Shown here: in pieces, positions 1-64,000 of the stretch
How the letters are laid out: each line of letters begins with the position of its first letter
Numbering within the stretch: the first letter of the stretch is position 1
DNA from: a virus
Virus record (IMG/VR): IMGVR_UViG_3300040809_001127
Span: 1-64,000 of that record
Length of the DNA: 64,000 bases
Reading direction: 5' to 3' (one strand)
Notes under the pieces: generated by a model
The model's input: the letters and a program-made list of their open reading frames with translations, nothing else
The model's database searches: none
Told to the model about the DNA's origin: nothing
Position numbers and translations under genes: made by a program

Positions 1-60
1 TTACTTTCGTTAAATCAGAAGGTTGGAAAGACTTATAATAATAATATAAGTTACTACATT

Positions 61-88
61 AGGGGACGTGTATCGTCCCCATTTTTTT
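61..88 (+). terminator. Rho-independent terminator upstream of thyX
   Basis: A perfect 7-bp GC-rich stem (GGGGACG at 62-68, CGTCCCC at 74-80) with the 5-nt loop TGTAT is followed by seven T residues on the plus strand. This is the textbook form of an intrinsic terminator. It would end a transcript entering from left of the window and insulate thyX from it. Confidence 0.85.
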
Positions 89-102
89 CGGAGTGAAATG
101 AA

Positions 103-783
103 ATGAATGTTAAATTAATTAGTCATAGTCAAGCGCCTAATCACGACGAGAGCGCTTTAGATCTGGTAGCATTTTGCGCAAGAGTAAGTAATCCAGATAA
201 TCAAGTAAATAAAGAAACAAGCGAAAAACTTGTCAAATATCTTATTAAGCACAAACACTGGTCGCCATTAGAAATGGTATCAGTTTGTTTAGAAATTGAA
301 ACAACTCGCGATATTGCACGACAAATTTTACGCCATCGTAGTTTCTCGTTTCAAGAGTTTAGTCAAAGATATGCAGATCCTACAAAAGATCTTTCTTTTG
401 CTTATAGAGAAGCAAGACTTCAAGATCCTAAGAATAGACAAAATAGTATAGAACTAGATCTTAGTGATATGGGCAAAGGTGGTAACAAAACGCCTGAAGA
501 AAGACTTGCAGAAAAGTGGTGGGAAAAACAAAGAGAAGTTATTGAAACAAGTCAAGCAGCATATGAATGGGCTGTCAATAATGGTATCGCAAAAGAACAA
601 GCAAGAGCAGTACTGCCTGAAGGTAACACAGTCAGTCGCATGTATGTTAATGGTACATTGCGAAGCTGGGTTCATTTTATCGAGCTTAGATCTGGCAATG
701 GTACACAAAAAGAACATATGATGATCGCTCAAGCGTGCGCAAAGGTTATAAGCAGCGTATTTCCATATAACGAAATAATCTAA
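103..783 (+). CDS. thyX: Flavin-dependent thymidylate synthase ThyX
   Basis: Makes dTMP from dUMP using methylene-tetrahydrofolate and FADH2/NADPH, supplying thymidylate for phage DNA synthesis in the cytoplasm. The 226-aa product has the usual ThyX length. The ThyX signature RHRX7S is intact: R77-H78-R79 and S87 lie in RHRSFSFQEFSQRY (77-90). A GGAG box lies 9-12 bases before the ATG at 103. The gene stands alone after a terminator and before a sigma70-like promoter. ThyX is common in marine T4-like phages, whereas T4 itself uses the unrelated Td (ThyA) enzyme. Assignment is secure on the motif. Confidence 0.95.
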   Translation: MNVKLISHSQAPNHDESALDLVAFCARVSNPDNQVNKETSEKLVKYLIKHKHWSPLEMVSVCLEIETTRDIARQILRHRSFSFQEFSQRYADPTKDLSFAYREARLQDPKNRQNSIELDLSDMGKGGNKTPEERLAEKWWEKQREVIETSQAAYEWAVNNGIAKEQARAVLPEGNTVSRMYVNGTLRSWVHFIELRSGNGTQKEHMMIAQACAKVISSVFPYNEII

Positions 784-791
784 AAAAACTG

Positions 792-819
792 TTTACTTTT
801 GCTGACGTTTTGATATAAT
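792..819 (+). promoter_or_regulatory. Sigma70-like early promoter
   Basis: TTTACT at 792-797 and TATAAT at 814-819 are separated by 16 bp. The -35 box is preceded by an A-run and C-T-G, as at other promoters in this window that share GTTTAC(A/T) plus TATAATA. It drives the small gene at 855. Confidence 0.7.
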
Positions 820-854
820 AGTCATATCAAATACAGAAAGGATACACTGGCACT

Positions 855-1037
855 ATGGAAGATTATAAGGAAAAGCTTTTAAGCCATGACTGGTTTTATG
901 ATTATAGTGATGATCATAGTGTTTGGACTAATGGTAAAAATAGTTTTGCTCAGTTAAAAGAAATGCAAAAGATTTATGATCCACATTATTTTATTTGGAA
1001 CGAATACTGCCCAGATCAATTTATTGTAAAATCATAA
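855..1037 (+). CDS. Small hypothetical protein (60 aa)
   Basis: A short acidic, aromatic-rich protein with no known domain that I can name. It has a dedicated sigma70-like promoter about 35 bp upstream and a GAAAGGA box 12-18 bases before the ATG. The next gene also has its own promoter, so it is probably a monocistronic early gene. The early position and small size suit a host-takeover peptide, but function is unknown. Confidence 0.7.
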   Translation: MEDYKEKLLSHDWFYDYSDDHSVWTNGKNSFAQLKEMQKIYDPHYFIWNEYCPDQFIVKS

Positions 1038-1111
1038 ACAACACTTTCTCACAAATTTTTTCACTTTTTTTCACAAAAACAGTTTACATTTGCTTCTGGT
1101 TATGGTATAAT
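1037..1111 (+). promoter_or_regulatory. Early promoter with T/CAC-rich upstream cassette
   Basis: TTTACA (1083-1088) and TATAAT (1106-1111) are spaced 17 bp apart. The 46 bp before the -35 box consist of alternating T-runs and TCACAA/TCACTT blocks. The 52-nt stretch 1037-1088 is nearly repeated at 33115-33166 in front of another early gene, so it is a duplicated promoter cassette, perhaps an UP element or activator site. It drives the gene at 1141. Confidence 0.75.
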
Positions 1112-1140
1112 ACAACTATAAATTGATAAGGAGAATATAA

Positions 1141-1353
1141 ATGTCACATGAAGTAAATACACAAATAATCGAAAGAATCGTAGAAGAGGTTGAGCAAATG
1201 TCAACAAGCGCGATTTTAAGAGAATTAGATGGCGGAATGAAACCAGGATTCTGTGATTCTTGGGATGAAAGAGTTGGCCTAACAGATAGAGATTGGGCAA
1301 TAGAGCAATTAGCAAATAAAAGATTTGAAGAAATGCCGGAGGGACCACAATAA
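1141..1353 (+). CDS. Small hypothetical acidic protein (70 aa)
   Basis: No recognisable domain. The N-terminal 30 residues look helical (heptad-like IIERIVEEVEQM), and the remainder is charged. A strong AAGGAGA Shine-Dalgarno box sits 7-8 bases before the ATG. Its stop overlaps the next start as TAATG, so it begins a translationally coupled chain of tiny genes (1141-2321) read from the cassette promoter at 1037-1111. Confidence 0.75.
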   Translation: MSHEVNTQIIERIVEEVEQMSTSAILRELDGGMKPGFCDSWDERVGLTDRDWAIEQLANKRFEEMPEGPQ

Positions 1354-1523
1354 TGGATGTAATGGCAGAACTAAACAAACTCAGTATCTACAAGCCTCTT
1401 ACTGAAGATCAAGTAAGAAGCATTGTTGGTGCACCTTCTCTTGACGAGGAACAATATTGCACATGTGGTAAATTGCACGAAGATTGTCCTGATAATTACG
1501 AACACATGACTCACGGAGTATAA
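1353..1523 (+). CDS. Small cysteine-containing hypothetical protein (56 aa)
   Basis: A 56-aa ORF starting in a TAATG overlap with the previous stop. It contains a CxC pair followed eight residues later by a third Cys (C36, C38, C46) and flanking His residues, a possible small metal site. No family recognised. The tight spacing and coupling to its neighbours make it likely to be real. Confidence 0.6.
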   Translation: MDVMAELNKLSIYKPLTEDQVRSIVGAPSLDEEQYCTCGKLHEDCPDNYEHMTHGV

Positions 1524-1524
1524 T

Positions 1525-1731
1525 ATGACTGATACTATTCAACACATTTCTGAAGCTCAAGTTATGAAGTCTGCTGCAGGCTTCTATATTGGCCAGTCGT
1601 GCCAAGTCGATTATGGCGACTATGTCGCAACTGAGCCGTATTCACGGTTGAGCCAGCAGTATTATGCTACTGCTGAGGAGGCGCAAATTGCGCTTGATGA
1701 TGGTACCTATGACTATAGGGGGTGGGTGTAA
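1525..1731 (+). CDS. Small hypothetical protein (68 aa)
   Basis: Starts one base after the previous stop, with a GGAG box in the end of the preceding gene, and ends in a TAATG overlap with the next gene. Codon use is somewhat richer in G/C third positions (GTC, GCG, CAG) than in the neighbours. Tyr- and Gln-rich; no domain recognised. Part of the early small-gene chain. Confidence 0.65.
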   Translation: MTDTIQHISEAQVMKSAAGFYIGQSCQVDYGDYVATEPYSRLSQQYYATAEEAQIALDDGTYDYRGWV

Positions 1732-2018
1732 TGAGATCTGAATCTTATGTCATGACAGTGCATACCTATTGCGCTAGTAGTATGCTTGAATTAGAAACTT
1801 TGCGTACTGCAGTTTCTAATATTAATAAGCTTAATAAGCGTCTTGAAAATGGTTATTTTTACCGCGGTAAGCTTCCACGATATCGAGTAAAATGTCAAGG
1901 CCGTGGTCCTAGGACTTTTTCAGCAAAGCTTGACGGTAAACACCCAAGGGCTTATGATCAAAGTTTACCTTTAAAGCACGCTAAAACAATGGATGTATAT
2001 GTCTACCAACGCGTTTAA
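1731..2018 (+). CDS. Hypothetical protein (95 aa)
   Basis: The ATG at 1731 overlaps the preceding stop (TAATG); an upstream in-frame GTG at 1722 is less likely. Helical N-terminal half followed by a basic, Arg/Lys-rich C-terminal half, which would allow nucleic-acid binding. No named family recognised. The next small ORF begins inside its last codons. Confidence 0.65.
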   Translation: MRSESYVMTVHTYCASSMLELETLRTAVSNINKLNKRLENGYFYRGKLPRYRVKCQGRGPRTFSAKLDGKHPRAYDQSLPLKHAKTMDVYVYQRV

Positions 2019-2148
2019 AGTAAAGGCCTTTGAAGGCGATAAATTAATTGCAGAATATATTTTTGCGTATATGAAAGAAGCAATTAAGTTTGAAATTCGT
2101 ATGCGTGAAAAGAATTATGCAACTAAAATGGAAAGAATTGAAGTATGA
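1999..2148 (+). CDS. Small hypothetical protein (49 aa)
   Basis: A 49-aa reading frame starting inside the end of the previous gene and ending in an ATGA overlap with the next. Alternating basic and aromatic residues suggest an amphipathic helix. Supported mainly by the continuous chain of overlapping starts and stops; function unknown. Confidence 0.5.
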   Translation: MSTNAFKVKAFEGDKLIAEYIFAYMKEAIKFEIRMREKNYATKMERIEV

Positions 2149-2321
2149 TAGAATTAGTTATCTTTTCGATATGCCTTGCTGGATGTAGTTATATGTCTTA
2201 TAAACAAGGCGTACGCGAAGGTGCTGCAGCTACAATTGATAGACTATACCAATATAAAATTATTTCATATAATCATAAAGGAGACATCGTCCCAAACCCA
2301 ATGTTTAAAGATTATAAATAG
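2145..2321 (+). CDS. Small membrane-anchored protein (58 aa)
   Basis: The first 14 residues are hydrophobic and end in LAGC, which could be either a short transmembrane segment or a lipobox, although a basic N-terminus is missing. The rest is soluble. It starts in an ATGA overlap. Its last codons contain the TATAAATA octamer of the late promoter for the next gene, so coding and promoter sequence coincide. Function unknown. Confidence 0.6.
   Translation: MIELVIFSICLAGCSYMSYKQGVREGAAATIDRLYQYKIISYNHKGDIVPNPMFKDYK
2313..2320 (+). promoter_or_regulatory. T4-type late promoter
   Basis: Exact TATAAATA octamer, the T4 late promoter consensus read by RNA polymerase with gp55/gp33. With T4 spacing the transcript would start near 2326, giving a 16-nt leader that holds the AGAGGA Shine-Dalgarno of the 2342 gene. 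It is the likely start of the long late block 2342-12856. Confidence 0.8.
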
Positions 2322-2341
2322 ATATATTAGAGGAACTATTT

Positions 2342-3718
2342 ATGAACTTTAAGTCATTTACACTTACTGAAGCTACAGGCTTGAATGCTAAAGAGCTTGG
2401 TAAACCACATGGGAAAACCGGAGAGCCTAGGGTTGATATTCTACGTAGGCTTATAAAAGACGGTAAACCTATAGAACTTAAAAAAGGTGGATCATTTGTA
2501 GTCGGTGATGTTGAAGACGCAATGTCTAAACTAGATGCATTTGAAAAACTTCCAGCTAATTTTTCTCTCATTGATACTAAAGGCAATGTAGTTCCTCTAA
2601 CTCAAATGGCCAAATCTAAAGTATTAGGTGGAGGCTTAGCTGGAGCTGGCGGTGGCGCTGCAAATACCAAACTTACTGAATCTCATCAATGTGTTATGAT
2701 ACAAGCAATGCTCGATCATGGCATGCAGGATATAGAATATTTTACACCTGAAATTATGAAAGACGCTTATAAAAGAGTCTTTATTGATGAGTCATTAGAT
2801 AATATTATTAAAGTTGAAACAGAAGATCCTTGGTTTGTATCTTCTTATAATATCGCAAAACTACTAATTCAAAAAGGTTATGTCAATAAGTCTCAAACAT
2901 TTCATAGAGGCAGTGCTGACATGATCAAAATTTACGCTAAGAAAAGTAAAGCATTTAAGAATATGGGATTTGCAAATCTTAAAGATGATAAATGGAATCC
3001 AGGCGATATATGGGCAATACAAAAAGGATTCAAGGTAGATACATTACCTGATGATACTGTTCAAGCTCTTAATAAAGCTTTGATTCAACATTTTGCCGAT
3101 AGAACATTAGTTGGCATATCCCTCAAAGGACCAGAAAAGAAATTTCCACCTCCATTAAAAGAATTTAATAATGAATATCCACCTGATACTGATATTCAAA
3201 AATATAAAAGAACCTTATTACAAGGTGCAGTGCGTGGAACATTCTGGTCTTCTAAAAGCGCGTCATTAGAGTATGATGAAGGAACTATGTTATTTAAAGA
3301 CAACAGCCCTGGGGAAGTTGTCAAGTCTGAAATCAAAGGTAAGAACGCAAGAGGTGGTGGTATCTCATGGGGTCCAATGTCTGACTTCATTAAAAGAGAA
3401 ACACGCAAACCTTTACCTAAGTTTAAACAAGGTGTATTTAATACTGCAAAGAAAATTACAAAGGGCAATAAAGCTGCAATAAAAATAATGTGGATTATGT
3501 ATAATCATTTCTATAAGAATGAATCATACGAAGACTTTGTAAAAGAACTGCAACAAAAAGATGCATTTTGGATTTCAGCAAAACTAGGTGCATTGTATAT
3601 TTGCTATCGTATCGATAAAGCCGGTGGTAAAACAGCAAATGCTATTGTAACACACTTTGTAAATTATGCTGGATCGAAAGGATCTGATTCCAGTGTTTAT
3701 GTTAAGGCAGGAAAATAA
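2342..3718 (+). CDS. Putative capsid internal protein, unknown activity (458 aa)
   Basis: The first ten residues, MNFKSFTLTE followed by A, match the form of the T4 capsid-targeting peptide (MKTYQEFIAE in IPIII, from memory). The LTE/A junction fits the (L/I)xE cleavage consensus of the gp21 prohead protease. I infer packaging into the head and trimming there. The remainder is a large basic/globular protein containing a Gly/Ala-rich linker near residues 98-107 and no motif that I recognise. First gene behind a late promoter; its stop overlaps the next start (TAATG). Confidence 0.75.
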   Translation: MNFKSFTLTEATGLNAKELGKPHGKTGEPRVDILRRLIKDGKPIELKKGGSFVVGDVEDAMSKLDAFEKLPANFSLIDTKGNVVPLTQMAKSKVLGGGLAGAGGGAANTKLTESHQCVMIQAMLDHGMQDIEYFTPEIMKDAYKRVFIDESLDNIIKVETEDPWFVSSYNIAKLLIQKGYVNKSQTFHRGSADMIKIYAKKSKAFKNMGFANLKDDKWNPGDIWAIQKGFKVDTLPDDTVQALNKALIQHFADRTLVGISLKGPEKKFPPPLKEFNNEYPPDTDIQKYKRTLLQGAVRGTFWSSKSASLEYDEGTMLFKDNSPGEVVKSEIKGKNARGGGISWGPMSDFIKRETRKPLPKFKQGVFNTAKKITKGNKAAIKIMWIMYNHFYKNESYEDFVKELQQKDAFWISAKLGALYICYRIDKAGGKTANAIVTHFVNYAGSKGSDSSVYVKAGK

Positions 3719-4953
3719 TGAAAAACTTTACTAACTATTTAGCCGAAGCCAAGAATACTCATATGACTCATATTGAGGATCTTATCTTGGACGGTGGAGT
3801 TAAGGGCGCCCGCCAAGCTATTCTAGCGCTTAGATCTATGAGGGATATGCTGACTGGGAACGCAAAAGCACCAATAGACGTGACAGTCAAATGGGACGGG
3901 GCGCCCGCTATATTTGCTGGAGAAGATCCAAGTGATGGACAATTCTTTGTAGCAAAAAAAGGAATCTTTAATAAGAATCCTATGATTTATAAGAATCATG
4001 CTGATATTGATGCAGATACAAGTGGTGATTTAAATACTAAACTTAAAATAGCGTTTGATAATTTAAAGGGTCTTGGAATAAAAGGTGTAATTCAAGGCGA
4101 CATAATGTTTACAAAATCAGATTTAAAGAAGGAAACAATCAATGGAATATCTCATGTTGTTTTTCATCCTAATACCATTGCTTATGCTGTCCCTAGCAAC
4201 AGCGATCTTGCTAAACAGATTACTAAAGCGGACATTGGAATTGTATGGCATACAACGTACTCTGGAGCGTCATTTGAAACAATGAAGGCAGAGTTTGGTA
4301 AAGAAATTGTACCAAAACTGCGTACTTCTCCTAAGGTTTGGATGGACGATGCTACTTTGAGAGACTTATCTGGTACAGCAACTCTTACAGCAAAAGAGTC
4401 AGCAGAGCTAACCAAACATTTATCTAATGCTGGTAAAATCTTTAAAAAGATTGCTGGTAATGTATTAAAAGAAATCGAGTCCAATAAGGAACTCAATATA
4501 ATTATTAATGTTTATAATAATAGTAAAGTAAGACAAAATCAACGTGTTACTAATACTAAGAAACATGCAGCAGGTTTAATTACATTTGTAACAGATCGAT
4601 ATGCAAAACAAATTGATAAATTATCTAAGCCCGCTGCAATTAAAGGCAGAGAAACACAAAGGGATGAGTTATTAAAGTTTTTTGATAAAAAGAACCTAAA
4701 TCAATTGCAATTAGTGTTTGATTTGCAAAATTCAGTGATCGATGCAAAATTAATTATTATAAATAAACTAAACAAGTTATCAAAAATAGATACATTTGTA
4801 AAAACAAAATCCGGATTTAAGGTCACCGGCGTTGAAGGCTTTGTGGCTATAGATCGTTTGGAAGGTGGTGCTGTTAAACTTGTAGACAGAATGGAATTTT
4901 CTGCTAACAACTTTAGCAAAGATATTATAAAAGGCTGGGATAATCCAGGCTAA
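3718..4953 (+). CDS. Ligase-like internal virion protein (DUF6267-like)
   Basis: The N-terminus MKNFTNYLAE/A is a near-ideal capsid-targeting peptide with a prohead-protease site. Residues 58-61 are KWDG, the KxDG motif I of covalent nucleotidyltransferases (DNA/RNA ligases), with K58 as the candidate nucleophile. QGD at 126-128 could belong to a later ligase motif. The 411-aa length matches a conserved marine T4-like family that I recall as DUF6267. If active it would seal nucleic acid soon after injection; substrate unknown. Starts in a TAATG overlap. The palindrome GGGCGCCC occurs twice near its 5' end. Confidence 0.75.
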   Translation: MKNFTNYLAEAKNTHMTHIEDLILDGGVKGARQAILALRSMRDMLTGNAKAPIDVTVKWDGAPAIFAGEDPSDGQFFVAKKGIFNKNPMIYKNHADIDADTSGDLNTKLKIAFDNLKGLGIKGVIQGDIMFTKSDLKKETINGISHVVFHPNTIAYAVPSNSDLAKQITKADIGIVWHTTYSGASFETMKAEFGKEIVPKLRTSPKVWMDDATLRDLSGTATLTAKESAELTKHLSNAGKIFKKIAGNVLKEIESNKELNIIINVYNNSKVRQNQRVTNTKKHAAGLITFVTDRYAKQIDKLSKPAAIKGRETQRDELLKFFDKKNLNQLQLVFDLQNSVIDAKLIIINKLNKLSKIDTFVKTKSGFKVTGVEGFVAIDRLEGGAVKLVDRMEFSANNFSKDIIKGWDNPG

Positions 4954-4971
4954 GATGGGATACCGAGGATA

Positions 4972-6348
4972 ATGATTAAGTCGTTTACAGATTACATAAC
5001 AGAAGCAACTAACGAATGCTACTTCGTGTTCGGGCGTTTTAACCCGCCTACTACAGGCCATGCGTTGTTGTTTGAACAACTAAAAAAATTATCTCGTGGT
5101 TCTACTTATAGAATTTACGCTTCCAAGTCAACTGATCCTAAAAAGAATCCTTTACTTTTTAAAGACAAAATCAAATTTATTCGTAAACTTTTTCCTAAGC
5201 ATGCTCGAAATGTTATGGCTGATAGCGATGTCCGTAATGTGCTTGATATCGCTGTTAAGTTATATGACCAAGGCTTTCAAAAGATTACAATGGTTGCAGG
5301 TAGTGATCGAGTAAAAGAGTTTGATATTCTACTTAACAAGTATAATGGAGTAGATGCTAGACATGGTTTCTATAAATTTGAAAATGCAATTAGAGTAGTA
5401 AGTGCTGGTGATAGAGATCCCGATGCTGATGATGTATCAGGTATGTCAGCAAGTAAAATGAGAGCAGCAGCAATTGCTAATGACTATGATGAATTCTTAA
5501 AAGGAGTTTATAAGTCTAATTCTGCAGTTGGTTCTCTCATGTACAAAGCTGTAAGAAAAGGTATGGGTTTAAAAGAATCTAAAAGACCTCATATTGAATT
5601 ACAACCAGTATCAGAAACAAGAGAAGAATATGTTGAAGGTTCTCTCTACAAAGTAGGTGATGTTGTACGTATCAAAGAAACAAAAGAGAAAGGTGTAATT
5701 ACGGTTTGCGGTAGTAACTATGTAATGGTTGAAGCAAGTGATGTAAGAAAAAGATATTGGTTAGACGCAGTCGAAAAACTAGATGAATATTTAGAACTTG
5801 GTACAACAAAAACTCTTAAGCAATATCTTAAAGATACACCTGGACAAAAGAAAGTAGAAGGTAGAGAAGACCCAGATATTGGAGATAGAAAAGGTTCTCA
5901 ACCTGCAGGATATTACAAAGGCTTAGCAAAATCAACAAAATCTAAGAGAGCTGCTCATTTTAAAAAGCATGGTAAGATGGATGATGACAATCCAGCTGCA
6001 TATAAAAAAGCTCCTGGAGATGCTGAAGCCGAAACCAAACCATCAAAGCATACAAAAAAATTCAAACAAATGTATGGTGAATGGGCAGATCATTTAAACG
6101 AAGAAGACTTAAAAGTAGAAGCTAAAGGAACAGACGCAGCACTAAAGAAAAAAGCTGACAAGTCTGGTATGCCATTAGGTATCTTGCGACAAGTATTTAA
6201 TCGTGGAGTTGCAGCATGGAGAACAGGTCATAGGCCTGGAACTACTGCTGTTCAATGGGGATTGGCAAGAGTTAATTCATTTGTAACTAAATCAAAAGGA
6301 ACATGGGGCAAAGCAGATAAAGACTTAGCCGCTAAAGTAAGGGGATAA
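4972..6348 (+). CDS. Nucleotidyltransferase with accessory domains, putative internal protein
   Basis: The N-terminus MIKSFTDYITE/A resembles a capsid-targeting peptide. Residues 15-185 form an HxGH-superfamily nucleotidyltransferase: FGRFNPPTTGH carries the T/HxGH nucleotide-binding motif, and SGMSASKMR resembles the ISSTxxR motif of NMN adenylyltransferases and cytidylyltransferases. A KOW/SH3-like segment follows near 216-262. Two conserved C-terminal modules then appear (about 310-370, KRAAHFKKHG-containing; 385-458, WRTGHRPG-containing) that I recall as DUF5872- and DUF5824-like. Substrate cannot be told from sequence; NAD or CDP-alcohol chemistry is possible. Lies in the late block. Confidence 0.8.
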   Translation: MIKSFTDYITEATNECYFVFGRFNPPTTGHALLFEQLKKLSRGSTYRIYASKSTDPKKNPLLFKDKIKFIRKLFPKHARNVMADSDVRNVLDIAVKLYDQGFQKITMVAGSDRVKEFDILLNKYNGVDARHGFYKFENAIRVVSAGDRDPDADDVSGMSASKMRAAAIANDYDEFLKGVYKSNSAVGSLMYKAVRKGMGLKESKRPHIELQPVSETREEYVEGSLYKVGDVVRIKETKEKGVITVCGSNYVMVEASDVRKRYWLDAVEKLDEYLELGTTKTLKQYLKDTPGQKKVEGREDPDIGDRKGSQPAGYYKGLAKSTKSKRAAHFKKHGKMDDDNPAAYKKAPGDAEAETKPSKHTKKFKQMYGEWADHLNEEDLKVEAKGTDAALKKKADKSGMPLGILRQVFNRGVAAWRTGHRPGTTAVQWGLARVNSFVTKSKGTWGKADKDLAAKVRG

Positions 6349-6349
6349 A

Positions 6350-6706
6350 ATGACTATTAAGTTTAAAGAACTAAGAGAAAAATACAAGGGTAAGTATCCG
6401 CCAGAAATGGTTGCGGCTGCAGTAAAAATTGCTCTTGATATGGCAGGTGCTATGACACCAGCAACAAAGAAGATTGAAGCAATGAGACGTGGATTATCTA
6501 ACGATCCTATTGTTAAAGATGCTTTAAGACAAGCTAATGAATCAGTAAATGAAGCAACCTTTATGATTACTGTACCAAAAGGTGGACCTGGTGGTAAAGA
6601 TCTTAATGTGAAGGTCATGGGTAAAGATAAAAATGATGCTGTAAAACAATGGCGCATGAAGAATCGTAAGTATAAAAACGACGAAGTAGAAATTAAAGAA
6701 CTATGA
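6350..6706 (+). CDS. Small late protein, possible internal protein (118 aa)
   Basis: Begins one base after the previous stop. The N-terminus MTIKFKELRE loosely resembles the capsid-targeting peptides of the preceding genes. An internal SVNE/A near residue 68 could be a second prohead-protease site, separating a helical N-terminal half from a basic C-terminal half. No named domain recognised. Its stop overlaps the next start (ATGA). Confidence 0.65.
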   Translation: MTIKFKELREKYKGKYPPEMVAAAVKIALDMAGAMTPATKKIEAMRRGLSNDPIVKDALRQANESVNEATFMITVPKGGPGGKDLNVKVMGKDKNDAVKQWRMKNRKYKNDEVEIKEL

Positions 6707-7137
6707 AAAAGTTTACAGAGTTTAGAAATCTAAAAGAAGACGGTCATGTTGATATTGACAATGTCAAAAATCAATTGACTTCATTGCAGCGTAATGCTAA
6801 AGCAATAGAAGGACAATTAAATCCTAATACTGAATATCCTTCTTGGTGGATTAATAAACTCGTAAAAGCTGCAGATTATGTAGATACTGCAGCTGACTTT
6901 TTACAAACAAAAAAAGATCAAGGTGAAATAGACGAGGCACTTGTAGCTCGTGACATTGATATAGTACGTGGTATCCTTAAAGATCTTGAACCATATTTTT
7001 ATAAAGGTTTACAAAAGGGCGATGAAAAGGTAATGGCACAATTAAATTCTATTGCTAAGTATGTAAATCAAGGTATTACAAAATCAGGTCAAGCACAGAA
7101 TAAGACCTTTTTATACAAACTAAAGAGAAAGTTATGA
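6703..7137 (+). CDS. Helical late protein (144 aa)
   Basis: Starts MKKFTEFRNLKED, a degenerate form of the shared capsid-targeting N-terminus. The rest looks all-helical, with a four-helix-like pattern of hydrophobic heptads and a basic tail (KLKRKL). Cyanophages carry similar helical late proteins, but I cannot name a family. Coupled by ATGA overlaps on both sides in the late block. Confidence 0.65.
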   Translation: MKKFTEFRNLKEDGHVDIDNVKNQLTSLQRNAKAIEGQLNPNTEYPSWWINKLVKAADYVDTAADFLQTKKDQGEIDEALVARDIDIVRGILKDLEPYFYKGLQKGDEKVMAQLNSIAKYVNQGITKSGQAQNKTFLYKLKRKL

Positions 7138-7463
7138 TTAGTTTTAAAGATTTTTTAGTAGGCAATCCTGCACAAAACAAAGACGATTGGCTTGCTTATC
7201 GTAATCAGAGACGCAAAAAGTCAGATGGTGTTGGTGTAAATACAGAAGGCGAAGGCAAGTATAAAGGAGAGACTTGGGAAGATGGTTATAAGCGTAGAGT
7301 TGTAAAGACCACAGACGCTGAACATAAAGAACAAGGATTTAATTGGAGAATTAAAGGTAAAGAAAGAGACGAGATTTCTATTAAGTTATATAAAGAAAAA
7401 CCTTCCTTCGATGAATATAAGAAACAAATGAAAAGAGTTGCCGGCCATGAGTTTGGTGGTTAG
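7134..7463 (+). CDS. Small basic late protein (109 aa)
   Basis: Begins MISFKDFLVG, again with the aromatic spacing of the capsid-targeting peptides but without the xE cleavage site. The body is strongly charged and rich in Lys/Arg/Glu/Gly. No domain recognised. Starts in an ATGA overlap and ends 17 bases inside the next gene. Confidence 0.65.
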   Translation: MISFKDFLVGNPAQNKDDWLAYRNQRRKKSDGVGVNTEGEGKYKGETWEDGYKRRVVKTTDAEHKEQGFNWRIKGKERDEISIKLYKEKPSFDEYKKQMKRVAGHEFGG

Positions 7464-8124
7464 TTTTAATGATTACATACGTGAAGGGGCTGAAGATCCT
7501 GCAATTTTTAAAGCAGTTTTTCTAGCAGGTGGACCTGGTTCAGGTAAATCATTTGTTGTAGGTAAAACTTCTTTATTAGCATTGGGATTTAAATTAATTA
7601 ATTCTGATGAATTATTTGAAAAAGGATTAAAGAAAGCTGGAATGACTATGAACCCTGATGATATTTTTTCAGTTCGTGGTCAAGAAGTAAGAGCAAAGGC
7701 AAAGGCTCTTACTAAATTAAAAATGGACATGCATTTAAAAGGTAGACTAGGACTTGTTATTGATGGCACTGGTAAAGACTATGCCAAAATTAAAAAGCAA
7801 GTTGATATGCTTAGAAGTATTGGATATGCAGTTCATATGATTTTTGTAAATACAGATCTAGATACAGCATTAAATAGAAATAAAATGAGAAATAGATCTT
7901 TACCAGATGATGAAGTAAAAAGAATGTGGTCAGATGTACAAAATAATATTGGTAAATTTCAAGGATTATTTAGAAATAGAATGACAATTGTAGATAATTC
8001 AAGCGGTTCTGATGTAAGTAGATCTACATTAGAAGCATATAAAGATATAGCTGCTTGGGCAAAAAGACCACCAGAAAATAGTCTGGCTCAAAAGTGGTTA
8101 AAGCAAGCAAGAGGTAGTAAGTGA
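7447..8124 (+). CDS. P-loop kinase (zeta-toxin/polynucleotide-kinase-like), putative internal protein
   Basis: A P-loop NTPase with Walker A GGPGSGKS at residues 28-35, a short kinase-like fold and a DGTGKDY segment in the position of a substrate or Walker B region. It resembles zeta-toxin and polynucleotide/nucleoside kinases; the phosphate acceptor is unknown. The N-terminus has VSFNDYIRE/G, which fits a capsid-targeting peptide with an IxE cleavage site. A GTG start at 7456 would make that peptide exactly ten residues. I kept ATG 7447 because a GAG box sits nine bases upstream. Neighbouring ligase-like and nucleotidyltransferase genes suggest a shared nucleic-acid or nucleotide role. Confidence 0.8.
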   Translation: MSLVVSFNDYIREGAEDPAIFKAVFLAGGPGSGKSFVVGKTSLLALGFKLINSDELFEKGLKKAGMTMNPDDIFSVRGQEVRAKAKALTKLKMDMHLKGRLGLVIDGTGKDYAKIKKQVDMLRSIGYAVHMIFVNTDLDTALNRNKMRNRSLPDDEVKRMWSDVQNNIGKFQGLFRNRMTIVDNSSGSDVSRSTLEAYKDIAAWAKRPPENSLAQKWLKQARGSK

Positions 8125-8564
8125 ACATAAAAGAAAGAAATAAAATCGTATCTTCATTTAATCGTAAATGGAAATATAGAAAAGATAAAGAACAATATGG
8201 CATGCTCGATGCATGGAAAGTAATTTATTCAGAGAATGCTGAAGGTAAATACGTAGGAGACTGCGAAGACTATGCACTATCTATTCTATATAGACTTTGT
8301 GGTGAAAGCCATTTAAAAATGTGGTGGATGCTTATTACTCATCAAGCAGGTATTTGTTTAGTGGGTCCAAGTAAATGGAAAGTATCTCATGCAGTACTAA
8401 GATATAAAGGCGAATATGTAGATAACTGGACTAAAAAGTTTGGCCCTAAATCTGCAATCGAAAAGAATCATACATTTCATATTGTATATGGATATGGATT
8501 AGCATATATTACAGCAATTAAAATGATTGTTAGTAAAGTTGTAAGAACTATAAAGGGGTCATAA
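8121..8564 (+). CDS. Transglutaminase-like cysteine peptidase (BTLCP/C93-like)
   Basis: The GDCEDYA motif around C48, followed by SHAVL with H90 and VDNW with D101, forms the Cys-His-Asp triad of bacterial transglutaminase-like cysteine proteinases (Peptidase C93). The 147-aa length is small for the family but includes all three catalytic segments. The GTG start at 8121 overlaps the previous TGA and is preceded by AGAGGT. Unlike its neighbours it lacks the capsid-targeting N-terminus. Substrate unknown; in bacteria these enzymes act on periplasmic proteins such as LapA-type adhesins. Confidence 0.75.
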   Translation: MNIKERNKIVSSFNRKWKYRKDKEQYGMLDAWKVIYSENAEGKYVGDCEDYALSILYRLCGESHLKMWWMLITHQAGICLVGPSKWKVSHAVLRYKGEYVDNWTKKFGPKSAIEKNHTFHIVYGYGLAYITAIKMIVSKVVRTIKGS

Positions 8565-8866
8565 TGAAAACTTTTAAAGAAATGAGAGATGAAGTTATTG
8601 TTGAAAGATTAAAACCACACGATGGTAGAAAATCAAAATATTATGGTAAGCAATTTGATAGAAAGCTTGAAGTTAAAAAGATTAAAAATTTAATTAAAGG
8701 TATTCAAAAACTTGATAAAGAACTTCAACAATTTCAAAATAATGGCGGATTTTATGGACCAAGCAAAATATTAGATGGTCTTGCTGATGCAGAAAATCAA
8801 CTATATAATTACCAATGGGAAATTGAAAAAGGTAGATGGGATGGCGAAATAGAGTTGGATAGTTAA
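8564..8866 (+). CDS. Small helical late protein (100 aa)
   Basis: Begins MKTFKEMRDEVIVE, related to the capsid-targeting N-termini, with VIVE/R as a possible protease site. A basic central helix (KKIKNLIKGIQKLDKE) resembles a coiled coil. Similar small genes occur in marine T4-like phages, but no function is known to me. TAATG overlaps on both sides. Confidence 0.65.
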   Translation: MKTFKEMRDEVIVERLKPHDGRKSKYYGKQFDRKLEVKKIKNLIKGIQKLDKELQQFQNNGGFYGPSKILDGLADAENQLYNYQWEIEKGRWDGEIELDS

Positions 8867-9225
8867 TGAAATCATTTAAAGAACATTTAGAAGGTTTTGG
8901 TTTATACGAAGGCGTGACTGTACCATTGGAAAGTCCAATGATTGAAGAGCCTGAGTTAAATAAACCTAAGCGTTCTAGTGGTGATAAGAAATATGTAGTG
9001 TATGTAAAAAATCCCAAGACAGGTAATGTAAAGAAAATAGAGTTTGGGGATGAGAAAGGTGGACTTACATCTAAAATTAATGATCGTGATGCAGCAAGAA
9101 ACTTTGCATCAAGACATAATTGCGATATGAAAAATGATAAAATGAAAGCGGGCTATTGGGCATGTAGATTACCAAAGTATGCAAAAGAATTAGGATTAAA
9201 AGGTGGCGGCAACTATTTCTGGTAG
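8866..9225 (+). CDS. Conserved late protein with DUF5754-like domain (119 aa)
   Basis: N-terminus MKSFKEHLEGFGLYE/G is again of the capsid-targeting type (LYE/G a possible cleavage site). Residues about 40-119 form a conserved module (KYVVYVKNPKTG ... ASRHNC ... GYWACRLPKYAKELGL) that I recall from cyanophages and giant viruses as a DUF5754-like domain. Its two Cys (C90, C104) and His could bind metal. Probably a virion component; function unknown. Overlaps the next gene by 23 bases. Confidence 0.7.
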   Translation: MKSFKEHLEGFGLYEGVTVPLESPMIEEPELNKPKRSSGDKKYVVYVKNPKTGNVKKIEFGDEKGGLTSKINDRDAARNFASRHNCDMKNDKMKAGYWACRLPKYAKELGLKGGGNYFW

Positions 9226-9493
9226 ACACGACTTTCCATTCCTTGAAGAATACGAGGTTAATGGAGAAGTTAGAGAGTTTGATGTATATCGTGAAGATGA
9301 CGAATACGTTTGGCATCGCGACCATGAAGATAGAGAAGTAGAAGTTATGGAAGGAGATGGTTGGCAATTTCAATATGAAAATTGCTTACCGTTATTATTA
9401 CAAAAAGGTATGATTTTTGATATTCCTAAAGGCGAATACCATAGATTAATCAGGGGTGTTAATAATCTTAAATGTAGGATTATAAAAAAATGA
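9203..9493 (+). CDS. Small cupin-like protein (96 aa)
   Basis: Begins at GTG 9203 inside the previous gene, with an AGGA box eight bases upstream. The pattern VWHRDHEDREVEV ... GDGWQFQ ... MIFDIPKGEYHRL fits a small beta-barrel cupin with His/Asp/Glu metal-ligand candidates. Similar proteins occur in marine myoviruses, but no substrate is known. No capsid-targeting N-terminus. Confidence 0.65.
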   Translation: MAATISGRHDFPFLEEYEVNGEVREFDVYREDDEYVWHRDHEDREVEVMEGDGWQFQYENCLPLLLQKGMIFDIPKGEYHRLIRGVNNLKCRIIKK

Positions 9494-9801
9494 GCAATCA
9501 AGAAGAAAGAGTATATACAATCCAATCATCTAGAATTGATCGTCTAGAAGAGAAAATAGATCAAATGGCAGATGCTATTGTTGCTCTTGCTCGTGCAGAG
9601 GAAAAAATTCATACTTTGTCAGAATTTAATAGACAACAATCAGAACAGATGCAAACTGTTATAAATAGATTAGATCGAGTTGAAGCACTAGTTAACAGCA
9701 ATGCTAACACGGTCAATGTTATTAATAAAGTATTCTGGATTGTAGTAGTAGGTTTAATATCTGCAATTACATATGAATACATTACACATTTAGGGAGCTA
9801 A
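9490..9801 (+). CDS. Coiled-coil protein with C-terminal membrane anchor (103 aa)
   Basis: Residues 10-75 are heptad-repeat coiled coil and about 80-98 (FWIVVVGLISAITYEYI) form one transmembrane helix. The topology resembles XhlA-type holin-associated proteins and other phage membrane-anchored coiled coils. It lies eight genes before the spanin pair. A lysis or membrane role is possible but unproven. Confidence 0.65.
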   Translation: MSNQEERVYTIQSSRIDRLEEKIDQMADAIVALARAEEKIHTLSEFNRQQSEQMQTVINRLDRVEALVNSNANTVNVINKVFWIVVVGLISAITYEYITHLGS

Positions 9802-9802
9802 A

Positions 9803-10309
9803 ATGAAATTTAAAGATGACGAAACTATAAGCATTGCTTCTACCGTAAAAGACGTGTTAGAAGGCAAAGCTGTTAAAAAAGAAGAAGAGGGTGAAGTAAA
9901 ATATCCTCATATGATGTATGATCCGAAAACAGGTAAAGGCGTCGAGGCTAAGAACAAAGAAGACCACGAAGCACTTGCTAAAAAAGGTTATACTCATGAA
10001 AAGCCAAAGCTTGACGAAGTTGAAGAGCCTAGAGCAAAGGGTGAAAAAGACTTTAAGGCTAAACATCCAATCAAGAAGTCTGGAGAAAAAGAAGACGGAA
10101 CAGTCGTAAAGGAATCTGAAAAAGAGGAAGACGACGAAGAAGAAGTCGAAGAAGAGTCTCCTAAGCAAGCAAAATATAAAAAAGTATTCAATGCAGCTTT
10201 AAAAAAGTTTGGTGTTAATTCTCCAGCTGAATTAAAAGGTGATAAGAAAAAAGAATTCTTTGATTACGTAGATAAGAACTACGATGCTGGTGAAAACGAA
10301 GAAGACTAA
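9803..10309 (+). CDS. Highly charged late protein, possible prohead core/internal protein (168 aa)
   Basis: An extreme Lys/Glu/Asp composition with an acidic run near residues 105-120 and a compact C-terminal module (YKKVFNAALKKFGV ... FFDYVDKNYDAG) that I remember at the C-termini of other marine phage late proteins. The N-terminal VLEG may be a prohead-protease site. The composition fits scaffold/core or DNA-neutralising internal proteins. Not firmly assignable. Confidence 0.6.
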   Translation: MKFKDDETISIASTVKDVLEGKAVKKEEEGEVKYPHMMYDPKTGKGVEAKNKEDHEALAKKGYTHEKPKLDEVEEPRAKGEKDFKAKHPIKKSGEKEDGTVVKESEKEEDDEEEVEEESPKQAKYKKVFNAALKKFGVNSPAELKGDKKKEFFDYVDKNYDAGENEED

Positions 10310-10324
10310 AATTAGTTAGTCTTC
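10301..10324 (+). promoter_or_regulatory. Hairpin at end of the 9803 gene
   Basis: Inverted repeat GAAGACTAA (10301-10309) and TTAGTCTTC (10316-10324) with a 6-nt loop; the left arm contains the stop codon. There is no T-run after it, so it is a poor terminator and may instead be an mRNA-end or attenuating hairpin before the next gene. Confidence 0.4.
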
Positions 10325-10344
10325 GGACTCACTATATATAATAT

Positions 10345-10716
10345 ATGATGAAATTATTTGATAAACTGACTAATAAGAACTTTAAGCTATATGCTTCACA
10401 ACATTATAATAATCCTGAATGTGTAGACATTGAGGAGTTTAATGAAGATCTAAGTAGATTTAAATATCTCAAAAGATTGTTGAGAAGATACGAAGTTGAT
10501 GATGATTTACAAGAAAGACTGATATTAAATCATCTTATAGTTCTATATAATGTGTTTGGTATAGAAGCTTGCAATCGTATGATTTGGTTTAAAATTGAAC
10601 CAGAACATTGGCACTATATCAAACCATTTTTAGTTTATCTACATTACCTACCAGAAAATGAAAAGGTAGATGTAATAATGGATCCGTATATTGTACAAGT
10701 GTTGAGAGAGCTATAA
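10345..10716 (+). CDS. Conserved T4-like marine phage protein (123 aa)
   Basis: A helical protein with the conserved look of a family common in cyanophages (KLTNKNFKLYA ... RFKYLKRLLRRYE ... ERLILNHLIVLYNVFG). No catalytic motif seen and no function known to me. Starts ATGATG; either Met may be used. Ends in a TAATG overlap with its usual neighbour at 10716, which suggests that the two work together. Confidence 0.7.
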   Translation: MMKLFDKLTNKNFKLYASQHYNNPECVDIEEFNEDLSRFKYLKRLLRRYEVDDDLQERLILNHLIVLYNVFGIEACNRMIWFKIEPEHWHYIKPFLVYLHYLPENEKVDVIMDPYIVQVLREL

Positions 10717-11282
10717 TGGGATTATTATCAAAAGCAGCAGATACAATTTATGCCTTTAGATTTCTAAAGCTTTTGACCACGCCTTTCAATAAGACTAAAG
10801 CATTTGAGCTTGGTATTATTGACGAAAAAGGCAAAGTTCTTAAAAAGTCTCGTGAGTTAAAAACAGCCGAAGAAAAATCAGCATATACACACTTTCATAG
10901 ACTTGTTTTTAACATTAAAAAGATTATTCCTGGTTCTACATTAGGTAGTTATGCAGCTGCTTTATTTTTATTAAAGGAACATACAGGAATGTCAGAGAAA
11001 CAAATACTCGAAATATTAGATAATACCTTTAGTGAAGAAATGGATTTACACGGCTCTCAATGGTTTCTATCTGAGACGAGACTTATACCTGGCAATTTTA
11101 AATTAGTAAGAGATATTGCTCATCCTCAAACTGGAGAGCTTATCGGATTAAAAGGCACATTCGTAGAAAATGTAAATTTTAGAGAACCAGTTGGAAGCTT
11201 TTCTAATATAAATATATACGAAGTAAATCATAAGTTAACAAACCAAACATTATTGGTTACAAACCACGATATTACAAGATGA
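10716..11282 (+). CDS. Conserved late protein (188 aa)
   Basis: Begins MGLLSKAADTIYAFRFLKLL and belongs to a family that recurs in marine T4-like phages; I cannot give a function. The N-terminal half is helical and slightly hydrophobic (a GSYAAALFLL segment near 85-95), the C-terminal half beta-rich. Probably structural or membrane associated. Coupled to both neighbours by overlaps. Confidence 0.65.
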   Translation: MGLLSKAADTIYAFRFLKLLTTPFNKTKAFELGIIDEKGKVLKKSRELKTAEEKSAYTHFHRLVFNIKKIIPGSTLGSYAAALFLLKEHTGMSEKQILEILDNTFSEEMDLHGSQWFLSETRLIPGNFKLVRDIAHPQTGELIGLKGTFVENVNFREPVGSFSNINIYEVNHKLTNQTLLVTNHDITR

Positions 11283-11527
11283 AACATTTAGACTTTAAAA
11301 CATATATGAAACAATGGGAAGACGCTGCTGCTAATTCTGCCGGTGGAGGTGGAGTTGCAGGTATTGGTGTTGGTCCACAAGGTGAACCTGGTCTAACTCC
11401 TGATCAAATCAAAAAACATAAAAAGAAAGTACGTTTATATGATGGCAGAACTAAGGAGGGTAAAAAGTTCGTACAACGTATCCTCGCTAGGAGAGCAGCA
11501 CGTGAAGCAAATCGTAAAGTGGATTAA
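11279..11527 (+). CDS. Small protein with Gly-rich/collagen-like linker (82 aa)
   Basis: The N-terminus MKHLDFKTYMKQWEDAA recalls the capsid-targeting pattern. A glycine stretch and a single GPQGEPG collagen-like element follow, then a basic tail (KKHKKKVRLYDGR, RRAAREANRK). It could be a DNA-binding internal protein. Overlaps the next gene by 26 bases. Confidence 0.6.
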   Translation: MKHLDFKTYMKQWEDAAANSAGGGGVAGIGVGPQGEPGLTPDQIKKHKKKVRLYDGRTKEGKKFVQRILARRAAREANRKVD

Positions 11528-11723
11528 AAACCTCTTCACCGGTCCTCGGTGGGATCTCACTGTAAGTTACAATACTACATGGGGAGATAAAGACGATAAA
11601 TCTTATACCGTTAAAAAGTTTAAAAAATTATCAGATAAACATATAAAGTTTATAGATAATAATGGTAAGTCAGTAGAGATACGTTCTACAGCTGGATTAC
11701 ATTATCGTATTGAGGAATTATAG
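11502..11723 (+). CDS. Small hypothetical protein (73 aa)
   Basis: The GTG at 11502 is chosen because AGGAG at 11489-11493 lies eight bases upstream; the longer frame from 11439 has no such box and would overlap the preceding gene by 89 bases. The product is basic and probably a small beta-barrel (RWDLTVSYNTTWGD ... VKKFKKLSDKHIKFID). Function unknown. Ends TAGTG, overlapping the GTG start of the i-spanin. Confidence 0.65.
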   Translation: MKQIVKWIKNLFTGPRWDLTVSYNTTWGDKDDKSYTVKKFKKLSDKHIKFIDNNGKSVEIRSTAGLHYRIEEL

Positions 11724-12103
11724 TGTATCAATTTTTTATAGCAATTATTTTAATTTTAGGTGGTAGTAGTTATTGGTTATATAATGAAAACCAAATACTT
11801 ATTGCAAATAATCAAAAATTAGAATATGCTGTGGAAGAACAAAAAGCTGCAATCGCAGCAATTCAAGAATCTTATGAAGCTCAGGGCAAAGCAATGCAAA
11901 ATCTGCAAAGAGCAAATGCTCGTATAGAAGCTGAAAAAGATAGATACCTAGATATTTTTCGTAGACATAATTTAGATAAATTGGCTATAGCAAAACCAGG
12001 CCTAATTGAAAATAGAGTTAATGGTGCAACAAAGTCAGTATTTGAGGACATTGAGAATGATAGCAAGAACATTGCTGATCTTGATAGCAACAGCTCTAAT
12101 TAG
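11723..12103 (+). CDS. i-spanin (Rz-like inner-membrane spanin)
   Basis: An N-terminal signal-anchor helix (about residues 4-18) is followed by a periplasmic coiled coil (30-80), the architecture of inner-membrane spanin subunits. It would act at the last lysis step, joining with the outer-membrane subunit to fuse the two membranes. GTG start overlapping the preceding TAG. The gene for an o-spanin-type lipoprotein begins inside its 3' end (12057), a classical overlapping Rz/Rz1 arrangement. Assignment rests on architecture and context, not on sequence identity. Confidence 0.75.
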   Translation: MYQFFIAIILILGGSSYWLYNENQILIANNQKLEYAVEEQKAAIAAIQESYEAQGKAMQNLQRANARIEAEKDRYLDIFRRHNLDKLAIAKPGLIENRVNGATKSVFEDIENDSKNIADLDSNSSN

Positions 12104-12566
12104 TGGTTGTAGTCTATTAGGAACTAAAGAAGTAGAAATAGTAACTAAGCCTGTAAAGATTGAAATTATTCAACCAACAATGCCAAGGGAAATTAAGCTG
12201 GATGTTCCCACTTGGTATGTAGTATCAGAAGCTGTAATTACCAATCCTTGTATTGAAAGATTGCAAGACGATGGTTCTATGAAAAGACCAAAGACTTGTA
12301 TTTTAGAGGATAGAGAAAATCCAGATTGGCCTGAGGGTTATACGTATCTAGATAGGTTTCTAGATGATATGAAGAAAATTAACGGTGGTGATGTTGTATT
12401 TGTCGCTACTACAATAAAAGATTATGAAAAAATGTCTGCAAATGTTCAAGAACTACGCAGATATATTCGTGAACTCGGTGAAGTGATCGTATACTATAGA
12501 AACGTAACATTACCTGATGGTGAAAAAGCAGTTGGTATAGCAATTGAAGCCGAGGATAACAAATAA
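12057..12566 (+). CDS. o-spanin-like outer-membrane lipoprotein (Rz1-like)
   Basis: Starting at ATG 12057, the product has a 17-residue lipoprotein signal ending LISG with lipid-modified C18 (lipobox ISGC). A mature domain of about 150 residues with a Pro-containing N-terminal part (EIIQPTMPREI) and a helical C-terminus (VQELRRYIRELGEV) follows. It overlaps the i-spanin frame by 47 bases. It is longer than lambda Rz1 but similar in size to some T4-like spanins. An unrelated phage lipoprotein remains possible. Confidence 0.75.
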   Translation: MIARTLLILIATALISGCSLLGTKEVEIVTKPVKIEIIQPTMPREIKLDVPTWYVVSEAVITNPCIERLQDDGSMKRPKTCILEDRENPDWPEGYTYLDRFLDDMKKINGGDVVFVATTIKDYEKMSANVQELRRYIRELGEVIVYYRNVTLPDGEKAVGIAIEAEDNK

Positions 12567-12856
12567 TGTGGGGTTTAGTACTTTCAATTTTAAAATCTAT
12601 TATTACAGCAGCAGCCAAAAATACTGCTCTTAAATTTCTTCATCCACACTTACTTAAACTCGATAAATGGTGCGAAGATAAACTTGGCATTGATATTATC
12701 AAACAAGATAAAAAGTTTAAAGATAAGTGGCCACTCGTAAATCAGAGACTAGAAGACTTAGAAGCTGATTCACACCCTCCAAAATGTCTCAAAGAGTTTG
12801 ATGACTTTGAAGAGATAAATCGTCGATTGACTGAGATCGAAAATAAGTTAAAATAA
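12566..12856 (+). CDS. Small amphipathic/membrane-associated protein (96 aa)
   Basis: The first 28 residues are hydrophobic with scattered Lys (VLSILKSIITAAAKNTALKF), either one membrane helix or an amphipathic one. The acidic C-terminus has coiled-coil propensity (EEINRRLTEIENKLK). It directly follows the spanin genes in a TAATG overlap, so a lysis-related role is possible. It closes the late block; the next promoter begins four bases later. Confidence 0.65.
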   Translation: MWGLVLSILKSIITAAAKNTALKFLHPHLLKLDKWCEDKLGIDIIKQDKKFKDKWPLVNQRLEDLEADSHPPKCLKEFDDFEEINRRLTEIENKLK

Positions 12857-12859
12857 CTA

Positions 12860-12888
12860 TTTACTTTTTGGCGTAAATAGTATATAAT
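12860..12888 (+). promoter_or_regulatory. Sigma70-like promoter of nrdA
   Basis: TTTACT (12860-12865) and TATAAT (12883-12888) with 17-bp spacing. The predicted start is near 12895, leaving a short leader with GGGAA before ATG 12918. It begins the ribonucleotide-reductase operon. Confidence 0.75.
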
Positions 12889-12917
12889 AGTATCTGTATA
12901 TGAATGGGAACAACATA

Positions 12918-15212
12918 ATGTCTATAAATGTCACTAAACGAGATGGTAGTCTCCAGCCATTTAATTTGGAGAAAGTACACAAAGTTTTAGAATGGGCCGT
13001 TGAAGGTATCAGCGGCGTATCAATGTCTGAAATCGAACTAAAATCAAATATTCAATTGTTTGATAAGATTGCAGCATACGATATTCATGAGCTATTGATT
13101 AAATCTGCTTCTGAACTTATTTCTGAACAAACACCTAATTATCAGTTTGTTGCAGCAAGACTTGTAAGTTATAAATTACGTAAAGAAGTTTATGGTGATT
13201 ATAAACCTTGGTCACTAAAACAACTTATTGTAGAGAATGTCAGCCGAGGCGTATATGATGGAGAAATCATGGAAAAGTATTCTCCTGACGAGATTGATGA
13301 GCTAGGTAATTATATTAAACATGAACGTGATGATACTTTTACTTATGCCGGCATGGAACAGTTTCGTGGAAAGTACTTAGTGCAAGATCGCAGATCTAAG
13401 ACTCCGTATGAAACTCCTCAAATGTTATATATGATGATTGCTGCAACTTTATTTAGTAATTATAAAGAAAACAGAATCAAATTTGTTAAGGATTATTACG
13501 ATGCAATTTCTCAATTTTATATCTCATTACCTACGCCAATCATGGCTGGAGTTCGTACGCCAACGAGACAGTTTTCATCCTGTGTACTTATTGAGTCTGG
13601 CGACAGTCTTGATAGTATTAATGCTACTTCTACAAGCATTGTCAAGTATATAAGTAAAAAAGCAGGTATTGGTATTGGTGCTGGTTCTATTCGTGCTCTT
13701 GGCTCAAAGATTGGAGATGGTTCAGTTGTACATACAGGACTTATTCCTTTTCTCAAGTATTTTCAGTCTGCTGTTAAGTCATGTTCTCAAGGTGGAGTTC
13801 GTGGTGGTGCAGCAACTGTATATCTACCTGTATGGCATTACGAATTTGAAGATCTTATTGTACTAAAAAATAATAAAGGTACAGAAGAAACTCGTGTACG
13901 TCATATGGACTATGCATTTCAATTTAATAAACTTATGTATGAACGACTTTTAGAAGGTGGTAATATTACATTCTTTGATCCGAATGATGTGCCTGGATTA
14001 TATGATGCGTTCTTTGCTGATCAAGATAAATTCAAAGAGTTATACGAAAAATACGAAAGAGCTCATAGTGTACGTAAAAAGTCTTTACCTGCAATAGAAG
14101 TATTTTCCATGTTCTTACAAGAACGTAAAGATACTGGTAGAATCTATATGATGAATGTAGACCACGCAAACGATCATGGTGCTTTCGATCCAAAGGTTGC
14201 TCCAATTAAAATGAGTAATCTTTGTTGTGAAATTGATTTACCTACAACTCCATTAGAATCATATGATGATACTGCTGGTGAGATTTCTTTATGTACTCTT
14301 TCTGCAATTAACTGGGGTCTTATTAATGAGCCAAAAGAATTCGAAAAGTATTGTAATCTTGCAGTAAGAGGATTGGATAATCTTCTCGATTATCAAAGTT
14401 ATCCGATCAATGCTGCTCATGTAGGTACAATGAATCGTAGACCACTAGGCATTGGTATTATTAACCTTGCTTATTTCTTAGCAAAGCGTGGTCTAAAATA
14501 CGACGAAAGCGCATATGATATTATTGATGAATATGCAGAAGCTTGGTCTTATTATTTAATCAAGGCTTCTGCTGATTTAGCAAAAGAAATTTCACCTTGT
14601 ATTAAAAATAATGACACAAAATATGCCCGTGGAGTTCTCCCAATTGATACATATAAAAGAGCGATAGATAATCTAACAGAGTCAACAGAGCGTCTACCGT
14701 GGACAGAGTTACGTAAGCAACTCACAGAAACTGGTATTCGGAACAGTACTCTCATGGCATTAATGCCTGCTGAAACGAGCGCTCAAATTAGTAACAGTAC
14801 GAATGGTATTGAACCTCCAAGAGCTTTAGTATCATACAAACAGAGTAAGGATGGAGTCATGGCTCAAGTTGTCCCTGGGTACCATCACCTCAAAAATAAG
14901 TACGATTTACTATGGGATCAAAAAAGCCCAGAAGGTTATTTAGCAATTTGTGGAATTTTACAGAAGTATATCGATCAAGGTATTTCTGTTAATACGTCTT
15001 ATAATCCTGAACATTACGAGGATAATAAGATTCCAATGTCTGTTATGTTAAAAGATCTCGTTACAGCATATAAGTATGGTTTGAAGCAATTATACTATTT
15101 TAACACTTATGATGGTTCAGGTGAAATTGACGATCATCACACTTATGATACAGGAACTACTGAAACACAAACAGTGGTTGAAGAAGAAGACTGCGAAAGC
15201 TGCAAAATTTGA
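12918..15212 (+). CDS. nrdA: Class Ia ribonucleoside-diphosphate reductase, alpha subunit NrdA
   Basis: Reduces ribonucleoside diphosphates to deoxyribonucleotides together with NrdB in the cytoplasm. An N-terminal ATP-cone (TKRDGSLQPF) precedes the catalytic barrel with the conserved RQFSSCVLIESGDS, NLCCEIDLPT and PAETSAQISNSTNGIEPP segments. The C-terminal tail carries the redox pair C-E-S-C. I chose ATG 12918 (764 aa) because GGGAA precedes it and the upstream ATG at 12900 sits at the predicted transcript start. Followed nine bases later by nrdB and then a glutaredoxin that can re-reduce it. Confidence 0.95.
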   Translation: MSINVTKRDGSLQPFNLEKVHKVLEWAVEGISGVSMSEIELKSNIQLFDKIAAYDIHELLIKSASELISEQTPNYQFVAARLVSYKLRKEVYGDYKPWSLKQLIVENVSRGVYDGEIMEKYSPDEIDELGNYIKHERDDTFTYAGMEQFRGKYLVQDRRSKTPYETPQMLYMMIAATLFSNYKENRIKFVKDYYDAISQFYISLPTPIMAGVRTPTRQFSSCVLIESGDSLDSINATSTSIVKYISKKAGIGIGAGSIRALGSKIGDGSVVHTGLIPFLKYFQSAVKSCSQGGVRGGAATVYLPVWHYEFEDLIVLKNNKGTEETRVRHMDYAFQFNKLMYERLLEGGNITFFDPNDVPGLYDAFFADQDKFKELYEKYERAHSVRKKSLPAIEVFSMFLQERKDTGRIYMMNVDHANDHGAFDPKVAPIKMSNLCCEIDLPTTPLESYDDTAGEISLCTLSAINWGLINEPKEFEKYCNLAVRGLDNLLDYQSYPINAAHVGTMNRRPLGIGIINLAYFLAKRGLKYDESAYDIIDEYAEAWSYYLIKASADLAKEISPCIKNNDTKYARGVLPIDTYKRAIDNLTESTERLPWTELRKQLTETGIRNSTLMALMPAETSAQISNSTNGIEPPRALVSYKQSKDGVMAQVVPGYHHLKNKYDLLWDQKSPEGYLAICGILQKYIDQGISVNTSYNPEHYEDNKIPMSVMLKDLVTAYKYGLKQLYYFNTYDGSGEIDDHHTYDTGTTETQTVVEEEDCESCKI

Positions 15213-15220
15213 GGATATAA

Positions 15221-16270
15221 ATGAGCGTATTAAAAAGAAATAAAAAGTCACATTTAGAAAGAAACATGTTTTTCGATCAAGGCGTAGATATCGCTCGATA
15301 TGATCAAGTAAAATTTCCAGCAATTGAAAAAATTACTGATAAGCAGCTGGGTTTCTTTTGGAGACCTGAAGAGGTTGATGTAACTAAAGACAAAAAAGAT
15401 TTTAACGAGTTAACAGAACACGAAAAGCATATCTTTACGAGTAATCTAAAAAGACAAATTCTATTAGATTCTGTACAAGGACGTGCTCCTAACTTAGCGT
15501 TTCTTCCTATTGTGTCTCTACCTGAAGTAGAAACTTGGATTGAAACTTGGTCATTCTTTGAAACAATTCATAGTAGATCTTATACACATATTATCAGAAA
15601 TATCTATCCTGATCCAGGCTCTGTTTTCGATAACATGCTTGATATAAAAGAAATTGCAAATTGTGGTACTGACATCGCAAAATATTATGACGATTTGATT
15701 GATAATCCTACAAAAGAAAATCTTTATATGTGTCTGATGTGCGCTAATGCACTGGAAGGCATTAGGTTTTATGTATCGTTTGCATGTAGTTGGGCGTTTG
15801 CAGAGCTTAAAAAGATGGAAGGTAATGCTAAGATTATCAAGTTTATTGCAAGAGATGAGAATACACATTTAGCTGCTTCTACTTCTATGATTAAATCATT
15901 GTGGAAAGAAGGCGATGAATGGACTAAAATGCATGCAAAGAAAGAACAAGAAATAGTAGACCTATTTGTAAATGTGATTGAACAAGAAAAACAATGGGCC
16001 GAATATCTTTTTAAAAATGGATCGATGATTGGACTTAACGAGACAATTCTAAAAGAATATATAGAATGGATTGGCTGTAAAAGAATGAGAGCAGTTGGTC
16101 TACCTTGTCCATATACGATTCCAAAAATGAATCCATTACCTTGGACAGAAAAGTGGATTACTGGGGGAAGTGTACAAGTTGCTCCACAAGAAACAGAAAT
16201 TACTTCCTATGTAGTTGGTGGAGTAAAACAAGATGTGTCTGAAGATACATTAAGTGGATTAAGCTTATAA
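15221..16270 (+). CDS. nrdB: Ribonucleoside-diphosphate reductase, beta subunit NrdB
   Basis: Radical-generating diiron subunit partnering NrdA. Iron ligands and the radical tyrosine are visible: D83, E114, H117 and Y121 in FFETIHSRSYTHIIRN, and the second EGIRFY ... RDENTH iron-binding half. The 349-aa length is slightly short but typical of phage NrdB. GAGGATATAA precedes the ATG. Same operon as nrdA. Confidence 0.95.
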   Translation: MSVLKRNKKSHLERNMFFDQGVDIARYDQVKFPAIEKITDKQLGFFWRPEEVDVTKDKKDFNELTEHEKHIFTSNLKRQILLDSVQGRAPNLAFLPIVSLPEVETWIETWSFFETIHSRSYTHIIRNIYPDPGSVFDNMLDIKEIANCGTDIAKYYDDLIDNPTKENLYMCLMCANALEGIRFYVSFACSWAFAELKKMEGNAKIIKFIARDENTHLAASTSMIKSLWKEGDEWTKMHAKKEQEIVDLFVNVIEQEKQWAEYLFKNGSMIGLNETILKEYIEWIGCKRMRAVGLPCPYTIPKMNPLPWTEKWITGGSVQVAPQETEITSYVVGGVKQDVSEDTLSGLSL

Positions 16271-16470
16271 TGCCAACACAACTTAAATTTAATTTTGATA
16301 AGCCGCGAGATTGTACTCCAAAAGAACAAAAAGAGTGGATTGGCGGTGAACTTAAATATTGGGCTGATGTACAAGGAAAACTTATTATAGGTCTCTCTAT
16401 TTTACAAGTAAGTTTAATAGGTTTTATGATAAGTATGATGTATATAATACAAAACATTTTAGGAGAATAA
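16270..16470 (+). CDS. Small single-TM protein (66 aa)
   Basis: A soluble N-terminal half (FDKPRDCTPKEQKEWIGGEL) precedes one C-terminal transmembrane helix (about 38-60). The same kind of small protein sits between nrdB and the glutaredoxin gene in other marine T4-like phages. Function unknown. TAATG overlap with nrdB; abuts the glutaredoxin gene. Confidence 0.65.
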   Translation: MPTQLKFNFDKPRDCTPKEQKEWIGGELKYWADVQGKLIIGLSILQVSLIGFMISMMYIIQNILGE

Positions 16471-16713
16471 ATGAATATAGATATTGAAATTTATGGTAAA
16501 GACCATTGTCCGTATTGCGATATGGCTGTGCAGCATGCACAAAATATTATTGCTAATAGAGGTGCTGGCAAATATGAATATAAAAAACTTGGAAAAGATT
16601 TTCAAAAAGAAGAACTATTTGAAAAGTTTCCAGGCGCAAGAACATTTCCACAAGTAAGAATTGATGGCCGGGCAATTGGTGGATATACAGAATTTAAGGA
16701 AAAATATCAATGA
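16471..16713 (+). CDS. Glutaredoxin
   Basis: An 80-aa thioredoxin-fold protein with the active site CPYC (C13, C16), the cis-Pro loop TFPQV and a C-terminal GG motif for glutathione binding. It would re-reduce the NrdA C-terminal cysteine pair with electrons from glutathione. Last redox gene of the nrd operon; AGGAGAATAA precedes the ATG. Confidence 0.92.
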   Translation: MNIDIEIYGKDHCPYCDMAVQHAQNIIANRGAGKYEYKKLGKDFQKEELFEKFPGARTFPQVRIDGRAIGGYTEFKEKYQ

Positions 16714-16844
16714 TCTTATCATGCGAATATTGTTACAATAGGTTTGTAATTAAAGCTGATGAGAAAGATGTAGAAATAAATTTTTGTCCTCATTGTGGAG
16801 AACCACCTGAAGAAGAAATGCAAGAATTGGATTTCGATGAGTGA
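16710..16844 (+). CDS. Small zinc-ribbon protein (44 aa)
   Basis: A 44-aa ORF in an ATGA overlap with the glutaredoxin gene. Two CxxC knuckles (C5-C8 and C26-C29) form a complete zinc ribbon, followed by an acidic tail. Probably nucleic-acid or protein binding; no specific function recognised. Confidence 0.7.
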   Translation: MILSCEYCYNRFVIKADEKDVEINFCPHCGEPPEEEMQELDFDE

Positions 16845-17289
16845 TTGGATATATCAAGGCATGGCTTTTACGCCTGACGAGCCTTTTACATACGAAAAAT
16901 ACGGCGACGATTGGTATGGTTTTGTTTATTGCATTACAAACAGAGCTACAAATCAAAAATACATCGGAAAGAAATTCTTTTGGAAATCCAAAACTTTACC
17001 GGTTACGAAAACACGTAAAAGAAGAAAACGTACACTGGTTGAATCTGACTGGAGAACATATTACGGGTCTAGCACGCATCTAAACGAAGATGTCAACTCT
17101 ATGGGAAGCGACTTCTTTTATAGAGAAATAATACATTTGTGTAAAACTAAAGGAGAATGCGCATATATGGAAGCAAAAGAGCAGTTTGATAGAGATGTAT
17201 TACTCACAGACGAATACTATAATGGTATTATTAATTGCAGAATCGGCGCAAAAAGTGTAAAAAACTTGTTTACAAATGACCAAAAATAG
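16837..17289 (+). CDS. GIY-YIG endonuclease-like protein (SegE-like)
   Basis: ATG 16837 overlaps the end of the zinc-ribbon gene. GFVY (28-31) and KYIG (41-44) are the two halves of the GIY-YIG nuclease signature. An Arg/Lys-rich region (TRKRRKRT), YYGSS and a conserved ECAYMEAKEQF segment with the catalytic Glu follow. This resembles the T4-phage GIY-YIG family that includes SegE. It could act as a homing endonuclease or in DNA processing; no intron is seen beside it. Confidence 0.8.
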   Translation: MSDWIYQGMAFTPDEPFTYEKYGDDWYGFVYCITNRATNQKYIGKKFFWKSKTLPVTKTRKRRKRTLVESDWRTYYGSSTHLNEDVNSMGSDFFYREIIHLCKTKGECAYMEAKEQFDRDVLLTDEYYNGIINCRIGAKSVKNLFTNDQK

Positions 17290-17297
17290 ATTATAAT
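17269..17297 (+). promoter_or_regulatory. Sigma70-like promoter upstream of the 17308 gene
   Basis: TTTACA (17269-17274) and TATAAT (17292-17297), 17-bp spacing. The ATG at 17308 follows the -10 box by ten bases, so the transcript would start within about four bases of the ATG with no room for a Shine-Dalgarno. Confidence 0.75.
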
Positions 17298-17307
17298 ATA
17301 TACTATT

Positions 17308-17661
17308 ATGGCTAAAATATACAAGTTTCCTTCTGGGAAACTATTACAAGATACTACTGAGGATGATCAAATAGCTGAATTATCCGACGAATGTGTTTCT
17401 ATAGCTCAGTTTTTAATGGAAGTAATGGAAACTGTAGTACAAAATGGTGATGCATCTGATTACTCAGATTTTGTTCATATGAACTTTAGAGAAGAATCAT
17501 TTGCTGAATCCCGTGACATGTTTGTTGTTGTAAATTTTTTAAATGCCATGTTTAACAGATATATTGGTATTCCACATGTCTTGCATAAACAATTAGACAA
17601 ACAATACGTAAATATTAACTATATTATTAACAAAAAAGCGAAGGAAGATGATATTACTTGA
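17308..17661 (+). CDS. Conserved hypothetical protein upstream of rnh (117 aa)
   Basis: Mostly helical and acidic. The same small gene occurs ahead of rnh in some marine T4-like phages, but I know no function. The predicted mRNA is nearly leaderless. It overlaps rnh by 14 bases, implying co-translation. Confidence 0.65.
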   Translation: MAKIYKFPSGKLLQDTTEDDQIAELSDECVSIAQFLMEVMETVVQNGDASDYSDFVHMNFREESFAESRDMFVVVNFLNAMFNRYIGIPHVLHKQLDKQYVNINYIINKKAKEDDIT

Positions 17662-18505
17662 TTATAGTCAAATTGCAATAAGCAACATTATTGTACAAAA
17701 ATTAAACGATGAAAGCATGATACGACATATGATACTTAATAGTATTAGAATGTATAACAAAAAGTATCGAAACGAGTACGGACAAATGGTAATCTGTGCT
17801 GATGGAATGAACACCTGGAGAAAAGAGTTTTATCCATATTACAAAGCATCACGTAAAAAAGGTCGTGATGAATCCTCTCAAGATTGGCATGAAATATTTA
17901 GAATCCTGCATCTCGTACGCGACGAAATTAAAGCAAATCTACCATACAAAGTATTACACATGGAAGGCATTGAGGCTGATGATATCATCGGTACTCTTAC
18001 TATGCAAACACAAGAGTTTGGCAAACATGAACCAATCATGATTGTATCTTCAGACAAAGACTTTATTCAATTACAAAAGTTTTCTAATGTAAAACAGTTT
18101 AGCCCTATTCAGAAAAAAATGGTAACTGACTCTAATCCTCGTCAATATTTATGGAATCATATATTACGTGGAGATAGTGGTGATGGTATACCTAATGTAC
18201 TTTCTGATGATGATACCTTTATCGAAGAAGGTAAGTCACAGTCTCCATTGAGACAACAAAAAATCGATACGTGGATTGAGAATGCTGATAATCTCAAAGA
18301 GCATATGGATGAAACTACTTATCGTAATTTTCAAAGGAATAAAAAGTTAATCGATCTTACTGATATTCCTGAACATTTGCAGCAGCTGATTATAAATACC
18401 TATGATGAACAATCACTTGCTCCAAAGATGAAAGTTTTGAACTATTTAATTAAGAAAAGATGTAATCAACTGATTGAAGTTGTGGAGGAATTTTATAATG
18501 TCTAG
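17648..18505 (+). CDS. rnh: RNase H / 5'-3' exonuclease (T4 Rnh, FEN family)
   Basis: Removes RNA primers and flaps from lagging-strand fragments. Conserved acidic metal ligands: D5 (ILLDYS), D52 (CADG), E109-D111-D112 (IEADDIIG), D136/D138 (SSDKDF) and the GDSGDGIPN helix-hairpin segment. The 285-aa length is close to T4 RNase H. GAAGGAAG precedes ATG 17648. Here rnh is separated from dsbA/33/59/32 (38-40 kb), which adjoin it in T4. Confidence 0.92.
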   Translation: MILLDYSQIAISNIIVQKLNDESMIRHMILNSIRMYNKKYRNEYGQMVICADGMNTWRKEFYPYYKASRKKGRDESSQDWHEIFRILHLVRDEIKANLPYKVLHMEGIEADDIIGTLTMQTQEFGKHEPIMIVSSDKDFIQLQKFSNVKQFSPIQKKMVTDSNPRQYLWNHILRGDSGDGIPNVLSDDDTFIEEGKSQSPLRQQKIDTWIENADNLKEHMDETTYRNFQRNKKLIDLTDIPEHLQQLIINTYDEQSLAPKMKVLNYLIKKRCNQLIEVVEEFYNV

Positions 18506-18926
18506 CTTATTAATTCATGAAGTGTTAAAAAATGCTTCTAAACTAAAAACAAGAGAAGAAAGAATTGAGTACTTGCAAAAGAATCAAACTGTCGCTCTTA
18601 AAGATATTTTTCGTATAAATTTTGACGAAGATATTGTTTCACTATTACCTGCAGGAGAACCGCCTTATCAAGCTGATGATGCGCCTGAAGGTTATCAATA
18701 TACAACCCTCAATAAAGAATATACTAAATTTAAATTCTTTTTTAAAGGTCCTGTAGCTTTAGATACAGTAGCACCTAAGAGAGAAAGTATGTTTTTAAAA
18801 CTTATAGAGTCTCTGCACTCTGGTGAAGCAAAAGTATTAATTCAAGCCAAAGATAAACGGCTTAAAGTAGCAGGTATCACAAAGAAATTAGTGAGTGATG
18901 CCTTTCCTGGGTTAATTAAAGTATAG
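18498..18926 (+). CDS. Conserved protein after rnh (DUF6433-like, 142 aa)
   Basis: ATG 18498 overlaps the end of rnh and is preceded by GGAGGAA. A helical N-terminus, then a compact domain ending KVLIQAKDKRLKVAGITKKL. I recall this family beside rnh in cyanophages as DUF6433. A replication-associated role is suggested only by that association. Confidence 0.7.
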   Translation: MSSLLIHEVLKNASKLKTREERIEYLQKNQTVALKDIFRINFDEDIVSLLPAGEPPYQADDAPEGYQYTTLNKEYTKFKFFFKGPVALDTVAPKRESMFLKLIESLHSGEAKVLIQAKDKRLKVAGITKKLVSDAFPGLIKV

Positions 18927-18983
18927 GAGGTTAATAAGTAAATCCAGCCTTTGTTATGAAAATTTAACATTAGGAGATTACTT

Positions 18984-19160
18984 ATGAGTATTACTCAAAT
19001 TGAACGCCTCAGAAAAGATGTAAGAGAGGCTACTTTTTATCAAAAAAGATTGACAAAGAAAGGTAAACATACCTTAGCGTATAAAATGGAAAAGAAAATA
19101 CAGTACATGTCAAATTTGTTAGATGACACAGTGGAGGAAATACTTAGGGAGACGCATTAG
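18984..19160 (+). CDS. Small basic helical protein (58 aa)
   Basis: A 58-aa ORF with TAGGAG before the ATG. It is rich in Lys/Arg with long helices (RLRKDVREATFYQKRLTKKG), which suits nucleic-acid binding. Its last codons and stop form the left arm and loop of a strong hairpin (19148-19167). Function unknown. Confidence 0.6.
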   Translation: MSITQIERLRKDVREATFYQKRLTKKGKHTLAYKMEKKIQYMSNLLDDTVEEILRETH

Positions 19161-19167
19161 CGTCTCC
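19148..19167 (+). terminator. GC-rich hairpin, probable terminator
   Basis: GGAGACGC (19148-19155) and GCGTCTCC (19160-19167) with the tetraloop ATTA form a perfect 8-bp stem followed by TTT. Those T residues are also the start of the -35 box of the next promoter, so termination and initiation signals share bases. Confidence 0.65.
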
Positions 19168-19196
19168 TTTACAAATCATTGAAAATGTGGTATAAT
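19168..19196 (+). promoter_or_regulatory. Sigma70-like promoter upstream of the 19204 gene
   Basis: TTTACA (19168-19173) and TATAAT (19191-19196) with 17-bp spacing. The ATG at 19204 lies eight bases after the -10 box, exactly where transcription should start, so a leaderless mRNA is predicted. Confidence 0.75.
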
Positions 19197-19203
19197 ATAT
19201 ATT

Positions 19204-19761
19204 ATGAATTTATTTATTTTAGACAATGACCCCGTAATCGCAGCGCAAAGCCAATGCGATATACATGTTAATAAAATGATTGTTGAGTCTGGTCAAATGC
19301 TATCAACTGTTCATAGAATGCTTGATGGTACTATGGAACGTAGACTCTCAAAATCAGGCAAGGTTCGAGTTCAGTACTGGAAACTTGCTGATGAAAGAGA
19401 AGATATACTTTACAAGGCATGCCATTTTAATCATCCTTGCACTATATGGACTCGTGAAAACTGTTGTAATTATAGTTGGCACTACAAACATTTTATTGCA
19501 TTATGCGATGAATATACTTATCGTACTGGTAAAGTTCATATGACTTATGAAAAGCTTGGAAAGATTCTACAAAGAAAGCCAAACAATATACCACACGAAG
19601 ATCAAATGACTCCATTCAAACTTGCAATGAAGTCAAATCCAGAATGTATGTTTGAATCAGCAGTCGATTCATATAGAGCGTTCTATCAAACAAAACAAAA
19701 ACGATTTAAAATGAAGTGGACAAAGAGAGAAAAGCCACAATGGTTTAAATATGCAGTATAA
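19204..19761 (+). CDS. Conserved T4-like hypothetical protein (185 aa)
   Basis: A recognisable phage-conserved family (LDNDPVIAAQSQCDIHVNKM ... NHPCTIWTRE ... YSWHYKHFIALCDEY ... KWTKREKPQWF) rich in His, Cys and Trp, but without a function known to me. The clustered Cys/His residues could support a metal or catalytic site. Predicted leaderless start; overlaps the next gene by 11 bases. Confidence 0.7.
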   Translation: MNLFILDNDPVIAAQSQCDIHVNKMIVESGQMLSTVHRMLDGTMERRLSKSGKVRVQYWKLADEREDILYKACHFNHPCTIWTRENCCNYSWHYKHFIALCDEYTYRTGKVHMTYEKLGKILQRKPNNIPHEDQMTPFKLAMKSNPECMFESAVDSYRAFYQTKQKRFKMKWTKREKPQWFKYAV

Positions 19762-20677
19762 AATTTATGAACATAGATATACATTCAGAGGTAACTTTGC
19801 TTACGCTGCTGATTGTATTAGACACTCATTAGATTTAATGGGATATACACAAACTGAAGATTCAGATGCAGCAGACTTGCATGTATACAATCATACATGT
19901 AGAGATTTAGAACCTGATATGCCTGAAAATTCTATTATATTTAAACCCACCGCTCCTACAAGTAAACACTTTTCTATTGATAGGTTAGGTTATGCGAATA
20001 GTTCTTCGATCACATTTGAAGAACCTTTTGAATATGAATGGCGAAAAGAAGATCCTTTAGAGTGGAAAGAAATCAATGACATGATTCAGCGTAGAGCTAA
20101 TAAATGGGATGATTCCATTATGGCAAACTGGAAAGAAGCTGGTGAAGTCAAAAAAGATCATGTATTAATCATTGGCCAAATGCCTGAAGACGAAACAGTG
20201 AATGGTTTTTCTTTTGGCGATCATTGGAAAAAGTTTACAATGATTATCGATAAACTTAAAGATGAAAATCTTGTAATTAAACTGCATCCAAATATTGGAA
20301 GAGCAAGTCATATTATTAAGAAAATTAATAAGCAAGTAGAACAATGGGAAGAGCTTGGTCATCAAGTAATTAGAGATTATAAATCTATTCACGGTGTATT
20401 ACCTTATACAAGAGTTGCTATACTTGAGAATAGTACTGCAGGTATTGAGTGTATGATGCATAATGTTCCTATTATTTCATATGGATATCCTGAATACCAT
20501 TGGGTAACTTATGATTTAAGAATTCTTACAGAACTAAGAAATGTAGTACAGAATCTAGATTGGTTTGATGAAAAAAGATCTAGAAAATTCGTTGCATGGT
20601 ATATAAATGATTATCTTTGTAGCGATATAGATACTACAACTAAAAGACTTACGGAAGTATTACATGGCAATTTATGA
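19751..20677 (+). CDS. GT-B glycosyltransferase-like / capsule-synthesis-like protein (308 aa)
   Basis: The C-terminal half has the pattern of CMP-Kdo/KpsS-like and related GT-B transferases: VIKLHPNIG near 177-185 and ENSTAGIECMMHNVPIISYG near 225-244, where the donor sugar nucleotide would bind, then YPEYHW. It could glycosylate phage DNA, a virion protein or host surface. The surface option would alter receptors against superinfection. The acceptor is unknown. Starts inside the preceding gene, ends inside the following one. Confidence 0.65.
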   Translation: MQYKIYEHRYTFRGNFAYAADCIRHSLDLMGYTQTEDSDAADLHVYNHTCRDLEPDMPENSIIFKPTAPTSKHFSIDRLGYANSSSITFEEPFEYEWRKEDPLEWKEINDMIQRRANKWDDSIMANWKEAGEVKKDHVLIIGQMPEDETVNGFSFGDHWKKFTMIIDKLKDENLVIKLHPNIGRASHIIKKINKQVEQWEELGHQVIRDYKSIHGVLPYTRVAILENSTAGIECMMHNVPIISYGYPEYHWVTYDLRILTELRNVVQNLDWFDEKRSRKFVAWYINDYLCSDIDTTTKRLTEVLHGNL

Positions 20678-20912
20678 TTTTAGAAATAAAACAACTGGTG
20701 AAATAACTGAAGTGTCAATGCCAATATCGCAATATGATCAGTTTATTAAAGACAATCCAGATTTAGAAAGATACTATTCATCTGCTCCTGCAGTAAGTTA
20801 TGCTGGAGGAACAAGCACGCTTCAAAGAGCTGGTGATGGTTGGAAAGATGTACAAAACAAAATTAAAAAAGGTTTACCACCAAGACTTAGGGATAACATT
20901 AAAACAAAATGA
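20664..20912 (+). CDS. Small conserved hypothetical protein (82 aa)
   Basis: Begins MAIYDFRNKTTGEITEV, resembling an FmdB-like small protein fold but lacking the usual cysteine pairs. A charged C-terminal helix (DGWKDVQNKIKKG) follows. This family sits just ahead of phoH in related phages. Function unknown. ATGA overlap with phoH. Confidence 0.65.
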   Translation: MAIYDFRNKTTGEITEVSMPISQYDQFIKDNPDLERYYSSAPAVSYAGGTSTLQRAGDGWKDVQNKIKKGLPPRLRDNIKTK

Positions 20913-21601
20913 ATGTACAAAGACCAAGTAGATTAAGACTTGAACATTTAAACACGTTAGATCTTCTTACTAAAAATCAAGAATTTGCATATACTTCGTT
21001 TAGAGAAGGATATAATCTTGTATTAGATGGAGCAGCTGGAACTGGTAAAACATACTTAGGTTGTTACCTTGGTATCTCAGATGTTCTTGATAAAGAAAGC
21101 CCCAGGGATAAAGTAGTGATTGTAAGATCAGCACTACCTACAAGAGACATGGGTTATCTACCAGGATCTAAAGAAGAAAAAGAAGCTGCATATACTGATC
21201 CTTATGTTGCTCTTTTCAAAGATTTATTTTCTGATAAAGAGGCTTGGAGTAAACTGTTACAAGCAGGTAACGTTGAGTTTTTAACAACATCATTTATACG
21301 AGGATTGACAATTGATGACGCAGTGGTTATTATCGATGAAGCACAGAATTGTACCTTTCATGAGCTATGTAGTATTATTACAAGACTGGGCACTACTTGC
21401 CGTATTATTATTTGCGGTGATTATTACCAATCTGATTTAAAAACTAAAGGCGATCAAAAAGGTATTTTAGATTTTATTAACATTCTAAATCATATGAAGT
21501 ATTTTGATCATATAGAATTTACATGGGAAGACATTGTAAGATCTGGTATGGTTCGTGACTTTATCATGACAAAGGAACTAATTGACAAAGGCGAACTATG
21601 A
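20909..21601 (+). CDS. phoH: PhoH-like P-loop ATPase
   Basis: Walker A GAAGTGKT at 41-48 and Walker B VVIIDEAQ at 139-146 with the PhoH-type RSALPTRDMGYLPG segment between. PhoH-family ATPases are widespread in marine phages; a role in RNA processing or phosphate stress has been proposed, but the biochemical role in phages is unsettled. The 230-aa length is typical. It sits directly before an exonuclease gene in an ATGA overlap. Confidence 0.92.
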   Translation: MNVQRPSRLRLEHLNTLDLLTKNQEFAYTSFREGYNLVLDGAAGTGKTYLGCYLGISDVLDKESPRDKVVIVRSALPTRDMGYLPGSKEEKEAAYTDPYVALFKDLFSDKEAWSKLLQAGNVEFLTTSFIRGLTIDDAVVIIDEAQNCTFHELCSIITRLGTTCRIIICGDYYQSDLKTKGDQKGILDFINILNHMKYFDHIEFTWEDIVRSGMVRDFIMTKELIDKGEL

Positions 21602-22272
21602 GATTTGAACATGAAGCAGTAGATCTTGGCTATAACGATCTAGTTGCAGTAACAGGTAAAAAAGGTAGACATTATGAAGATCCAGAAGGAAATAAGTATC
21701 CTTCGATTACAACTGTTCTATCGATTTTATCAGAAGATGCTATTGCTGCATGGAGAGCAAGAGTAGGAGAAGAAGAAGCAAATCGTATTTCTACTCAAGC
21801 GAGTACTCGTGGTACAAAGGTTCATAACATTATTGAAAAGTATCTACAAAATGATAATGACTTTTTAGAAGGCGAAATGCCGCATAACGTTCAAACATTT
21901 AAAGATATACAACCCATCTTAGATGACTGTGTTACTAAGATCTATCAACAAGAAGCTCCACTATATTCTAAACATCTTGGAGTAGCTGGTAGAGTAGACT
22001 TAGTTGGTCAATGGAATGGAATAAATTCAATCATTGATTGGAAGACGTCACGTAAACTGAAGAAGAAAGAATGGATTAAGTCTTACTTTATGCAATGCGC
22101 AGCGTATGCAATTATGTGGGAAGAAAGAACAGGCATGCCGATTAAACAATTGGTAGTTTGTATTGCAGGAGATGAAGGCCCTCAGGTTTTTATTGAAGAT
22201 CGTGATAATTGGACTAAAGAATTAATTAATACAATTACTGAATATAAAAGGAGAAAATTTTTCCATGGCTAG
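21598..22272 (+). CDS. PD-(D/E)XK exonuclease
   Basis: A RecB/MGME1-like nuclease: H76 helix (TKVHNIIEKY), D134 in GVAGRVDLVG and D147-W-K149 in IIDWKTS make up the metal-binding core, and the YFMQCAAYA helix follows. It would process DNA ends in recombination or in degradation of host DNA. It follows phoH as in many marine myoviruses. Confidence 0.88.
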   Translation: MRFEHEAVDLGYNDLVAVTGKKGRHYEDPEGNKYPSITTVLSILSEDAIAAWRARVGEEEANRISTQASTRGTKVHNIIEKYLQNDNDFLEGEMPHNVQTFKDIQPILDDCVTKIYQQEAPLYSKHLGVAGRVDLVGQWNGINSIIDWKTSRKLKKKEWIKSYFMQCAAYAIMWEERTGMPIKQLVVCIAGDEGPQVFIEDRDNWTKELINTITEYKRRKFFHG

Positions 22273-22477
22273 TAACTATAAAGACGAGATCGTAAAGGTA
22301 ACTAAACTTCATTTAGAAGGACATATTGAGAAGCATAGAATGAATGTTAAGATTCTATTAGGCTCTCATGTGGGAGTTGCTGAACATCCTGATCTCATGG
22401 AAACGATTGAAAAAGAACTTGCAATGATGGCTGATTACAGTGATAAGCTTGAAATGCTCGAAAAATATTTCAATTAA
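22265..22477 (+). CDS. Small conserved helical protein (70 aa)
   Basis: All-helical, His-rich (VTKLHLEGHIEKHRMNVK), beginning inside the exonuclease gene with AAAGGAG upstream. Homologous small genes follow the exonuclease in cyanophages; function unknown. Followed by a promoter for the next gene. Confidence 0.65.
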   Translation: MASNYKDEIVKVTKLHLEGHIEKHRMNVKILLGSHVGVAEHPDLMETIEKELAMMADYSDKLEMLEKYFN

Positions 22478-22491
22478 TTTCACAAAAACCG

Positions 22492-22520
22492 TTTACAAAG
22501 CTCCATTTATGTGTTATAAT
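22492..22520 (+). promoter_or_regulatory. Sigma70-like promoter upstream of the HAD gene
   Basis: TTTACA (22492-22497) and TATAAT (22515-22520), 17-bp spacing, preceded by TTTCACAAAAACCG like the cassettes at 1037 and 33115. The leader carries ATGGAG before ATG 22543. Confidence 0.8.
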
Positions 22521-22542
22521 AGTACTATAAATGGAGTAGAGA

Positions 22543-23136
22543 ATGAAGAAAATGAAAGATAATATAATCCTAGTAGACTGCGATGGTGTCCTATGTGATT
22601 GGGCATATTCGTTTACTGCTTGGATGGAACATACTAAAAAGATACCAACCCTAGATTTCAATGAATATAATGTAGGAAAAAGATTTGGTATTACAATGCA
22701 AGAAGGTAGAAAGCTTGTAGCAGAATTTAATGATTCAGCGGCAATTGCTTTCTTACCACCATTAAGAGATGCAGTATATTATGTCAAAAGACTCAATATG
22801 TTACATGGATATAGATTCCATTGTATCACATCTTTGAGTGATAACAAATACGCTCAAAGATTAAGAACTCAAAATCTAGAGTTACTCTTTGGTAAAGAGA
22901 TTTTTGATGAGTTTGTATATCTACCTTGTGGTGCAGATAAAGATGAAGCTCTTGCAAAATATAAAGGCACTGAATGTTTTTGGGTAGAAGATAAACCTGA
23001 AAACGCAGAGGAAGGTCTCAAGAATGGACTTAATTCTATTCTTGTAGCTCACGACCACAATACTGATGCAGATCCAAATATCCCAAGATTTTGGAAATGG
23101 AAAGAAATTTATAAACATATAACCGGAGAAGTATAA
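22543..23136 (+). CDS. HAD-family phosphatase (5'-deoxynucleotidase-like)
   Basis: DCDGVLCD (D12, D14) is HAD motif I. TSLSDN, near residue 99, fits motif II, a central Lys region fits motif III and VEDKPEN fits motif IV. The size and layout resemble NT5C-type 5'(3')-deoxyribonucleotidases and other small HAD hydrolases. It could tune nucleotide pools beside the nrd/thyX genes. Substrate inferred only by resemblance. Confidence 0.8.
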   Translation: MKKMKDNIILVDCDGVLCDWAYSFTAWMEHTKKIPTLDFNEYNVGKRFGITMQEGRKLVAEFNDSAAIAFLPPLRDAVYYVKRLNMLHGYRFHCITSLSDNKYAQRLRTQNLELLFGKEIFDEFVYLPCGADKDEALAKYKGTECFWVEDKPENAEEGLKNGLNSILVAHDHNTDADPNIPRFWKWKEIYKHITGEV

Positions 23137-23139
23137 ATA
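23132..23139 (+). promoter_or_regulatory. T4-type late promoter
   Basis: TATAAATA overlapping the stop of the HAD gene. With T4 spacing the transcript starts near 23145, four bases before ATG 23149, so the message is almost leaderless. Confidence 0.7.
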
Positions 23140-23148
23140 CTTTACTAA

Positions 23149-23292
23149 ATGGCAAAAACTAAAACAGGATTCGTTAGCACACATGTAGGTATTAAAAAAG
23201 GTACCTCCATTGGCAGACGTCCTAAGTCGATGTCAACAATGAATAAAGTTAAAAAGAGGAACTTTAAAAAATACCGTGGGCAAGGCAAGTAA
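23149..23292 (+). CDS. Small very basic late protein (47 aa)
   Basis: A 47-aa product with about one third Lys/Arg and no acidic residues, hence a likely nucleic-acid binder or virion packaging protein. It lies immediately behind a late promoter and overlaps the next gene. No family recognised. Confidence 0.65.
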   Translation: MAKTKTGFVSTHVGIKKGTSIGRRPKSMSTMNKVKKRNFKKYRGQGK

Positions 23293-23524
23293 AAACGATA
23301 TTACAGGAGATTCTATTCAAAGTAAAACAACAAGTCAAGCATACTTGGATAACTATGATAGAATCTTCAACCAAAAAGTAAAACAAAAATCCATGACAGA
23401 ACTTAACTGGGATGGAAATGAAGACAGAGGCAGATATGGAGAAGACGAAACGCAACAAAACGCGCTATCACAAGATCTTGTTCGCGCAAGACACTCTGTA
23501 TCGTCAAAAAGTAATCGCAAATAA
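23276..23524 (+). CDS. Conserved small late protein (82 aa)
   Basis: Begins at GTG 23276 inside the previous gene; the reading MGKASKNDITGDSI matches the start of a small late protein that I recall from cyanophages, which supports this start. Mostly hydrophilic and probably disordered. Function unknown. Confidence 0.65.
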   Translation: MGKASKNDITGDSIQSKTTSQAYLDNYDRIFNQKVKQKSMTELNWDGNEDRGRYGEDETQQNALSQDLVRARHSVSSKSNRK

Positions 23525-23560
23525 AAAGAAAAAAATTCCCCGAGATCAAAAGAATAATCG

Positions 23561-23568
23561 TATAAATA
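23561..23568 (+). promoter_or_regulatory. T4-type late promoter
   Basis: TATAAATA followed by ATAGAGGATT, a Shine-Dalgarno, before ATG 23587. Predicted 13-nt leader. It would drive the fibre-like genes and the lysozyme downstream. Confidence 0.8.
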
Positions 23569-23586
23569 CTCATATAGAGGATTAAC

Positions 23587-23841
23587 ATGAGTATAGATAT
23601 CGATCAATTTGATTTTGGATTTACTGCTGTTGACGAAAAAGAGTTAGATGCAGTCCAAAAATTAGAAACAACTTCAAGCAAAGCAGATGAGTTAGAAGAT
23701 AAGTTAAATAAACTTTATAACTCAATTTTGCCGCTTTTAAGTAACCTTAAAAAGAATCCCGAAAAAGAATATATTCTTTGGCCGAATCGAACTGAAAAGA
23801 TCGAAGAGTTCGAAGCGCATATTGCGAGGATTATTAAATGA
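23587..23841 (+). CDS. Conserved coiled-coil late protein (84 aa)
   Basis: Starts MSIDIDQFDFGFTAVDE and ends with an ILWPNRTEKIEEF segment, both typical of a small family conserved in marine T4-like phages, with a central coiled coil. Probably structural or a tail/fibre assembly factor. ATGA overlap with the fibre-like gene. Confidence 0.7.
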   Translation: MSIDIDQFDFGFTAVDEKELDAVQKLETTSSKADELEDKLNKLYNSILPLLSNLKKNPEKEYILWPNRTEKIEEFEAHIARIIK

Positions 23842-25145
23842 CATTAATTTCAAGTGGGGCATTGGCATTAAAGGACGCGGGAACTAATCCTACTTCTATT
23901 GTTCTTTTAGATACTGGGTATAATTCACTATCGTTTGGCTCTGATTTGACGTGGTTTCAAGCCCGATTAACAGTTGAATCAGAACCAGGATTTACTTTTT
24001 ATGATGCAATTGAGGTTACTGATGGAACTGCTTATTATTACAGAAGAAGTACTAGTGCAGCTGCAAGAAAAACATATGTAAATAATTTTTCAACTAGTGG
24101 TTATACATCTCCAATTCATCCAGAAGCTGTAGATAACATAGGGAATCCTCCTTATGGAAATTGGTATCCCTCATCCCTCTTAGCGCTTAATTCAAGTACT
24201 GCTTCTACAGTTGGAAGTTTAGGAACTAGTACATTTACAGACGCAAGTGGAGTATCAAGAACTATTAATGATATAGGTTATTTAAAAAATACATCTAATT
24301 TTTCTAGTACTCCGTGGTCTCAAAATTATGGTAATCAATTTTGGTTTTCTTTAGCTGGTAATGTCCCTAATTCGGATAATACTTTTTATCAGCTTACAAC
24401 TTACGATAATAGTGGCAATGGCCTTATTCATACACGTAGTGGAGCAGATTATTATTATGATGGGACTCAAAGTGTTTGGACTTGGTGGAATATTTCAGAC
24501 GCAAATATGGATTTTGGTAATGTAGGGACTGCATCGACTAGAATTTATATCACTCGATCTAGTGCAGCAAGTTTTAATAATGGCATATCGGAAGAAATGT
24601 CAGCTGGCACAGACACAAATCCTATTGAATTTAGTGATTATTATAAAGGTGGAATATATCACAATACTACTGGTATACCTACCTCTGGCCAAATGGCGTT
24701 TTCAGACTTTTATGGAAAAACTAGAGTGCCTTTAAATGTATACTCTAATTCTGGAACTTATGGTTATTCCGCTGGTGGCCAATATGTACCATCTTATAGC
24801 GGGTTTTTAACTGGATTTATAGGAAGCCTAAATGGCAATAGTTTTATTTTTCAAGGAACAACATCTAAGATTGTTTCTATTAATGTTTCATATACACAAT
24901 TAAGTTTTGGTATACAAAACAATAGTGGCACAAGTAAACAATATAATAATTCGGGATGGACAACATTAAAAATTTGGTTAAACCAAACTAATAATTCTGG
25001 CACACCAGATAGAACATATTATAGAACAGCTGCTAATAGTACAAACTTCAGTGCCGCTTCAACCACCTCAACGGCATATTGGTATTTTTCAAGTCAAGCT
25101 AATTTTCCTACATCTGGTGGCAATTGGTATATTGAGGTAGATTAA
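23838..25145 (+). CDS. Tail-fibre/adhesin-like protein (435 aa)
   Basis: A Ser/Thr/Asn/Gly/Tyr-rich beta protein. The motif IPTSGQMAFSDFYGKT (near 278-294) recurs in marine phage fibre and virion surface proteins. The composition and late promoter suggest an adhesin or fibre piece. No C-terminal autoprotease or glycosidase motif seen. Its downstream partner 25146 may be a cognate adhesin or chaperone. Confidence 0.7.
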   Translation: MTLISSGALALKDAGTNPTSIVLLDTGYNSLSFGSDLTWFQARLTVESEPGFTFYDAIEVTDGTAYYYRRSTSAAARKTYVNNFSTSGYTSPIHPEAVDNIGNPPYGNWYPSSLLALNSSTASTVGSLGTSTFTDASGVSRTINDIGYLKNTSNFSSTPWSQNYGNQFWFSLAGNVPNSDNTFYQLTTYDNSGNGLIHTRSGADYYYDGTQSVWTWWNISDANMDFGNVGTASTRIYITRSSAASFNNGISEEMSAGTDTNPIEFSDYYKGGIYHNTTGIPTSGQMAFSDFYGKTRVPLNVYSNSGTYGYSAGGQYVPSYSGFLTGFIGSLNGNSFIFQGTTSKIVSINVSYTQLSFGIQNNSGTSKQYNNSGWTTLKIWLNQTNNSGTPDRTYYRTAANSTNFSAASTTSTAYWYFSSQANFPTSGGNWYIEVD

Positions 25146-26030
25146 ATGACAATTAGAGTATATGAAGAAAATAATACATCAAGAACTATTGACTCAAGTG
25201 GTAATATATCACCTTATTTAGATTCAAAAGTATACGTCACTGATGGTGAAAACACTGTAAGTCATATTGCTGTATATACTGATGGCAATATTGACTGGGG
25301 TTTAACTCAAAAACTTGCAATGTATGAATACGAAAGACTACATGGACAAGAAAAAACAAGATCAGAATACCATATAGCTAATGCAGATAAATTAGTACGT
25401 GACGATGTTTATATGAATGATAGTTTGGTAAGAGTTGATTATTCTATAGGTACACCAGAAGGAAGCGCATTAGTCGATGAATTAGAAACTACTTGGCCAA
25501 ACTTTATTTCAGATTATAGAAGAAGCAATAAAAATTTAGTGTCACAGTTTTCACCTATGAGATTACCATATCAAAACGATAGTATATCATATTATGATAT
25601 GCAAAAACCGTCTCAAGAATTAATTAATTATTTCAATATACCTGATATAGAATATCTGCCGTTTTATGGTCTTAAATTCGATAAAACAAATTTAGATGTT
25701 CATATAAAGACAATGTTATTTTCTAATGAGATGAATAATCTTAATTTAGATTTAGCAAAGGCAATAAATAAAACAATACCAGTAATTGGTGGCCAATTCT
25801 ATGGAGTTATGTATAACTCAGAAGGAACTATAAGTCCATTAGTAGATGTTTATTTTACTGCAAGTTACGAAGTAGTTTCTCAATGGTGTAATAAAACAGG
25901 TTTAAATATGCCGTATACTGATGATACATTAAATTCTAAATTATCATATTGGGGCGCTGTATATAATTCAGATTTTAATAAAATAACTCATCTAAAAGCT
26001 TATATAACACATTATTTAGAAGAGGAATAA
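25146..26030 (+). CDS. Unknown protein paired with the fibre-like gene (294 aa)
   Basis: No domain recognised. Mixed alpha/beta, acidic, with a possible beta-rich N-terminal 70 residues and a helical rest. It follows the fibre-like gene with no gap, so it may be a tail-fibre chaperone or a companion virion protein. Ends one base before the lysozyme gene. Confidence 0.55.
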   Translation: MTIRVYEENNTSRTIDSSGNISPYLDSKVYVTDGENTVSHIAVYTDGNIDWGLTQKLAMYEYERLHGQEKTRSEYHIANADKLVRDDVYMNDSLVRVDYSIGTPEGSALVDELETTWPNFISDYRRSNKNLVSQFSPMRLPYQNDSISYYDMQKPSQELINYFNIPDIEYLPFYGLKFDKTNLDVHIKTMLFSNEMNNLNLDLAKAINKTIPVIGGQFYGVMYNSEGTISPLVDVYFTASYEVVSQWCNKTGLNMPYTDDTLNSKLSYWGAVYNSDFNKITHLKAYITHYLEEE

Positions 26031-26031
26031 T

Positions 26032-26505
26032 ATGTTTTTTAAAAAGGAAAAGAATAATATGAATAGAGAAAAAGTATTTGAACAATTAAAAATCGATGAA
26101 GGAGTAGTCTATGAAGTCTATAAAGACCATCTTGGCTATCCTACATTTGGGGTGGGACACCTGGTACTCGAGTCTGATCCAGAATATGGACTTGAAGTTG
26201 GCAGTGTGGTTTCCGAAGAGCGAGTCAAAGAATGTTTCGAACGCGATCTCGATATCGCCATCGAAGAATGTAATCAGCTATACGAGGACGGGAGATTTGG
26301 AGACCTCCCTTCCGAAGTCCAGCAGATATTGGTCAACATGATGTTTAACATGGGTAGGACTAGACTAAGTAAATTTAAAAAGATGCATGCAGCAATCCTT
26401 GAAGGTAACTGGGTTGAAGCAGCAAAAGAGGGAAGAGATTCCCGTTGGTACGATCAAGTAACAAATCGAGCTGAAAGGCTCATGACCCGCCTAGAAAACG
26501 TTTAA
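26032..26505 (+). CDS. Endolysin, T4-type lysozyme (muramidase)
   Basis: Cleaves the beta-1,4 MurNAc-GlcNAc bond of peptidoglycan. The T4 lysozyme triad pattern E-x8-D-x5-T is present as E23, D32, T38 (IDEG ... YKD ... YPTFGVGH). The 157-aa length fits T4 gene e. ATG 26032 has GAGGAATAA upstream; M10 at 26059 is an alternative. There is no signal peptide, so it needs a holin, and candidates follow. Codons are strikingly richer in G/C (CTC, GTC, GAG, TCC) than in the flanking genes, suggesting recent acquisition. Confidence 0.93.
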   Translation: MFFKKEKNNMNREKVFEQLKIDEGVVYEVYKDHLGYPTFGVGHLVLESDPEYGLEVGSVVSEERVKECFERDLDIAIEECNQLYEDGRFGDLPSEVQQILVNMMFNMGRTRLSKFKKMHAAILEGNWVEAAKEGRDSRWYDQVTNRAERLMTRLENV

Positions 26506-26515
26506 TTTCTAAACC

Positions 26516-26556
26516 AAGACTTCTTCTTTTATAAATAACATAATGGAAGAAGTCTT
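26516..26556 (+). repeat. 11-bp inverted repeat enclosing a late promoter and start codon
   Basis: AAGACTTCTTC (26516-26526) and GAAGAAGTCTT (26546-26556) are perfect complements around a 19-nt loop. The loop contains TATAAATA and the ATG of the next gene, and T-rich sequence follows (TTCTCTT). For transcripts from upstream it may be a terminator; for the late transcript starting at 26543 the left arm is absent. Confidence 0.7.
26530..26537 (+). promoter_or_regulatory. T4-type late promoter, leaderless geometry
   Basis: TATAAATA with T4 spacing puts +1 at 26543, the A of the ATG of the next gene. It lies in the loop of the 26516-26556 inverted repeat. It is the nearest visible promoter upstream of the csgF-csgG cluster. 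Confidence 0.65.
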
Positions 26557-26839
26557 TTCTCTTATTAGTGATGTAGGATTACCTATTGCTGGTGCAATGG
26601 TATCTGGCTTCTTTATATTTGTTATCATGAAACAAATACTCGAAGGAGTAATTGACGATATAAAAGTTCTTACTATGTTTAGTGAAGGCCTAGAAAATAG
26701 AGCTAGAACTATGAGTAATGAGTTAACCAAAATTGATTTGTTAGTAAGTTCAGCTTTAGAATTGCGACCAGATATTGAAAGGGTTGCAAGAGCTGAAAAC
26801 TTTATTGAGGATGGAAAACTAGACGTAAGAAGAGACTAA
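26543..26839 (+). CDS. Small membrane protein, holin candidate A (98 aa)
   Basis: One N-terminal transmembrane helix (about 12-32, GLPIAGAMVSGFFIFVIMKQI) and a charged coiled-coil tail. It follows the lysozyme gene, as a holin would. The next gene encodes a protein of the same plan and similar N-terminal wording (LIS-x-x-G-x-P), so the two appear to be paralogues, perhaps a holin/antiholin pair. Only topology and context support this. Confidence 0.6.
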   Translation: MEEVFSLISDVGLPIAGAMVSGFFIFVIMKQILEGVIDDIKVLTMFSEGLENRARTMSNELTKIDLLVSSALELRPDIERVARAENFIEDGKLDVRRD

Positions 26840-26840
26840 T

Positions 26841-27128
26841 ATGGACATAGCAAATTTAATATCCGAATACGGATTTCCAACGGTGATGCTTGTAGGTTTA
26901 GGATATTATGTTTACTTTGTTTATAATTTTATAAAGTCAGAGTTGGAACCGGAAATAGAAAAGCATCACATGCAAGTAATAAAAGTAATAGATCAAATGC
27001 GAATGCTAGATCAAGACTTAATAAGGCTGCAACAAAAAGTAAATGTTGTTTTGGAATACAGAGCTAGGCAAGAATTATTACAGCATTTCGATGAAAAATT
27101 AAGAGATGAAAAGAATGAAAATATTTAA
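26841..27128 (+). CDS. Small membrane protein, holin candidate B (95 aa)
   Basis: Single N-terminal helix (about 11-32, GFPTVMLVGLGYYVYFVYNF) plus coiled coil, the same arrangement and size as the preceding gene. It directly precedes csgF with a 14-base overlap, so it could instead serve the curli-like system. Function inferred only. Confidence 0.6.
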   Translation: MDIANLISEYGFPTVMLVGLGYYVYFVYNFIKSELEPEIEKHHMQVIKVIDQMRMLDQDLIRLQQKVNVVLEYRARQELLQHFDEKLRDEKNENI

Positions 27129-27609
27129 TAAAACTTTACTAGGCACACTTGTTATTGTAATATATTTTACTGCTCAAATCGCATATGCAGATATTGTTCA
27201 TCAATTTAAGAATCCATCATTTAGTGGTGTAGGAACTGGTGCGCATTATCTTACAATAGAAAATCAAGAAAACTCACGTAAAAAAGCAATTGAAGACGCT
27301 CTAGAAGCTGCTCGAAAAGCTGCTGAAAGAGAAGCAGAAAACAGTACATTAGCAAAATTTATTCGTAATTTAGAATCAAGAATTTATGCTCAAATGTCGA
27401 AACAACTCGTTGAATCGATGTTTTCAAATGATAATCCTGTACGCTTTGGTTCATTCGTATTAGAAGGTAATACAGTTACATATGAAGTAATTACTTCAGA
27501 TGATGGAACTGAAATAATAAAAATGACAATAGTATCTTCTGATGGAACAGAAACAATTATAGAAATACCTATAGGAACAGGTAATTATGCTCAAGATGTC
27601 GACGGTTAA
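27115..27609 (+). CDS. csgF: CsgF-like curli assembly protein
   Basis: Start ATG 27115 has GAG nine bases upstream. Signal peptide 1-25 (cleavage after AYA). The mature protein begins near FKNPSFSG (31-38), the counterpart of the FRNPNFGG in E. coli CsgF that inserts into the CsgG pore. A helical middle (FIRNLESRIYAQM) and a beta C-terminus follow. In bacteria CsgF couples curlin secretion to nucleation at the cell surface. It overlaps csgG. It has an Ala/Glu-rich helical insertion (near 50-75) longer than in E. coli. Confidence 0.88.
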   Translation: MKIFNKTLLGTLVIVIYFTAQIAYADIVHQFKNPSFSGVGTGAHYLTIENQENSRKKAIEDALEAARKAAEREAENSTLAKFIRNLESRIYAQMSKQLVESMFSNDNPVRFGSFVLEGNTVTYEVITSDDGTEIIKMTIVSSDGTETIIEIPIGTGNYAQDVDG

Positions 27610-28495
27610 ACTATGTAGTATATTTCTACTTACATTCTTGACTGGATGCGCGGCATTTCCTAAATGGAGTCCTGAACCTGCTGATTGTAGTTATGGAGAA
27701 GGCAGATGGTCTGAAGGATTTAACAAAGATGTAGTCACAGGAGTAGGTCGACAAATTACAAGAAAATATATTTGTGTAGATAAGCCAGAAGTAGTAAAGC
27801 TACCAGCATATATTGAATTATTAGAATTACCTCCCGCAAAAGAAAAACCCGTTGTTGCAGTATATAATTTTGTAGACAAAACTGGCCAAAGAAAAGCAAG
27901 AGATGGAATTGCAGATTTCTCAAATGCTGTTACTCAAGGCGGTACTGAAATGCTAATTGATGCATTAAAAACTGCTGGTAATGGAACTTGGTTCAGAGTA
28001 GTTGAAAGACAAGGCCTTGATAATTTAGTAAGAGAAAGACAAATTATTAGAAGTGCACGACAAGAATTTCCAGGACCTGATGGTCCTCAACCAATAAATC
28101 CCTTACTTTTTGCGGGTATGATAATTGAAGGTGGTATTATTGGTTATGATACTAATATTCAAACTGGAGGAAGAGGCGCACGAACTCTAGGTATTGGATT
28201 TAGTAGACAATATCGTAAAGACGTTGTTACAGTTTCAGTGAGAGCTGTTTCTGTTTTAACGGGTGAAGTATTATTAAACGTCCAAGCACGTAAGACTATA
28301 TTATCTTACGGTTCAGGTGGTGATGTATTCCGATTTATTGAACAGGGTACACAACTAGTAGAGTATGAGGACGGAGTGGGAAATAATGAGTCAGTGACAT
28401 ACGCGGTACGAACAGCAATTGAAGCTGCCGTACTTGAATTAATTAACCAAGGGCACGATAGAGGCTTTTGGGCTATAGGGGAAGAAAATGAATAG
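27587..28495 (+). CDS. csgG: CsgG-like curli secretion pore lipoprotein
   Basis: Lipoprotein signal with lipobox LTGC (C21), then about 60 extra residues before the CsgG core (VVAVYNFVDKTGQ at 89-101 through INQGHDRGFWAI). The core aligns throughout by eye with E. coli CsgG, including VERQGLDNLVRERQIIR, GARTLGIG, KTILSYGSGGDVFRFIE. CsgG forms a nonameric outer-membrane channel for unfolded curlin. In the constriction loop the key Phe is kept (F111), while the adjacent Asn is Asp (D110). The complete length implies a functional pore. Confidence 0.95.
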   Translation: MLKMSTVKLCSIFLLTFLTGCAAFPKWSPEPADCSYGEGRWSEGFNKDVVTGVGRQITRKYICVDKPEVVKLPAYIELLELPPAKEKPVVAVYNFVDKTGQRKARDGIADFSNAVTQGGTEMLIDALKTAGNGTWFRVVERQGLDNLVRERQIIRSARQEFPGPDGPQPINPLLFAGMIIEGGIIGYDTNIQTGGRGARTLGIGFSRQYRKDVVTVSVRAVSVLTGEVLLNVQARKTILSYGSGGDVFRFIEQGTQLVEYEDGVGNNESVTYAVRTAIEAAVLELINQGHDRGFWAIGEENE

Positions 28496-29225
28496 AAAAA
28501 TTTTAAGCTTAGCTATTATGTTGTCGACACCATTCGTTTTCGCACAATCCACTGATGATAACGAAATTAAGATTACTCAAACAGGTGATACTCTTAAACT
28601 ATATGTAGACCAAGTTGGTTTTGGTAACAAAGTAGGTGGTGATGACGCTTCAAGCGGTACATTATCAGCTATGAGTATTACAGGTAGTTCACTTGAGTTT
28701 GATCTTGATTTTACAGGTAATCAAAATATATTCTTTGGACCTGTTGTTGCTGATAGCTCATACTATGAAATGAGTTTTACAGGTGATAATAACCAGGTTG
28801 ATTGGAATATCGGTTACATCGGTAGTGCTGATAGCTCTAACTTTAACTTTGATATTACAGGTGATTTAAATACCTTTGATATCGATCAAGGTTATGTGTT
28901 TAGTGCAGAAAGATTAGATGCGGATTTAATATTGATTGGTAGTTCAAATGTATTTGATATAGACTTTGAAAGTGATGATAATGTTTGGAACTTCGATATT
29001 ACTGGAGATTCAAATAATATCAATACGCTTCAAAATGATGGTTCACAGAATTTAGAATTTACATTGATAGGCGATAGTGCTGATGTAGACATTAATCAAG
29101 TGTCTGGTACTTGTGCAAGTAACAATGTATCTTGTGTATCACCAAATGCAAATATTGTTTTGGATGTAACATCAGATAATGCGATCATTCAGCTTAATCA
29201 AAAAGACTCAGCTAACGATTCTTAG
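28488..29225 (+). CDS. Secreted curlin-like repeat protein 1 (245 aa)
   Basis: Signal peptide of about 19 residues (VFA/Q). The mature chain is almost free of Lys/Arg and consists of short imperfect repeats with Asn/Asp/Gly turns. It begins ITQTGDTLKLYVDQVGFGN, which has the Q-x-G-x-x-N spacing of CsgA/CsgB repeats, then repeated (D/F)ITGD-x-N units. It is a good candidate for a CsgG substrate (amyloid-type subunit). Two cysteines near 210-216 could form a disulfide. Start overlaps the csgG stop; its end overlaps the FecR gene. Confidence 0.75.
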   Translation: MNRKILSLAIMLSTPFVFAQSTDDNEIKITQTGDTLKLYVDQVGFGNKVGGDDASSGTLSAMSITGSSLEFDLDFTGNQNIFFGPVVADSSYYEMSFTGDNNQVDWNIGYIGSADSSNFNFDITGDLNTFDIDQGYVFSAERLDADLILIGSSNVFDIDFESDDNVWNFDITGDSNNINTLQNDGSQNLEFTLIGDSADVDINQVSGTCASNNVSCVSPNANIVLDVTSDNAIIQLNQKDSANDS

Positions 29226-30288
29226 TTTTTTCATTAGTGGGGTTAGTTTCGCGGCTGACCCCATAGGTGATATAAGAGAAGTTAAAGGAGTCACATCAAT
29301 TGTACGGGATAAAGAAGTTATAAAGACTTCTGAAAATCTTGGAGTACAATTGTATGACGAAGCACAGACTGGAAATGGTCGAATGCTTATAGAATTTTTA
29401 GATAAAGCTGAATTATCTCTCAAAGAACATTCACAAGTTTTTATTGACGAAATATATTATGACCCAGACCCTTCATTATCTAAAATGTCAATGAAAATGG
29501 TTATGGGTACAGCAAGATTTGCTTCAGGTTCTCTGGGGCTCGTAAACAAAGCAAACATAGACATATCAACGCCAACAGCAACAATTGCAGTTCGTGGTAC
29601 TGATTTTACTACAACAATCGATGAACTCGGTCGATCGTTAATTATATTATTGCCAGATCAATTTGGTAATCCTTCTGGTGAAATAGAAGTATCTAATGAT
29701 GGTGGTACTATTACTTTAAATGAAGCATACGCAACTACTTTAGTTTCTAGTTTTGATAATCCACCAATGAAACAAGTTGTATTAAACGGCATCACACCAG
29801 CTGTAATTGATAATATGTTTATTGTTAATCCTCCTGAAGAAGTAAAACGTCAAGTAGAGCAAGAATTACAAGATGAAAAAAATGAAGACCAAGGCATATT
29901 AGATATAGACTTTCTAGATTTTACAGAATTAGAAGAAGATGAATTAGAAGAAGATCAATTAGATGATACAACTGAATTAGATATTAATGAATTAGATGTA
30001 GAATTTTTAGTTGATGTATTAGATCAAATAGATTCAGGAGATTTATTTGATACATTAGGTGAGTTTGATTTAAAAGGCGCATCAAGAGGATTAAATAAAG
30101 AATCGCAATACAACGTATTTCTCAGAGATGGAGATTTAGTATTGTATAGAAATATTAATGGTGTAATTGAAGTACAAATAGGTGCTGGTGGAAACTTTAC
30201 ATTATATACTACAACTCCTACATGGGACGGTGTTATAACCGGTAATGATGGAGAAGATATTGAAATAGTTATAAGACAACTAAATTAA
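29179..30288 (+). CDS. Secreted FecR-domain protein (369 aa)
   Basis: Signal peptide of about 25 residues (SFA/A). The FecR domain spans about 35-165: GNGRMLIEF, GTARFASGSL, then ISTPTATIAVRGTDF, the strongest signature. An acidic Glu/Asp/Leu-rich segment (about 230-300) follows, then a beta C-terminal domain. It is not a sigma-factor regulator fused to a membrane helix as in iron uptake; free periplasmic FecR proteins often lie beside CHASE2 cyclases in bacteria. It overlaps the curlin-like gene by 47 bases. Confidence 0.85.
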   Translation: MRSFSLIKKTQLTILSFFISGVSFAADPIGDIREVKGVTSIVRDKEVIKTSENLGVQLYDEAQTGNGRMLIEFLDKAELSLKEHSQVFIDEIYYDPDPSLSKMSMKMVMGTARFASGSLGLVNKANIDISTPTATIAVRGTDFTTTIDELGRSLIILLPDQFGNPSGEIEVSNDGGTITLNEAYATTLVSSFDNPPMKQVVLNGITPAVIDNMFIVNPPEEVKRQVEQELQDEKNEDQGILDIDFLDFTELEEDELEEDQLDDTTELDINELDVEFLVDVLDQIDSGDLFDTLGEFDLKGASRGLNKESQYNVFLRDGDLVLYRNINGVIEVQIGAGGNFTLYTTTPTWDGVITGNDGEDIEIVIRQLN

Positions 30289-30303
30289 TGGGATATATAT
30301 TAT

Positions 30304-30972
30304 ATGAATAAATTTTTTAAATACTGGATACAACCTTGGCATCCTAATAAGTACATTGAAGCAGAAGATAGAGCATGGGAAATGCTTAAAAAATCTCAAG
30401 GTGGTCATATATGGACAGGTAAAGATCTAATAAAAGCATGGGTGTTTGGATTTATATTAGGTTGTATTTTATTTGCTCCTTTAGCATTTGCTGATGATAA
30501 TAGTATTTCAATTGAACAAATAGGTTCTAGTAATCAAGTCTATGTCAGAATTACTCAAGAAGGATTTAATAATATCATCAATACTCAATATGATGGAAGT
30601 GGTATGTACATTGACTTTAATCAGTTTGGTAATGGCAATGAAATGAATGCTTCAATTATAGGCAATAATAATCAAGTCATAGGTCAACAGTTAGGTGGTG
30701 ACACTCATACAATCAACATTAATGGTAATTATAATCTAGCAGGAACTTGGTATGGAACTAGTCAAGATAATGATATTACTATTAATCTTTTAGGAGATAA
30801 TAATTTTGGCGCAATAGAAGCAAGAGGAAGTGGCGGCCACACAGGAACATTAAATTTAGAAAATGGAGCTAGAATTCAAGTATTTGTTGATACATTAGTT
30901 CCAGATACTTTTACTATCACACAATACTGCGCATCTCCTCCTTGTGCTACTTCAACTATAACTAGAGAGTAA
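30304..30972 (+). CDS. Secreted curlin-like repeat protein 2 (222 aa)
   Basis: An unusual N-terminus: about 42 soluble residues rich in Trp/Lys precede a hydrophobic stretch (43-60) ending in an AFA cleavage site (61-63). This may be an extended signal peptide, or an upstream Met may not be the true start. The mature part has clear curlin-type repeats: SIEQIGSSNQ, ITQEGFNN, FNQFGNGN, IIGNNNQVIGQQ. A Cys pair lies near the C-terminus. Likely the second CsgG-dependent subunit, analogous to the CsgA/CsgB pair. Confidence 0.75.
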   Translation: MNKFFKYWIQPWHPNKYIEAEDRAWEMLKKSQGGHIWTGKDLIKAWVFGFILGCILFAPLAFADDNSISIEQIGSSNQVYVRITQEGFNNIINTQYDGSGMYIDFNQFGNGNEMNASIIGNNNQVIGQQLGGDTHTININGNYNLAGTWYGTSQDNDITINLLGDNNFGAIEARGSGGHTGTLNLENGARIQVFVDTLVPDTFTITQYCASPPCATSTITRE

Positions 30973-30973
30973 T

Positions 30974-32809
30974 ATGAAATATCTTACGTCAATATGGGCA
31001 ACCTTTGCACTTATTGCTCTCTTATGTTTCATAAGATTAACAGATGGTTCATATGTGGAACAAATCAGACTAATAGGGTTTGATTCATACATTAAAACTT
31101 TACCTGAACAAAAATCAGAACGAATTGTTCTACTTAATATCAGTGAAGAATCACTAGAAGCTTATGGTCAATTCCCTTGGCCAAGACAATACTATGCTCA
31201 ATTAATATCTGATCTTCGTAATAAAAATGCAGGAATGATAGCATTTACAATTATGTTTCCGGAAGACGATCGATTTGGTGGTGATGAAACATTTGCATCA
31301 TGGATTAAAGACAATGGTATTATATTATCTCAAGATGCTGATGAGTATGGTAGATCGACTAAAGCACCTTATGTTGGTTATGCAACATTTGGTACAGCTG
31401 ATCCTATGGATTGGATATATCGATACAAAGGTTTAGTAACAAATATTGAATCATTAGAATCTAATGCTTGGGGAGTAGGATTAATAAATGGCTCTCCTGA
31501 AGTAGACGGTGTGACACGACGTGTCCCGCTGATGTCACAAATTAATAATGAGGTATATCCATCCCTGTCACTTGAGGTACTGAGGGCAATCAATAGGAAG
31601 AAATCTTATACTATTAAGACAACAGATAATGGAATCGAAAGTGTAGTACTAAGGCCATTTGAAATCAATACTGATTCAGACGGAAGTGTATGGTTACAAT
31701 GGAATACTGTTTTTGAAGAAGTAAGTTATACTGGTGCAAGTTCTATACCAGATTTAGAAGGTAAGACTGTAGTAGTAGGAGTAACAGCAAAGGGATTGGC
31801 TAATCAGATATCTACACCTGATGGATTAAAATATCCACATCAATTGCAAGCAACTGCATTACAAACTTTACTTTCAGATAAGCCAATATCAAGACCGATA
31901 TGGGCTGATGCTGTTGAGATTATGGTTGCTTCTTTTGGTGCTCTTCTGATTGCTCTATCGATTTATTATTTACCGATCTATGCAGGAATTGCAGTCTTCG
32001 TCGCCGCTGCAGCTGGATCTGCTTACGCTTCATGGTACGCCTGGTACGAATTTCAGATACTCCTCGACTTATCAGCTACTCTAATATTATATATACTTTC
32101 ACTCACCTCAGCGAGTTTCAATAATTTCTATATACAATTTAAATTACGACAACAAATTAAGAAACAGTTTGAGACATATCTCGATCCAAGACAAGTATAC
32201 CTATTACAAAAGAATCCTGAATTACTGAGACTTGGTGGTGAAAGAAAAGATATGTCATTTATGTTTATGGATATCGTAGGCTTTACTCCTATATCAGAAC
32301 ACTATAAGAATAATGATGACCCAGAAGGCTTAGTGAAACTTATAAATAATTATTTAGATACCATGTCAAAAATTATTTTGAAAAATGGTGGAACAATCGA
32401 CAAGTATATGGGTGATTGTATTATGGCGTTTTGGAATGCGCCATTAGAATGTCCTAATCATGCAGATGCAGCAGTTAATACTGCGGTCGAGATACTAGAA
32501 GCAGCTGATGAGCTTATACAAGAACTTGAAGATCAAGGTTTACCTAGGATTGATATTGGCATTGGTATCAACACCGGTGCATGCATTGTCGGAAATATGG
32601 GATCAGAATCTCGATTTGACTATTCCGTCATTGGAGACGCCGTCAACCTTGGCGCTCGACTCGAAGGCCAAACTCGCAATTATGATGGGGTACGAGTGCT
32701 GTTATCACAGTTCACTGCGGGAGCAAGTTCAGAGAGAAGCTACAGAAAAGTCGATAGCATTAAAGTTAAAGGAAAGACAGAACTTATCGACATTTACACT
32801 GTCGACTGA
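30974..32809 (+). CDS. CHASE2-domain class III adenylate cyclase
   Basis: N-terminal membrane helix (about 7-22), periplasmic CHASE2 sensor domain (about 30-305), three membrane helices (about 311-331, 333-350, 363-382) and a cytoplasmic class III cyclase (about 420-605). Catalytic residues are complete: metal ligands D433 (FMDIVGF) and D481 (KYMGD), purine-contacting K477 and transition-state N558/R562 (GDAVNLGARLE). K477 favours ATP, hence cAMP. It would convert a periplasmic signal into a cytoplasmic cyclic nucleotide. GC-rich codon patches near 31990-32070 and 32560-32720 differ from neighbours. Confidence 0.93.
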   Translation: MKYLTSIWATFALIALLCFIRLTDGSYVEQIRLIGFDSYIKTLPEQKSERIVLLNISEESLEAYGQFPWPRQYYAQLISDLRNKNAGMIAFTIMFPEDDRFGGDETFASWIKDNGIILSQDADEYGRSTKAPYVGYATFGTADPMDWIYRYKGLVTNIESLESNAWGVGLINGSPEVDGVTRRVPLMSQINNEVYPSLSLEVLRAINRKKSYTIKTTDNGIESVVLRPFEINTDSDGSVWLQWNTVFEEVSYTGASSIPDLEGKTVVVGVTAKGLANQISTPDGLKYPHQLQATALQTLLSDKPISRPIWADAVEIMVASFGALLIALSIYYLPIYAGIAVFVAAAAGSAYASWYAWYEFQILLDLSATLILYILSLTSASFNNFYIQFKLRQQIKKQFETYLDPRQVYLLQKNPELLRLGGERKDMSFMFMDIVGFTPISEHYKNNDDPEGLVKLINNYLDTMSKIILKNGGTIDKYMGDCIMAFWNAPLECPNHADAAVNTAVEILEAADELIQELEDQGLPRIDIGIGINTGACIVGNMGSESRFDYSVIGDAVNLGARLEGQTRNYDGVRVLLSQFTAGASSERSYRKVDSIKVKGKTELIDIYTVD

Positions 32810-33113
32810 GAAAAAACTACATCCTACAATATGGTATACCTTTTGGGTCCTACAAGCAGCAGATGTATGGACAACAAAAGAAGGCATTAAGTATGATTGT
32901 GTATATGAAGCAAATCCATTACTTCCTAAAGTTCCTCACGTTGATAGATTACTCATACATAAGACACTATTTCTACATCCATTTGCTATCTTAAAAAACG
33001 AAGATACGTTAGATAATACACAAATGATTTTTCCTATATTATTGACAGCTTGGGTGGTAAATAATAACCTTAAAGTAATTGATAGAGCTGAAAGTCGCTG
33101 TAACCTCAGATAA
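32508..33113 (+). CDS. Membrane protein with a 5' end that may overprint the cyclase gene
   Basis: The frame runs on for 101 codons past the cyclase stop as a hydrophobic, DUF5658-like protein (LQAADVWTT, YEANPLLPKVPHVDRLL, IFPILLTAWVV). No ATG, GTG or TTG lies at the start of that part. The first in-frame Met residues are at 32682/32685 and 32508, inside the cyclase gene. From 32508 the product would begin with a classic signal peptide (KNLKIKVYLGLILALVSTPVHA, here shortened to KVYLGLILALVS). The real start is uncertain; the 3' half is likely coding. Confidence 0.5.
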   Translation: MSLYKNLKIKVYLGLILALVSTPVHALSEIWDQNLDLTIPSLETPSTLALDSKAKLAIMMGYECCYHSSLREQVQREATEKSIALKLKERQNLSTFTLSTEKKLHPTIWYTFWVLQAADVWTTKEGIKYDCVYEANPLLPKVPHVDRLLIHKTLFLHPFAILKNEDTLDNTQMIFPILLTAWVVNNNLKVIDRAESRCNLR

Positions 33114-33114
33114 G

Positions 33115-33189
33115 AACAACACTTTTTCACAAGTTTTTTCACTTTTTTTTAAAAAAACCGTTTACAAAGACTCCAAACTGTGGTATAAT
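33115..33189 (+). promoter_or_regulatory. Early promoter with duplicated T/CAC-rich cassette
   Basis: TTTACA (33161-33166) and TATAAT (33184-33189) with 17-bp spacing. The preceding 46 bases nearly repeat those at 1037-1082. Seven bases after the -10 box comes the ATG of the HAD gene (33196), so a leaderless mRNA is predicted. It marks the boundary between the curli/cyclase cluster and an early block. Confidence 0.8.
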
Positions 33190-33195
33190 ATACCC

Positions 33196-33657
33196 ATGAT
33201 AAGGAAAAACGTAATATTCGATGTAGATGGAACAATCGCTGATTGTAACCACAGACGTAAATTTGTAGATGGATCTCAGAAAAAAGACTGGGATGCATTT
33301 AAAGATGCCACACACTTAGACACACCGATTCAACACGTATGCGATATGGCTAAACAGCATTATGCTGACGAAGATACTGTTATCTTTGTATCTGCCAGAA
33401 ACAATTCACAAAGACAAATAACTGAAAAACAAATAACTGAATGGATAGGCATAGAGAATCCTATATTGTTTCTTAGACCTGATGGTGACTACAGATCAGA
33501 CGATGTATTTAAGAAAGACGTATTAGAAGTAATTAGAGATATGCTTGGTCAAGATCCAGATGTTGTATACGACGACAGAAATCAAGTTGTTGACATGTGG
33601 AGAGCCAATGGTATCAATTGTATACAAGTTGTTCCAAGAAATGAAGGTGATTTTTAA
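33196..33657 (+). CDS. HAD polynucleotide 3'-phosphatase-like protein (154 aa)
   Basis: FDVDGTIAD (D9, D11) is the HAD nucleophile motif. The HRRKF, DWDAFKDAT, VSARN and VYDDRNQVVDMWR segments match the phosphatase half of T4 polynucleotide kinase (PseT). T4 PseT fuses kinase and phosphatase; here the phosphatase stands alone and a P-loop kinase lies at 7447. I start at ATG 33196, not the longer upstream frame, because that frame crosses the promoter and ATG 33196 sits at the predicted transcript start. Confidence 0.82.
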   Translation: MIRKNVIFDVDGTIADCNHRRKFVDGSQKKDWDAFKDATHLDTPIQHVCDMAKQHYADEDTVIFVSARNNSQRQITEKQITEWIGIENPILFLRPDGDYRSDDVFKKDVLEVIRDMLGQDPDVVYDDRNQVVDMWRANGINCIQVVPRNEGDF

Positions 33658-33974
33658 TGCAAACGACTAATGAGTTATATTATTCAGCAGATATCCAAGT
33701 AATCAAAGAGACTACTGACTGGGATATTCCTAATCATACGTATTATATCAATCGTTCTGAAAAGATGGTTGCATATATCTCTCGTACTGGTGAAAAGAAA
33801 GTTTTTATAAAGCCATTATCTTTCAGCCGTTCTGGCCGCAAGTTTCATGTGATGAAAGATTTTGGCTATCCCCGTTCCGGTAAGTATAAGACAACCGCCA
33901 CAAGCTGTACATGCTTAGGGTTCTTATATCGTAAACAGTGTAAACATGTCAAGGCTTATAACAAAAAAGTCTAA
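33657..33974 (+). CDS. SWIM-type zinc-finger protein (105 aa)
   Basis: The C-terminal SCTCLGFLYRKQCKHV holds C84-x-C86-x8-C95-x-H97, the CxCxnCxH pattern of SWIM zinc fingers, in a basic context suited to DNA or protein binding. The N-terminal 80 residues are beta-rich. No fused helicase or transposase domain. Coupled by TAATG overlap to the phosphatase gene. Early expression suggests a role in takeover or DNA repair; unproven. Confidence 0.75.
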   Translation: MQTTNELYYSADIQVIKETTDWDIPNHTYYINRSEKMVAYISRTGEKKVFIKPLSFSRSGRKFHVMKDFGYPRSGKYKTTATSCTCLGFLYRKQCKHVKAYNKKV

Positions 33975-34002
33975 AAAAAGTGAATTTTTTTTCACAAAAC
34001 CG

Positions 34003-34030
34003 TTTACATTTACCGAGAATGTGGTATAAT
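34003..34030 (+). promoter_or_regulatory. Sigma70-like early promoter
   Basis: TTTACA (34003-34008) and TATAAT (34025-34030), 16-bp spacing, preceded by TTTTTTTTCACAAAACCG. The leader contains ATAAGGAG before ATG 34060. It drives the small-gene run 34060-35514. Confidence 0.8.
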
Positions 34031-34059
34031 AGTCATATAAATTGATAAGGAGTTAAATT

Positions 34060-34332
34060 ATGAAAAAATCTATTATGAATGCAATCAATGGAATCTCTTC
34101 TATTGAGGAAATGAACGAAGTGATCGGTCTGATCAAAATCAAGCAAAAGCAACTGAAGTCTATTCAAGTGGCTATGAACAAAAACGCAATTAGCGTTGGT
34201 TCAAAGGTCAAAGTAACTTCAAGAGCCGGCGTTGAATACGGTAAAGTTCTTGAAATCAAAAGGACTAAAGCCATCGTAATGATCGATGGTATGAGATACA
34301 ATTGCCCTATCTCAATCATGGAGGCAGCGTAA
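34060..34332 (+). CDS. Small KOW/SH3-like early protein (90 aa)
   Basis: A helical N-terminus (about 1-45) precedes a small beta-barrel (VGSKVKVTSRAGVEYGKVLEIKR is the core, residues about 47-70) reminiscent of KOW/SH3-like nucleic-acid-binding folds. Strong AAGGAG Shine-Dalgarno. Codon use is richer in C/G third positions than in neighbours. Function unknown. Confidence 0.7.
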   Translation: MKKSIMNAINGISSIEEMNEVIGLIKIKQKQLKSIQVAMNKNAISVGSKVKVTSRAGVEYGKVLEIKRTKAIVMIDGMRYNCPISIMEAA

Positions 34333-34556
34333 TGAATCCTCAACTTAAAAAGATTTTTGATTACACACTTTCTATCATGATCGTGTGTAGTCTTATTATT
34401 GGTCTGGCTTGGGCAATGTCATCTGTTGCTCAAATGCCTGATGTTTATGTAAGTAATTCAACTGGAGAATGTGTAAAGGTAATCAACTATGACGAAAGGT
34501 TTGATTACACTTGCGAAAATCTTCCTGAAAAATATAATCATATGTGGGTGAAATAA
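34332..34556 (+). CDS. Conserved small membrane protein (74 aa)
   Basis: ATG 34332 overlaps the previous stop. One membrane helix (about 9-32, YTLSIMIVCSLIIGLAWAM) is followed by a short exported tail with two Cys (GECVKVI, YTCENLP). The ending KYNHMWVK is characteristic of a small family seen in many marine T4-like phages. Function unknown. TAATG overlap with the next gene. Confidence 0.75.
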   Translation: MNPQLKKIFDYTLSIMIVCSLIIGLAWAMSSVAQMPDVYVSNSTGECVKVINYDERFDYTCENLPEKYNHMWVK

Positions 34557-34954
34557 TGGAAAAAATTATTTATAGTGCAAGCGATTCTGGTGGCGATGGA
34601 ACTTCTCTTAAAGGTTACATCCTTGCTTCGTATCGCGAATTAGTAGATATGTTTGGCGATCCTGCATATGGAGAGTCAGGCGATAGTAAATGTACATTTA
34701 CCTTTGTAGTTAACTACGAAATTAGTTATAATGGCGATTGCGAGTATGGTACATTTACTCTATACGATTGGAAAGGAAATCGTCCTTATGATGACAATGA
34801 ACGATTTGAAGTTCATGTTGGTGGTTCTTGTATTACCGATAGCTTAGCAGCTGAAAATGCAATTCGAATTTTTAATAAAACCGATGCTCGATATACAGCA
34901 GATAAAGACTGTATGTCTGGTGTCTCATTTGATATGGGAGTAGAATATGTCTAA
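34556..34954 (+). CDS. Hypothetical protein (132 aa)
   Basis: ATG 34556 is chosen (TAATG overlap); an in-frame GTG lies 12 bases upstream. A conserved-looking alpha/beta protein with a pattern (LVDMFGDP ... SDSKCTFTFVVNY-like, YDWKG) recalling small phage proteins that bind or mimic others, but no family can be named. Early operon member. Confidence 0.65.
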   Translation: MEKIIYSASDSGGDGTSLKGYILASYRELVDMFGDPAYGESGDSKCTFTFVVNYEISYNGDCEYGTFTLYDWKGNRPYDDNERFEVHVGGSCITDSLAAENAIRIFNKTDARYTADKDCMSGVSFDMGVEYV

Positions 34955-35222
34955 TTTTGATGAAATAAAAAGAATCCTTCAAGAAGAAAAGGAAAAAATG
35001 GAGTTTGAGAAAACTGTAAAAAAGGTTTACTCAAAGCCTAAAAATTATTATAATAAACTCAGTGCGCAAGTAAAGAAGGCTGGTAAACAGTCTCCTGGTG
35101 GCTTGGATTGTTTCAAAGAAGAAAATATGTACTATACCGAAAAAGAAACTAATGATTATCTTTCAGGGTCAAGCTATATGGAAACATACAACGCAATGAA
35201 AGGACAAGATGACTGGGATTAA
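34947..35222 (+). CDS. Hypothetical protein (91 aa)
   Basis: A charged N-terminal coiled coil (EIKRILQEEKEKMEFEKTV) and a polar C-terminal half. No domain recognised. Starts inside the preceding gene, consistent with translational coupling in the early operon. Confidence 0.6.
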   Translation: MSNFDEIKRILQEEKEKMEFEKTVKKVYSKPKNYYNKLSAQVKKAGKQSPGGLDCFKEENMYYTEKETNDYLSGSSYMETYNAMKGQDDWD

Positions 35223-35223
35223 T

Positions 35224-35514
35224 ATGACTGAGTTTTCTGATATTGTAGATAAGCAACGTATTATTTTAAAGGCTGAAGAGCTGAGAGATAGTATTGAAAA
35301 TATGCATGTCCATGGATTAAGTTCTATGTGGTATGATAATCGTCCGCAAGATACTGAAGGTAACAAAATGGTTACTGATATTACTTACATTGACAATAGG
35401 ATTGAACGTACTTTACCTGATGGCACTCTTATTCTAATGCAACAAGGTCTTAAAGGTAAACAGTGGTTAGATAAAGTAGAACGCATTATGTTGAATGAAG
35501 AAAAAAAGTTTTAA
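35224..35514 (+). CDS. Hypothetical protein (96 aa)
   Basis: ATG 35224 lies one base after the previous stop; an in-frame ATG at 35209 is possible. The sequence shows a helical N-terminus and a beta hairpin (VTDITYIDNRIERTLPDGT). Unknown function. The early operon ends here; a new promoter follows. Confidence 0.6.
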   Translation: MTEFSDIVDKQRIILKAEELRDSIENMHVHGLSSMWYDNRPQDTEGNKMVTDITYIDNRIERTLPDGTLILMQQGLKGKQWLDKVERIMLNEEKKF

Positions 35515-35521
35515 AAAAACG

Positions 35522-35550
35522 TTTACTTTTACTTCTAACTGTGGTATAAT
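35522..35550 (+). promoter_or_regulatory. Sigma70-like promoter upstream of the 35560 gene
   Basis: TTTACT (35522-35527) and TATAAT (35545-35550), 17-bp spacing, preceded by an A/T-rich run. ATG 35560 begins ten bases after the -10 box, so the transcript would have at most a two- to three-base leader. Confidence 0.75.
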
Positions 35551-35559
35551 ATATCTATT

Positions 35560-35919
35560 ATGGGAATGACAAACTTTTATCAAGGTAGTTTACGATATGA
35601 CATTCATGGTCGTAAGCGTAAAACTACTGCTTTAAAAAAGGCTCGTAAACCAAACGTTGTGTTTAAGCCTATGGAAAAAAAATCAAATCAGCTTGATGAG
35701 CTTAGGCGTCAACAGGCTGCACAATACAAATCATTGATGGAAGAGTCTATCAAGAATGGTACCTTTACTGAGAATGGTGGCTCTGGTACCGCAAAAGAAA
35801 CCATCAAGTATACTGGCGATCTTATTGTAGGTATTGCCACTATGCACAAATCGAATGCTGTGCCTGTTATGAAAGGCACTAAGCAAGCTGAAGAAATTGC
35901 TAAGATGAGGAGAGGCTAA
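35560..35919 (+). CDS. Basic hypothetical protein (119 aa)
   Basis: A Lys/Arg-rich N-terminal half (HGRKRKTTALKKARK) suggests nucleic-acid contact. The C-terminus reads TGDLIVGIATMHKSNAVPV and ends with a helix, a pattern I associate with conserved cyanophage proteins of unknown function. No Shine-Dalgarno is seen before ATG 35560 or 35566, in line with a leaderless message. Confidence 0.65.
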   Translation: MGMTNFYQGSLRYDIHGRKRKTTALKKARKPNVVFKPMEKKSNQLDELRRQQAAQYKSLMEESIKNGTFTENGGSGTAKETIKYTGDLIVGIATMHKSNAVPVMKGTKQAEEIAKMRRG

Positions 35920-36083
35920 TGGAATATATTTTTATAATCATAGCTGGTTATTTTGCTTTTATGAGTAGTCATATTGTTTCAGAACAAAAAGCAGGTAAAC
36001 ATATTCCTCTCCCTTGGGAAAAAGAGAGTAACGAAATATTTGATAAGTCTAAAATCAAATATACAGATGGAGATAATACATGA
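35919..36083 (+). CDS. Small single-TM protein (54 aa)
   Basis: TAATG overlap with the previous gene and ATGA overlap with the next. The first 20 residues are a membrane helix (YIFIIIAGYFAFMSSHIV), followed by a soluble tail containing IPLPWEKES. Function unknown. Confidence 0.6.
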   Translation: MEYIFIIIAGYFAFMSSHIVSEQKAGKHIPLPWEKESNEIFDKSKIKYTDGDNT

Positions 36084-36262
36084 AATATAGTACTTATGTT
36101 GACGATGATAGAACCGCTCATGTAGTAAGAGATGCCGATGGAAATTGGGGAATTGCAATGTACGAAAATAACGAACATGTTCGTACTGAAGTTTATAAAG
36201 GACATAGTGAAATTTATGCTGAGAACGCGGCAGAAAATTATGTCATGAAGATAAAAAATTAG
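36080..36262 (+). CDS. Small hypothetical protein (60 aa)
   Basis: A short beta-type domain (AHVVRDADGNWGIAMYENNE) and C-terminal helix; no family recognised. Its start overlaps the preceding stop. It is the last gene before a strong hairpin. Confidence 0.6.
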   Translation: MKYSTYVDDDRTAHVVRDADGNWGIAMYENNEHVRTEVYKGHSEIYAENAAENYVMKIKN

Positions 36263-36267
36263 TTTAT

Positions 36268-36313
36268 GGCTGGCGCAGAATTCTACTCCTTATCAATTGA
36301 CTCTGCGTCGGCC
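36268..36313 (+). promoter_or_regulatory. 12-bp hairpin between genes 36080 and 36333
   Basis: GGCTGGCGCAGA (36268-36279) pairs with TCTGCGTCGGCC (36302-36313): ten Watson-Crick pairs and two G-U pairs, with a 22-nt loop. The sequence after it is TTCTATT, so it could be a weak terminator or an RNA regulatory element ahead of the 36333 gene, whose GGAGAG Shine-Dalgarno follows within 15 bases. Confidence 0.6.
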
Positions 36314-36332
36314 TTCTATTGTGGAGAGTTAA

Positions 36333-37487
36333 ATGGCTAAAAAGAAAAATGCCGGAATGTCAAGGCAGACACTTGACGATAAAATGATGGGTCCTGAACC
36401 TGCATGGGTTGAAGGCGATATCACTGAAGAAAATTATAAAAGAGAACTAAATGCAGGTTTGCGTTGGTATAACTATTTCTGGAAACCTAAGCAGTATGTT
36501 AAACCTGCTCTTACCTATGCAAAAGATGTATTAAAGTTTTCTAAGAAAGATATTGATTCTCTTAAAAAGCTGAAAGATTATCAATTATCACTTACGCCTG
36601 GACCTGGTCGTTTAGCACAGCTTGCTCTACGAGGGTTTCCTACAGAACAATTTGATGATTACCTTAAGGCTAAATATGACGAGTGCTTAAAGGTTGCCAA
36701 AGAAATTATTGTTGAACAAAAACAAGAACAAAAAGAAAAATCTAAAAAGCCTGTTATTACACCAGCTGATCGTATGAAAATAAAAGTCATAGAAACCATC
36801 ATGGGAGACTTTGATGAAATCTTAATAGATGCTTGGATGGAAGATAACTTTGATGTTAAATTTGACACTTACAATCTACTTAAAAAACATGACATCAAAG
36901 GAACGGGTCTTAATATCTTTAAGCAAAGAGTGGAAGAATATCATTTAGAAATAAGTGATGCATACGACAAAAAATGTGACCAAGCTGTAGAAGCTTATTC
37001 ACATGTTAAACGTACTAACCTACGTAAAATGAAAAAAGAACTTGAAAATATTTTAAGTGATATTGAAAAAATTCGTACAGCTCAAAAGCAAACTCGTAAG
37101 CCAAGAGCTCATAAAGCAAAAGCTTCTGATAAGCAAGTCGAAAAGCTACAATATTGCAAAGAAAATAATGAAGCAAAGCTTGCTTCGATTAATCCGGTTA
37201 CAATTCCAGGCGCTCAACGTCTTTACATGTTTAACATAAAGAATAAAAAGCTTACTGAATTTATATCCGACAGCGCATCAGGATTTGAGGTGAGTGGTAC
37301 ATCAATCAAAAATTATGATCCAGCACAATCACGCTGCGTCACTCTACGAAAACCTGATGATGTAATCCCTGGGGTCATGACAAAGACAGTGAAACAGATT
37401 GACAATATTTGGAAGACTCTAACAACAAAAACTACTAAACCTACAGCTCGTATTAACAACGACTGTATTTTATTAAGAGTATTATAG
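36333..37487 (+). CDS. Conserved hypothetical protein (384 aa)
   Basis: A large basic protein with an N-terminal disordered segment, a mainly helical middle (Lys/Glu-rich coiled coils near 115-145 and 215-270) and a beta-containing C-terminal third (GAQRLYMFNIKNKKL ... IKNYDPAQSRCVTLRKP). Similar proteins exist in cyanomyophages near replication genes; I know no function. Preceded by a hairpin and GGAGAG. Placed ahead of peroxiredoxin, gp33 and gp32 genes, so probably early/middle. Confidence 0.7.
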   Translation: MAKKKNAGMSRQTLDDKMMGPEPAWVEGDITEENYKRELNAGLRWYNYFWKPKQYVKPALTYAKDVLKFSKKDIDSLKKLKDYQLSLTPGPGRLAQLALRGFPTEQFDDYLKAKYDECLKVAKEIIVEQKQEQKEKSKKPVITPADRMKIKVIETIMGDFDEILIDAWMEDNFDVKFDTYNLLKKHDIKGTGLNIFKQRVEEYHLEISDAYDKKCDQAVEAYSHVKRTNLRKMKKELENILSDIEKIRTAQKQTRKPRAHKAKASDKQVEKLQYCKENNEAKLASINPVTIPGAQRLYMFNIKNKKLTEFISDSASGFEVSGTSIKNYDPAQSRCVTLRKPDDVIPGVMTKTVKQIDNIWKTLTTKTTKPTARINNDCILLRVL

Positions 37488-37495
37488 GAGGTACT

Positions 37496-38017
37496 ATGTA
37501 TACAGTAGGAGATACTTTTCCCGCTTTCTCACTGCAGGGAATTGATTCAAACAATGAATTTGTGAGAGTAGAGATTGAAGAAGGTTATACACCACATAAA
37601 AAGGATTGGTCTGTAATCTACTTTTATCCAAAAGATTTTACCTTTATCTGTCCAACAGAAATTGCTGGTATGGACGTTTTGGTAGATCATGCAAATGTAA
37701 TTGGCATTAGTGGAGATAATGAATTTTGTAAGTTAGCTTGGAAAAAAGACAACGAACTTATTGGCTCTATTAATCATACACTGGCTGCTGATTGTGGTCT
37801 TGGTTTGTCGCATCAACTTGGAATCGTAAATGAAAAAGAAGGAGTTTGTTATAGAGCAACGTTTATCTTCGATAAACATAGAACGATTCAACATGTTTCT
37901 GTGAACGCATTAGATACTGGTAGAAATGCAAATGAAGTATTAAGGACTTTAAAAGCATTACAAGCTGGTGGACTTACTGGTTGCTCTTGGGATGACGGAG
38001 ATGAATTTGTTGGGTGA
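37496..38017 (+). CDS. Peroxiredoxin (AhpC/TSA family)
   Basis: Reduces peroxides. YPKDFTFICPTE carries the peroxidatic cysteine C52 with the PxxxTxxC context (T49, C52), and a downstream Arg (YRATF) completes the active site. A second Cys, C163 in LTGCSWDDGDEF, fits the resolving position of AhpC-like enzymes. The 173-aa length is normal. AGGAGG precedes the ATG. This is an auxiliary metabolic gene rarely listed in T4-like phages; it would protect the host or reductase from oxidative stress. It overlaps gene 33. Confidence 0.9.
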   Translation: MYTVGDTFPAFSLQGIDSNNEFVRVEIEEGYTPHKKDWSVIYFYPKDFTFICPTEIAGMDVLVDHANVIGISGDNEFCKLAWKKDNELIGSINHTLAADCGLGLSHQLGIVNEKEGVCYRATFIFDKHRTIQHVSVNALDTGRNANEVLRTLKALQAGGLTGCSWDDGDEFVG

Positions 38018-38252
38018 TGCCCTAGAGCAAAAGATAATGACTCGCAAGAGATTCTCTACTGCGGTAGAAACTCTTGTGTCTCAAAATAACATGTCTTATA
38101 TTGATGCTGCAACTTATGTTGTAGAGAAAAGAGGACTTGATTATAAAAACCTGAAGAAGTTACTTACCGATTCTTTAAAACAAAAGATCGAAGAAGAAGC
38201 TGCTTCACTACACCTGGTTAGAATTAAGCAGGGAAATAAACTACCAATCTAG
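38001..38252 (+). CDS. 33: Late transcription coactivator gp33-like
   Basis: T4 gp33 bridges RNA polymerase and the sliding clamp at late promoters. The body (KRFSTAVETLVSQNNMSYIDAATYVVE ... LLTDSLKQKIEEEAASL, read in separate parts) and the C-terminal KLPI tail match the small gp33 proteins of marine T4-like phages, and its neighbours dsbA, 59 and 32 are those of T4 gene 33. Starts at 38001 (inside the peroxiredoxin gene) or 38037 are both possible. The TATAAATA promoters in this window imply that it is needed. Confidence 0.8.
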   Translation: MNLLGDALEQKIMTRKRFSTAVETLVSQNNMSYIDAATYVVEKRGLDYKNLKKLLTDSLKQKIEEEAASLHLVRIKQGNKLPI

Positions 38253-38260
38253 GAGAAAAA

Positions 38261-38521
38261 ATGAGTAATGTAATTATTCCAACATCGGATGAAGATAAAA
38301 AGCGTATTAAAGGATGTATTGAAGAGATTAGTAATTCACTAACTCGTATTGCAGCAGAACGTGACTTCATTAAAGAAGCAATTGCTGAATGCTGTGATGA
38401 CGTTGAAGTAGATAAAAAGTATCTACGTAAAATGGCAAACATTCATTTTAAGCAAAATCTATCTGAGGTTGTAACTGAAGTAGATGATATTGAAACATTA
38501 TACGAATCAGTAATGCAATGA
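38261..38521 (+). CDS. dsbA: Double-stranded DNA-binding protein DsbA (T4-like)
   Basis: 86 aa, matching the length of T4 DsbA (not the disulfide isomerase). The EISNSLTRIAAERDFIKEAI and KKYLRKMANIHFKQN segments follow the T4 protein closely by eye. T4 DsbA binds DNA near late promoters and lies between rnh and 33; here it follows 33 and precedes 59. AGGAG precedes ATG 38261. Confidence 0.85.
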   Translation: MSNVIIPTSDEDKKRIKGCIEEISNSLTRIAAERDFIKEAIAECCDDVEVDKKYLRKMANIHFKQNLSEVVTEVDDIETLYESVMQ

Positions 38522-38679
38522 CACGTATTTGGACTATATGGAAATACGCATTAGGAGGATTTTCCGATGACAAGACAGAGCCGTATGATGATTATGTGGC
38601 TTTACTTCGTACTATTATCGTCGGGGTTAATTTTGCTACATGCTTTTTTATCATGGCAAACGTAATACATAATTGGTAA
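38518..38679 (+). CDS. Small membrane protein between dsbA and 59 (53 aa)
   Basis: ATGA overlap with dsbA. About 28 soluble residues with several Trp are followed by one membrane helix (VALLRTIIVGVNFATCFFIM). Cyanophages have a comparable small gene at this place. Function unknown. Confidence 0.65.
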   Translation: MTRIWTIWKYALGGFSDDKTEPYDDYVALLRTIIVGVNFATCFFIMANVIHNW

Positions 38680-38681
38680 CT

Positions 38682-39275
38682 ATGAGAGATCCATTCGAAT
38701 CATATAAAATGTACAACGCTTTAAAGCTACACTTTGAAAGCGATTCTTACAATGCGTTAAAATATAACTTTAAGACTTCAGTTACTCCTAAGTCTTTCTT
38801 TAATCGTAAGGATAAGTACTTTTTTGCAAAGCTTGCAAACACATATGAAGATAATCTTAGAGATTTCTATGTTGCAAACTTTAAGAATGATGTCAAATAT
38901 GTTGGTGATATGCTTAATGAAGACGGAGCACGTCACTACAAAAGTCATTTAAAAATTGCACAAAGTCTTCATCGACAGTTTGAAGTTGATATAAATAAAC
39001 TAGCTGAAGAAAATGTACCATTTGATCGTATGTTCATAAGTGAAGATGGTCAGTTTCCTTTAGTGGTTAGAATATGGATGCAAGAAGAAATCTGTTTAGA
39101 AACTCTTGTTATCCTTAATTCTATATTGGGTTTTATACCTCGGGAGTCCGAAAAGATATCAGACACGATTATGTGGCCAGATATCAAGAGGAAGATTGAG
39201 AAGTATACGCCTTTTGTAAGCTTTAGATCAGATCTATGTAAAAATATTTTGAAAAAAAGGTTTACAACAAAGTGA
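38682..39275 (+). CDS. 59: DNA helicase loader gp59
   Basis: Loads the replicative helicase gp41 onto gp32-coated forks. The N-terminal YKMYNALKLHF, then NRKDKYFFAKLANTY and DGQFPLVVRIWMQEEIC-type C-terminal helical segments follow the T4 gp59 layout, and the 197-aa length is close to T4 (217). ATG 38682 chosen over an upstream TTG. The promoter for gene 32 lies in its last codons. Confidence 0.88.
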   Translation: MRDPFESYKMYNALKLHFESDSYNALKYNFKTSVTPKSFFNRKDKYFFAKLANTYEDNLRDFYVANFKNDVKYVGDMLNEDGARHYKSHLKIAQSLHRQFEVDINKLAEENVPFDRMFISEDGQFPLVVRIWMQEEICLETLVILNSILGFIPRESEKISDTIMWPDIKRKIEKYTPFVSFRSDLCKNILKKRFTTK

Positions 39276-39289
39276 TATTATGTTATAAT
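39261..39289 (+). promoter_or_regulatory. Sigma70-like promoter of gene 32
   Basis: TTTACA (39261-39266), within the end of gene 59, and TATAAT (39284-39289), 17-bp spacing. The leader of about 45 nt before ATG 39340 contains GGAG and leaves room for translational self-control as known for T4 gp32, though no clear pseudoknot is visible. Confidence 0.75.
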
Positions 39290-39339
39290 ATAGATTATAT
39301 TATGTATAAAGTGGATAATTCAGATATACGGAGAAAAAT

Positions 39340-40242
39340 ATGTCGTTAGAAAACCTAAAGAGCATGCGAGGCTCGTCAATTGACAAACTCGTAAAAGCAG
39401 CCGAAGCTGTATCCACAGCAAAACCAGAAACTAATTCATATGATGATACTAGATTCTGGAAACCTACCAGAGATAAAGCAGGAAATGGTTATGCCGTTAT
39501 TCGTTTCTTACCTGCCAAAGATGGTGAAGACCTTCCTTGGGTAAGATATTGGGATCATGGCTTTAAGGGTCCTACTGGTCTATGGTATATAGAAAACTCT
39601 TTAACCTCAATTGGTCAAGATGATCCAGTATCAGAGCACAACTCTGTACTGTGGAATTCTGGTAGAGACGAGGATAAAGCTTTAGCAAGGGAACAAAAAC
39701 GTAGACTACATTATGTAAGTAATGTGCTTGTCGTTTCTGATCCGTCTAATCCAGAAAATGAAGGGAAGGTATTCCTTTACAAATTTGGTAAAAAGATCTT
39801 TGATAAAATCATGGATGTAATGCAACCACAATTTGCAGATGAAGAACCTGTTAATCCTTATGACTTCTGGGAAGGTGCTGACTTTAAATTAAAGATTAGA
39901 AAAGTAGAAGGTTGGGTGAACTATGATAAGTCAGAGTTCAGTGCTCCAGCTCCTCTTTTCAGCGGTGATGAAGGTCAGTTACAAGAAGTCTATGATAAGC
40001 TATACAGTTTGCAAGATTTTCTTGATCCGAAAAACTATAAGTCTTACGACGAATTGAAAGCTAAACTTAATAAAGTACTTGGCGTATCTGCTGGTGTATC
40101 GATGGAAGCTCCGTCTCCTGCACCTGTAGTTGAAGCACCAGTTATGAGGAGTGAGGAATCAACCTTTGTAGAGCCTGTTGCTGAATCTTCTGATGAAGAT
40201 GATACTCTAAGCTATTTTGCTAAACTAGCTCAAGATGACTAA
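39340..40242 (+). CDS. 32: Single-stranded DNA-binding protein gp32
   Basis: Coats ssDNA in replication, recombination and repair. 300 aa like T4 gp32, with a basic N-terminal interaction region, the OB-fold core (WKPTRDKAGNGYAVIRFLP, LPWVRYWDHGFKG) and an acidic C-terminal tail (DEDDTLSYF) for partner proteins. No cysteine occurs anywhere, so the T4 Zn site (His-Cys-Cys-Cys) is absent; DDPVSEHNSVLW stands where T4 has its CPVC segment. Own promoter; a structured RNA and a terminator follow. Confidence 0.95.
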   Translation: MSLENLKSMRGSSIDKLVKAAEAVSTAKPETNSYDDTRFWKPTRDKAGNGYAVIRFLPAKDGEDLPWVRYWDHGFKGPTGLWYIENSLTSIGQDDPVSEHNSVLWNSGRDEDKALAREQKRRLHYVSNVLVVSDPSNPENEGKVFLYKFGKKIFDKIMDVMQPQFADEEPVNPYDFWEGADFKLKIRKVEGWVNYDKSEFSAPAPLFSGDEGQLQEVYDKLYSLQDFLDPKNYKSYDELKAKLNKVLGVSAGVSMEAPSPAPVVEAPVMRSEESTFVEPVAESSDEDDTLSYFAKLAQDD

Positions 40243-40344
40243 AACGTACCTAGTGGAATCGTATAGGTAAAGCAGAGTCGATTGGCGTCCTTCCGCTGGT
40301 TAAGGGTAAGTCCACATAAACCTTAATCAGTAAATTGCCCGAAG
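40243..40344 (+). ncRNA. Candidate structured RNA in the gene 32 3' region
   Basis: No ORF. Two hairpins precede the terminator: TACCTA (40247-40252) with TAGGTA (40264-40269), and CTGGTTAAGG (40296-40305) with CCTTAATCAG (40321-40330, one G-U). The region is more GC-rich than neighbouring intergenic DNA. Together with the terminator it could be a 3'-UTR-derived small RNA or an mRNA-stabilising element. No known riboswitch or tRNA pattern recognised. Confidence 0.5.
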
Positions 40345-40369
40345 AGCCCAGTTGCAACTGGGCTTTTTG
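40345..40369 (+). terminator. Rho-independent terminator after gene 32
   Basis: AGCCCAGTTGCAACTGGGCT is a perfect 20-nt palindrome (8-bp stem with TGCA loop or tighter), followed by TTTTG on the plus strand. It ends the gene 32 transcript just before the convergent tape-measure gene, whose stop is at 40370. Confidence 0.9.
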
Positions 40370-42088
40370 TTATCTAGCGAAAGATAATCCAGAAAGAACT
40401 CCCATACCAGGACTGGTTGGTTGTTCAATGATTGTAGTATTTGTTGTTTTTCTATTACTTGGTGAATTGTTTTGTACAACACTTGTAAGACTTGGAGCTG
40501 ATTGTCCTTCAAGAGCTAGGTCAAAGTTTTCACCCATGAGATTATCTAAGTTAAATCCTGAGTTGTTGAGAGTAGCATCAAATGTACCATCACCTTCCAA
40601 TGCTTGATCAAATGTAGGTAATGGCGGATCTTGTACTGGCTCTTCTGCAGCTCTTGCTTCATTTGCTTCTCTCATTTCAGCAGCCGCTGTAGCTCCTCGA
40701 TCAGTACGTAAACCTCGAGAAATAGAATCTAGAGCAGATGTGTCAAAATCATCTCCAAATAACCATTTAGCAGCTCTTGCTCCAAGGAATCCAATAATCT
40801 TTCTTGGTACAAATGTAATACCATTTACGAGCATCGATAAAAAGTCTACAAGATATAATGCAGCAACTTTAAGTGTATCGATAATTCCAGCACCAGGCCC
40901 TAAGCTTTCTCTTAGTTTTTGGAAGCCATAATATAATCCACCAATGACTGCAATGACTCCAGCTGCAATTGCGATAATTGGAGCAAATGGAGCGACCATA
41001 GCCATAAAGGATGTTGCCATACCACTTAAAGCAGCAACCATACCTGGTACCCATTGTAATAATACAAATCCTCTTACGACTCTTGCTACCTTAAGTACCA
41101 TACTTAAACCTTTAAGTAATGGACCACCAAGGAATAATAATAAACCACCAAGCAATGCTGCAAATGTACCAAGGTTATCTTTTATAAGTCCAAGTCCACC
41201 TTCTATATCTCCAGTAAAGATTTGATAAATTCCAGAGAATACATTTGTAATATTTTCGATTACCTTACCAATGAGTTCGGCGAATTTTTGAGGATCTAAA
41301 AATAATAAAGCTAAACCTGCAAGTGTAGCAAGGAATCCTATACCACCAGCTGCAGTTGATGCAAAGTCATCAAACTTATTACCTAATCCTTCAACGCCAT
41401 TAGCCGTTTTTAAGAGAGCATCATTTTGTTCGTCTAATGCTTTTTGAGCTTCTCTTCTTTTTTCTTCAGATTCAGCACCTTCTTGAATTGCTTGTAATTG
41501 TTGTAAAGCGATCGCTCTTGCTTGCTCATCTCCAGCAGCGTCTGCTGCAGCAAGATCAGCAGTTGCTTGTTGATATGCTTCTTGTAACTTTTGAGATGTT
41601 TCATTTTGTGAAGCACCAAAAAATCCTTGTAAATTTTCTAGTGATTTCTCTATACTTGTTGTATCTTCTAATCTTTCGGTCTGCGATTTTAGAGAATCAT
41701 TTAAGTCTCTTAAACTTCGAGTTGTTTCATCTCTTGCAAGTTGTTGTTCTAAAATCTTTTGTTGATTTTCTTCTCTTTCGGCAGCCTTTTCTAAGTTAGC
41801 ATTTATTGCGTCTAGTTCTTCCATACGCTTATTGAGCGTTGCAAGATTCATAGGACCACGTTCTAATGCTTCACGTACTCCACTAAGCTGATCACGTATA
41901 GCAGCTGCTCGAGCATCATCACCTGCCTGCTCGGCTTCAAAAAGTTTTGTTTCAATTGATTCAGCTTTTACTTGAGCTTTTATAAACTCATCTTTACCAA
42001 TACCAGTATCAGACGATTTATTAATATCATCTCTTAACTTTTTAATAGTATCGGATAAACCTTTTGTACCTAACTTTTCATCAGCCAT
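40370..42088 (-). CDS. Tail tape measure / hub protein (gp29-like)
   Basis: 572 aa, close to T4 gp29 (590). Long N-terminal coiled coils (about 1-225, Glu/Gln/Lys/Ala-rich) lead to a hydrophobic Gly/Ala-rich middle (about 235-430, FLATLAGLALLFL, LLGGLLLFLGGPLL, IIAIAAGVIAVIGG) and a polar tail. This is the usual build of a tape measure. It sits after gp26 and a gp51-like frame, the tail-chaperone position. Named by architecture and place; sequence resemblance to gp29 was not testable here. Confidence 0.75.
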   Translation of the reverse strand: MADEKLGTKGLSDTIKKLRDDINKSSDTGIGKDEFIKAQVKAESIETKLFEAEQAGDDARAAAIRDQLSGVREALERGPMNLATLNKRMEELDAINANLEKAAEREENQQKILEQQLARDETTRSLRDLNDSLKSQTERLEDTTSIEKSLENLQGFFGASQNETSQKLQEAYQQATADLAAADAAGDEQARAIALQQLQAIQEGAESEEKRREAQKALDEQNDALLKTANGVEGLGNKFDDFASTAAGGIGFLATLAGLALLFLDPQKFAELIGKVIENITNVFSGIYQIFTGDIEGGLGLIKDNLGTFAALLGGLLLFLGGPLLKGLSMVLKVARVVRGFVLLQWVPGMVAALSGMATSFMAMVAPFAPIIAIAAGVIAVIGGLYYGFQKLRESLGPGAGIIDTLKVAALYLVDFLSMLVNGITFVPRKIIGFLGARAAKWLFGDDFDTSALDSISRGLRTDRGATAAAEMREANEARAAEEPVQDPPLPTFDQALEGDGTFDATLNNSGFNLDNLMGENFDLALEGQSAPSLTSVVQNNSPSNRKTTNTTIIEQPTSPGMGVLSGLSFAR

Positions 42089-42098
42089 TTTCTAGTTC

Positions 42099-42470
42099 CT
42101 ATTTGCCGAAAGCTTTACCAGCTTCACTGATACCAAAACAACCTAATGTTACTACAACAAAAGATGTATAAATGGTATCTGAAATTTCTAAAGGCGTACC
42201 GTCCATTGCTGTGATCAGATCAAATATACCAAATGCTACCATCATAGCAAATGATATAAATCCAACGATTGCTTTTTCATTTACATCATTATCATCAAGG
42301 AAGATGTCTAATACTCTTCTCTTTTTCTTAGGTGCAATCGATTTTTTCTGAGCTTCAGCATCTGCTTTAAGCCTTGCAATTTCTTTTTCTTTGTCATGTA
42401 AGCTATTAATGAGCTTATCATATTTTTCTAAGTCTAATTCGACTTCATTTCTACTATCTACTTCAGCCAT
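42099..42470 (-). CDS. Small two-TM protein (123 aa)
   Basis: An N-terminal charged coiled coil (about 12-50), a basic patch (KKKRRVLD) and two hydrophobic segments (about 68-88 and 98-118). Starts in a TAATG overlap with the gp51-like frame. Could be a holin-like or hub-associated membrane protein; T4 gp28, also a membrane-associated hub component, lies in a similar place, but I see no clear similarity. Confidence 0.65.
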   Translation of the reverse strand: MAEVDSRNEVELDLEKYDKLINSLHDKEKEIARLKADAEAQKKSIAPKKKRRVLDIFLDDNDVNEKAIVGFISFAMMVAFGIFDLITAMDGTPLEISDTIYTSFVVVTLGCFGISEAGKAFGK

Positions 42471-42667
42471 TATTTTTTCATTCTCCTCTGCATGTTTGCC
42501 ATCTTTTCATTTTCTTTTTTGATATGTTCTTGTAGCAGAGCTATGTAAATCTCCCTCTCCCACGGTACCATATCATCTAGTTCTGTTAAACTATAGTTAT
42601 GATGTTGCATCATTGCAAAGTTAGTCTTGTAATGGTTTACCAGACTATCATGCGAGAGGCCTACGTA
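42470..42667 (-). CDS. gp51-like tail-chaperone extension, probably read by -1 frameshift from gp26
   Basis: This frame is open from inside the end of gp26 to the stop at 42470-42472. It has no good start: the first ATG is at 42613 without a Shine-Dalgarno. A T7 run (minus strand, 42673-42667) lets ribosomes slip from TTT TTT ACG into TAC GTA, giving a 65-residue extension (total 301 aa). It contains YSLTELDDMVPWEREIYIALL, here cited as L-x-x-L-x-x-M-P-W-E-R-E, typical of gp51 and tail-assembly chaperones. Confidence 0.7.
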   Translation of the reverse strand, partial: YVGLSHDSLVNHYKTNFAMMQHHNYSLTELDDMVPWEREIYIALLQEHIKKENEKMANMQRRMKK

Positions 42668-43374
42668 AAAAAACTTTGGATACCCCTTAGCTCAAGTTCT
42701 TGTTTCTTTCCACATGCCATGCAGCTATACTCTACAACATCTGCAACTGTTGGCATTGATTGAAACCAATCCGCAATTCTTTTAAATTGCGTTGAACTTA
42801 AACTTTCTAAGAAGTCTACCACGTCCTCTCGTTTTTCATCTTTTGTATCATATACATTTTCATCATCATAAATTGTATCGATACAATCAACAATCATTTC
42901 TACAGCTCCTTGGAAAGTATTCAACTTCTTAGTATCATACTTGGCCAAATCATCAACGGATGGATACCTAACAGTAACACCCATATCATCTGTAATTTTA
43001 ATTACTTTATCTTTATCAAAATCACCATCAACTTTTACTGATTCTAAATCAATATCAACATCAGTGACTCCATTACATTCTTCTTCAAGGCATTTAAGTT
43101 TTACAACTGCCTTTTCACCAACTGATTTAGAACGTAATTTTAAAAACATCCATTCTAAATCAAATGCTGTAAGTTTACGTATATCAATATCATCAAATAC
43201 ACAAGCCTTTACAACATCTTTCATGGCTCTTACTATTTGCTTTTGATCTTGAGATTCTAAAGCAATCATAAGAATTTTTTCTTCTTTGACCACGTATGGT
43301 CTATATTCTATTGTTTGACCCGTTGACGGTAGCGTAGTGCTATATCTCGAGCTCATCACTTTTGGCAAAGCCAT
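42661..43374 (-). CDS. 26: Baseplate hub / tail assembly protein gp26
   Basis: 237 aa (T4 gp26 is 208) with the T4-like gp26 layout: N-terminal MALPKVMSSRYSTTLPSTG, a helical middle and paired cysteines (CLEEEC near 100, CMACGK near 223) that suggest a zinc-binding structure. AGGAG precedes the ATG. The last sense codons are AGT TTT TTT ACG then TAG, a slippery site leading into the gp51-like frame. By analogy with lambda gpG/gpGT it may be the short tape-measure chaperone. Confidence 0.82.
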   Translation of the reverse strand: MALPKVMSSRYSTTLPSTGQTIEYRPYVVKEEKILMIALESQDQKQIVRAMKDVVKACVFDDIDIRKLTAFDLEWMFLKLRSKSVGEKAVVKLKCLEEECNGVTDVDIDLESVKVDGDFDKDKVIKITDDMGVTVRYPSVDDLAKYDTKKLNTFQGAVEMIVDCIDTIYDDENVYDTKDEKREDVVDFLESLSSTQFKRIADWFQSMPTVADVVEYSCMACGKKQELELRGIQSFFT

Positions 43375-43388
43375 AATATTCTCCTATA

Positions 43389-44024
43389 TTATATAAATGA
43401 ACCTGGTATCGAATTAACTATAGCCGAAGCTGTACTAGATAATGGACCTTCAGGTACATATTTATCATACGCAAAGGTAACACTCATTTGTAATACCGTT
43501 TGCGAATCTTGATTCAATTCAATTGAATTCATTGTTATGGGAAAAGCCTTTTCGAGCTTTACACCATATACTGGAACATCCTCTTGATTTAACTGTTGTA
43601 TAATTACATCAACAGAATAATCTTTTTTGTAACCCACTCTATATGATTGAGTATCAAATATGCCTGACATCCAGTTGTCAAACATTTGTCTCATATAATA
43701 ATCATTGGTAACTAAGAACGTAAATGTAATATCATCATCAATGAATGTATATGGAAACTTATTAACTTGGTTAACATCACTATGTTCAAATGTAGATATA
43801 TTTCTGCCTGGAATCGAAACTGATTGGCAAAGTATTGATATATCTCTTGGGTCATTAATTAAATTACCTGCTGAAAAATTACCAGATAATAATGACCCTA
43901 CAATTGATTCACTATTTAAATTAAGTAATGCCTGAGAAGGCGGAGTAAAAAATACATTAAATTTATTACTCGGTGCTAATCCACCTTTTTTAGAAATTGT
44001 TGCTTTTAAGTTATCTATGCTCAT
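43389..44024 (-). CDS. Tail-tube-like protein (gp54-like tube initiator)
   Basis: 211 aa with the tail-tube (gp19 family) pattern: N-terminal APSNKFNVFFTPP, the central CQSVSIPGRNIST segment, FTFLVTNDYYMRQMFDNWM, and VKLEKAFPITMNSIELN leading to a last strand (VTFAYDKYVPEG). The main tube gene normally sits beside gene 18, outside this window. A tube-like gene among gp26/gp48/gp53 is therefore best read as gp54, the baseplate-tube initiator. ATGA overlap with the upstream gene. Confidence 0.75.
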   Translation of the reverse strand: MSIDNLKATISKKGGLAPSNKFNVFFTPPSQALLNLNSESIVGSLLSGNFSAGNLINDPRDISILCQSVSIPGRNISTFEHSDVNQVNKFPYTFIDDDITFTFLVTNDYYMRQMFDNWMSGIFDTQSYRVGYKKDYSVDVIIQQLNQEDVPVYGVKLEKAFPITMNSIELNQDSQTVLQMSVTFAYDKYVPEGPLSSTASAIVNSIPGSFI

Positions 44025-44617
44025 GATCCACTCTGATATTGTTTTCTAGAGTATCTCCAGACTGATTCTTTCTTAACCTTAGCAAACTGCTCAACAGGTA
44101 AGAAGATTGCAATTTCCCATTCAGTCATAGGCACTCTTCTAATAGGTGATTTAACGTGATCCATTAAGTAATGTTTAAAACATGGTTGAAACTCTTTATA
44201 TTTACGTACACCACTTAATAGATTATATCTTAGTCTTGCAAGCCTTGTTGTATCTGTTACCTTTTTAGGAGCTAATGACATTAACTCATCAAGAAATCTT
44301 GCTCTTACTGCAGGGCTCAAATAGTGTAAATTAAGTCCATGGAAACCACCCGGAGCCGGCTGTACTAAAATAGTCAGAGGGAATCTATCATAATAAGGTA
44401 ACTCATTTTTTAATTTAGGATCGTAAAAATACATACACATATCGCCAACCTTTGGATTAGCTTGTGTTTTAAGATTAGGATCTTTTAATACTGTTCTACG
44501 ATTTACTCTACCAAGATCTCGCACAGCTTTTTGGAACCATCTCATTGATTCCTTTGATCTTGGTTGTACGCCAGCTCTAAAAGCATTGGCATTTAATGTA
44601 TCAAATAGACTTGCCAT
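44021..44617 (-). CDS. Conserved T4-like late morphogenesis protein (198 aa)
   Basis: A basic protein with a conserved centre (GDMCMYFYDPKLKNELPYYD, FPLTILVQPAPGGFHGLNLHYL, TEWEIAIFLPVEQF). The family is common in marine T4-like phages; a baseplate or DNA-end protein is possible because T4 has genes 3 and 2 next to gene 4, but I cannot assign it. A late promoter 7 bases upstream predicts an almost leaderless message. Confidence 0.7.
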   Translation of the reverse strand: MASLFDTLNANAFRAGVQPRSKESMRWFQKAVRDLGRVNRRTVLKDPNLKTQANPKVGDMCMYFYDPKLKNELPYYDRFPLTILVQPAPGGFHGLNLHYLSPAVRARFLDELMSLAPKKVTDTTRLARLRYNLLSGVRKYKEFQPCFKHYLMDHVKSPIRRVPMTEWEIAIFLPVEQFAKVKKESVWRYSRKQYQSGS

Positions 44618-44623
44618 ATAACT

Positions 44624-44631
44624 ATTTATAT
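44624..44631 (-). promoter_or_regulatory. T4-type late promoter (minus strand), leaderless geometry
   Basis: TATTTATA on the plus strand is TATAAATA on the minus strand. With T4 spacing +1 falls at 44618, one base before the ATG at 44617. It would drive the minus-strand hub and tape-measure block. Confidence 0.65.
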
Positions 44632-44635
44632 GTTC

Positions 44636-45076
44636 TTAAAGTATCTTTATACCAAGATTTTTAAGAGTATCTTCAGTCCAGACTTGAAATTTCCATCCAT
44701 TATGTTGAGCAAATTTATTAGCAGCATTCCATTTATCGGTATTTTTGATATATGTAAGCTGTTCATTTATATAACGTTTGCTTTTACGTTTAGGAGTCTT
44801 GGGAGGAGCTGTTTCTTTTTTAGGTTTAATCTCAATGAGATATGTTTTACCATTCTTCATTTGTATTAATAAATCAACATAATATCGATGTAATGATTTA
44901 TCTACGCTATAAACATATGGTACAACTACATCTTCGCTATTCCATAATTTAACATCTGGATTGTTTTCACACCATCTAAATGCATTACGCTCCCAGAGAG
45001 ATCGATATACGACCTTCGTTGGATCACCAGCATACTTTTCTGGTTTTTTAATTGTATATCTACCTTTATAAGCCAT
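44636..45076 (-). CDS. 4: Head completion protein gp4
   Basis: The start at 45076 gives MAYKGRYTIKKPEKYAGDP, matching the N-terminus of T4 gp4; the longer frame to 45121 would cross the late promoter. Conserved VYRSLWERNAFRWCENN, VVPYVYSVDKSLHRYYVDLL and YLIEIKPKKE follow. The fold resembles a PD-(D/E)XK nuclease (E, D, ExK visible), and gp4 is needed to finish DNA-filled heads before tail joining. 146 aa, like T4 (150). GGAT Shine-Dalgarno. Confidence 0.9.
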   Translation of the reverse strand: MAYKGRYTIKKPEKYAGDPTKVVYRSLWERNAFRWCENNPDVKLWNSEDVVVPYVYSVDKSLHRYYVDLLIQMKNGKTYLIEIKPKKETAPPKTPKRKSKRYINEQLTYIKNTDKWNAANKFAQHNGWKFQVWTEDTLKNLGIKIL

Positions 45077-45083
45077 ATAAATA
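45076..45083 (+). promoter_or_regulatory. T4-type late promoter (plus strand) for gp48 onwards
   Basis: TATAAATA with predicted +1 near 45089 and a 31-nt leader before ATG 45120. It begins the plus-strand baseplate block and overlaps the ATG of gene 4 on the other strand. Confidence 0.75.
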
Positions 45084-45099
45084 ATCCTATAGAAATATT

Positions 45100-45107
45100 T
45101 ATTTATA
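45100..45107 (-). promoter_or_regulatory. T4-type late promoter (minus strand) for gene 4
   Basis: TATAAATA on the minus strand, predicted +1 near 45094, 18-nt leader with GGAT before ATG 45076. It faces the plus promoter at 45076-45083, so each polymerase would run across the other promoter. Confidence 0.75.
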
Positions 45108-45119
45108 CAGGAATTAAGC

Positions 45120-45926
45120 ATGTCTATTATTGTCTTTCCAAGAGCATTAAGGGAAAAAATAGGAGAGGGTAAGTATCCTCACATTTGTTTTTCGCCTACA
45201 ACAAAAAATTTAGATTATGAGAAAGTACATTTATATTGTCCACAAGGAATATCAGTAGGCGACGGTGCGAATTATAATGGTATTGAGTTAGGCGAAATAA
45301 AAGCTGCTCAAAGCTTTGCTAATAATATTACAGCTGGAGCATCTGGATTTGAATTATCTGACAATCAACAGCTTGTGGGTTCTCTTAAGTTATTGGATAA
45401 GATGGGTGTTGATGCAAATAAAACAGCAGCAGTTGCTTTATCTCAAGGTGTAGCATTTAACCCACAAACCGCATTGGCATTTGAGTCAATGAACTTAAGA
45501 ACATTTGAATTTTCATTTACATTAGTACCTGAATCAATGGATGAAAGTAATGATATTAAAAACATTGAAAACTTTTTTAGAAAGTATATGTATCCAGAGG
45601 TTGAAAACTTTGTAGCGAGATATCCTGAAAAATTTAAAATACAATTCTTTGATGGCGAAGAAGAAAATCCGTATATGCCATTTATACATGAATGTTTTCT
45701 TGCAGGTATGAATGTTACTATTAATAATGAAGGTAATAGTTTCTTTAAGGGTGACGGTGGTTTTGGTGCTCCTACATCTGTTCAAATGAATTTACAATTT
45801 AGCGAAGGTAGAATGCTTTCAAGACAAGACATTTATAAAGATAAAAAAGGTTTTGATTATAATACTGCAAGACCTCAAACTATGGCCGGTACTACAAGTA
45901 CTACTGGCGAAGGAGGTAATGGTTAA
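45120..45926 (+). CDS. 48: Baseplate tail-tube cap protein gp48
   Basis: 268 aa. The FEFSFTLVPESMDESNDIKNI-type segment (near 138-158), then a FRKYMYPEV stretch and a C-terminal tube-like strand pair (FHECFLAG-like IHECFLAGMNVTI, APTSVQMNLQF) fit the gp48 family, which caps the baseplate hub and starts the tube. Shorter than T4 gp48 (364). Directly behind a late promoter and in front of gene 53, the usual order in marine T4-like phages. Confidence 0.8.
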   Translation: MSIIVFPRALREKIGEGKYPHICFSPTTKNLDYEKVHLYCPQGISVGDGANYNGIELGEIKAAQSFANNITAGASGFELSDNQQLVGSLKLLDKMGVDANKTAAVALSQGVAFNPQTALAFESMNLRTFEFSFTLVPESMDESNDIKNIENFFRKYMYPEVENFVARYPEKFKIQFFDGEEENPYMPFIHECFLAGMNVTINNEGNSFFKGDGGFGAPTSVQMNLQFSEGRMLSRQDIYKDKKGFDYNTARPQTMAGTTSTTGEGGNG

Positions 45927-46810
45927 TGAGTAACTTTTTTAAACTATTTCCAACAAGATCATATGACTTTTTAGGTACGGGCATATCTCAAAATATGGTT
46001 GACATATTTAGAAATGTAAGACCTGTAGAAGAGTTTTTAGATAATCCATCAGTATATAGATTTTATGAAATCAAAAATGGTGAAAGACCTGATATCGTAT
46101 CGCAAAGAATATATGGTACACCAGAATTTTATTGGACCTTTTTTGTTGTTAATAAATTTTTACATGATGGTTATCGCGCATGGCCAATGAGTCAAGAAGA
46201 TTTATTTGAGTATATACAAAAAGAATATAATGGATATGTAATTACCACAAGGCCAAGTATTGTACGTAATACTGATCAAATTATTACAGAGTTTAGAAAT
46301 AGTATCGCTGGTAAATTTGATGTAGGGCAAACGATATATGGTACAAAGAGTGGAGCAAAGGGTAGACTTACAGCAAAGAATATTGATATGAATCAATTAA
46401 TCGTACAGGATGTAACGCTGGGCACGTCTGGTGTTAATGGTATTACCGGTGATCCAGATCCAAGTGTAATTGGTGGAGCATTTATTGGCGATCCTCAAAG
46501 TATTAACTTTGCTACAGAAACAGTAAAACAAATTGAATTTGGAGATCAGGCAGAAGAGTTTGTAGATACATATCGTGTATTTAAATATGCAGATGCTCCA
46601 TATTACTATTATAAGCAAGATGATCCCGATAAAAAACCAGTAACAAATGCAATCTTTATACAAGGTGGTATTGCAGAATCTGATTTAAAATATGTTACTA
46701 ATCGTGAACATGTAAATGAAGTAAATGAAGAACAATCAAGAATAAGATATGTCTTACCAGAATATATCAATCAATTTGTCGATCAGTACGAAGAATTATT
46801 AAATGTCTAA
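45926..46810 (+). CDS. 53: Baseplate wedge protein gp53, enlarged
   Basis: The N-terminal 95 residues (FFKLFPTRSYDFLG, PSVYRFYEIKNGERPDIVSQ, GTPEFYWTFFVVNKFLHDGY, WPMSQEDLFEYI) are typical gp53. The family has about 196 aa in T4; here 294. The extra part (about 105-215) contains an IYGTKSGAKGRL module like those in gp8 and the DUF4815 protein. The C-terminus returns to gp53 form (TNREHVNEVNEEQSRIRYVLP). TAATG overlap with gp48. Confidence 0.88.
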   Translation: MSNFFKLFPTRSYDFLGTGISQNMVDIFRNVRPVEEFLDNPSVYRFYEIKNGERPDIVSQRIYGTPEFYWTFFVVNKFLHDGYRAWPMSQEDLFEYIQKEYNGYVITTRPSIVRNTDQIITEFRNSIAGKFDVGQTIYGTKSGAKGRLTAKNIDMNQLIVQDVTLGTSGVNGITGDPDPSVIGGAFIGDPQSINFATETVKQIEFGDQAEEFVDTYRVFKYADAPYYYYKQDDPDKKPVTNAIFIQGGIAESDLKYVTNREHVNEVNEEQSRIRYVLPEYINQFVDQYEELLNV

Positions 46811-48101
46811 TAAAGGTACATCAAGAGCATTACCTGGAAGTAATGACTCACTTACACCATCAAGTTATTCTATTCGCGCAATAGAAATGACCACTAATGC
46901 TGGATTGACTTTAGATATATCAAATCTTGTTAATAAATTTGAAATTCAAGAGTCAATTGATAGTCCATTTTTAAATGTAGTATTAGTAATTGTTGATGCA
47001 ACAAACTTTTTAGAAGAACATAAAATTTCAGGCAATGAGAAGATTTATATACATATAAGTCGATCGCCGAACTCTAATTTACAAGATCCTCAAGCATTTA
47101 AATTAAAACTTAAAATTGCTGAAGTGTTTGGTTATACAAGACTTGAACCTACAAAACAATTTTATAGATTTAGATGTGTATCTGAACATGTATATAATGA
47201 TCAAGCTAAAATACTTAAAACATCTTTTAGAGGTACGATTGGAGACTTAGTACATCGTATTACAAGAGATTTAGGTATTATTAATAAAGACATTGAGACA
47301 TCAAGTAAGAGTATTATTAAGGGTATATACCCATCGATTAAACCATTACAAGCAATTAGATGGTTAATGAGAAGTGCATATGATAATGGCATGCCATATT
47401 ACTTTTATGAAACAGCAAAAGATCAAGAAATAAAATTTGTATCATATAATACTTTAATTGCATTAGATCCTTATGACTTTTATGAGTTTAGACCTGGATT
47501 TAAAAATTCAATTGGTACAAAAGAATATTATGATGAAGTGCGAAGAAGAATTAAGTCAATTGATGGTGATTTAAATATGGGTCAATTATATCCTATTGCA
47601 AGAGGTGCTTATTCAAGTACATTACATACATTAGATATTGCTACAAAAACTTTTAAGAAACAAACATATAATTACAAAGGTCAAAAGATTAATAAGAATA
47701 AACCCTTTCCACAGGATAAAATATTTGATAAAACATATGATACATTAGACGAATCAGCTAATTATTATATCTCATTAAATTCAAAAGCGTTTGATAGTGT
47801 TGATAACTATCATGCGCCAACTGATATATCTCTTAATAAATATGAATCTCATTTAAGAACAGTTGATTTTCAATCTCTTAATATATTATTATCTGGAGAC
47901 TTTGAATTATCTGTAGGTAAATTAATCGATCTAAAATTCATTAAGGCTACAGATCCTCAGCATTTAGACACTGATAATTTAAGAGATAAATATTTATCAG
48001 GCAAATATATTATATCAAGAATCACACATGTATTTGATGAAGAGTTTACACAAAGAGTGACAATAAAGAGAGATTCGTTAGGAGTGAGTTTAGATGCGTA
48101 G
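46803..48101 (+). CDS. Baseplate hub protein (gp27-like)
   Basis: 432 aa, similar to T4 gp27 (391). Beta-rich N-terminal tube-like domains (NAGLTLDISNLVNKFEIQ, NVVLVIVDATNFLEEHKISG) followed by the CVSEHVYNDQAKILKTSFRG region and a C-terminal VTIKRD strand. Forms the trimeric hub carrying the spike encoded by the next gene, which it overlaps by eight bases, as in VgrG-type spikes. Confidence 0.82.
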   Translation: MSNKGTSRALPGSNDSLTPSSYSIRAIEMTTNAGLTLDISNLVNKFEIQESIDSPFLNVVLVIVDATNFLEEHKISGNEKIYIHISRSPNSNLQDPQAFKLKLKIAEVFGYTRLEPTKQFYRFRCVSEHVYNDQAKILKTSFRGTIGDLVHRITRDLGIINKDIETSSKSIIKGIYPSIKPLQAIRWLMRSAYDNGMPYYFYETAKDQEIKFVSYNTLIALDPYDFYEFRPGFKNSIGTKEYYDEVRRRIKSIDGDLNMGQLYPIARGAYSSTLHTLDIATKTFKKQTYNYKGQKINKNKPFPQDKIFDKTYDTLDESANYYISLNSKAFDSVDNYHAPTDISLNKYESHLRTVDFQSLNILLSGDFELSVGKLIDLKFIKATDPQHLDTDNLRDKYLSGKYIISRITHVFDEEFTQRVTIKRDSLGVSLDA

Positions 48102-49446
48102 TCAAGATGGTTTTGTTGATGGTCAGTTTTCATGGTTTACTGGAGTAGTAGAAGATCGATTTGATCCTGAAGAACTGAATCGTGTAAGAGTACGATGCTT
48201 TGGATATCATAGTGAAAATAGAGCTGATTTAGAAACTGAAGATCTTCCTTGGGCTACTGTAATGATGCCAACAACTTCAAGTGGTACATCAGGTATTGGT
48301 GACACACCACATGGATTAATGGAAGGTTCATGGGTCGTAGGATTTTTTAGAGATGGACCATCAGCTCAAGATCCTATTATCATGGGTACAATTGCGTCTC
48401 AAGCTTCTTCAAGAGATAAGGCTTTAGGATTTACTGGAGATAATTTACCTAAAGGAGAATATGTAGGTCAAAGCGATGTTAATTTCTCTGCAAGAAATTC
48501 TAAATATCAAAATGGCGCGTCTGTTTTAGAAAGAAATAAAGAAGATTATCCTGCAATTAATACTGCAAGTCCTGCTAAAATATCGACAGTGGCTGATGAT
48601 AAATCAGATAGTTATTATGAAACTCAAACATGGACTGAATTAAAGGCTTTAAATGGCCATGAACCTGATTATCCTTATAATAAAGTATATGAATCTGAAG
48701 GTGGTCATATTACAGAAATAGATGATACACCAGGATTTGAAAGAACTCATCGCATGCATACATCTGGTTCATATGAAGAAATATACAATAATGGTACAAG
48801 ACAAGTAAAAATAGTTGGTGACGATTATGAAATCATTGTAAATAATAAAAATATTCATATCAAAGGTAATATGAATATGACAATTGATGGTGATTTAAGA
48901 CAATTAGTATATGGTAACTATCATTTAGAAGTAGAAAAAGATATGACTATGAATATTAAAGGTTCATTACAACAAGGTATTCAAGGTAACCATGAAGCTG
49001 AAATCGCAAGAAATCGTAGTGTCAATATAGGTAATAATGATAATCTTTTAATTAATAATGATTTAATTACTAATGTTGTTAATGATAATCTTATGACTAT
49101 ATCAAATGATTATGTTATTAATACAGCAAAGAATTATTCTAACACATCATATGAAAATATGAATCTTTTTGCTGGTGGTAAATATTCACAAAGTTCAGTA
49201 GGTGATTATGCAGTCGCATCAAATGGTAATATGAAGTTTGGTACAACAGGTAATTTAACTGAAGAGATTGATGGTACACATACATTAACTTGTGCAGAGG
49301 CAGATATAACATATGATGCTGGTGAATTAACTGTTAATACAATTACTCATACACAGCATACACACGTTGAAGTACCAGGAACTGGTGGAGCAAGTTCGCC
49401 TACTCCAGGAACTCAATCAACAACACCTCCGGAGGCTAATACATAA
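48094..49446 (+). CDS. 5: Tail spike gp5 without lysozyme domain
   Basis: An OB-fold domain (about 10-110: WFTGVVEDRFDPEELNRVRV, GSWVVGFFRDGPSAQDPIIMG) followed by a linker and a long triple beta-helix from about 210 (VKIVGDDYEIIVNNKNIHIKG and many VNIGNN/MTIDGD-type octads). T4 gp5 carries a lysozyme between the two; here the linker of about 90 residues has no E-D-T lysozyme motif. Peptidoglycan passage must rely on another activity. His-rich THTQHTHVE near the tip end could bind metal. Confidence 0.9.
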   Translation: MRSQDGFVDGQFSWFTGVVEDRFDPEELNRVRVRCFGYHSENRADLETEDLPWATVMMPTTSSGTSGIGDTPHGLMEGSWVVGFFRDGPSAQDPIIMGTIASQASSRDKALGFTGDNLPKGEYVGQSDVNFSARNSKYQNGASVLERNKEDYPAINTASPAKISTVADDKSDSYYETQTWTELKALNGHEPDYPYNKVYESEGGHITEIDDTPGFERTHRMHTSGSYEEIYNNGTRQVKIVGDDYEIIVNNKNIHIKGNMNMTIDGDLRQLVYGNYHLEVEKDMTMNIKGSLQQGIQGNHEAEIARNRSVNIGNNDNLLINNDLITNVVNDNLMTISNDYVINTAKNYSNTSYENMNLFAGGKYSQSSVGDYAVASNGNMKFGTTGNLTEEIDGTHTLTCAEADITYDAGELTVNTITHTQHTHVEVPGTGGASSPTPGTQSTTPPEANT

Positions 49447-50351
49447 TGTCTTTATGCGCTGATAATCAAACTCTTACTGATATAAAAGATAAACAAAAAG
49501 AGTTAAATAATATTTTAGAAGCTGGTAAAGAACAGTTAGCTGCAATGCAATCTAAAATGAATGAGCTTAAAGGCAAATTAGAATCCTTTAAGCCTGAAAT
49601 ACCTGAGATTGATGGTATACAAAAAGACTTATTATCTTTAACTAGTGTTACTACACCAGAAGAACTTAGTTCTAAACTTACAGAGTTAAATAGTAAATAT
49701 GGTACAAATTTTCCTGCAGATAAAATAAGTGAACTTGGATTAGATTCGTTTCCGCCTACAATAAATAAGTCTGCTATATGTGACCAAATACCTAACCTTG
49801 AAGTAAAACCTGATGGAACAGTAAAAGAAGAACCAAAAGAGTCTAAGCCGGCTGAAGAGAAACCACCAGAGCCTACACCTGAAAAGAAAACAGCTCCAGT
49901 TGCTCCAGTGGAATTAGATAAGTATGAGTTAAATAAAGATTTAATTAAAGTCGCAAGAAAGCTTTCATATAGAGATAATCAAGTACAGATTACTAAAATA
50001 GGTTTGAGAGGAAAAAAGAATAGACAAAAACTATTTGACCTTACTTGGCCAGAAGGTATAATTGAAATTGTCGAAGCTGGTGGTGGTGATACAGACGCAT
50101 TAAAGTTTTTTGATTATACTGTAAGTGATTTAAGAAGTAGACAAGCAGCATTTAAGGCTAAACATAAAAAACTTTCAAGCTGGGATTTTAAAGCAGAAGG
50201 GCAAGGTGTTGAAAAGCAATATAATAAAGAGAAAGAATTTGCTCTTGGATATGGACTTAAAATAGGATTTGCCGAATCCTTTACTATTGCTGCTACACAG
50301 GCTGTGGCGAGAAAACAAAAATCTCTCACTGAACAAGAAGAAACATCGTAA
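49446..50351 (+). CDS. Conserved baseplate-region protein (301 aa)
   Basis: An N-terminal coiled coil (about 10-60), a Pro/Glu/Lys-rich flexible linker (about 120-158) and a basic C-terminal domain (KVARKLSYRDNQVQITKIGL ... WPEGIIEIVEAGG). Found between gene 5 and gene 25 in several marine T4-like phages. Likely a virion component of the spike or hub, but unassigned. Confidence 0.65.
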   Translation: MSLCADNQTLTDIKDKQKELNNILEAGKEQLAAMQSKMNELKGKLESFKPEIPEIDGIQKDLLSLTSVTTPEELSSKLTELNSKYGTNFPADKISELGLDSFPPTINKSAICDQIPNLEVKPDGTVKEEPKESKPAEEKPPEPTPEKKTAPVAPVELDKYELNKDLIKVARKLSYRDNQVQITKIGLRGKKNRQKLFDLTWPEGIIEIVEAGGGDTDALKFFDYTVSDLRSRQAAFKAKHKKLSSWDFKAEGQGVEKQYNKEKEFALGYGLKIGFAESFTIAATQAVARKQKSLTEQEETS

Positions 50352-50358
50352 TATAGGA

Positions 50359-50366
50359 TATAAATA
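50359..50366 (+). promoter_or_regulatory. T4-type late promoter of gene 25, leaderless geometry
   Basis: TATAAATA with T4 spacing puts +1 at 50372, the A of the gene 25 ATG. The only AGGA upstream lies ahead of the octamer and would be outside the message. Confidence 0.7.
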
Positions 50367-50371
50367 GTTAT

Positions 50372-50821
50372 ATGTCAACTTTACTTACAGGCGATAAAAG
50401 AATATCAGGAGATCTTCAAAGATCGAAGGTTGTTTCTCGTAGAAAACAGCATCGTGATTTAGATTTATCTCTGAAAATACATCCAATTCGTAAGGATATT
50501 ATACCTTTGAAGGATGACGCTGCAGTAAAGAATGCAATTAAAACATTATTACAAACAAATGCTTTTGAAAGGCCGTTTCAGCCAGGTCTAGGAGCAAATC
50601 TCAGAGGTTTATTATTTGAGCCTGCTGATGCAATTACAAGAATTGCAATAAAAGAAAACATTAAAAATGTAATTACTCGACACGAACCAAGAGCTGAAGT
50701 ATTAAGTGTTGATGTAAAAGATAATTCAGACGAAAATGCATATAATATATTAGTAAAGTTTTTATTGAAGGAAATAGAAACAGAACAGTCTGTTGAAATC
50801 ATACTAAGAAGGTTAAGATAA
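50372..50821 (+). CDS. 25: Baseplate wedge protein gp25
   Basis: 149 aa (T4 gp25 is 132). The hallmark FERPFQPGLGANLRGLLFEP and IKENIKNVITRHEPRAEV segments identify gp25, which joins the inner baseplate to the first sheath ring. Possible leaderless translation from the promoter at 50359. Followed one base later by gene 6. Confidence 0.95.
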   Translation: MSTLLTGDKRISGDLQRSKVVSRRKQHRDLDLSLKIHPIRKDIIPLKDDAAVKNAIKTLLQTNAFERPFQPGLGANLRGLLFEPADAITRIAIKENIKNVITRHEPRAEVLSVDVKDNSDENAYNILVKFLLKEIETEQSVEIILRRLR

Positions 50822-50822
50822 A

Positions 50823-52682
50823 ATGGCGACAAATTTAAATGTAACAGAATTAGACTTCGATCAAATTAAAAAGAATCTTAAAAACTTTTTAAAGCAACAA
50901 AGTGAGTTTAATGATTATGATTTTGATGGCTCTGGTCTGAGTGTATTACTTGATGTATTAGCTTATAATACACATTATAACGCAATGAATGCTCATTATT
51001 CCTTGAATGAAGCTTTTTTAGATTCAGCTCAAATTAGAGGTAATGTTGTTACAAGAGCAAAGTTACTTGGTTATATACCAAGATCTATTCTTTGCCCAAG
51101 AGCTACAGTAACTATTACTGTGGATGTATCTGATGTTGTGGGTACTAAGCCTGCTACAATTAATTTAAAGCGTGGTACAAAATTAAAGTCAAATGTCGAT
51201 GGTGAAGAATATAACTACCTTGTATTAAATACACAATCGGCTGAGTTATCTAATAACCAATATGTATTTAGCAATGTAACTCTTGTTGAAGGCGAATTAA
51301 GAGAATTAAAATTTAGAGTTGATAATGATATTGAGAATCAGAAATTTCAATTATCAGATTTTAATGCCGATACTTCTACATTAAGAGTAAGAGTACAAGA
51401 AAATGAAGAGTCTACATCATTTGATATTTACACGCAGTTTGAATCATTAAAAGATGTAACATCAACAACAAAGGTTTTCTATTTACAAGAAAATTCATCT
51501 GAATATTATGAAGTATATTTTGGTGATGGTATTACAGGTTTAAAGCCTTCCAATAATAATATTGTAACTTTAGATTATATTATTACTGAAGGCTCAGAGT
51601 CTAATGGTGCTAGTGTATTTACAATGAATGATACTATTAATGGATATAGTAATATTGTAGTTACTACAAGTACTAATTCACAGGGTGGTGATGATAGAGA
51701 AACAACTGAATCAATTAGATTTAACGCTCCTCTATCATTCGCATCTCAGAATCGTGCTGTTACTTCAGATGATTATGCAACTATTATTAAAAATAGCTTT
51801 AGTAATATCGATTCTATTTCAACATGGGGTGGTGAAGATAATGATCCGCCTGATTATGGTAAGGCATACATTTCTGTCAAACCAATTACTGCTGATAAAT
51901 TAACTGATGCTGAAAAGAATACAATTAAAGCATCAGTTTTACGTGGTAAGAATGTAGTATCAATTACACCTGAAATTGTAGATCCGAGTTTTACAAATCT
52001 TGAATTAGATGTATTTGTAAAATATAATCCTAACCTTACTGATAGAGGTCCTGCTGAAATTACATCTGTAATTAGAGATACAATTTCGGATTATAACTTT
52101 AATAACCTGAATAAATTTGATGGTGTATTTAGGCATTCTCAACTTACGAGAAAGATTGATTCAGCCGACCCATCTATTCAGAATAGTACTGTACGACCAA
52201 GAATGTTTCAAACAATTAATGCAAAAACAGATGTGAATCAAAATAATTTTACATTAAACTATGTTGAACCATTTTATCAATCAGGTCAATCCACTGCGTT
52301 TGTATTAACAAGTACAGCATTTAAACTCAATACAAATGCTACTGAAGATCATTACATTGGTGATATACCAATTACTGGAGAATCTGAAAAAAGAAGATTA
52401 ATTGTATATAAAATTGTTGCAGGTAGTAATATTACAGTATTAAATGATGTAGGTGAAATGGATGTGAGCAATGGTAAGTTAACATTACATTCATTTGCTG
52501 TAAATACAAATACAGATATTAGATTAACTGTTGTACCTAATTCATTAGACTTAGCACCAAGTAGAAATCAGTTATTATCAATTGACTCTCAAAGAGTTAA
52601 TATCACTCCTGAAATCGATACTATTTCGGTTGCTGGATCTGCTGGAGCAATTAACTATAACACGACAGCGAGAATTAAGTAA
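50823..52682 (+). CDS. 6: Baseplate wedge protein gp6
   Basis: 619 aa (T4 gp6 is 660). N-terminal FDQIKKNLKNFLKQQSEFNDYDFDG and LLDVLAYNTHYNAMNAH are strongly gp6-like, and the central FGDGITGLKP and FNAPLSFASQNRAVTSDDY belong to the gpJ-like domain. It forms the ring-building dimer of the wedge. TAATG overlap with the next gene. Confidence 0.95.
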   Translation: MATNLNVTELDFDQIKKNLKNFLKQQSEFNDYDFDGSGLSVLLDVLAYNTHYNAMNAHYSLNEAFLDSAQIRGNVVTRAKLLGYIPRSILCPRATVTITVDVSDVVGTKPATINLKRGTKLKSNVDGEEYNYLVLNTQSAELSNNQYVFSNVTLVEGELRELKFRVDNDIENQKFQLSDFNADTSTLRVRVQENEESTSFDIYTQFESLKDVTSTTKVFYLQENSSEYYEVYFGDGITGLKPSNNNIVTLDYIITEGSESNGASVFTMNDTINGYSNIVVTTSTNSQGGDDRETTESIRFNAPLSFASQNRAVTSDDYATIIKNSFSNIDSISTWGGEDNDPPDYGKAYISVKPITADKLTDAEKNTIKASVLRGKNVVSITPEIVDPSFTNLELDVFVKYNPNLTDRGPAEITSVIRDTISDYNFNNLNKFDGVFRHSQLTRKIDSADPSIQNSTVRPRMFQTINAKTDVNQNNFTLNYVEPFYQSGQSTAFVLTSTAFKLNTNATEDHYIGDIPITGESEKRRLIVYKIVAGSNITVLNDVGEMDVSNGKLTLHSFAVNTNTDIRLTVVPNSLDLAPSRNQLLSIDSQRVNITPEIDTISVAGSAGAINYNTTARIK

Positions 52683-54814
52683 TGTCTCATCAAAAGAGTT
52701 TTTCACACGGTCATATTGAGGAAGATAAAAGTACTCTCAGGCAGACGAAAGAAGATATTCGTCTTGACTCTCTTATACCTAGTGAAATCTTTGATGATAA
52801 AGAACAACTTAAATTATTTTTAGAAAAATATTATCAATACATGAACCAAGATGAGTTTCAGTATCTTGAAACTGAAACATTTACGGATATTGTATTAGAT
52901 GATAAAGCAACTTTTAGAGTATCAGATCCTGAAAATAATAATGACCATTTTTTTACTGATGAAACTGGTGGTAGTTCTACATTAGTTGTAACAGATGCAG
53001 ATAATATATCGACAACAATACCTTTATCTGCAACTAATATTACGATTTCTAATGGTAATGAATTACCTGGTAGTTTAGCAGATAGTACATCAGATATTGG
53101 TAAGACATTAACTGTATCTGGACTTTCAGCACATAATACAAAGAGTGCTAAACTTACAACACCTATTACATATTGGGTAGGTCCTGGTCCATCATATGTT
53201 TTAAATGAAATTGAAAGACATTTAGATATTGATGAGAACGATCAAAACTACTTGGAGTTAATGCAAAAAGAAATTGCTCCTATTGTACCAAGAAATATAT
53301 TAGTTAATAAAAGAACATTGTATAAGCAGTTTATTGATTTCTATAAATTGCGTGGTACATCAGACTCAATTGAAATTTTCTTTAGAATTCTTTTTAATGA
53401 TGATGTTGAAGTAAGTTATCCTTATGACAAAACACTTATACCTTCATCTGGTAATTGGGAAGTCGATGCTGCATTACCTAAGGGTGGTATCTATTTGGAT
53501 AAAAAAGGTTTTTTATCTGATGATATTAAAGTACAAGACAGTTTAAGATATCAAAAATTTAGTTATGTAATTAAATCTGGTACTAATATTTCTGATTGGG
53601 ATTTAGTATTTAATCGATTAGTTCACCCGGCTGGATTTAAATATTTTGCAGAAATCTTATTGTTAATACAACTTATTAATGTTGAAACTGTTAACAATAG
53701 AAAAACATTACCTCAGGTAATCCCAGGGACGACGTTAGAATTATTATCGGCAATGCCATTCCAAGTACCTGGTGTGATTGGTGTAGAAGACTTACCTGTA
53801 CTTGTTGAAGCATTTGCTTCTTCATTTACACCTGGTGTTACAGCAAATAGAGGAAGACCAGCCAGATTCTCAATTACACTTAATAATACAGGTGGAGTAG
53901 AGAGTATAGATATTATTGATAAAGGTTTTGGTTATCTTACTGCTCCAACACTTACATTTAATGGAGAAGGTTCAAGTATTGTAGAACCAGTTATTGATTT
54001 AGGTACGTTGACTTCAGACGGTGAAATTGAAGTTGATAATATTTCTATTACAAGTGCTGGTTCAGGATATACACAGTTATTTGTAACTGCTTCTAATCCA
54101 GTTGATGCTCAAAATAATTCAGTTGTTGGTAAAATTGTAAGTCTTAAATTGCATGGTTTAGCAAATAAGATATTCAATACTGCACCTACAATTAGATTTG
54201 CTGAACCAGAAGAAGTAGACGCATTAGGTAATCTTATTGGTACTGACGCTGCAGCAACTTTTTCAATTGCTCCTAATGATGTATTATATACAGCTCAAGA
54301 AGAAGCAGATGATTTATTATTACCAGAAGGACTAAGAGTTGGAGCAATTGAAGGTCAAGTTAAAATAAATGAAGGAGAAATAACAGGGGTAAATATAGAT
54401 AATGCTGGTTCAGGATATATTCGAGATCCTCAATTATTCTTTACAACAGGATCGCAAAACGAGCAGAGAGTAAAAGAACAAAAATTAAAGAGAATTTTAA
54501 GTTTAAATCATACCGAAGTAGAAGATATTATTACTGAGGTAAAGGTAAATCCAGTACAAGCAACAGGAAGTATATTAACAAGTACTGGTAATCCAGATAA
54601 ATTTTTACAAGAACATAGAGTCAAAGTAGTCAATCCAGCATATAGGACAATTGAAGACAATGGCTACTATGAAAGAAAAGGAGACGAGTTTTTTAATAGT
54701 CAACGCCTATATAATATAGGTTACTCAATTGACTTTTTTGGGTCACAAGAGTTACAAAACGTCGAGTCAGCTGTTATAAATAACTATAACACTAATTCGT
54801 TTATAGGCACATAA
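52682..54814 (+). CDS. Baseplate wedge protein, gp7-like by position (710 aa)
   Basis: The N-terminal KEQLKLFLEKYYQYMNQDEF and the segment PRNILVNKRTLYKQFIDFYKLRGTSDSIEIF-type core (near 205-240, RTLYKQFIDFYKLRG) are conserved in marine T4-like phages in the slot of gene 7. The C-terminal half contains repeated beta units ending GFGYL, GSGYT and GSGYI. Shorter than T4 gp7 (1032). Flanked by gp6 and gp8, hence the assignment. Confidence 0.75.
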   Translation: MSHQKSFSHGHIEEDKSTLRQTKEDIRLDSLIPSEIFDDKEQLKLFLEKYYQYMNQDEFQYLETETFTDIVLDDKATFRVSDPENNNDHFFTDETGGSSTLVVTDADNISTTIPLSATNITISNGNELPGSLADSTSDIGKTLTVSGLSAHNTKSAKLTTPITYWVGPGPSYVLNEIERHLDIDENDQNYLELMQKEIAPIVPRNILVNKRTLYKQFIDFYKLRGTSDSIEIFFRILFNDDVEVSYPYDKTLIPSSGNWEVDAALPKGGIYLDKKGFLSDDIKVQDSLRYQKFSYVIKSGTNISDWDLVFNRLVHPAGFKYFAEILLLIQLINVETVNNRKTLPQVIPGTTLELLSAMPFQVPGVIGVEDLPVLVEAFASSFTPGVTANRGRPARFSITLNNTGGVESIDIIDKGFGYLTAPTLTFNGEGSSIVEPVIDLGTLTSDGEIEVDNISITSAGSGYTQLFVTASNPVDAQNNSVVGKIVSLKLHGLANKIFNTAPTIRFAEPEEVDALGNLIGTDAAATFSIAPNDVLYTAQEEADDLLLPEGLRVGAIEGQVKINEGEITGVNIDNAGSGYIRDPQLFFTTGSQNEQRVKEQKLKRILSLNHTEVEDIITEVKVNPVQATGSILTSTGNPDKFLQEHRVKVVNPAYRTIEDNGYYERKGDEFFNSQRLYNIGYSIDFFGSQELQNVESAVINNYNTNSFIGT
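54775..54782 (+). promoter_or_regulatory. Possible T4-type late promoter upstream of gene 8
   Basis: TATAAATA in the last codons of the preceding gene, 45 bases before ATG 54827. It could drive gene 8 and the fibre genes, but GTTATAAATA also arises by chance from Val-Ile-Asn codons, so it is uncertain. Confidence 0.4.
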
Positions 54815-54826
54815 CGGGAAAATAAT

Positions 54827-56425
54827 ATGACAGCAATAGTAAGTTCAAATTTCAGAGTTCTGAACGCAGAAAATTTTAGAGAAGACGTTCAAGAATCAAG
54901 TGTGTATGTGAGTGTTGGTAAATCCGATGCATGGTCTAATACGATCAGCGATACAACAGATACAACACCCTTTAATCCACTTGATACATTAGACGCTCTT
55001 GGAGAAGCAAGGCAGAATATGTTAGGTCTTAAAAAGATCTCTTCTGCTGAGGTATCTCATATCGTACCAAGACATAACTGGACATCAGGTAGAAGCTACG
55101 TGGCTTGGGATTCCAACGATCCAGATATTTTTGATAAACAATTTTATATTATCACAACAGAGTTTAAAGTTTATAAGTGTATCATTGCTGGTACAGGTGG
55201 TTCTATTATTCAACCAACACAAACTTTAACAGCTCCTACAGCAGAATCTGATGGATACACATGGAAATACATGTATACAGTTTCTGTTGCTGATTCTGAA
55301 AAGTTCCTAACAAATAGTTATATGCCCGTTAAAACTGTTTCTCTTGGAGCTTCTGCTATTGTTGCAGCTGGAGTATCTAGTAGCACAGAAGTAGTTCTTA
55401 CAGAATCAAATGTAAATATATTAACAGGGATGGAAGTATCAGGATCTGGTATTTCGGGAACACCGACTGTATCTAGTATTTCTGGATCTGTACTTACTCT
55501 TTCTACAGCTCAAACACTATCAAGTAATACTGTTTTAAGTTTTTCATTCCCTAATGATGCTGCTGCTGAAGCTGTTTTATCAGAAGCAGATTATGCTCAA
55601 TATCTAAACCAAAAAGCTTCTAAAGATTTTAACAAAGCTGCAGGTATTGAAAGAATTGAAGTAACAGCTGGCGGATCTGGTTATGATGCTGCTGATAACT
55701 TCACAGTAACAATTACTGGTGATGGTACTGGTGCTACAGTTGTAGATGCTGGTGTTACTGTTTCTGGTGGAGCTATTTCTACTATTGTACTTAATGACAA
55801 AGGAACAGATTATACAGTCGCTGATATTGTAATTTCTTCTGATGGATCTGGTCAAGATGCTACAGCAAGAGCTGTTATTTCTCCAAGAAATGGTCATGGT
55901 GTTGACCCAGTAAAAGAACTTGGCGCATTCTTTGTTGCATTGAATACACAATTAGATGGTTCAGTAAACGGTGACATTACAGTAGGTAATGATTTTAGAC
56001 AAGTTATGTTATTAAAAGAACCAAGAGAATACAATGCAACTCCAGATGGTGGTAAGGTTGCAACCGCTGATTCTCTTAAAGCATTAGGCTATTTAGATGT
56101 TACTGGTAGTATTGCTTCTTTCCAAGTTGATGAAGTAATTACTGGTGGAACATCTGGAGCTAAAGCATTTATTGCTGAAAAGGATGCAGGTACAGGTTAC
56201 ATTTACTATTATCAAAATGCAAAAACTGGTTATGGTACTTTTGTAAATAACGAAACAATTACTGGTGGAACATCAAACGCAACAACTCAAACTGAGGCTG
56301 CAAATGGTGTAAATGATCCAGAAGTAGAAAAACAAAGTGGTACAGTTTTATTCTTAGAAAATAGAACACCTATTGATAGAACTGCAACTCAGATTGAAGA
56401 TATTAAATTAATATTAGAATTCTAA
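54827..56425 (+). CDS. 8: Baseplate wedge protein gp8, enlarged
   Basis: 532 aa against 334 in T4. gp8 features at both ends: N-terminal YVSVGKSDAWSN, HIVPRHNWTSGRSY, SDGYTWKYMYTV; C-terminal FLENRTPIDRTATQIEDIKL. Between them lie inserted beta modules: SGTPTVSSISGS, then GGSGYDAADNFTVTITGDG, and two ITGGTSxA units. The additions probably decorate the baseplate rim. Confidence 0.92.
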   Translation: MTAIVSSNFRVLNAENFREDVQESSVYVSVGKSDAWSNTISDTTDTTPFNPLDTLDALGEARQNMLGLKKISSAEVSHIVPRHNWTSGRSYVAWDSNDPDIFDKQFYIITTEFKVYKCIIAGTGGSIIQPTQTLTAPTAESDGYTWKYMYTVSVADSEKFLTNSYMPVKTVSLGASAIVAAGVSSSTEVVLTESNVNILTGMEVSGSGISGTPTVSSISGSVLTLSTAQTLSSNTVLSFSFPNDAAAEAVLSEADYAQYLNQKASKDFNKAAGIERIEVTAGGSGYDAADNFTVTITGDGTGATVVDAGVTVSGGAISTIVLNDKGTDYTVADIVISSDGSGQDATARAVISPRNGHGVDPVKELGAFFVALNTQLDGSVNGDITVGNDFRQVMLLKEPREYNATPDGGKVATADSLKALGYLDVTGSIASFQVDEVITGGTSGAKAFIAEKDAGTGYIYYYQNAKTGYGTFVNNETITGGTSNATTQTEAANGVNDPEVEKQSGTVLFLENRTPIDRTATQIEDIKLILEF

Positions 56426-56454
56426 TATAGATAGAATATTAGGTAAAAAAATTT

Positions 56455-59400
56455 ATGGCTACTACAATTATTAAGAATTATTCGAATGCACCTTACTATG
56501 ATGATTTTGATGAAACAAAAAACTTTCATCGAATTCTTTTTAGACCAGGTTATTCTGTACAGGCAAGAGAGTTAACTCAGATACAAACTCTTTTACAAGC
56601 TCAAATAGACAGATTTGGTCAATATAACTTTAAAGATGGATCTCGAGTTGTAAATGGTAAGGCAACGGTAGATGTTGAATTTGATTTTGTAAAAATTGAA
56701 TCTGCATTTACTCATAGTGTTGGTGGTGCTTTAAACACTGACACATATCTTAATAGTTTAGTTGGCACAACAATTACAGGTGCTACAAGTGGAGTAAAAG
56801 CAAAGGTTCTTTCCGTAGTTGCTGCTGAAGGTAGCGATCCTAATACACTTTACGTAAAATATACTGACTCAGGAAATAATAACAATAATCAAACATTTAC
56901 TGGAGCTGAAGAATTATCTAATGATGGTTCTCCTACTCTATATGCAAAAGTAAAACCAACTTCAGATGTTCCTACAGGTCAAGGATCTGCTGTTCATATT
57001 GAAGAAGGTGTATATTTTATTGCAGGTAATTTTATTTTTGTACCTGCTGGAACACTAGTATTAGACAAATACACTAACACACCTAATTATATCGTAGGTT
57101 TAAAAGTAACAGAAGAAGTTATTGATTCTGCATCTGATACTTCATTATTAGATAACGCTCAAGGCGTACCTAATACTGCAGCTCCTGGAGCAACAAGATA
57201 TAAGATAGGTACTCAATTAGTAAAAGGACCATTAGAATTAGGTTCTAGAACTGAAGCAAGTTTTATTACATTACTTGTAATTACTGAAGGTAAAACACAA
57301 GTTGATAAGACTGATAAAACTCTTGGAACAGAATTATCTGATAGATTAGCTCGAAGAACTTATGAAGAAAGTGGTGATTACACAGTTGAACCATTTGTTG
57401 TAAATGTAAAAGAATATTTTAATAATGGTTCTAACAATGGTTTTAAAACGGCAAGTGAAATTGTAGCTGATGGAGACGCTGCAAATACTTCAGATGCTGA
57501 AACATTTGGTAAGGATAGATTATTAGTATCTATCGAGCCTGGTGTTGCTTATGTTAAAGGTTATCGTATACAAAACTTTGCAAGTAAGCAAGTAATTGTA
57601 GAAAAACCTCGTGGAGCCGATGCTACTAACTCAGAAAATGGTGCACAAAGAACTCTTAATGTAGGTAACTATGTAAAAGTTAATTCAGCAAGCATGCAAG
57701 GTGTTCCTGACGTTAATGACTTTTCTACTGTAACTCTTTATACAAATACAATTGCTCAAGGACAATCAACTAATGTTGGTACTGCAAGAGTAAGAAACAT
57801 TTTAGACGATGCTGCGTCTGGCGTAAAGAGATTATATCTTTTCGATATTGAAATGACTAGTGGTTCGTTTAGTGCAGTAAAATCTGTAAAACAAACTGTA
57901 GCTTTACCTGGTGAAACACAATTTAGAGCAGATATTAATGGTGTAGCACAATTATTTGATGTAGGTAATAATGGACTTATATTTAAATTACCTTACAACG
58001 CTGTAAAATCTACAAGATCTATTGGTAACCCTGCAGCTTCGGATATTGTATATGAAGTAAAACAAAAATTTGTTGCTGATGGTTCTTCTGGTACTGCAAC
58101 AATTACTCTTGCTGTAGGTTCAGGAGCGTTCACTGATTTTAATAATGCATTTGTATATGCAAATGTCGGTGGAACACCTCAAACAGTACAAATTGGATCT
58201 AATACAAATTACTATTCATTAATTGATAATAACAGAACAGTACAATTAAATGTAACTACTATTTTTGGTGGTGGTAGTACTGATGTTCAATTAATTGCAA
58301 CCGTACAAAAATCTGGTATTTTAGAAAAAACAAAATCAGTAAATGGCGGTGCAGCTTCTGGTACAGTAAGCGTAACGGGATCTTTAACAAGCGGCGAATT
58401 ATCATTAGAGAAAGCTGATATTAAAGAGTTAATTTCTATTACTGATGCTAATGGTACAGATATTACTTCAAGATTTATTCTTGACAATGGCCAACGTGAT
58501 AACTTTTACGATGTTGGTAAAGTAATTCTTAAACCTGGATTTACAGTATCTGGTAATATTACAGTAACCTTTGACTATTATGGTCATGGCGCTGGTGATT
58601 ACTTTACAGTTGATTCATATCCTCAAGAAGATTATGATACCATTTATAGTTTTGGTAGTTTACAAGGATTAGTTAATTTAAGAGATTGTATTGACTTTAG
58701 ACCGAGAAAAGATGACACTGGCGCAAACTTTACAGGGACTGGTTCTTCTAGTCCACAAGCACCAGCAAATGGTCAAGTGTTAGCAACAGATATCGAATAT
58801 TACATGCCTCGTATTGATAAGTTAATCATTACGAGAAAAGGAGAATACACAACAGAAATTGGTGTACCTGATGAAAATCCTCAGGCTCCTAAAACACCTG
58901 ATGACGCAATGGCAATCTATAATTTAAGATTAAGTCCTTATGTCTTTGGTGTATCTGAAGTAAAACCACAGATTCTAGATAATCGCAGATATACAATGAG
59001 AGATATTGGCGATTTAGATAATAGAATTAAGAATTTAGAGTATTATACTTCTTTATCATTATTAGAACAATCTGCAGCTGACGTAGAATTGTTTGATAGT
59101 GGCGGTTTCTCTAGATTAAAAAATGGATTTATTGTTGATGGTTTCCATGGACATAATGTAGGTAATCCTGCAGATCCAGAATACGCTGTTTCTATTGATA
59201 AACAAGCAGGTCTGTTAAGACCTAAGTTTGATGAAAGAAATGTTAACTTAATTAGAAAGGCTGGTGATGTAGGTGCTGGTTCTAGTATTGTAAATAATGC
59301 TGGTATGGTAACATTGCCATTTACACAAACTAATTATATTAATCAACCATATGCGTCTACTTCAATTAATGTTAATCCTTACAATGTATTTAGTTGGGGT

Positions 59401-61788
59401 GGTACAGTTGAACTTTCTCCAGATAGTGATGAGTGGAAAGATGTAGATGTAAGACCTACAGTTACTATTGATGATTCTTCTAGTTATGATCAGTTTGCGT
59501 CAATGGCTGAAGAAACTGGTATATTAGGTACAGTTTGGAACGAGTGGGAAACTAACTGGACTGGTAGAGATGTTGATGTTCAAACTAATACTGTGCGCGC
59601 AGTAGGTAGGAGAGATAACGATTTTTGGTGGGATGTAAACGAATTTGGAGATCGTGATGCATTCCCTCTAGGTAGAGGAGGTAGGATTGGAAGAACAACG
59701 ACTACTACAACTACTACAACTACAAACCAATCTAGAACAGGTTTAAGAACAGATATTGCATTTGATACAGTAACAAGATCGAATGGAAAGAGAGTGGTTG
59801 AAGTTAACTTTGTACCATTTATCAGATCTAGGAAAATATTCTTTAAAGCAGAATTATTAAAGCCTAATACAAGAGTATATGCATTCTTTGATGGTGTTGA
59901 TGTATCTTCATTTGTAAGAGAAGAAGCGTTTGTAGAATTTAGTTCTAGAAGTGGAGTTACAACTTATGAAAATCAAAGTAGTCACCCAGATGGAGCTGCT
60001 AACTTAGTAAGTGATGCATCAGGATCTATTGAAGGTTCGTTTGTTATACCAAGAACAAGCGCATTAAAGTTTGCTACTGGTGTAAGAGAATTTAGACTTT
60101 CTGATAGTTCAACAAATAATAAGTCTTCAGAAACTACATTTGCTGAAGCCTCTTATCATGCTCAAGGATTAAAAGAGTCTGTTGAAGAAACAGTTGTATC
60201 AACTAAAGTTCCAAGATTAGTAAGATCTGAATTAAACGACGATAGAACATTACTTGATACTAATGTTTCTCAAACAACTACATGGATTGACCCAGTTGCT
60301 GAAACTATTCTTATCGATCAAGAAGGTGGACTCTTTGTAAAATCTGCTGATATATATTTTGCAACTAAAGATGCAAATATACCTGTAAGACTTACAATTA
60401 GAACAACTGAAAATGGTATACCTACTCAGAAAATTGTACCTGGTGCTGATAAAATTTTATATCCAGCTAATGTAAATGTATCTAGTGATTCTACTTCAGC
60501 TACAAATTTTGAATTTGATTACCCAGTATATTTAGCGCAAGATCAAGAATACGCAATTGTACTTACATCTCAATCTGATGGTTATGAAGTATATATCGCT
60601 GAAATGGGTGGATTTGATTTAGCAAATACTACATTTAGAATTATTAAGCAACCTTATGGTGGTGTATTCTTTACTTCTCAAAATGCTTCTACATGGACTC
60701 CTGAGCAAAGTAAAGATCTTAAGTTTAAATTAAATAGATGTCAATTTACAATTAATGGTAGCTCATCTGCAAGATCTATTAATTTCTCAAATGATACATT
60801 ACCGGCAATAAGATTAATTGATAATCCATTCACAACAACAAGTGGTTCTGGTGTAATTACTATTACTCATAAAAATCATGGTATGTATGATTCAGTTTCT
60901 AGAGTAACAATTAGCAACGCATTAGATACTAATGGAATTTCAGCTGCCAATATAAATGGTACTCATACAATAGGTAATATCAAACATGACAGTTATACGA
61001 TTACTGCAAGTAACTCTGATACTGCTTCTGCTACTGGTGCTGGCGGCGGGCAAAATGTAAAAGCTACTGAAAATAGACATGTCGATGTTATGTATCCTGT
61101 AGTAAGTGAAGTGCAAGTACCTGGTACATCTGCATCTTATTTTGCTACAATGAGAACAACTCAAAGTTTTAGTGGAACAGAATCAGCCTATCAAGTTACA
61201 GATGAATTCCAAGTTTTACCAAATAAAAACTATACGTTCACAGCGCCAAAAATGATTGGTTCTGAAACTCAAGAAACAGCTCACATGGGTGGTAATAAAT
61301 CGTTTAATCTAAGAGCAGTCTTAAGTAGTACAAGCGATTTCTTATCTCCTGTAATAGATATGACTAACTTAAGTGTACACACTATTCAAAATATTATTAC
61401 TTCGGAAACTAATACATCTACAAGTGAAGAAGTAATTAGAGGTGGCTTAGGTGTTGCAAGATATATTACAAAGAAAGTTGAATTAAATGAAGAAGCAGAT
61501 ATTGCAAATGTTTATCTCAATGTAAATAGACCTGGACCATCAAATGTGTTCTTATATTATAGAGCGTTGCCTGGTGGATCTGGACAAAATATTGAAGATA
61601 TTGCCTTTACTATCGCATTACCTGAAGGTGGTTCAATACCAGTTAATGAAAGAACGTTTGAAGAAGTTAAATATGAAATTGATCCTGCAGGTACATTTGG
61701 TACCATACAGTTTAAGATTGTATTAACATCAACAAACTCTTCAGCTGTACCGAAAGTAAAAGATTTTAGAGCAATATGTGCAACATAG
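56455..61788 (+). CDS. Giant tail/baseplate protein with DUF4815-like N-terminus (1777 aa)
   Basis: The N-terminal IIKNYSNAPYYDDFDETKNF, LFRPGYSVQARELTQIQTLL and later DSYPQEDYDTIYSFGSLQG, INLRDCIDFRPRKD-like NLRDCIDFRPRKD match the DUF4815 tail family of marine myoviruses. The rest is beta-rich with ITGATSG and SGSGVITITHKNHGMYDSVS modules. Ten consecutive Thr (ACA/ACG/ACT codons, 59693-59725) form a low-complexity hinge near residue 1085. Likely a baseplate-attached fibre base following gp8, in the slot of T4 gp9/gp10. Confidence 0.82.
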   Translation: MATTIIKNYSNAPYYDDFDETKNFHRILFRPGYSVQARELTQIQTLLQAQIDRFGQYNFKDGSRVVNGKATVDVEFDFVKIESAFTHSVGGALNTDTYLNSLVGTTITGATSGVKAKVLSVVAAEGSDPNTLYVKYTDSGNNNNNQTFTGAEELSNDGSPTLYAKVKPTSDVPTGQGSAVHIEEGVYFIAGNFIFVPAGTLVLDKYTNTPNYIVGLKVTEEVIDSASDTSLLDNAQGVPNTAAPGATRYKIGTQLVKGPLELGSRTEASFITLLVITEGKTQVDKTDKTLGTELSDRLARRTYEESGDYTVEPFVVNVKEYFNNGSNNGFKTASEIVADGDAANTSDAETFGKDRLLVSIEPGVAYVKGYRIQNFASKQVIVEKPRGADATNSENGAQRTLNVGNYVKVNSASMQGVPDVNDFSTVTLYTNTIAQGQSTNVGTARVRNILDDAASGVKRLYLFDIEMTSGSFSAVKSVKQTVALPGETQFRADINGVAQLFDVGNNGLIFKLPYNAVKSTRSIGNPAASDIVYEVKQKFVADGSSGTATITLAVGSGAFTDFNNAFVYANVGGTPQTVQIGSNTNYYSLIDNNRTVQLNVTTIFGGGSTDVQLIATVQKSGILEKTKSVNGGAASGTVSVTGSLTSGELSLEKADIKELISITDANGTDITSRFILDNGQRDNFYDVGKVILKPGFTVSGNITVTFDYYGHGAGDYFTVDSYPQEDYDTIYSFGSLQGLVNLRDCIDFRPRKDDTGANFTGTGSSSPQAPANGQVLATDIEYYMPRIDKLIITRKGEYTTEIGVPDENPQAPKTPDDAMAIYNLRLSPYVFGVSEVKPQILDNRRYTMRDIGDLDNRIKNLEYYTSLSLLEQSAADVELFDSGGFSRLKNGFIVDGFHGHNVGNPADPEYAVSIDKQAGLLRPKFDERNVNLIRKAGDVGAGSSIVNNAGMVTLPFTQTNYINQPYASTSINVNPYNVFSWGGTVELSPDSDEWKDVDVRPTVTIDDSSSYDQFASMAEETGILGTVWNEWETNWTGRDVDVQTNTVRAVGRRDNDFWWDVNEFGDRDAFPLGRGGRIGRTTTTTTTTTTNQSRTGLRTDIAFDTVTRSNGKRVVEVNFVPFIRSRKIFFKAELLKPNTRVYAFFDGVDVSSFVREEAFVEFSSRSGVTTYENQSSHPDGAANLVSDASGSIEGSFVIPRTSALKFATGVREFRLSDSSTNNKSSETTFAEASYHAQGLKESVEETVVSTKVPRLVRSELNDDRTLLDTNVSQTTTWIDPVAETILIDQEGGLFVKSADIYFATKDANIPVRLTIRTTENGIPTQKIVPGADKILYPANVNVSSDSTSATNFEFDYPVYLAQDQEYAIVLTSQSDGYEVYIAEMGGFDLANTTFRIIKQPYGGVFFTSQNASTWTPEQSKDLKFKLNRCQFTINGSSSARSINFSNDTLPAIRLIDNPFTTTSGSGVITITHKNHGMYDSVSRVTISNALDTNGISAANINGTHTIGNIKHDSYTITASNSDTASATGAGGGQNVKATENRHVDVMYPVVSEVQVPGTSASYFATMRTTQSFSGTESAYQVTDEFQVLPNKNYTFTAPKMIGSETQETAHMGGNKSFNLRAVLSSTSDFLSPVIDMTNLSVHTIQNIITSETNTSTSEEVIRGGLGVARYITKKVELNEEADIANVYLNVNRPGPSNVFLYYRALPGGSGQNIEDIAFTIALPEGGSIPVNERTFEEVKYEIDPAGTFGTIQFKIVLTSTNSSAVPKVKDFRAICAT

Positions 61789-61797
61789 GAAATTAAA

Positions 61798-61998
61798 ATG
61801 CCGAGAAGAAAAAAAGTTGATGATTTACCTGATTTCGAAAAAGATTCAGTTACTCAAGCTGTTATAAATACTAATAGTACAGCATTTATAAATCGTAGAG
61901 AGCAAATGGCTAAGTTAGCTGATAAAGACGCTCGAATTGATAGATTAGAAAATGATATTGCTGAACTTAAAAAACTAGTAAAAGGGTTAACTAAATAA
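61798..61998 (+). CDS. Small coiled-coil protein (66 aa)
   Basis: A basic N-terminus (PRRKKVDDLPDF) and a C-terminal coiled coil (RIDRLENDIAELKKLVKGL). It sits between two fibre-type genes and ends in a TAATG overlap with the next; may be a fibre chaperone or connector. Conserved-looking but unassigned. Confidence 0.65.
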   Translation: MPRRKKVDDLPDFEKDSVTQAVINTNSTAFINRREQMAKLADKDARIDRLENDIAELKKLVKGLTK

Positions 61999-64000
61999 TG
62001 GCAATTAATAAAGAAACAAGAATTAATAAGTCTAATACTTTAGAAGAGTTAAGACAAAAGACTAATAAAATTTCTCTGCATCTTGGTGATACAGATCAAT
62101 TAGACAGTAATCTATCTGATAAGACATATAACTATGTTGATGTTGCTGATGGTGCTAGCTTGTTTCATACCTCAGATGACGATGCAAAATCTGTAAGATT
62201 TGAAATTTCTCCTGAGCATGTAATTGATAATACTGGTGGATATATTATTCTTAAAGATGTATCTTCCCTTACTGGATTTTTAGAAAATAATACAGTTACT
62301 CAATCTGGTGGATTTACTGCTACTGTTGTTTCATCTTCTGTTGATAAAATTTTAGTTGTAAATACAAGTGGCGATTTTAGTTCTTCTGAAGATTTAACAG
62401 ATGGAACAAATACAATTGCTGCTGCAAACATTGAAAGAATTGTTGTAGAATCTTATAATGTTGGTATTGTAAGAGTATATAAAAATAATACTGAAATACC
62501 TCAAGATATGAGTGCAACTGGATTCCACGTTGTAAGTGTTGCTGGTACTGTACCAATATTAAATGCTCCGGATGTTAGTGATATTACTGAAGGATTAGTA
62601 TTAAATCAAAGTAATGGATTTACCGGTACCGTTTTAAAAGCAACTTCAACTGAATTACTCTTTAAGAGTATGACAAATGCCAGCAGTTTTAATGCTGGAG
62701 CAAATTTAAGATTCCCTGATAATAGTGCTGCAATTCAAGCGGCAAATCATGGAGCATTAACAGAAGTACCTACAGGTTATGGCGTAGGTATTGAACTTAA
62801 TACACCAGCTGCAGTAAATGATGATATTAAACTTATCACAATGGATACAATTGCTGCGATTAACGAATTACAAGATGATGTTGGTGTAACTGAAAACTTA
62901 ACAACTTCTGCTACAAATCTAGTAAATGCAATAAATGAGCATGACGCCGAACTTGGTACAATTACACCAAGTGCAATGGGTACAACTGCCTCAACTGTAG
63001 AAACAGCAATTAGAGAGCATGAAGATCAAATTGGTAACCAAGACATTTCAGCAATTGCTCCTGAAGATGATACACTTACAAGAGCGTTAAATCAATTACA
63101 CGCAGAAGTAGGTACATTAAGTCTTAATACATCTGCCACTGATTTGACTGCTGCAGTAAATGAATTAGAAGCTGATTTGTTTAATGCAGAAGGTGGAGAT
63201 AAGCGAACAGTTGGAGATCTTTTAACTTCAGATAATACTTCAATTGTTGATGCAATTAACGAATTACATACAGAACTATTTGATACTGGTGTATCATTTA
63301 GTGGTCTATCTGCTGATGATTTTAAATCTGCAGTTGTAGAATTAAGAACAGAACTTGGCGATCATACTGCTCTTGCTACTGATGCAACCTCTAACTTAGT
63401 ATTAGGTATTAATGAATTAGAAGCTGCTGCAAGAGGTGCAAATGCCAATTACAATTTAAGTACTTCAGCTACAAACTTTAGAGATGGTATCAACGAATTA
63501 TATGATGATATTCACACCAATGGTTCTGTTACTCTTAACACTGATGCAAATTTCTTAGTTGGCGGTATTAATGAATTAGAAACTGCTTTAAGAGGTACAA
63601 ATACAGATTATACTCTTACAACAACTGCTCAAAACTTTAGAGATGCTATTAGAGAGCATGAAACAGATATTGGTAATATGACCTTTACTGGACTTTCTGC
63701 TACTGATATTTCTGGAGCATTAAGAGAATTAAGAACAGAACTTGGTGATGTTGAAGCAATCAATAGTAGTTTTGTAAATGATTCAAACGTTGTTGTAGCA
63801 CTAAATGAATTACAAACAGAAGTAGGTGCTAATGCTTATCCAAGTGGTGGACCAGCAGATACAGCAAATGCTACTAATCTAACAAATGCCATTAATGCAA
63901 TCGATGCAGAAATCGGCGATACTGCTTATGCTGGAACTGATATTACAACAGCATTAAGTACTGCTCAAACAAATATTGGTACAATTGGTAACCTTACAAC
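61998..64000 (+). CDS. Repeat-rich tail fibre protein, cut by the window end
   Basis: The ATG at 61998 overlaps the previous stop, and the frame stays open to the last base (667 codons; C-terminus not in the window). After an N-terminal virion-binding part (LEELRQKTNKISLHLG, then two TVTQSGGFTATV/QSNGFTGTVL modules), about 15 imperfect 25-35-residue repeats appear of the form (A/G)INEL-x-x-E-(L/V)G ... TSAT-x-(L/F). Such repeats build trimeric coiled-coil/beta fibre shafts. Host-range determinant expected at the missing C-terminal tip. Confidence 0.85.
   Translation, partial: MAINKETRINKSNTLEELRQKTNKISLHLGDTDQLDSNLSDKTYNYVDVADGASLFHTSDDDAKSVRFEISPEHVIDNTGGYIILKDVSSLTGFLENNTVTQSGGFTATVVSSSVDKILVVNTSGDFSSSEDLTDGTNTIAAANIERIVVESYNVGIVRVYKNNTEIPQDMSATGFHVVSVAGTVPILNAPDVSDITEGLVLNQSNGFTGTVLKATSTELLFKSMTNASSFNAGANLRFPDNSAAIQAANHGALTEVPTGYGVGIELNTPAAVNDDIKLITMDTIAAINELQDDVGVTENLTTSATNLVNAINEHDAELGTITPSAMGTTASTVETAIREHEDQIGNQDISAIAPEDDTLTRALNQLHAEVGTLSLNTSATDLTAAVNELEADLFNAEGGDKRTVGDLLTSDNTSIVDAINELHTELFDTGVSFSGLSADDFKSAVVELRTELGDHTALATDATSNLVLGINELEAAARGANANYNLSTSATNFRDGINELYDDIHTNGSVTLNTDANFLVGGINELETALRGTNTDYTLTTTAQNFRDAIREHETDIGNMTFTGLSATDISGALRELRTELGDVEAINSSFVNDSNVVVALNELQTEVGANAYPSGGPADTANATNLTNAINAIDAEIGDTAYAGTDITTALSTAQTNIGTIGNLT

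Follow-up and report, generated by a model that had tools for sequence, protein, structure and literature searches.

The window, the whole 64,000-nucleotide stretch of viral DNA that was analysed, carries a curli-type operon at positions 26543-33113 of its plus strand. The virus is a marine T4-like phage; genes of the operon overlap one another, and the core residues of their products are intact. This kind of operon is already described in phages of ocean bacteria. The features of the locus are as follows.

26032..26505, plus strand: T4-type phage lysozyme/endolysin (PF00959, 6.5e-10), directly upstream neighbour, not a module member
26530..26537, plus strand: T4-type late promoter consensus TATAAATA, exact motif, 13 nt before h1
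26543..26839, plus strand: h1, first gene of the unit, 98-aa one-helix membrane protein (TM-like segment 7-33) with a cytoplasmic coiled-coil-like tail (phrog_18771, 1.9e-22)
26841..27128, plus strand: h2, 95-aa paralogue of h1 (phrog_18771, 3.4e-23)
27106..27609, plus strand: CsgF with signal peptide and, by alignment, a conserved N-terminal IVHxFxxPSFS segment of the CsgG-docking type (PF10614, 6.6e-14)
27587..28495, plus strand: CsgG outer-membrane lipoprotein pore with lipobox LTGC (PF03783, 2.9e-54)
28488..29225, plus strand: curlin-like protein 1, exported, acidic, with strand-turn-strand repeats (PF07012, 7.7e-5, over the cut-off)
29179..30288, plus strand: exported FecR-domain protein (PF04773, 2e-8)
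30304..30972, plus strand: curlin-like protein 2 (PF07012, 8.1e-4, 1 bit under the cut-off)
30974..32809, plus strand: CHASE2 class III adenylate cyclase (PF05226, 1.9e-40; PF00211, 4.1e-19)
32508..33113, plus strand: memX, 201-aa exported/membrane protein with a signal-peptide-like N-terminus, an invariant CC and a C-terminal DUF5658-like helical domain
32508..32809, plus strand: dual-coding stretch, the cyclase 3' end and the first half of memX in the +1 frame

The initial annotation placed CsgF, CsgG, two curlin-like proteins, a FecR-domain protein, a CHASE2 cyclase and an extra membrane protein in one plus-strand run at 26841-33113. All of these are present at that place, and the first six match Pfam profiles, curlin 2 just under the cut-off. 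CsgF and CsgG, which had been described as looking full length, do have intact core residues. The unit in fact starts with h1 at 26543, one gene further upstream. That annotation missed h1, the late promoter and the extensive dual coding of the cyclase and memX.

Viral loci with enough contig share a constant gene order (h1 101/101, csgF 101/101, curlin 1 93/93, FecR 93/93, cyclase 58/58), which is not due to chance; since these loci were retrieved via CsgG or the cyclase and include near-duplicates, the counts indicate that the module travels as a unit and are no measure of its frequency. The csgG and curlin 1 genes overlap in 94 of 104 loci and curlin 1 and FecR in 100 of 101, the latter overlap being 47 nt in the window and exactly 47 nt in 68 of the 101. 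A curlin-like ORF lies between FecR and the cyclase in 86 of 95 loci. The earlier suggestion of a single expressed unit is supported, and the constant order and the overlapping junctions speak for the operon proposed below. The lysozyme was rejected as a fixed part of the module because its position varies: 16 of the 25 long-flanked loci have it, before the module in some and after it in others, anywhere from ~3 kb ahead of csgG to 10 kb beyond it.

CsgE and CsgC, noted as missing in the initial annotation, have no match at E<=0.1 in nine records (the phage record and eight related ones). Alphaproteobacterial modules are likewise reported, in passages of PMC9599517, to lack both proteins, and their absence is therefore a variant feature that does not disqualify the module as a type VIII secretion system. 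The module contains no sigma-factor gene.

How does the module compare with known systems? The order HK-CsgF-CsgG-CsgA/B-FecR-CsgA/B-AC is described for podo- and myo-pelagiphages in the relevant passages of Wittmers et al. 2022 (PMC9599517). As far as those passages go, the pelagiphage T8SS/curli module (PMC9599517; Zaragoza-Solas et al. 2020, PMC7029224; HTVC008M) shares with the present one its gene order, one or two 'HK' genes and the lack of CsgE and CsgC. Methylophilales phage Melnitz (PMC9004378, MZ577097) also has the same order (h1, h2, csgF, csgG, curlin repeat, FecR, curlin repeat, cyclase), with a cyclase 37% and a CsgG 46% identical to those of the window. Passages of the Melnitz paper state that csgA and csgB are missing, contrary to the GenBank record itself, which annotates curlin-repeat proteins; its authors also report there that no clumping was seen in culture (PMC9004378). 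The claim that the curli/FecR/cyclase module is a new system is not supported, since this order is published and the Melnitz record annotates these genes, and the novelty proposed in the initial annotation mostly fails. The memX gene is present in the window, absent from HTVC008M and Melnitz and not found in the searched passages of PMC9599517, a paper in which the word 'promoter' occurs 0 times and the late promoter is not discussed. What is new here is the memX dual coding, the late promoter before the module and the relabelling of 'HK' and 'FecR'.

More distant relatives differ in composition. Caulobacteraceae clusters on bacterial contigs (L178, L297) hold the same six protein families in one run, but both curlins precede FecR, and h1, h2 and memX are absent. 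The CsgG tree groups Caulobacteraceae with phages, a grouping compatible with transfer in either direction. E. coli curli (csgBAC, csgDEFG) has the CsgG and CsgF cores and curlin repeats in common with the phage module, whereas the phage module lacks CsgE, CsgC and CsgD, adds FecR and the cyclase and has degenerate repeats.

The tandem h1 and h2 proteins belong to one small one-helix family, phrog_18771. Genes of this type are labelled 'HK' (histidine kinase) in passages of PMC9599517. This label is unsupported, as the proteins are 95-98 aa long without kinase domains (HisKA, HATPase), and 33 h1/h2 proteins gave no match to any kinase family at E<=1. Ten of the 33 weakly match the holin family phrog_4898 (best 1.1e-4). 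In cultured phages, h1/h2 genes are found only beside csg genes.

CsgG and CsgF have cores homologous to those of E. coli curli. CsgG matches E. coli CsgG structures at 2.8e-49 over residues 71-298 and has an extra ~50-aa segment preceding the core. Both curlin-like translations begin with signal-peptide-like N-termini. The initial annotation had described Q-x-G-x-x-N repeats; curlin-like repeats are indeed present, but the canonical motif, counted by eye, is rare (one in curlin 1 and three in curlin 2), most repeats being degenerate. Curlin 1 has a mean column identity of 72% across 35 loci, and its predicted model is all-beta (pLDDT 74, pTM 0.72). Because a Foldseek search with this model gave no significant PDB match, the amyloid or solenoid structure of curlin 1 stays putative.

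The FecR protein consists of a signal peptide and a FecR domain, with no TM-like segment, no anti-sigma part and no other convincing Pfam domain. The label of a FecIR-type sigma regulator is unsupported for a protein that lacks an anti-sigma part, an inner-membrane helix and a partner sigma factor. Once the labels 'histidine kinase' and 'FecR regulator' are dropped, the unsupported idea that the module serves iron regulation falls away. The cyclase is homologous to solved bacterial cyclases. In an alignment of 22 sequences, D433, K477, D481 and R562 are invariant and D549 and N558 are conserved at >90%; from established class III knowledge we take these to cover the two metal Asp, the substrate Lys and Asp/Thr, and the transition-state Asn and Arg. 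By these residues the active site is intact. Of 50 genes scanned immediately ahead of CHASE2 cyclases in bacteria, 10 encode FecR proteins, more than for any other named family. The FecR/cyclase coupling highlighted in the initial annotation does involve constant module members; it is neither new nor phage-specific, because Caulobacteraceae chromosomes also carry csgF-csgG-curlin-curlin-FecR-CHASE2 cyclase.

The exact motif TATAAATA occurs within 60 nt upstream of h1 in 43 of 70 non-redundant loci, and the 7-mer TATAAAT upstream of h1 in 47 of 70 versus 1.4 expected. Before each of the other module genes, the late-promoter motif is found in only 0-3 loci. Across the whole window, TATAAATA is not enriched (17 versus 13.7 expected), and the evidence lies solely in its recurrence before h1 from locus to locus. 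This motif suggests that the module would be expressed late, tying it to the end of infection and making rival roles testable.

The first ~300 nt of memX lie within the cyclase catalytic domain. This 302-nt overlap raised the suspicion that the memX start at 32508 is a mechanical artefact, which the open-frame and synonymous tests reject. The +1 frame is open in all 37 non-redundant memX-bearing relatives versus 0 of 62 without memX (in 34 of the 37 from the window's own anchor, and in the other three from a few codons later), and 2000 synonymous shuffles of the cyclase per locus never yielded an open +1 frame. In memX-bearing loci, the median synonymous variation of the cyclase is 0.64 in the overlap versus 0.96 upstream (p=1.7e-10), whereas memX-negative loci show no synonymous drop in this region (0.97 versus 0.93). 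The overlap persists even among phages in which the cyclase sequences may differ at about one residue in two. These patterns identify memX as a dual-coding gene, its second frame constrained beyond the cyclase's demands. The identification relies on the frame being open and on the drop in synonymous variation, not on the signal peptide, which alone is weak evidence because hydrophobicity in that frame partly follows the cyclase sequence (cyclase shuffles reach it with a median P of 0.075). DUF5658 is matched at E<=0.1 by 19 of 20 memX C-terminal members (best 1.5e-6). The predicted memX model has a pLDDT >90 for most of residues 105-201; in Foldseek it matched nothing in the PDB and one uncharacterised viral protein (E=1.8e-6). 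The literature passages searched contain no account of the cyclase/memX overlap, and memX is apparently an unreported second membrane protein in the cyclase 3' end of the present phage and many relatives.

Is memX independently started? A Shine-Dalgarno-like sequence precedes it in only 16 of 35 loci, so that its exact start is a prediction. The missing conservation of this sequence and the partial dependence of the signal-peptide hydrophobicity on the cyclase would suit a frame that ribosomes enter by frameshifting out of the cyclase, or a constraint that reflects an RNA element. However, the frame is open ~300 nt upstream of the cyclase stop, the constraint starts near the conserved memX ATG, about -290 to -335 relative to that stop, and past the stop the same frame continues into a conserved DUF5658-like domain. 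In the window, this frame has no ATG, GTG or TTG from position -124 to +120 as counted from the cyclase stop, and an RNA element would not hold one frame stop-free in 37 of 37 loci. We therefore judge frameshifting or an RNA element to be improbable.

How might the module work? Drawing on the gene content, gene order, catalytic residues, late-promoter motif and dual coding read from the sequence, we propose, with a probability of roughly 0.6, that the module serves this marine T4-like phage as a late operon for the export of curli-type fibre subunits. The T4-type late promoter would drive the two small inner-membrane proteins h1 and h2 and then the rest of the module. CsgG would form the outer-membrane pore with CsgF as docking and nucleation factor, and the two Sec-exported curlin-like subunits would exit via CsgG-CsgF and, late in infection, assemble into a fibrous coat. 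Counting against this proposal are the missing CsgE, the curlin 1 model with no significant PDB match, the sub-threshold Pfam score of curlin 2 and the Melnitz cultures in which no clumping was seen. Facing the periplasm, FecR and CHASE2 would make contact as a sensing pair that sets the level of cAMP made in the cytoplasm. The cAMP receptor, if any, must be the host's, because the phage encodes no cNMP-binding protein (none in the phage record and eight related records). In this phage and many relatives, ribosomes would start memX at a codon that lies within the cyclase gene; that memX is the cyclase's membrane partner, written into the catalytic domain so that both are inherited and made together as a sensor-effector pair of the late curli module, is a speculative and rather doubtful extension.

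Other roles draw on the same genes, and the sequence is compatible with all four that the initial annotation raised: superinfection exclusion, clumping, a pore at lysis and particle capture. The module could be a lysis or envelope-permeabilisation device in which h1/h2 are holin-like, CsgG-CsgF opens the outer membrane, the neighbouring lysozyme cuts the wall and the fibre proteins are plugs or passengers. The late-promoter motif before h1, the lysozyme that adjoins the module in the window and lies within the flanks of 16 of 25 long loci, the weak phrog_4898 matches and the lysis role proposed for Melnitz CsgGF in passages of PMC9004378 all point this way. However, the lysozyme shifts its position with respect to the module whereas curlin 1 and FecR are always part of it, h1/h2 keep solely to csg genes in cultured phages, and curlin 1 is more conserved (72%) than FecR (61%) or the cyclase (54%) in different samples, which is odd for a passenger; such a device is unlikely.

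A surface coat whose main effect is to keep competing phages from superinfecting the cell, while the cyclase adjusts the physiology of the host, is suggested in passages of PMC9599517 and agrees with secretion and coat-forming parts that are complete but for CsgE and CsgC. No receptor-modifying enzyme belongs to the module, which counts against this role. Superinfection exclusion usually acts early; a T4-type late promoter fits it poorly, and we give it no better chance than lysis. It is very unlikely that the module is a curli relic, incomplete and retained as a fibre-free uptake pore. The absence of CsgE and CsgC would suit such a relic, as would the SAR11 and OM43 host lineages, which are reported to lack curli (passages of PMC9599517 and PMC9004378), but the curlin-like genes are uninterrupted and highly conserved in 93 of 93 assessable loci. 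The likeliest role of the module is to display secreted fibres on infected cells at a late stage, and its likeliest benefit, which we favour tentatively at slightly less than even odds, is that progeny or neighbouring cells would be held close at release.

The overlap of ~300 nt in the cyclase catalytic domain is an unusually long conserved dual-coding region, and memX is an additional component, apparently overlooked in earlier annotations. The proposed late export of fibres would bear on the question of why ocean phages carry curli machinery that is reportedly missing from their hosts.

A baseplate wedge protein, tail lysozyme, ribonucleotide reductase and gp32 are all encoded in the window, whose virus record comprises 69,976 bases, and this gene content identifies the phage as T4-like. 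The baseplate wedge protein is nearest to those of the Pelagibacter phages HTVC008M and Mosig and the Methylophilales phage Melnitz (~40% identity) and gp32 to those of an unassigned phage and cyanophages (56% identity); because these relatives differ, they do not assign a host. The curli-type cluster described in the initial annotation is confirmed: its ORFs are real, adjacent and on the plus strand, with profile matches to CsgF, CsgG, curlin repeat, FecR, CHASE2 and class III cyclase.

26543-26839 (+), h1, small one-helix protein
26841-27128 (+), h2, small one-helix protein
27587-28495 (+), CsgG
28488-29225 (+), curlin 1
29179-30288 (+), FecR protein
30974-32809 (+), CHASE2 cyclase
32508-33113 (+), memX, membrane protein
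33161-33189, sigma-70-type promoter, near-consensus (11/12), 3' of memX and 5' of a polynucleotide-kinase-like gene

This sigma-70-type promoter likely marks a new early unit after memX. CsgG carries an additional ~50-residue segment with two cysteines between lipobox and core (residues ~18-70), and its matches to HTVC008M and Melnitz start only past this segment.

The module had been considered a candidate new system, but it is already known. PMC7029224 found pelagimyophages to carry csgF and csgG, and the full order, including FecR, the second curlin gene and the cyclase after one or two 'histidine kinases', is given in PMC9599517; the Melnitz GenBank record annotates the same genes, contrary to PMC9004378, which describes Melnitz as lacking csgA and csgB. 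Nor is the FecR-CHASE2 pairing peculiar to phages, since a csgF-csgG-curlin-curlin-FecR-cyclase run is present in two Caulobacteraceae genomes and FecR is the family seen most often in the gene immediately preceding other bacterial CHASE2 cyclases (10/50 upstream genes). The other alphaproteobacterial csgF regions examined have neither FecR nor the cyclase. The pairing is likely of bacterial origin; the CsgG tree leaves the direction of transfer unsettled. One Caulobacteraceae cluster (L178) has a small membrane-like ORF after the cyclase (12491-13081), which by eye appears to resemble membrane effectors of cyclic-nucleotide defence systems.

Viral loci were retrieved through module genes (80 by CsgG, further ones by the cyclase) and include near-duplicates, so that the following counts describe a set staying together rather than frequency among phages: with enough contig, h1 and csgF each lie upstream of csgG in 101/101 loci, and curlin 1 (93/93), FecR (93/93) and the cyclase (58/58) lie downstream. 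The FecR-cyclase interval holds a second curlin-like ORF in 86/95 loci. Gene junctions are overlaps of fixed geometry; that of curlin 1 and FecR, exactly 47 nt in 68/101 loci, constitutes a second short dual-coding stretch besides memX. About ten loci, including L003, L006 and L009, have a ~770-nt insertion between h2 and csgF, probably an extra gene.

The 'extra membrane protein' of the initial annotation, memX, is a dual-coding gene whose frame overlaps the cyclase by ~300 nt. After removal of redundancy (<95% identity over the final 600 nt of the cyclase gene), 37 viral loci carry memX, and in every one its frame, which is +1 relative to that of the cyclase, contains no stop along the overlap and leads on into a DUF5658-like membrane domain. 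The same frame is open in 0/62 cyclase loci without this domain (mean 7.6 stops), and 2000 synonymous shuffles of the cyclase at each locus did not once produce an open frame. Where memX is present, and only there, the cyclase shows fewer synonymous differences from about -333 (relative to its stop codon) to the stop: 0.43-0.87 of expectation, against ~0.9-1.0 further upstream (p=1.7e-10). Selection on memX predicts such a drop, because the +1 overlap aligns third codon positions of the cyclase with second positions of memX. Between -124 and +120 the memX frame of the window is devoid of start codons, and memX must therefore start inside the cyclase; a conserved ATG lies at about -290 to -335, and in nearly all loci the residues after it form a stretch that is basic and hydrophobic with a small-x-small pattern. 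memX has no match among cultured phage records, and its presence switches at least five times on the cyclase tree. In seven loci with a cyclase and no memX (L026, L040, L065, L090-L093), the +1 frame meets its first stop late, about 160-50 nt ahead of the cyclase stop codon; these frames are possibly remnants of a lost memX.

Late-promoter placement makes the module most likely a late unit. Of 70 non-redundant loci, 43 have TATAAATA in the 60 nt preceding h1, and 47 have the 7-mer TATAAAT there against 1.4 expected; the motif is rare upstream of every other module gene. The consensus usually begins 13 nt before the h1 ATG, and, by analogy with T4 late promoters, transcription would be expected to start at the h1 start codon itself. 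Besides 26530 (+), two further sites in the window, 50359 (+) and 44630 (-), have this spacing; because of it, late mRNAs from these T4-type promoters would be leaderless.

The 'histidine kinases', h1 and h2, are proteins of 95-98 residues with a single hydrophobic helix. None of 33 matched a kinase family and 10/33 weakly matched a holin family, the sole functional lead. The 'FecR' protein consists of a signal peptide and a FecR domain; with no inner-membrane helix or anti-sigma part in the protein and no sigma partner in the module, there is no support for an iron-type FecIR switch. No gene for a cNMP-binding protein turned up in the records searched, and the presumed cAMP output would thus need to act via the host. 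Structure prediction gives curlin 1 an all-beta model of moderate confidence (pLDDT 74), for which a fold search returned no significant match.

The sequence itself shows the gene content, the catalytic residues, the promoter motif and the dual coding. The evidence best fits a late fibre-export module in which FecR would contact CHASE2 as a sensor facing the periplasm, with memX as a co-encoded membrane protein in part of the lineage. Presumably expressed late, such a module may form fibres and benefit the phage. To a known system, the present analysis adds memX, a well-supported component, and a clue to timing in the late-promoter motif.
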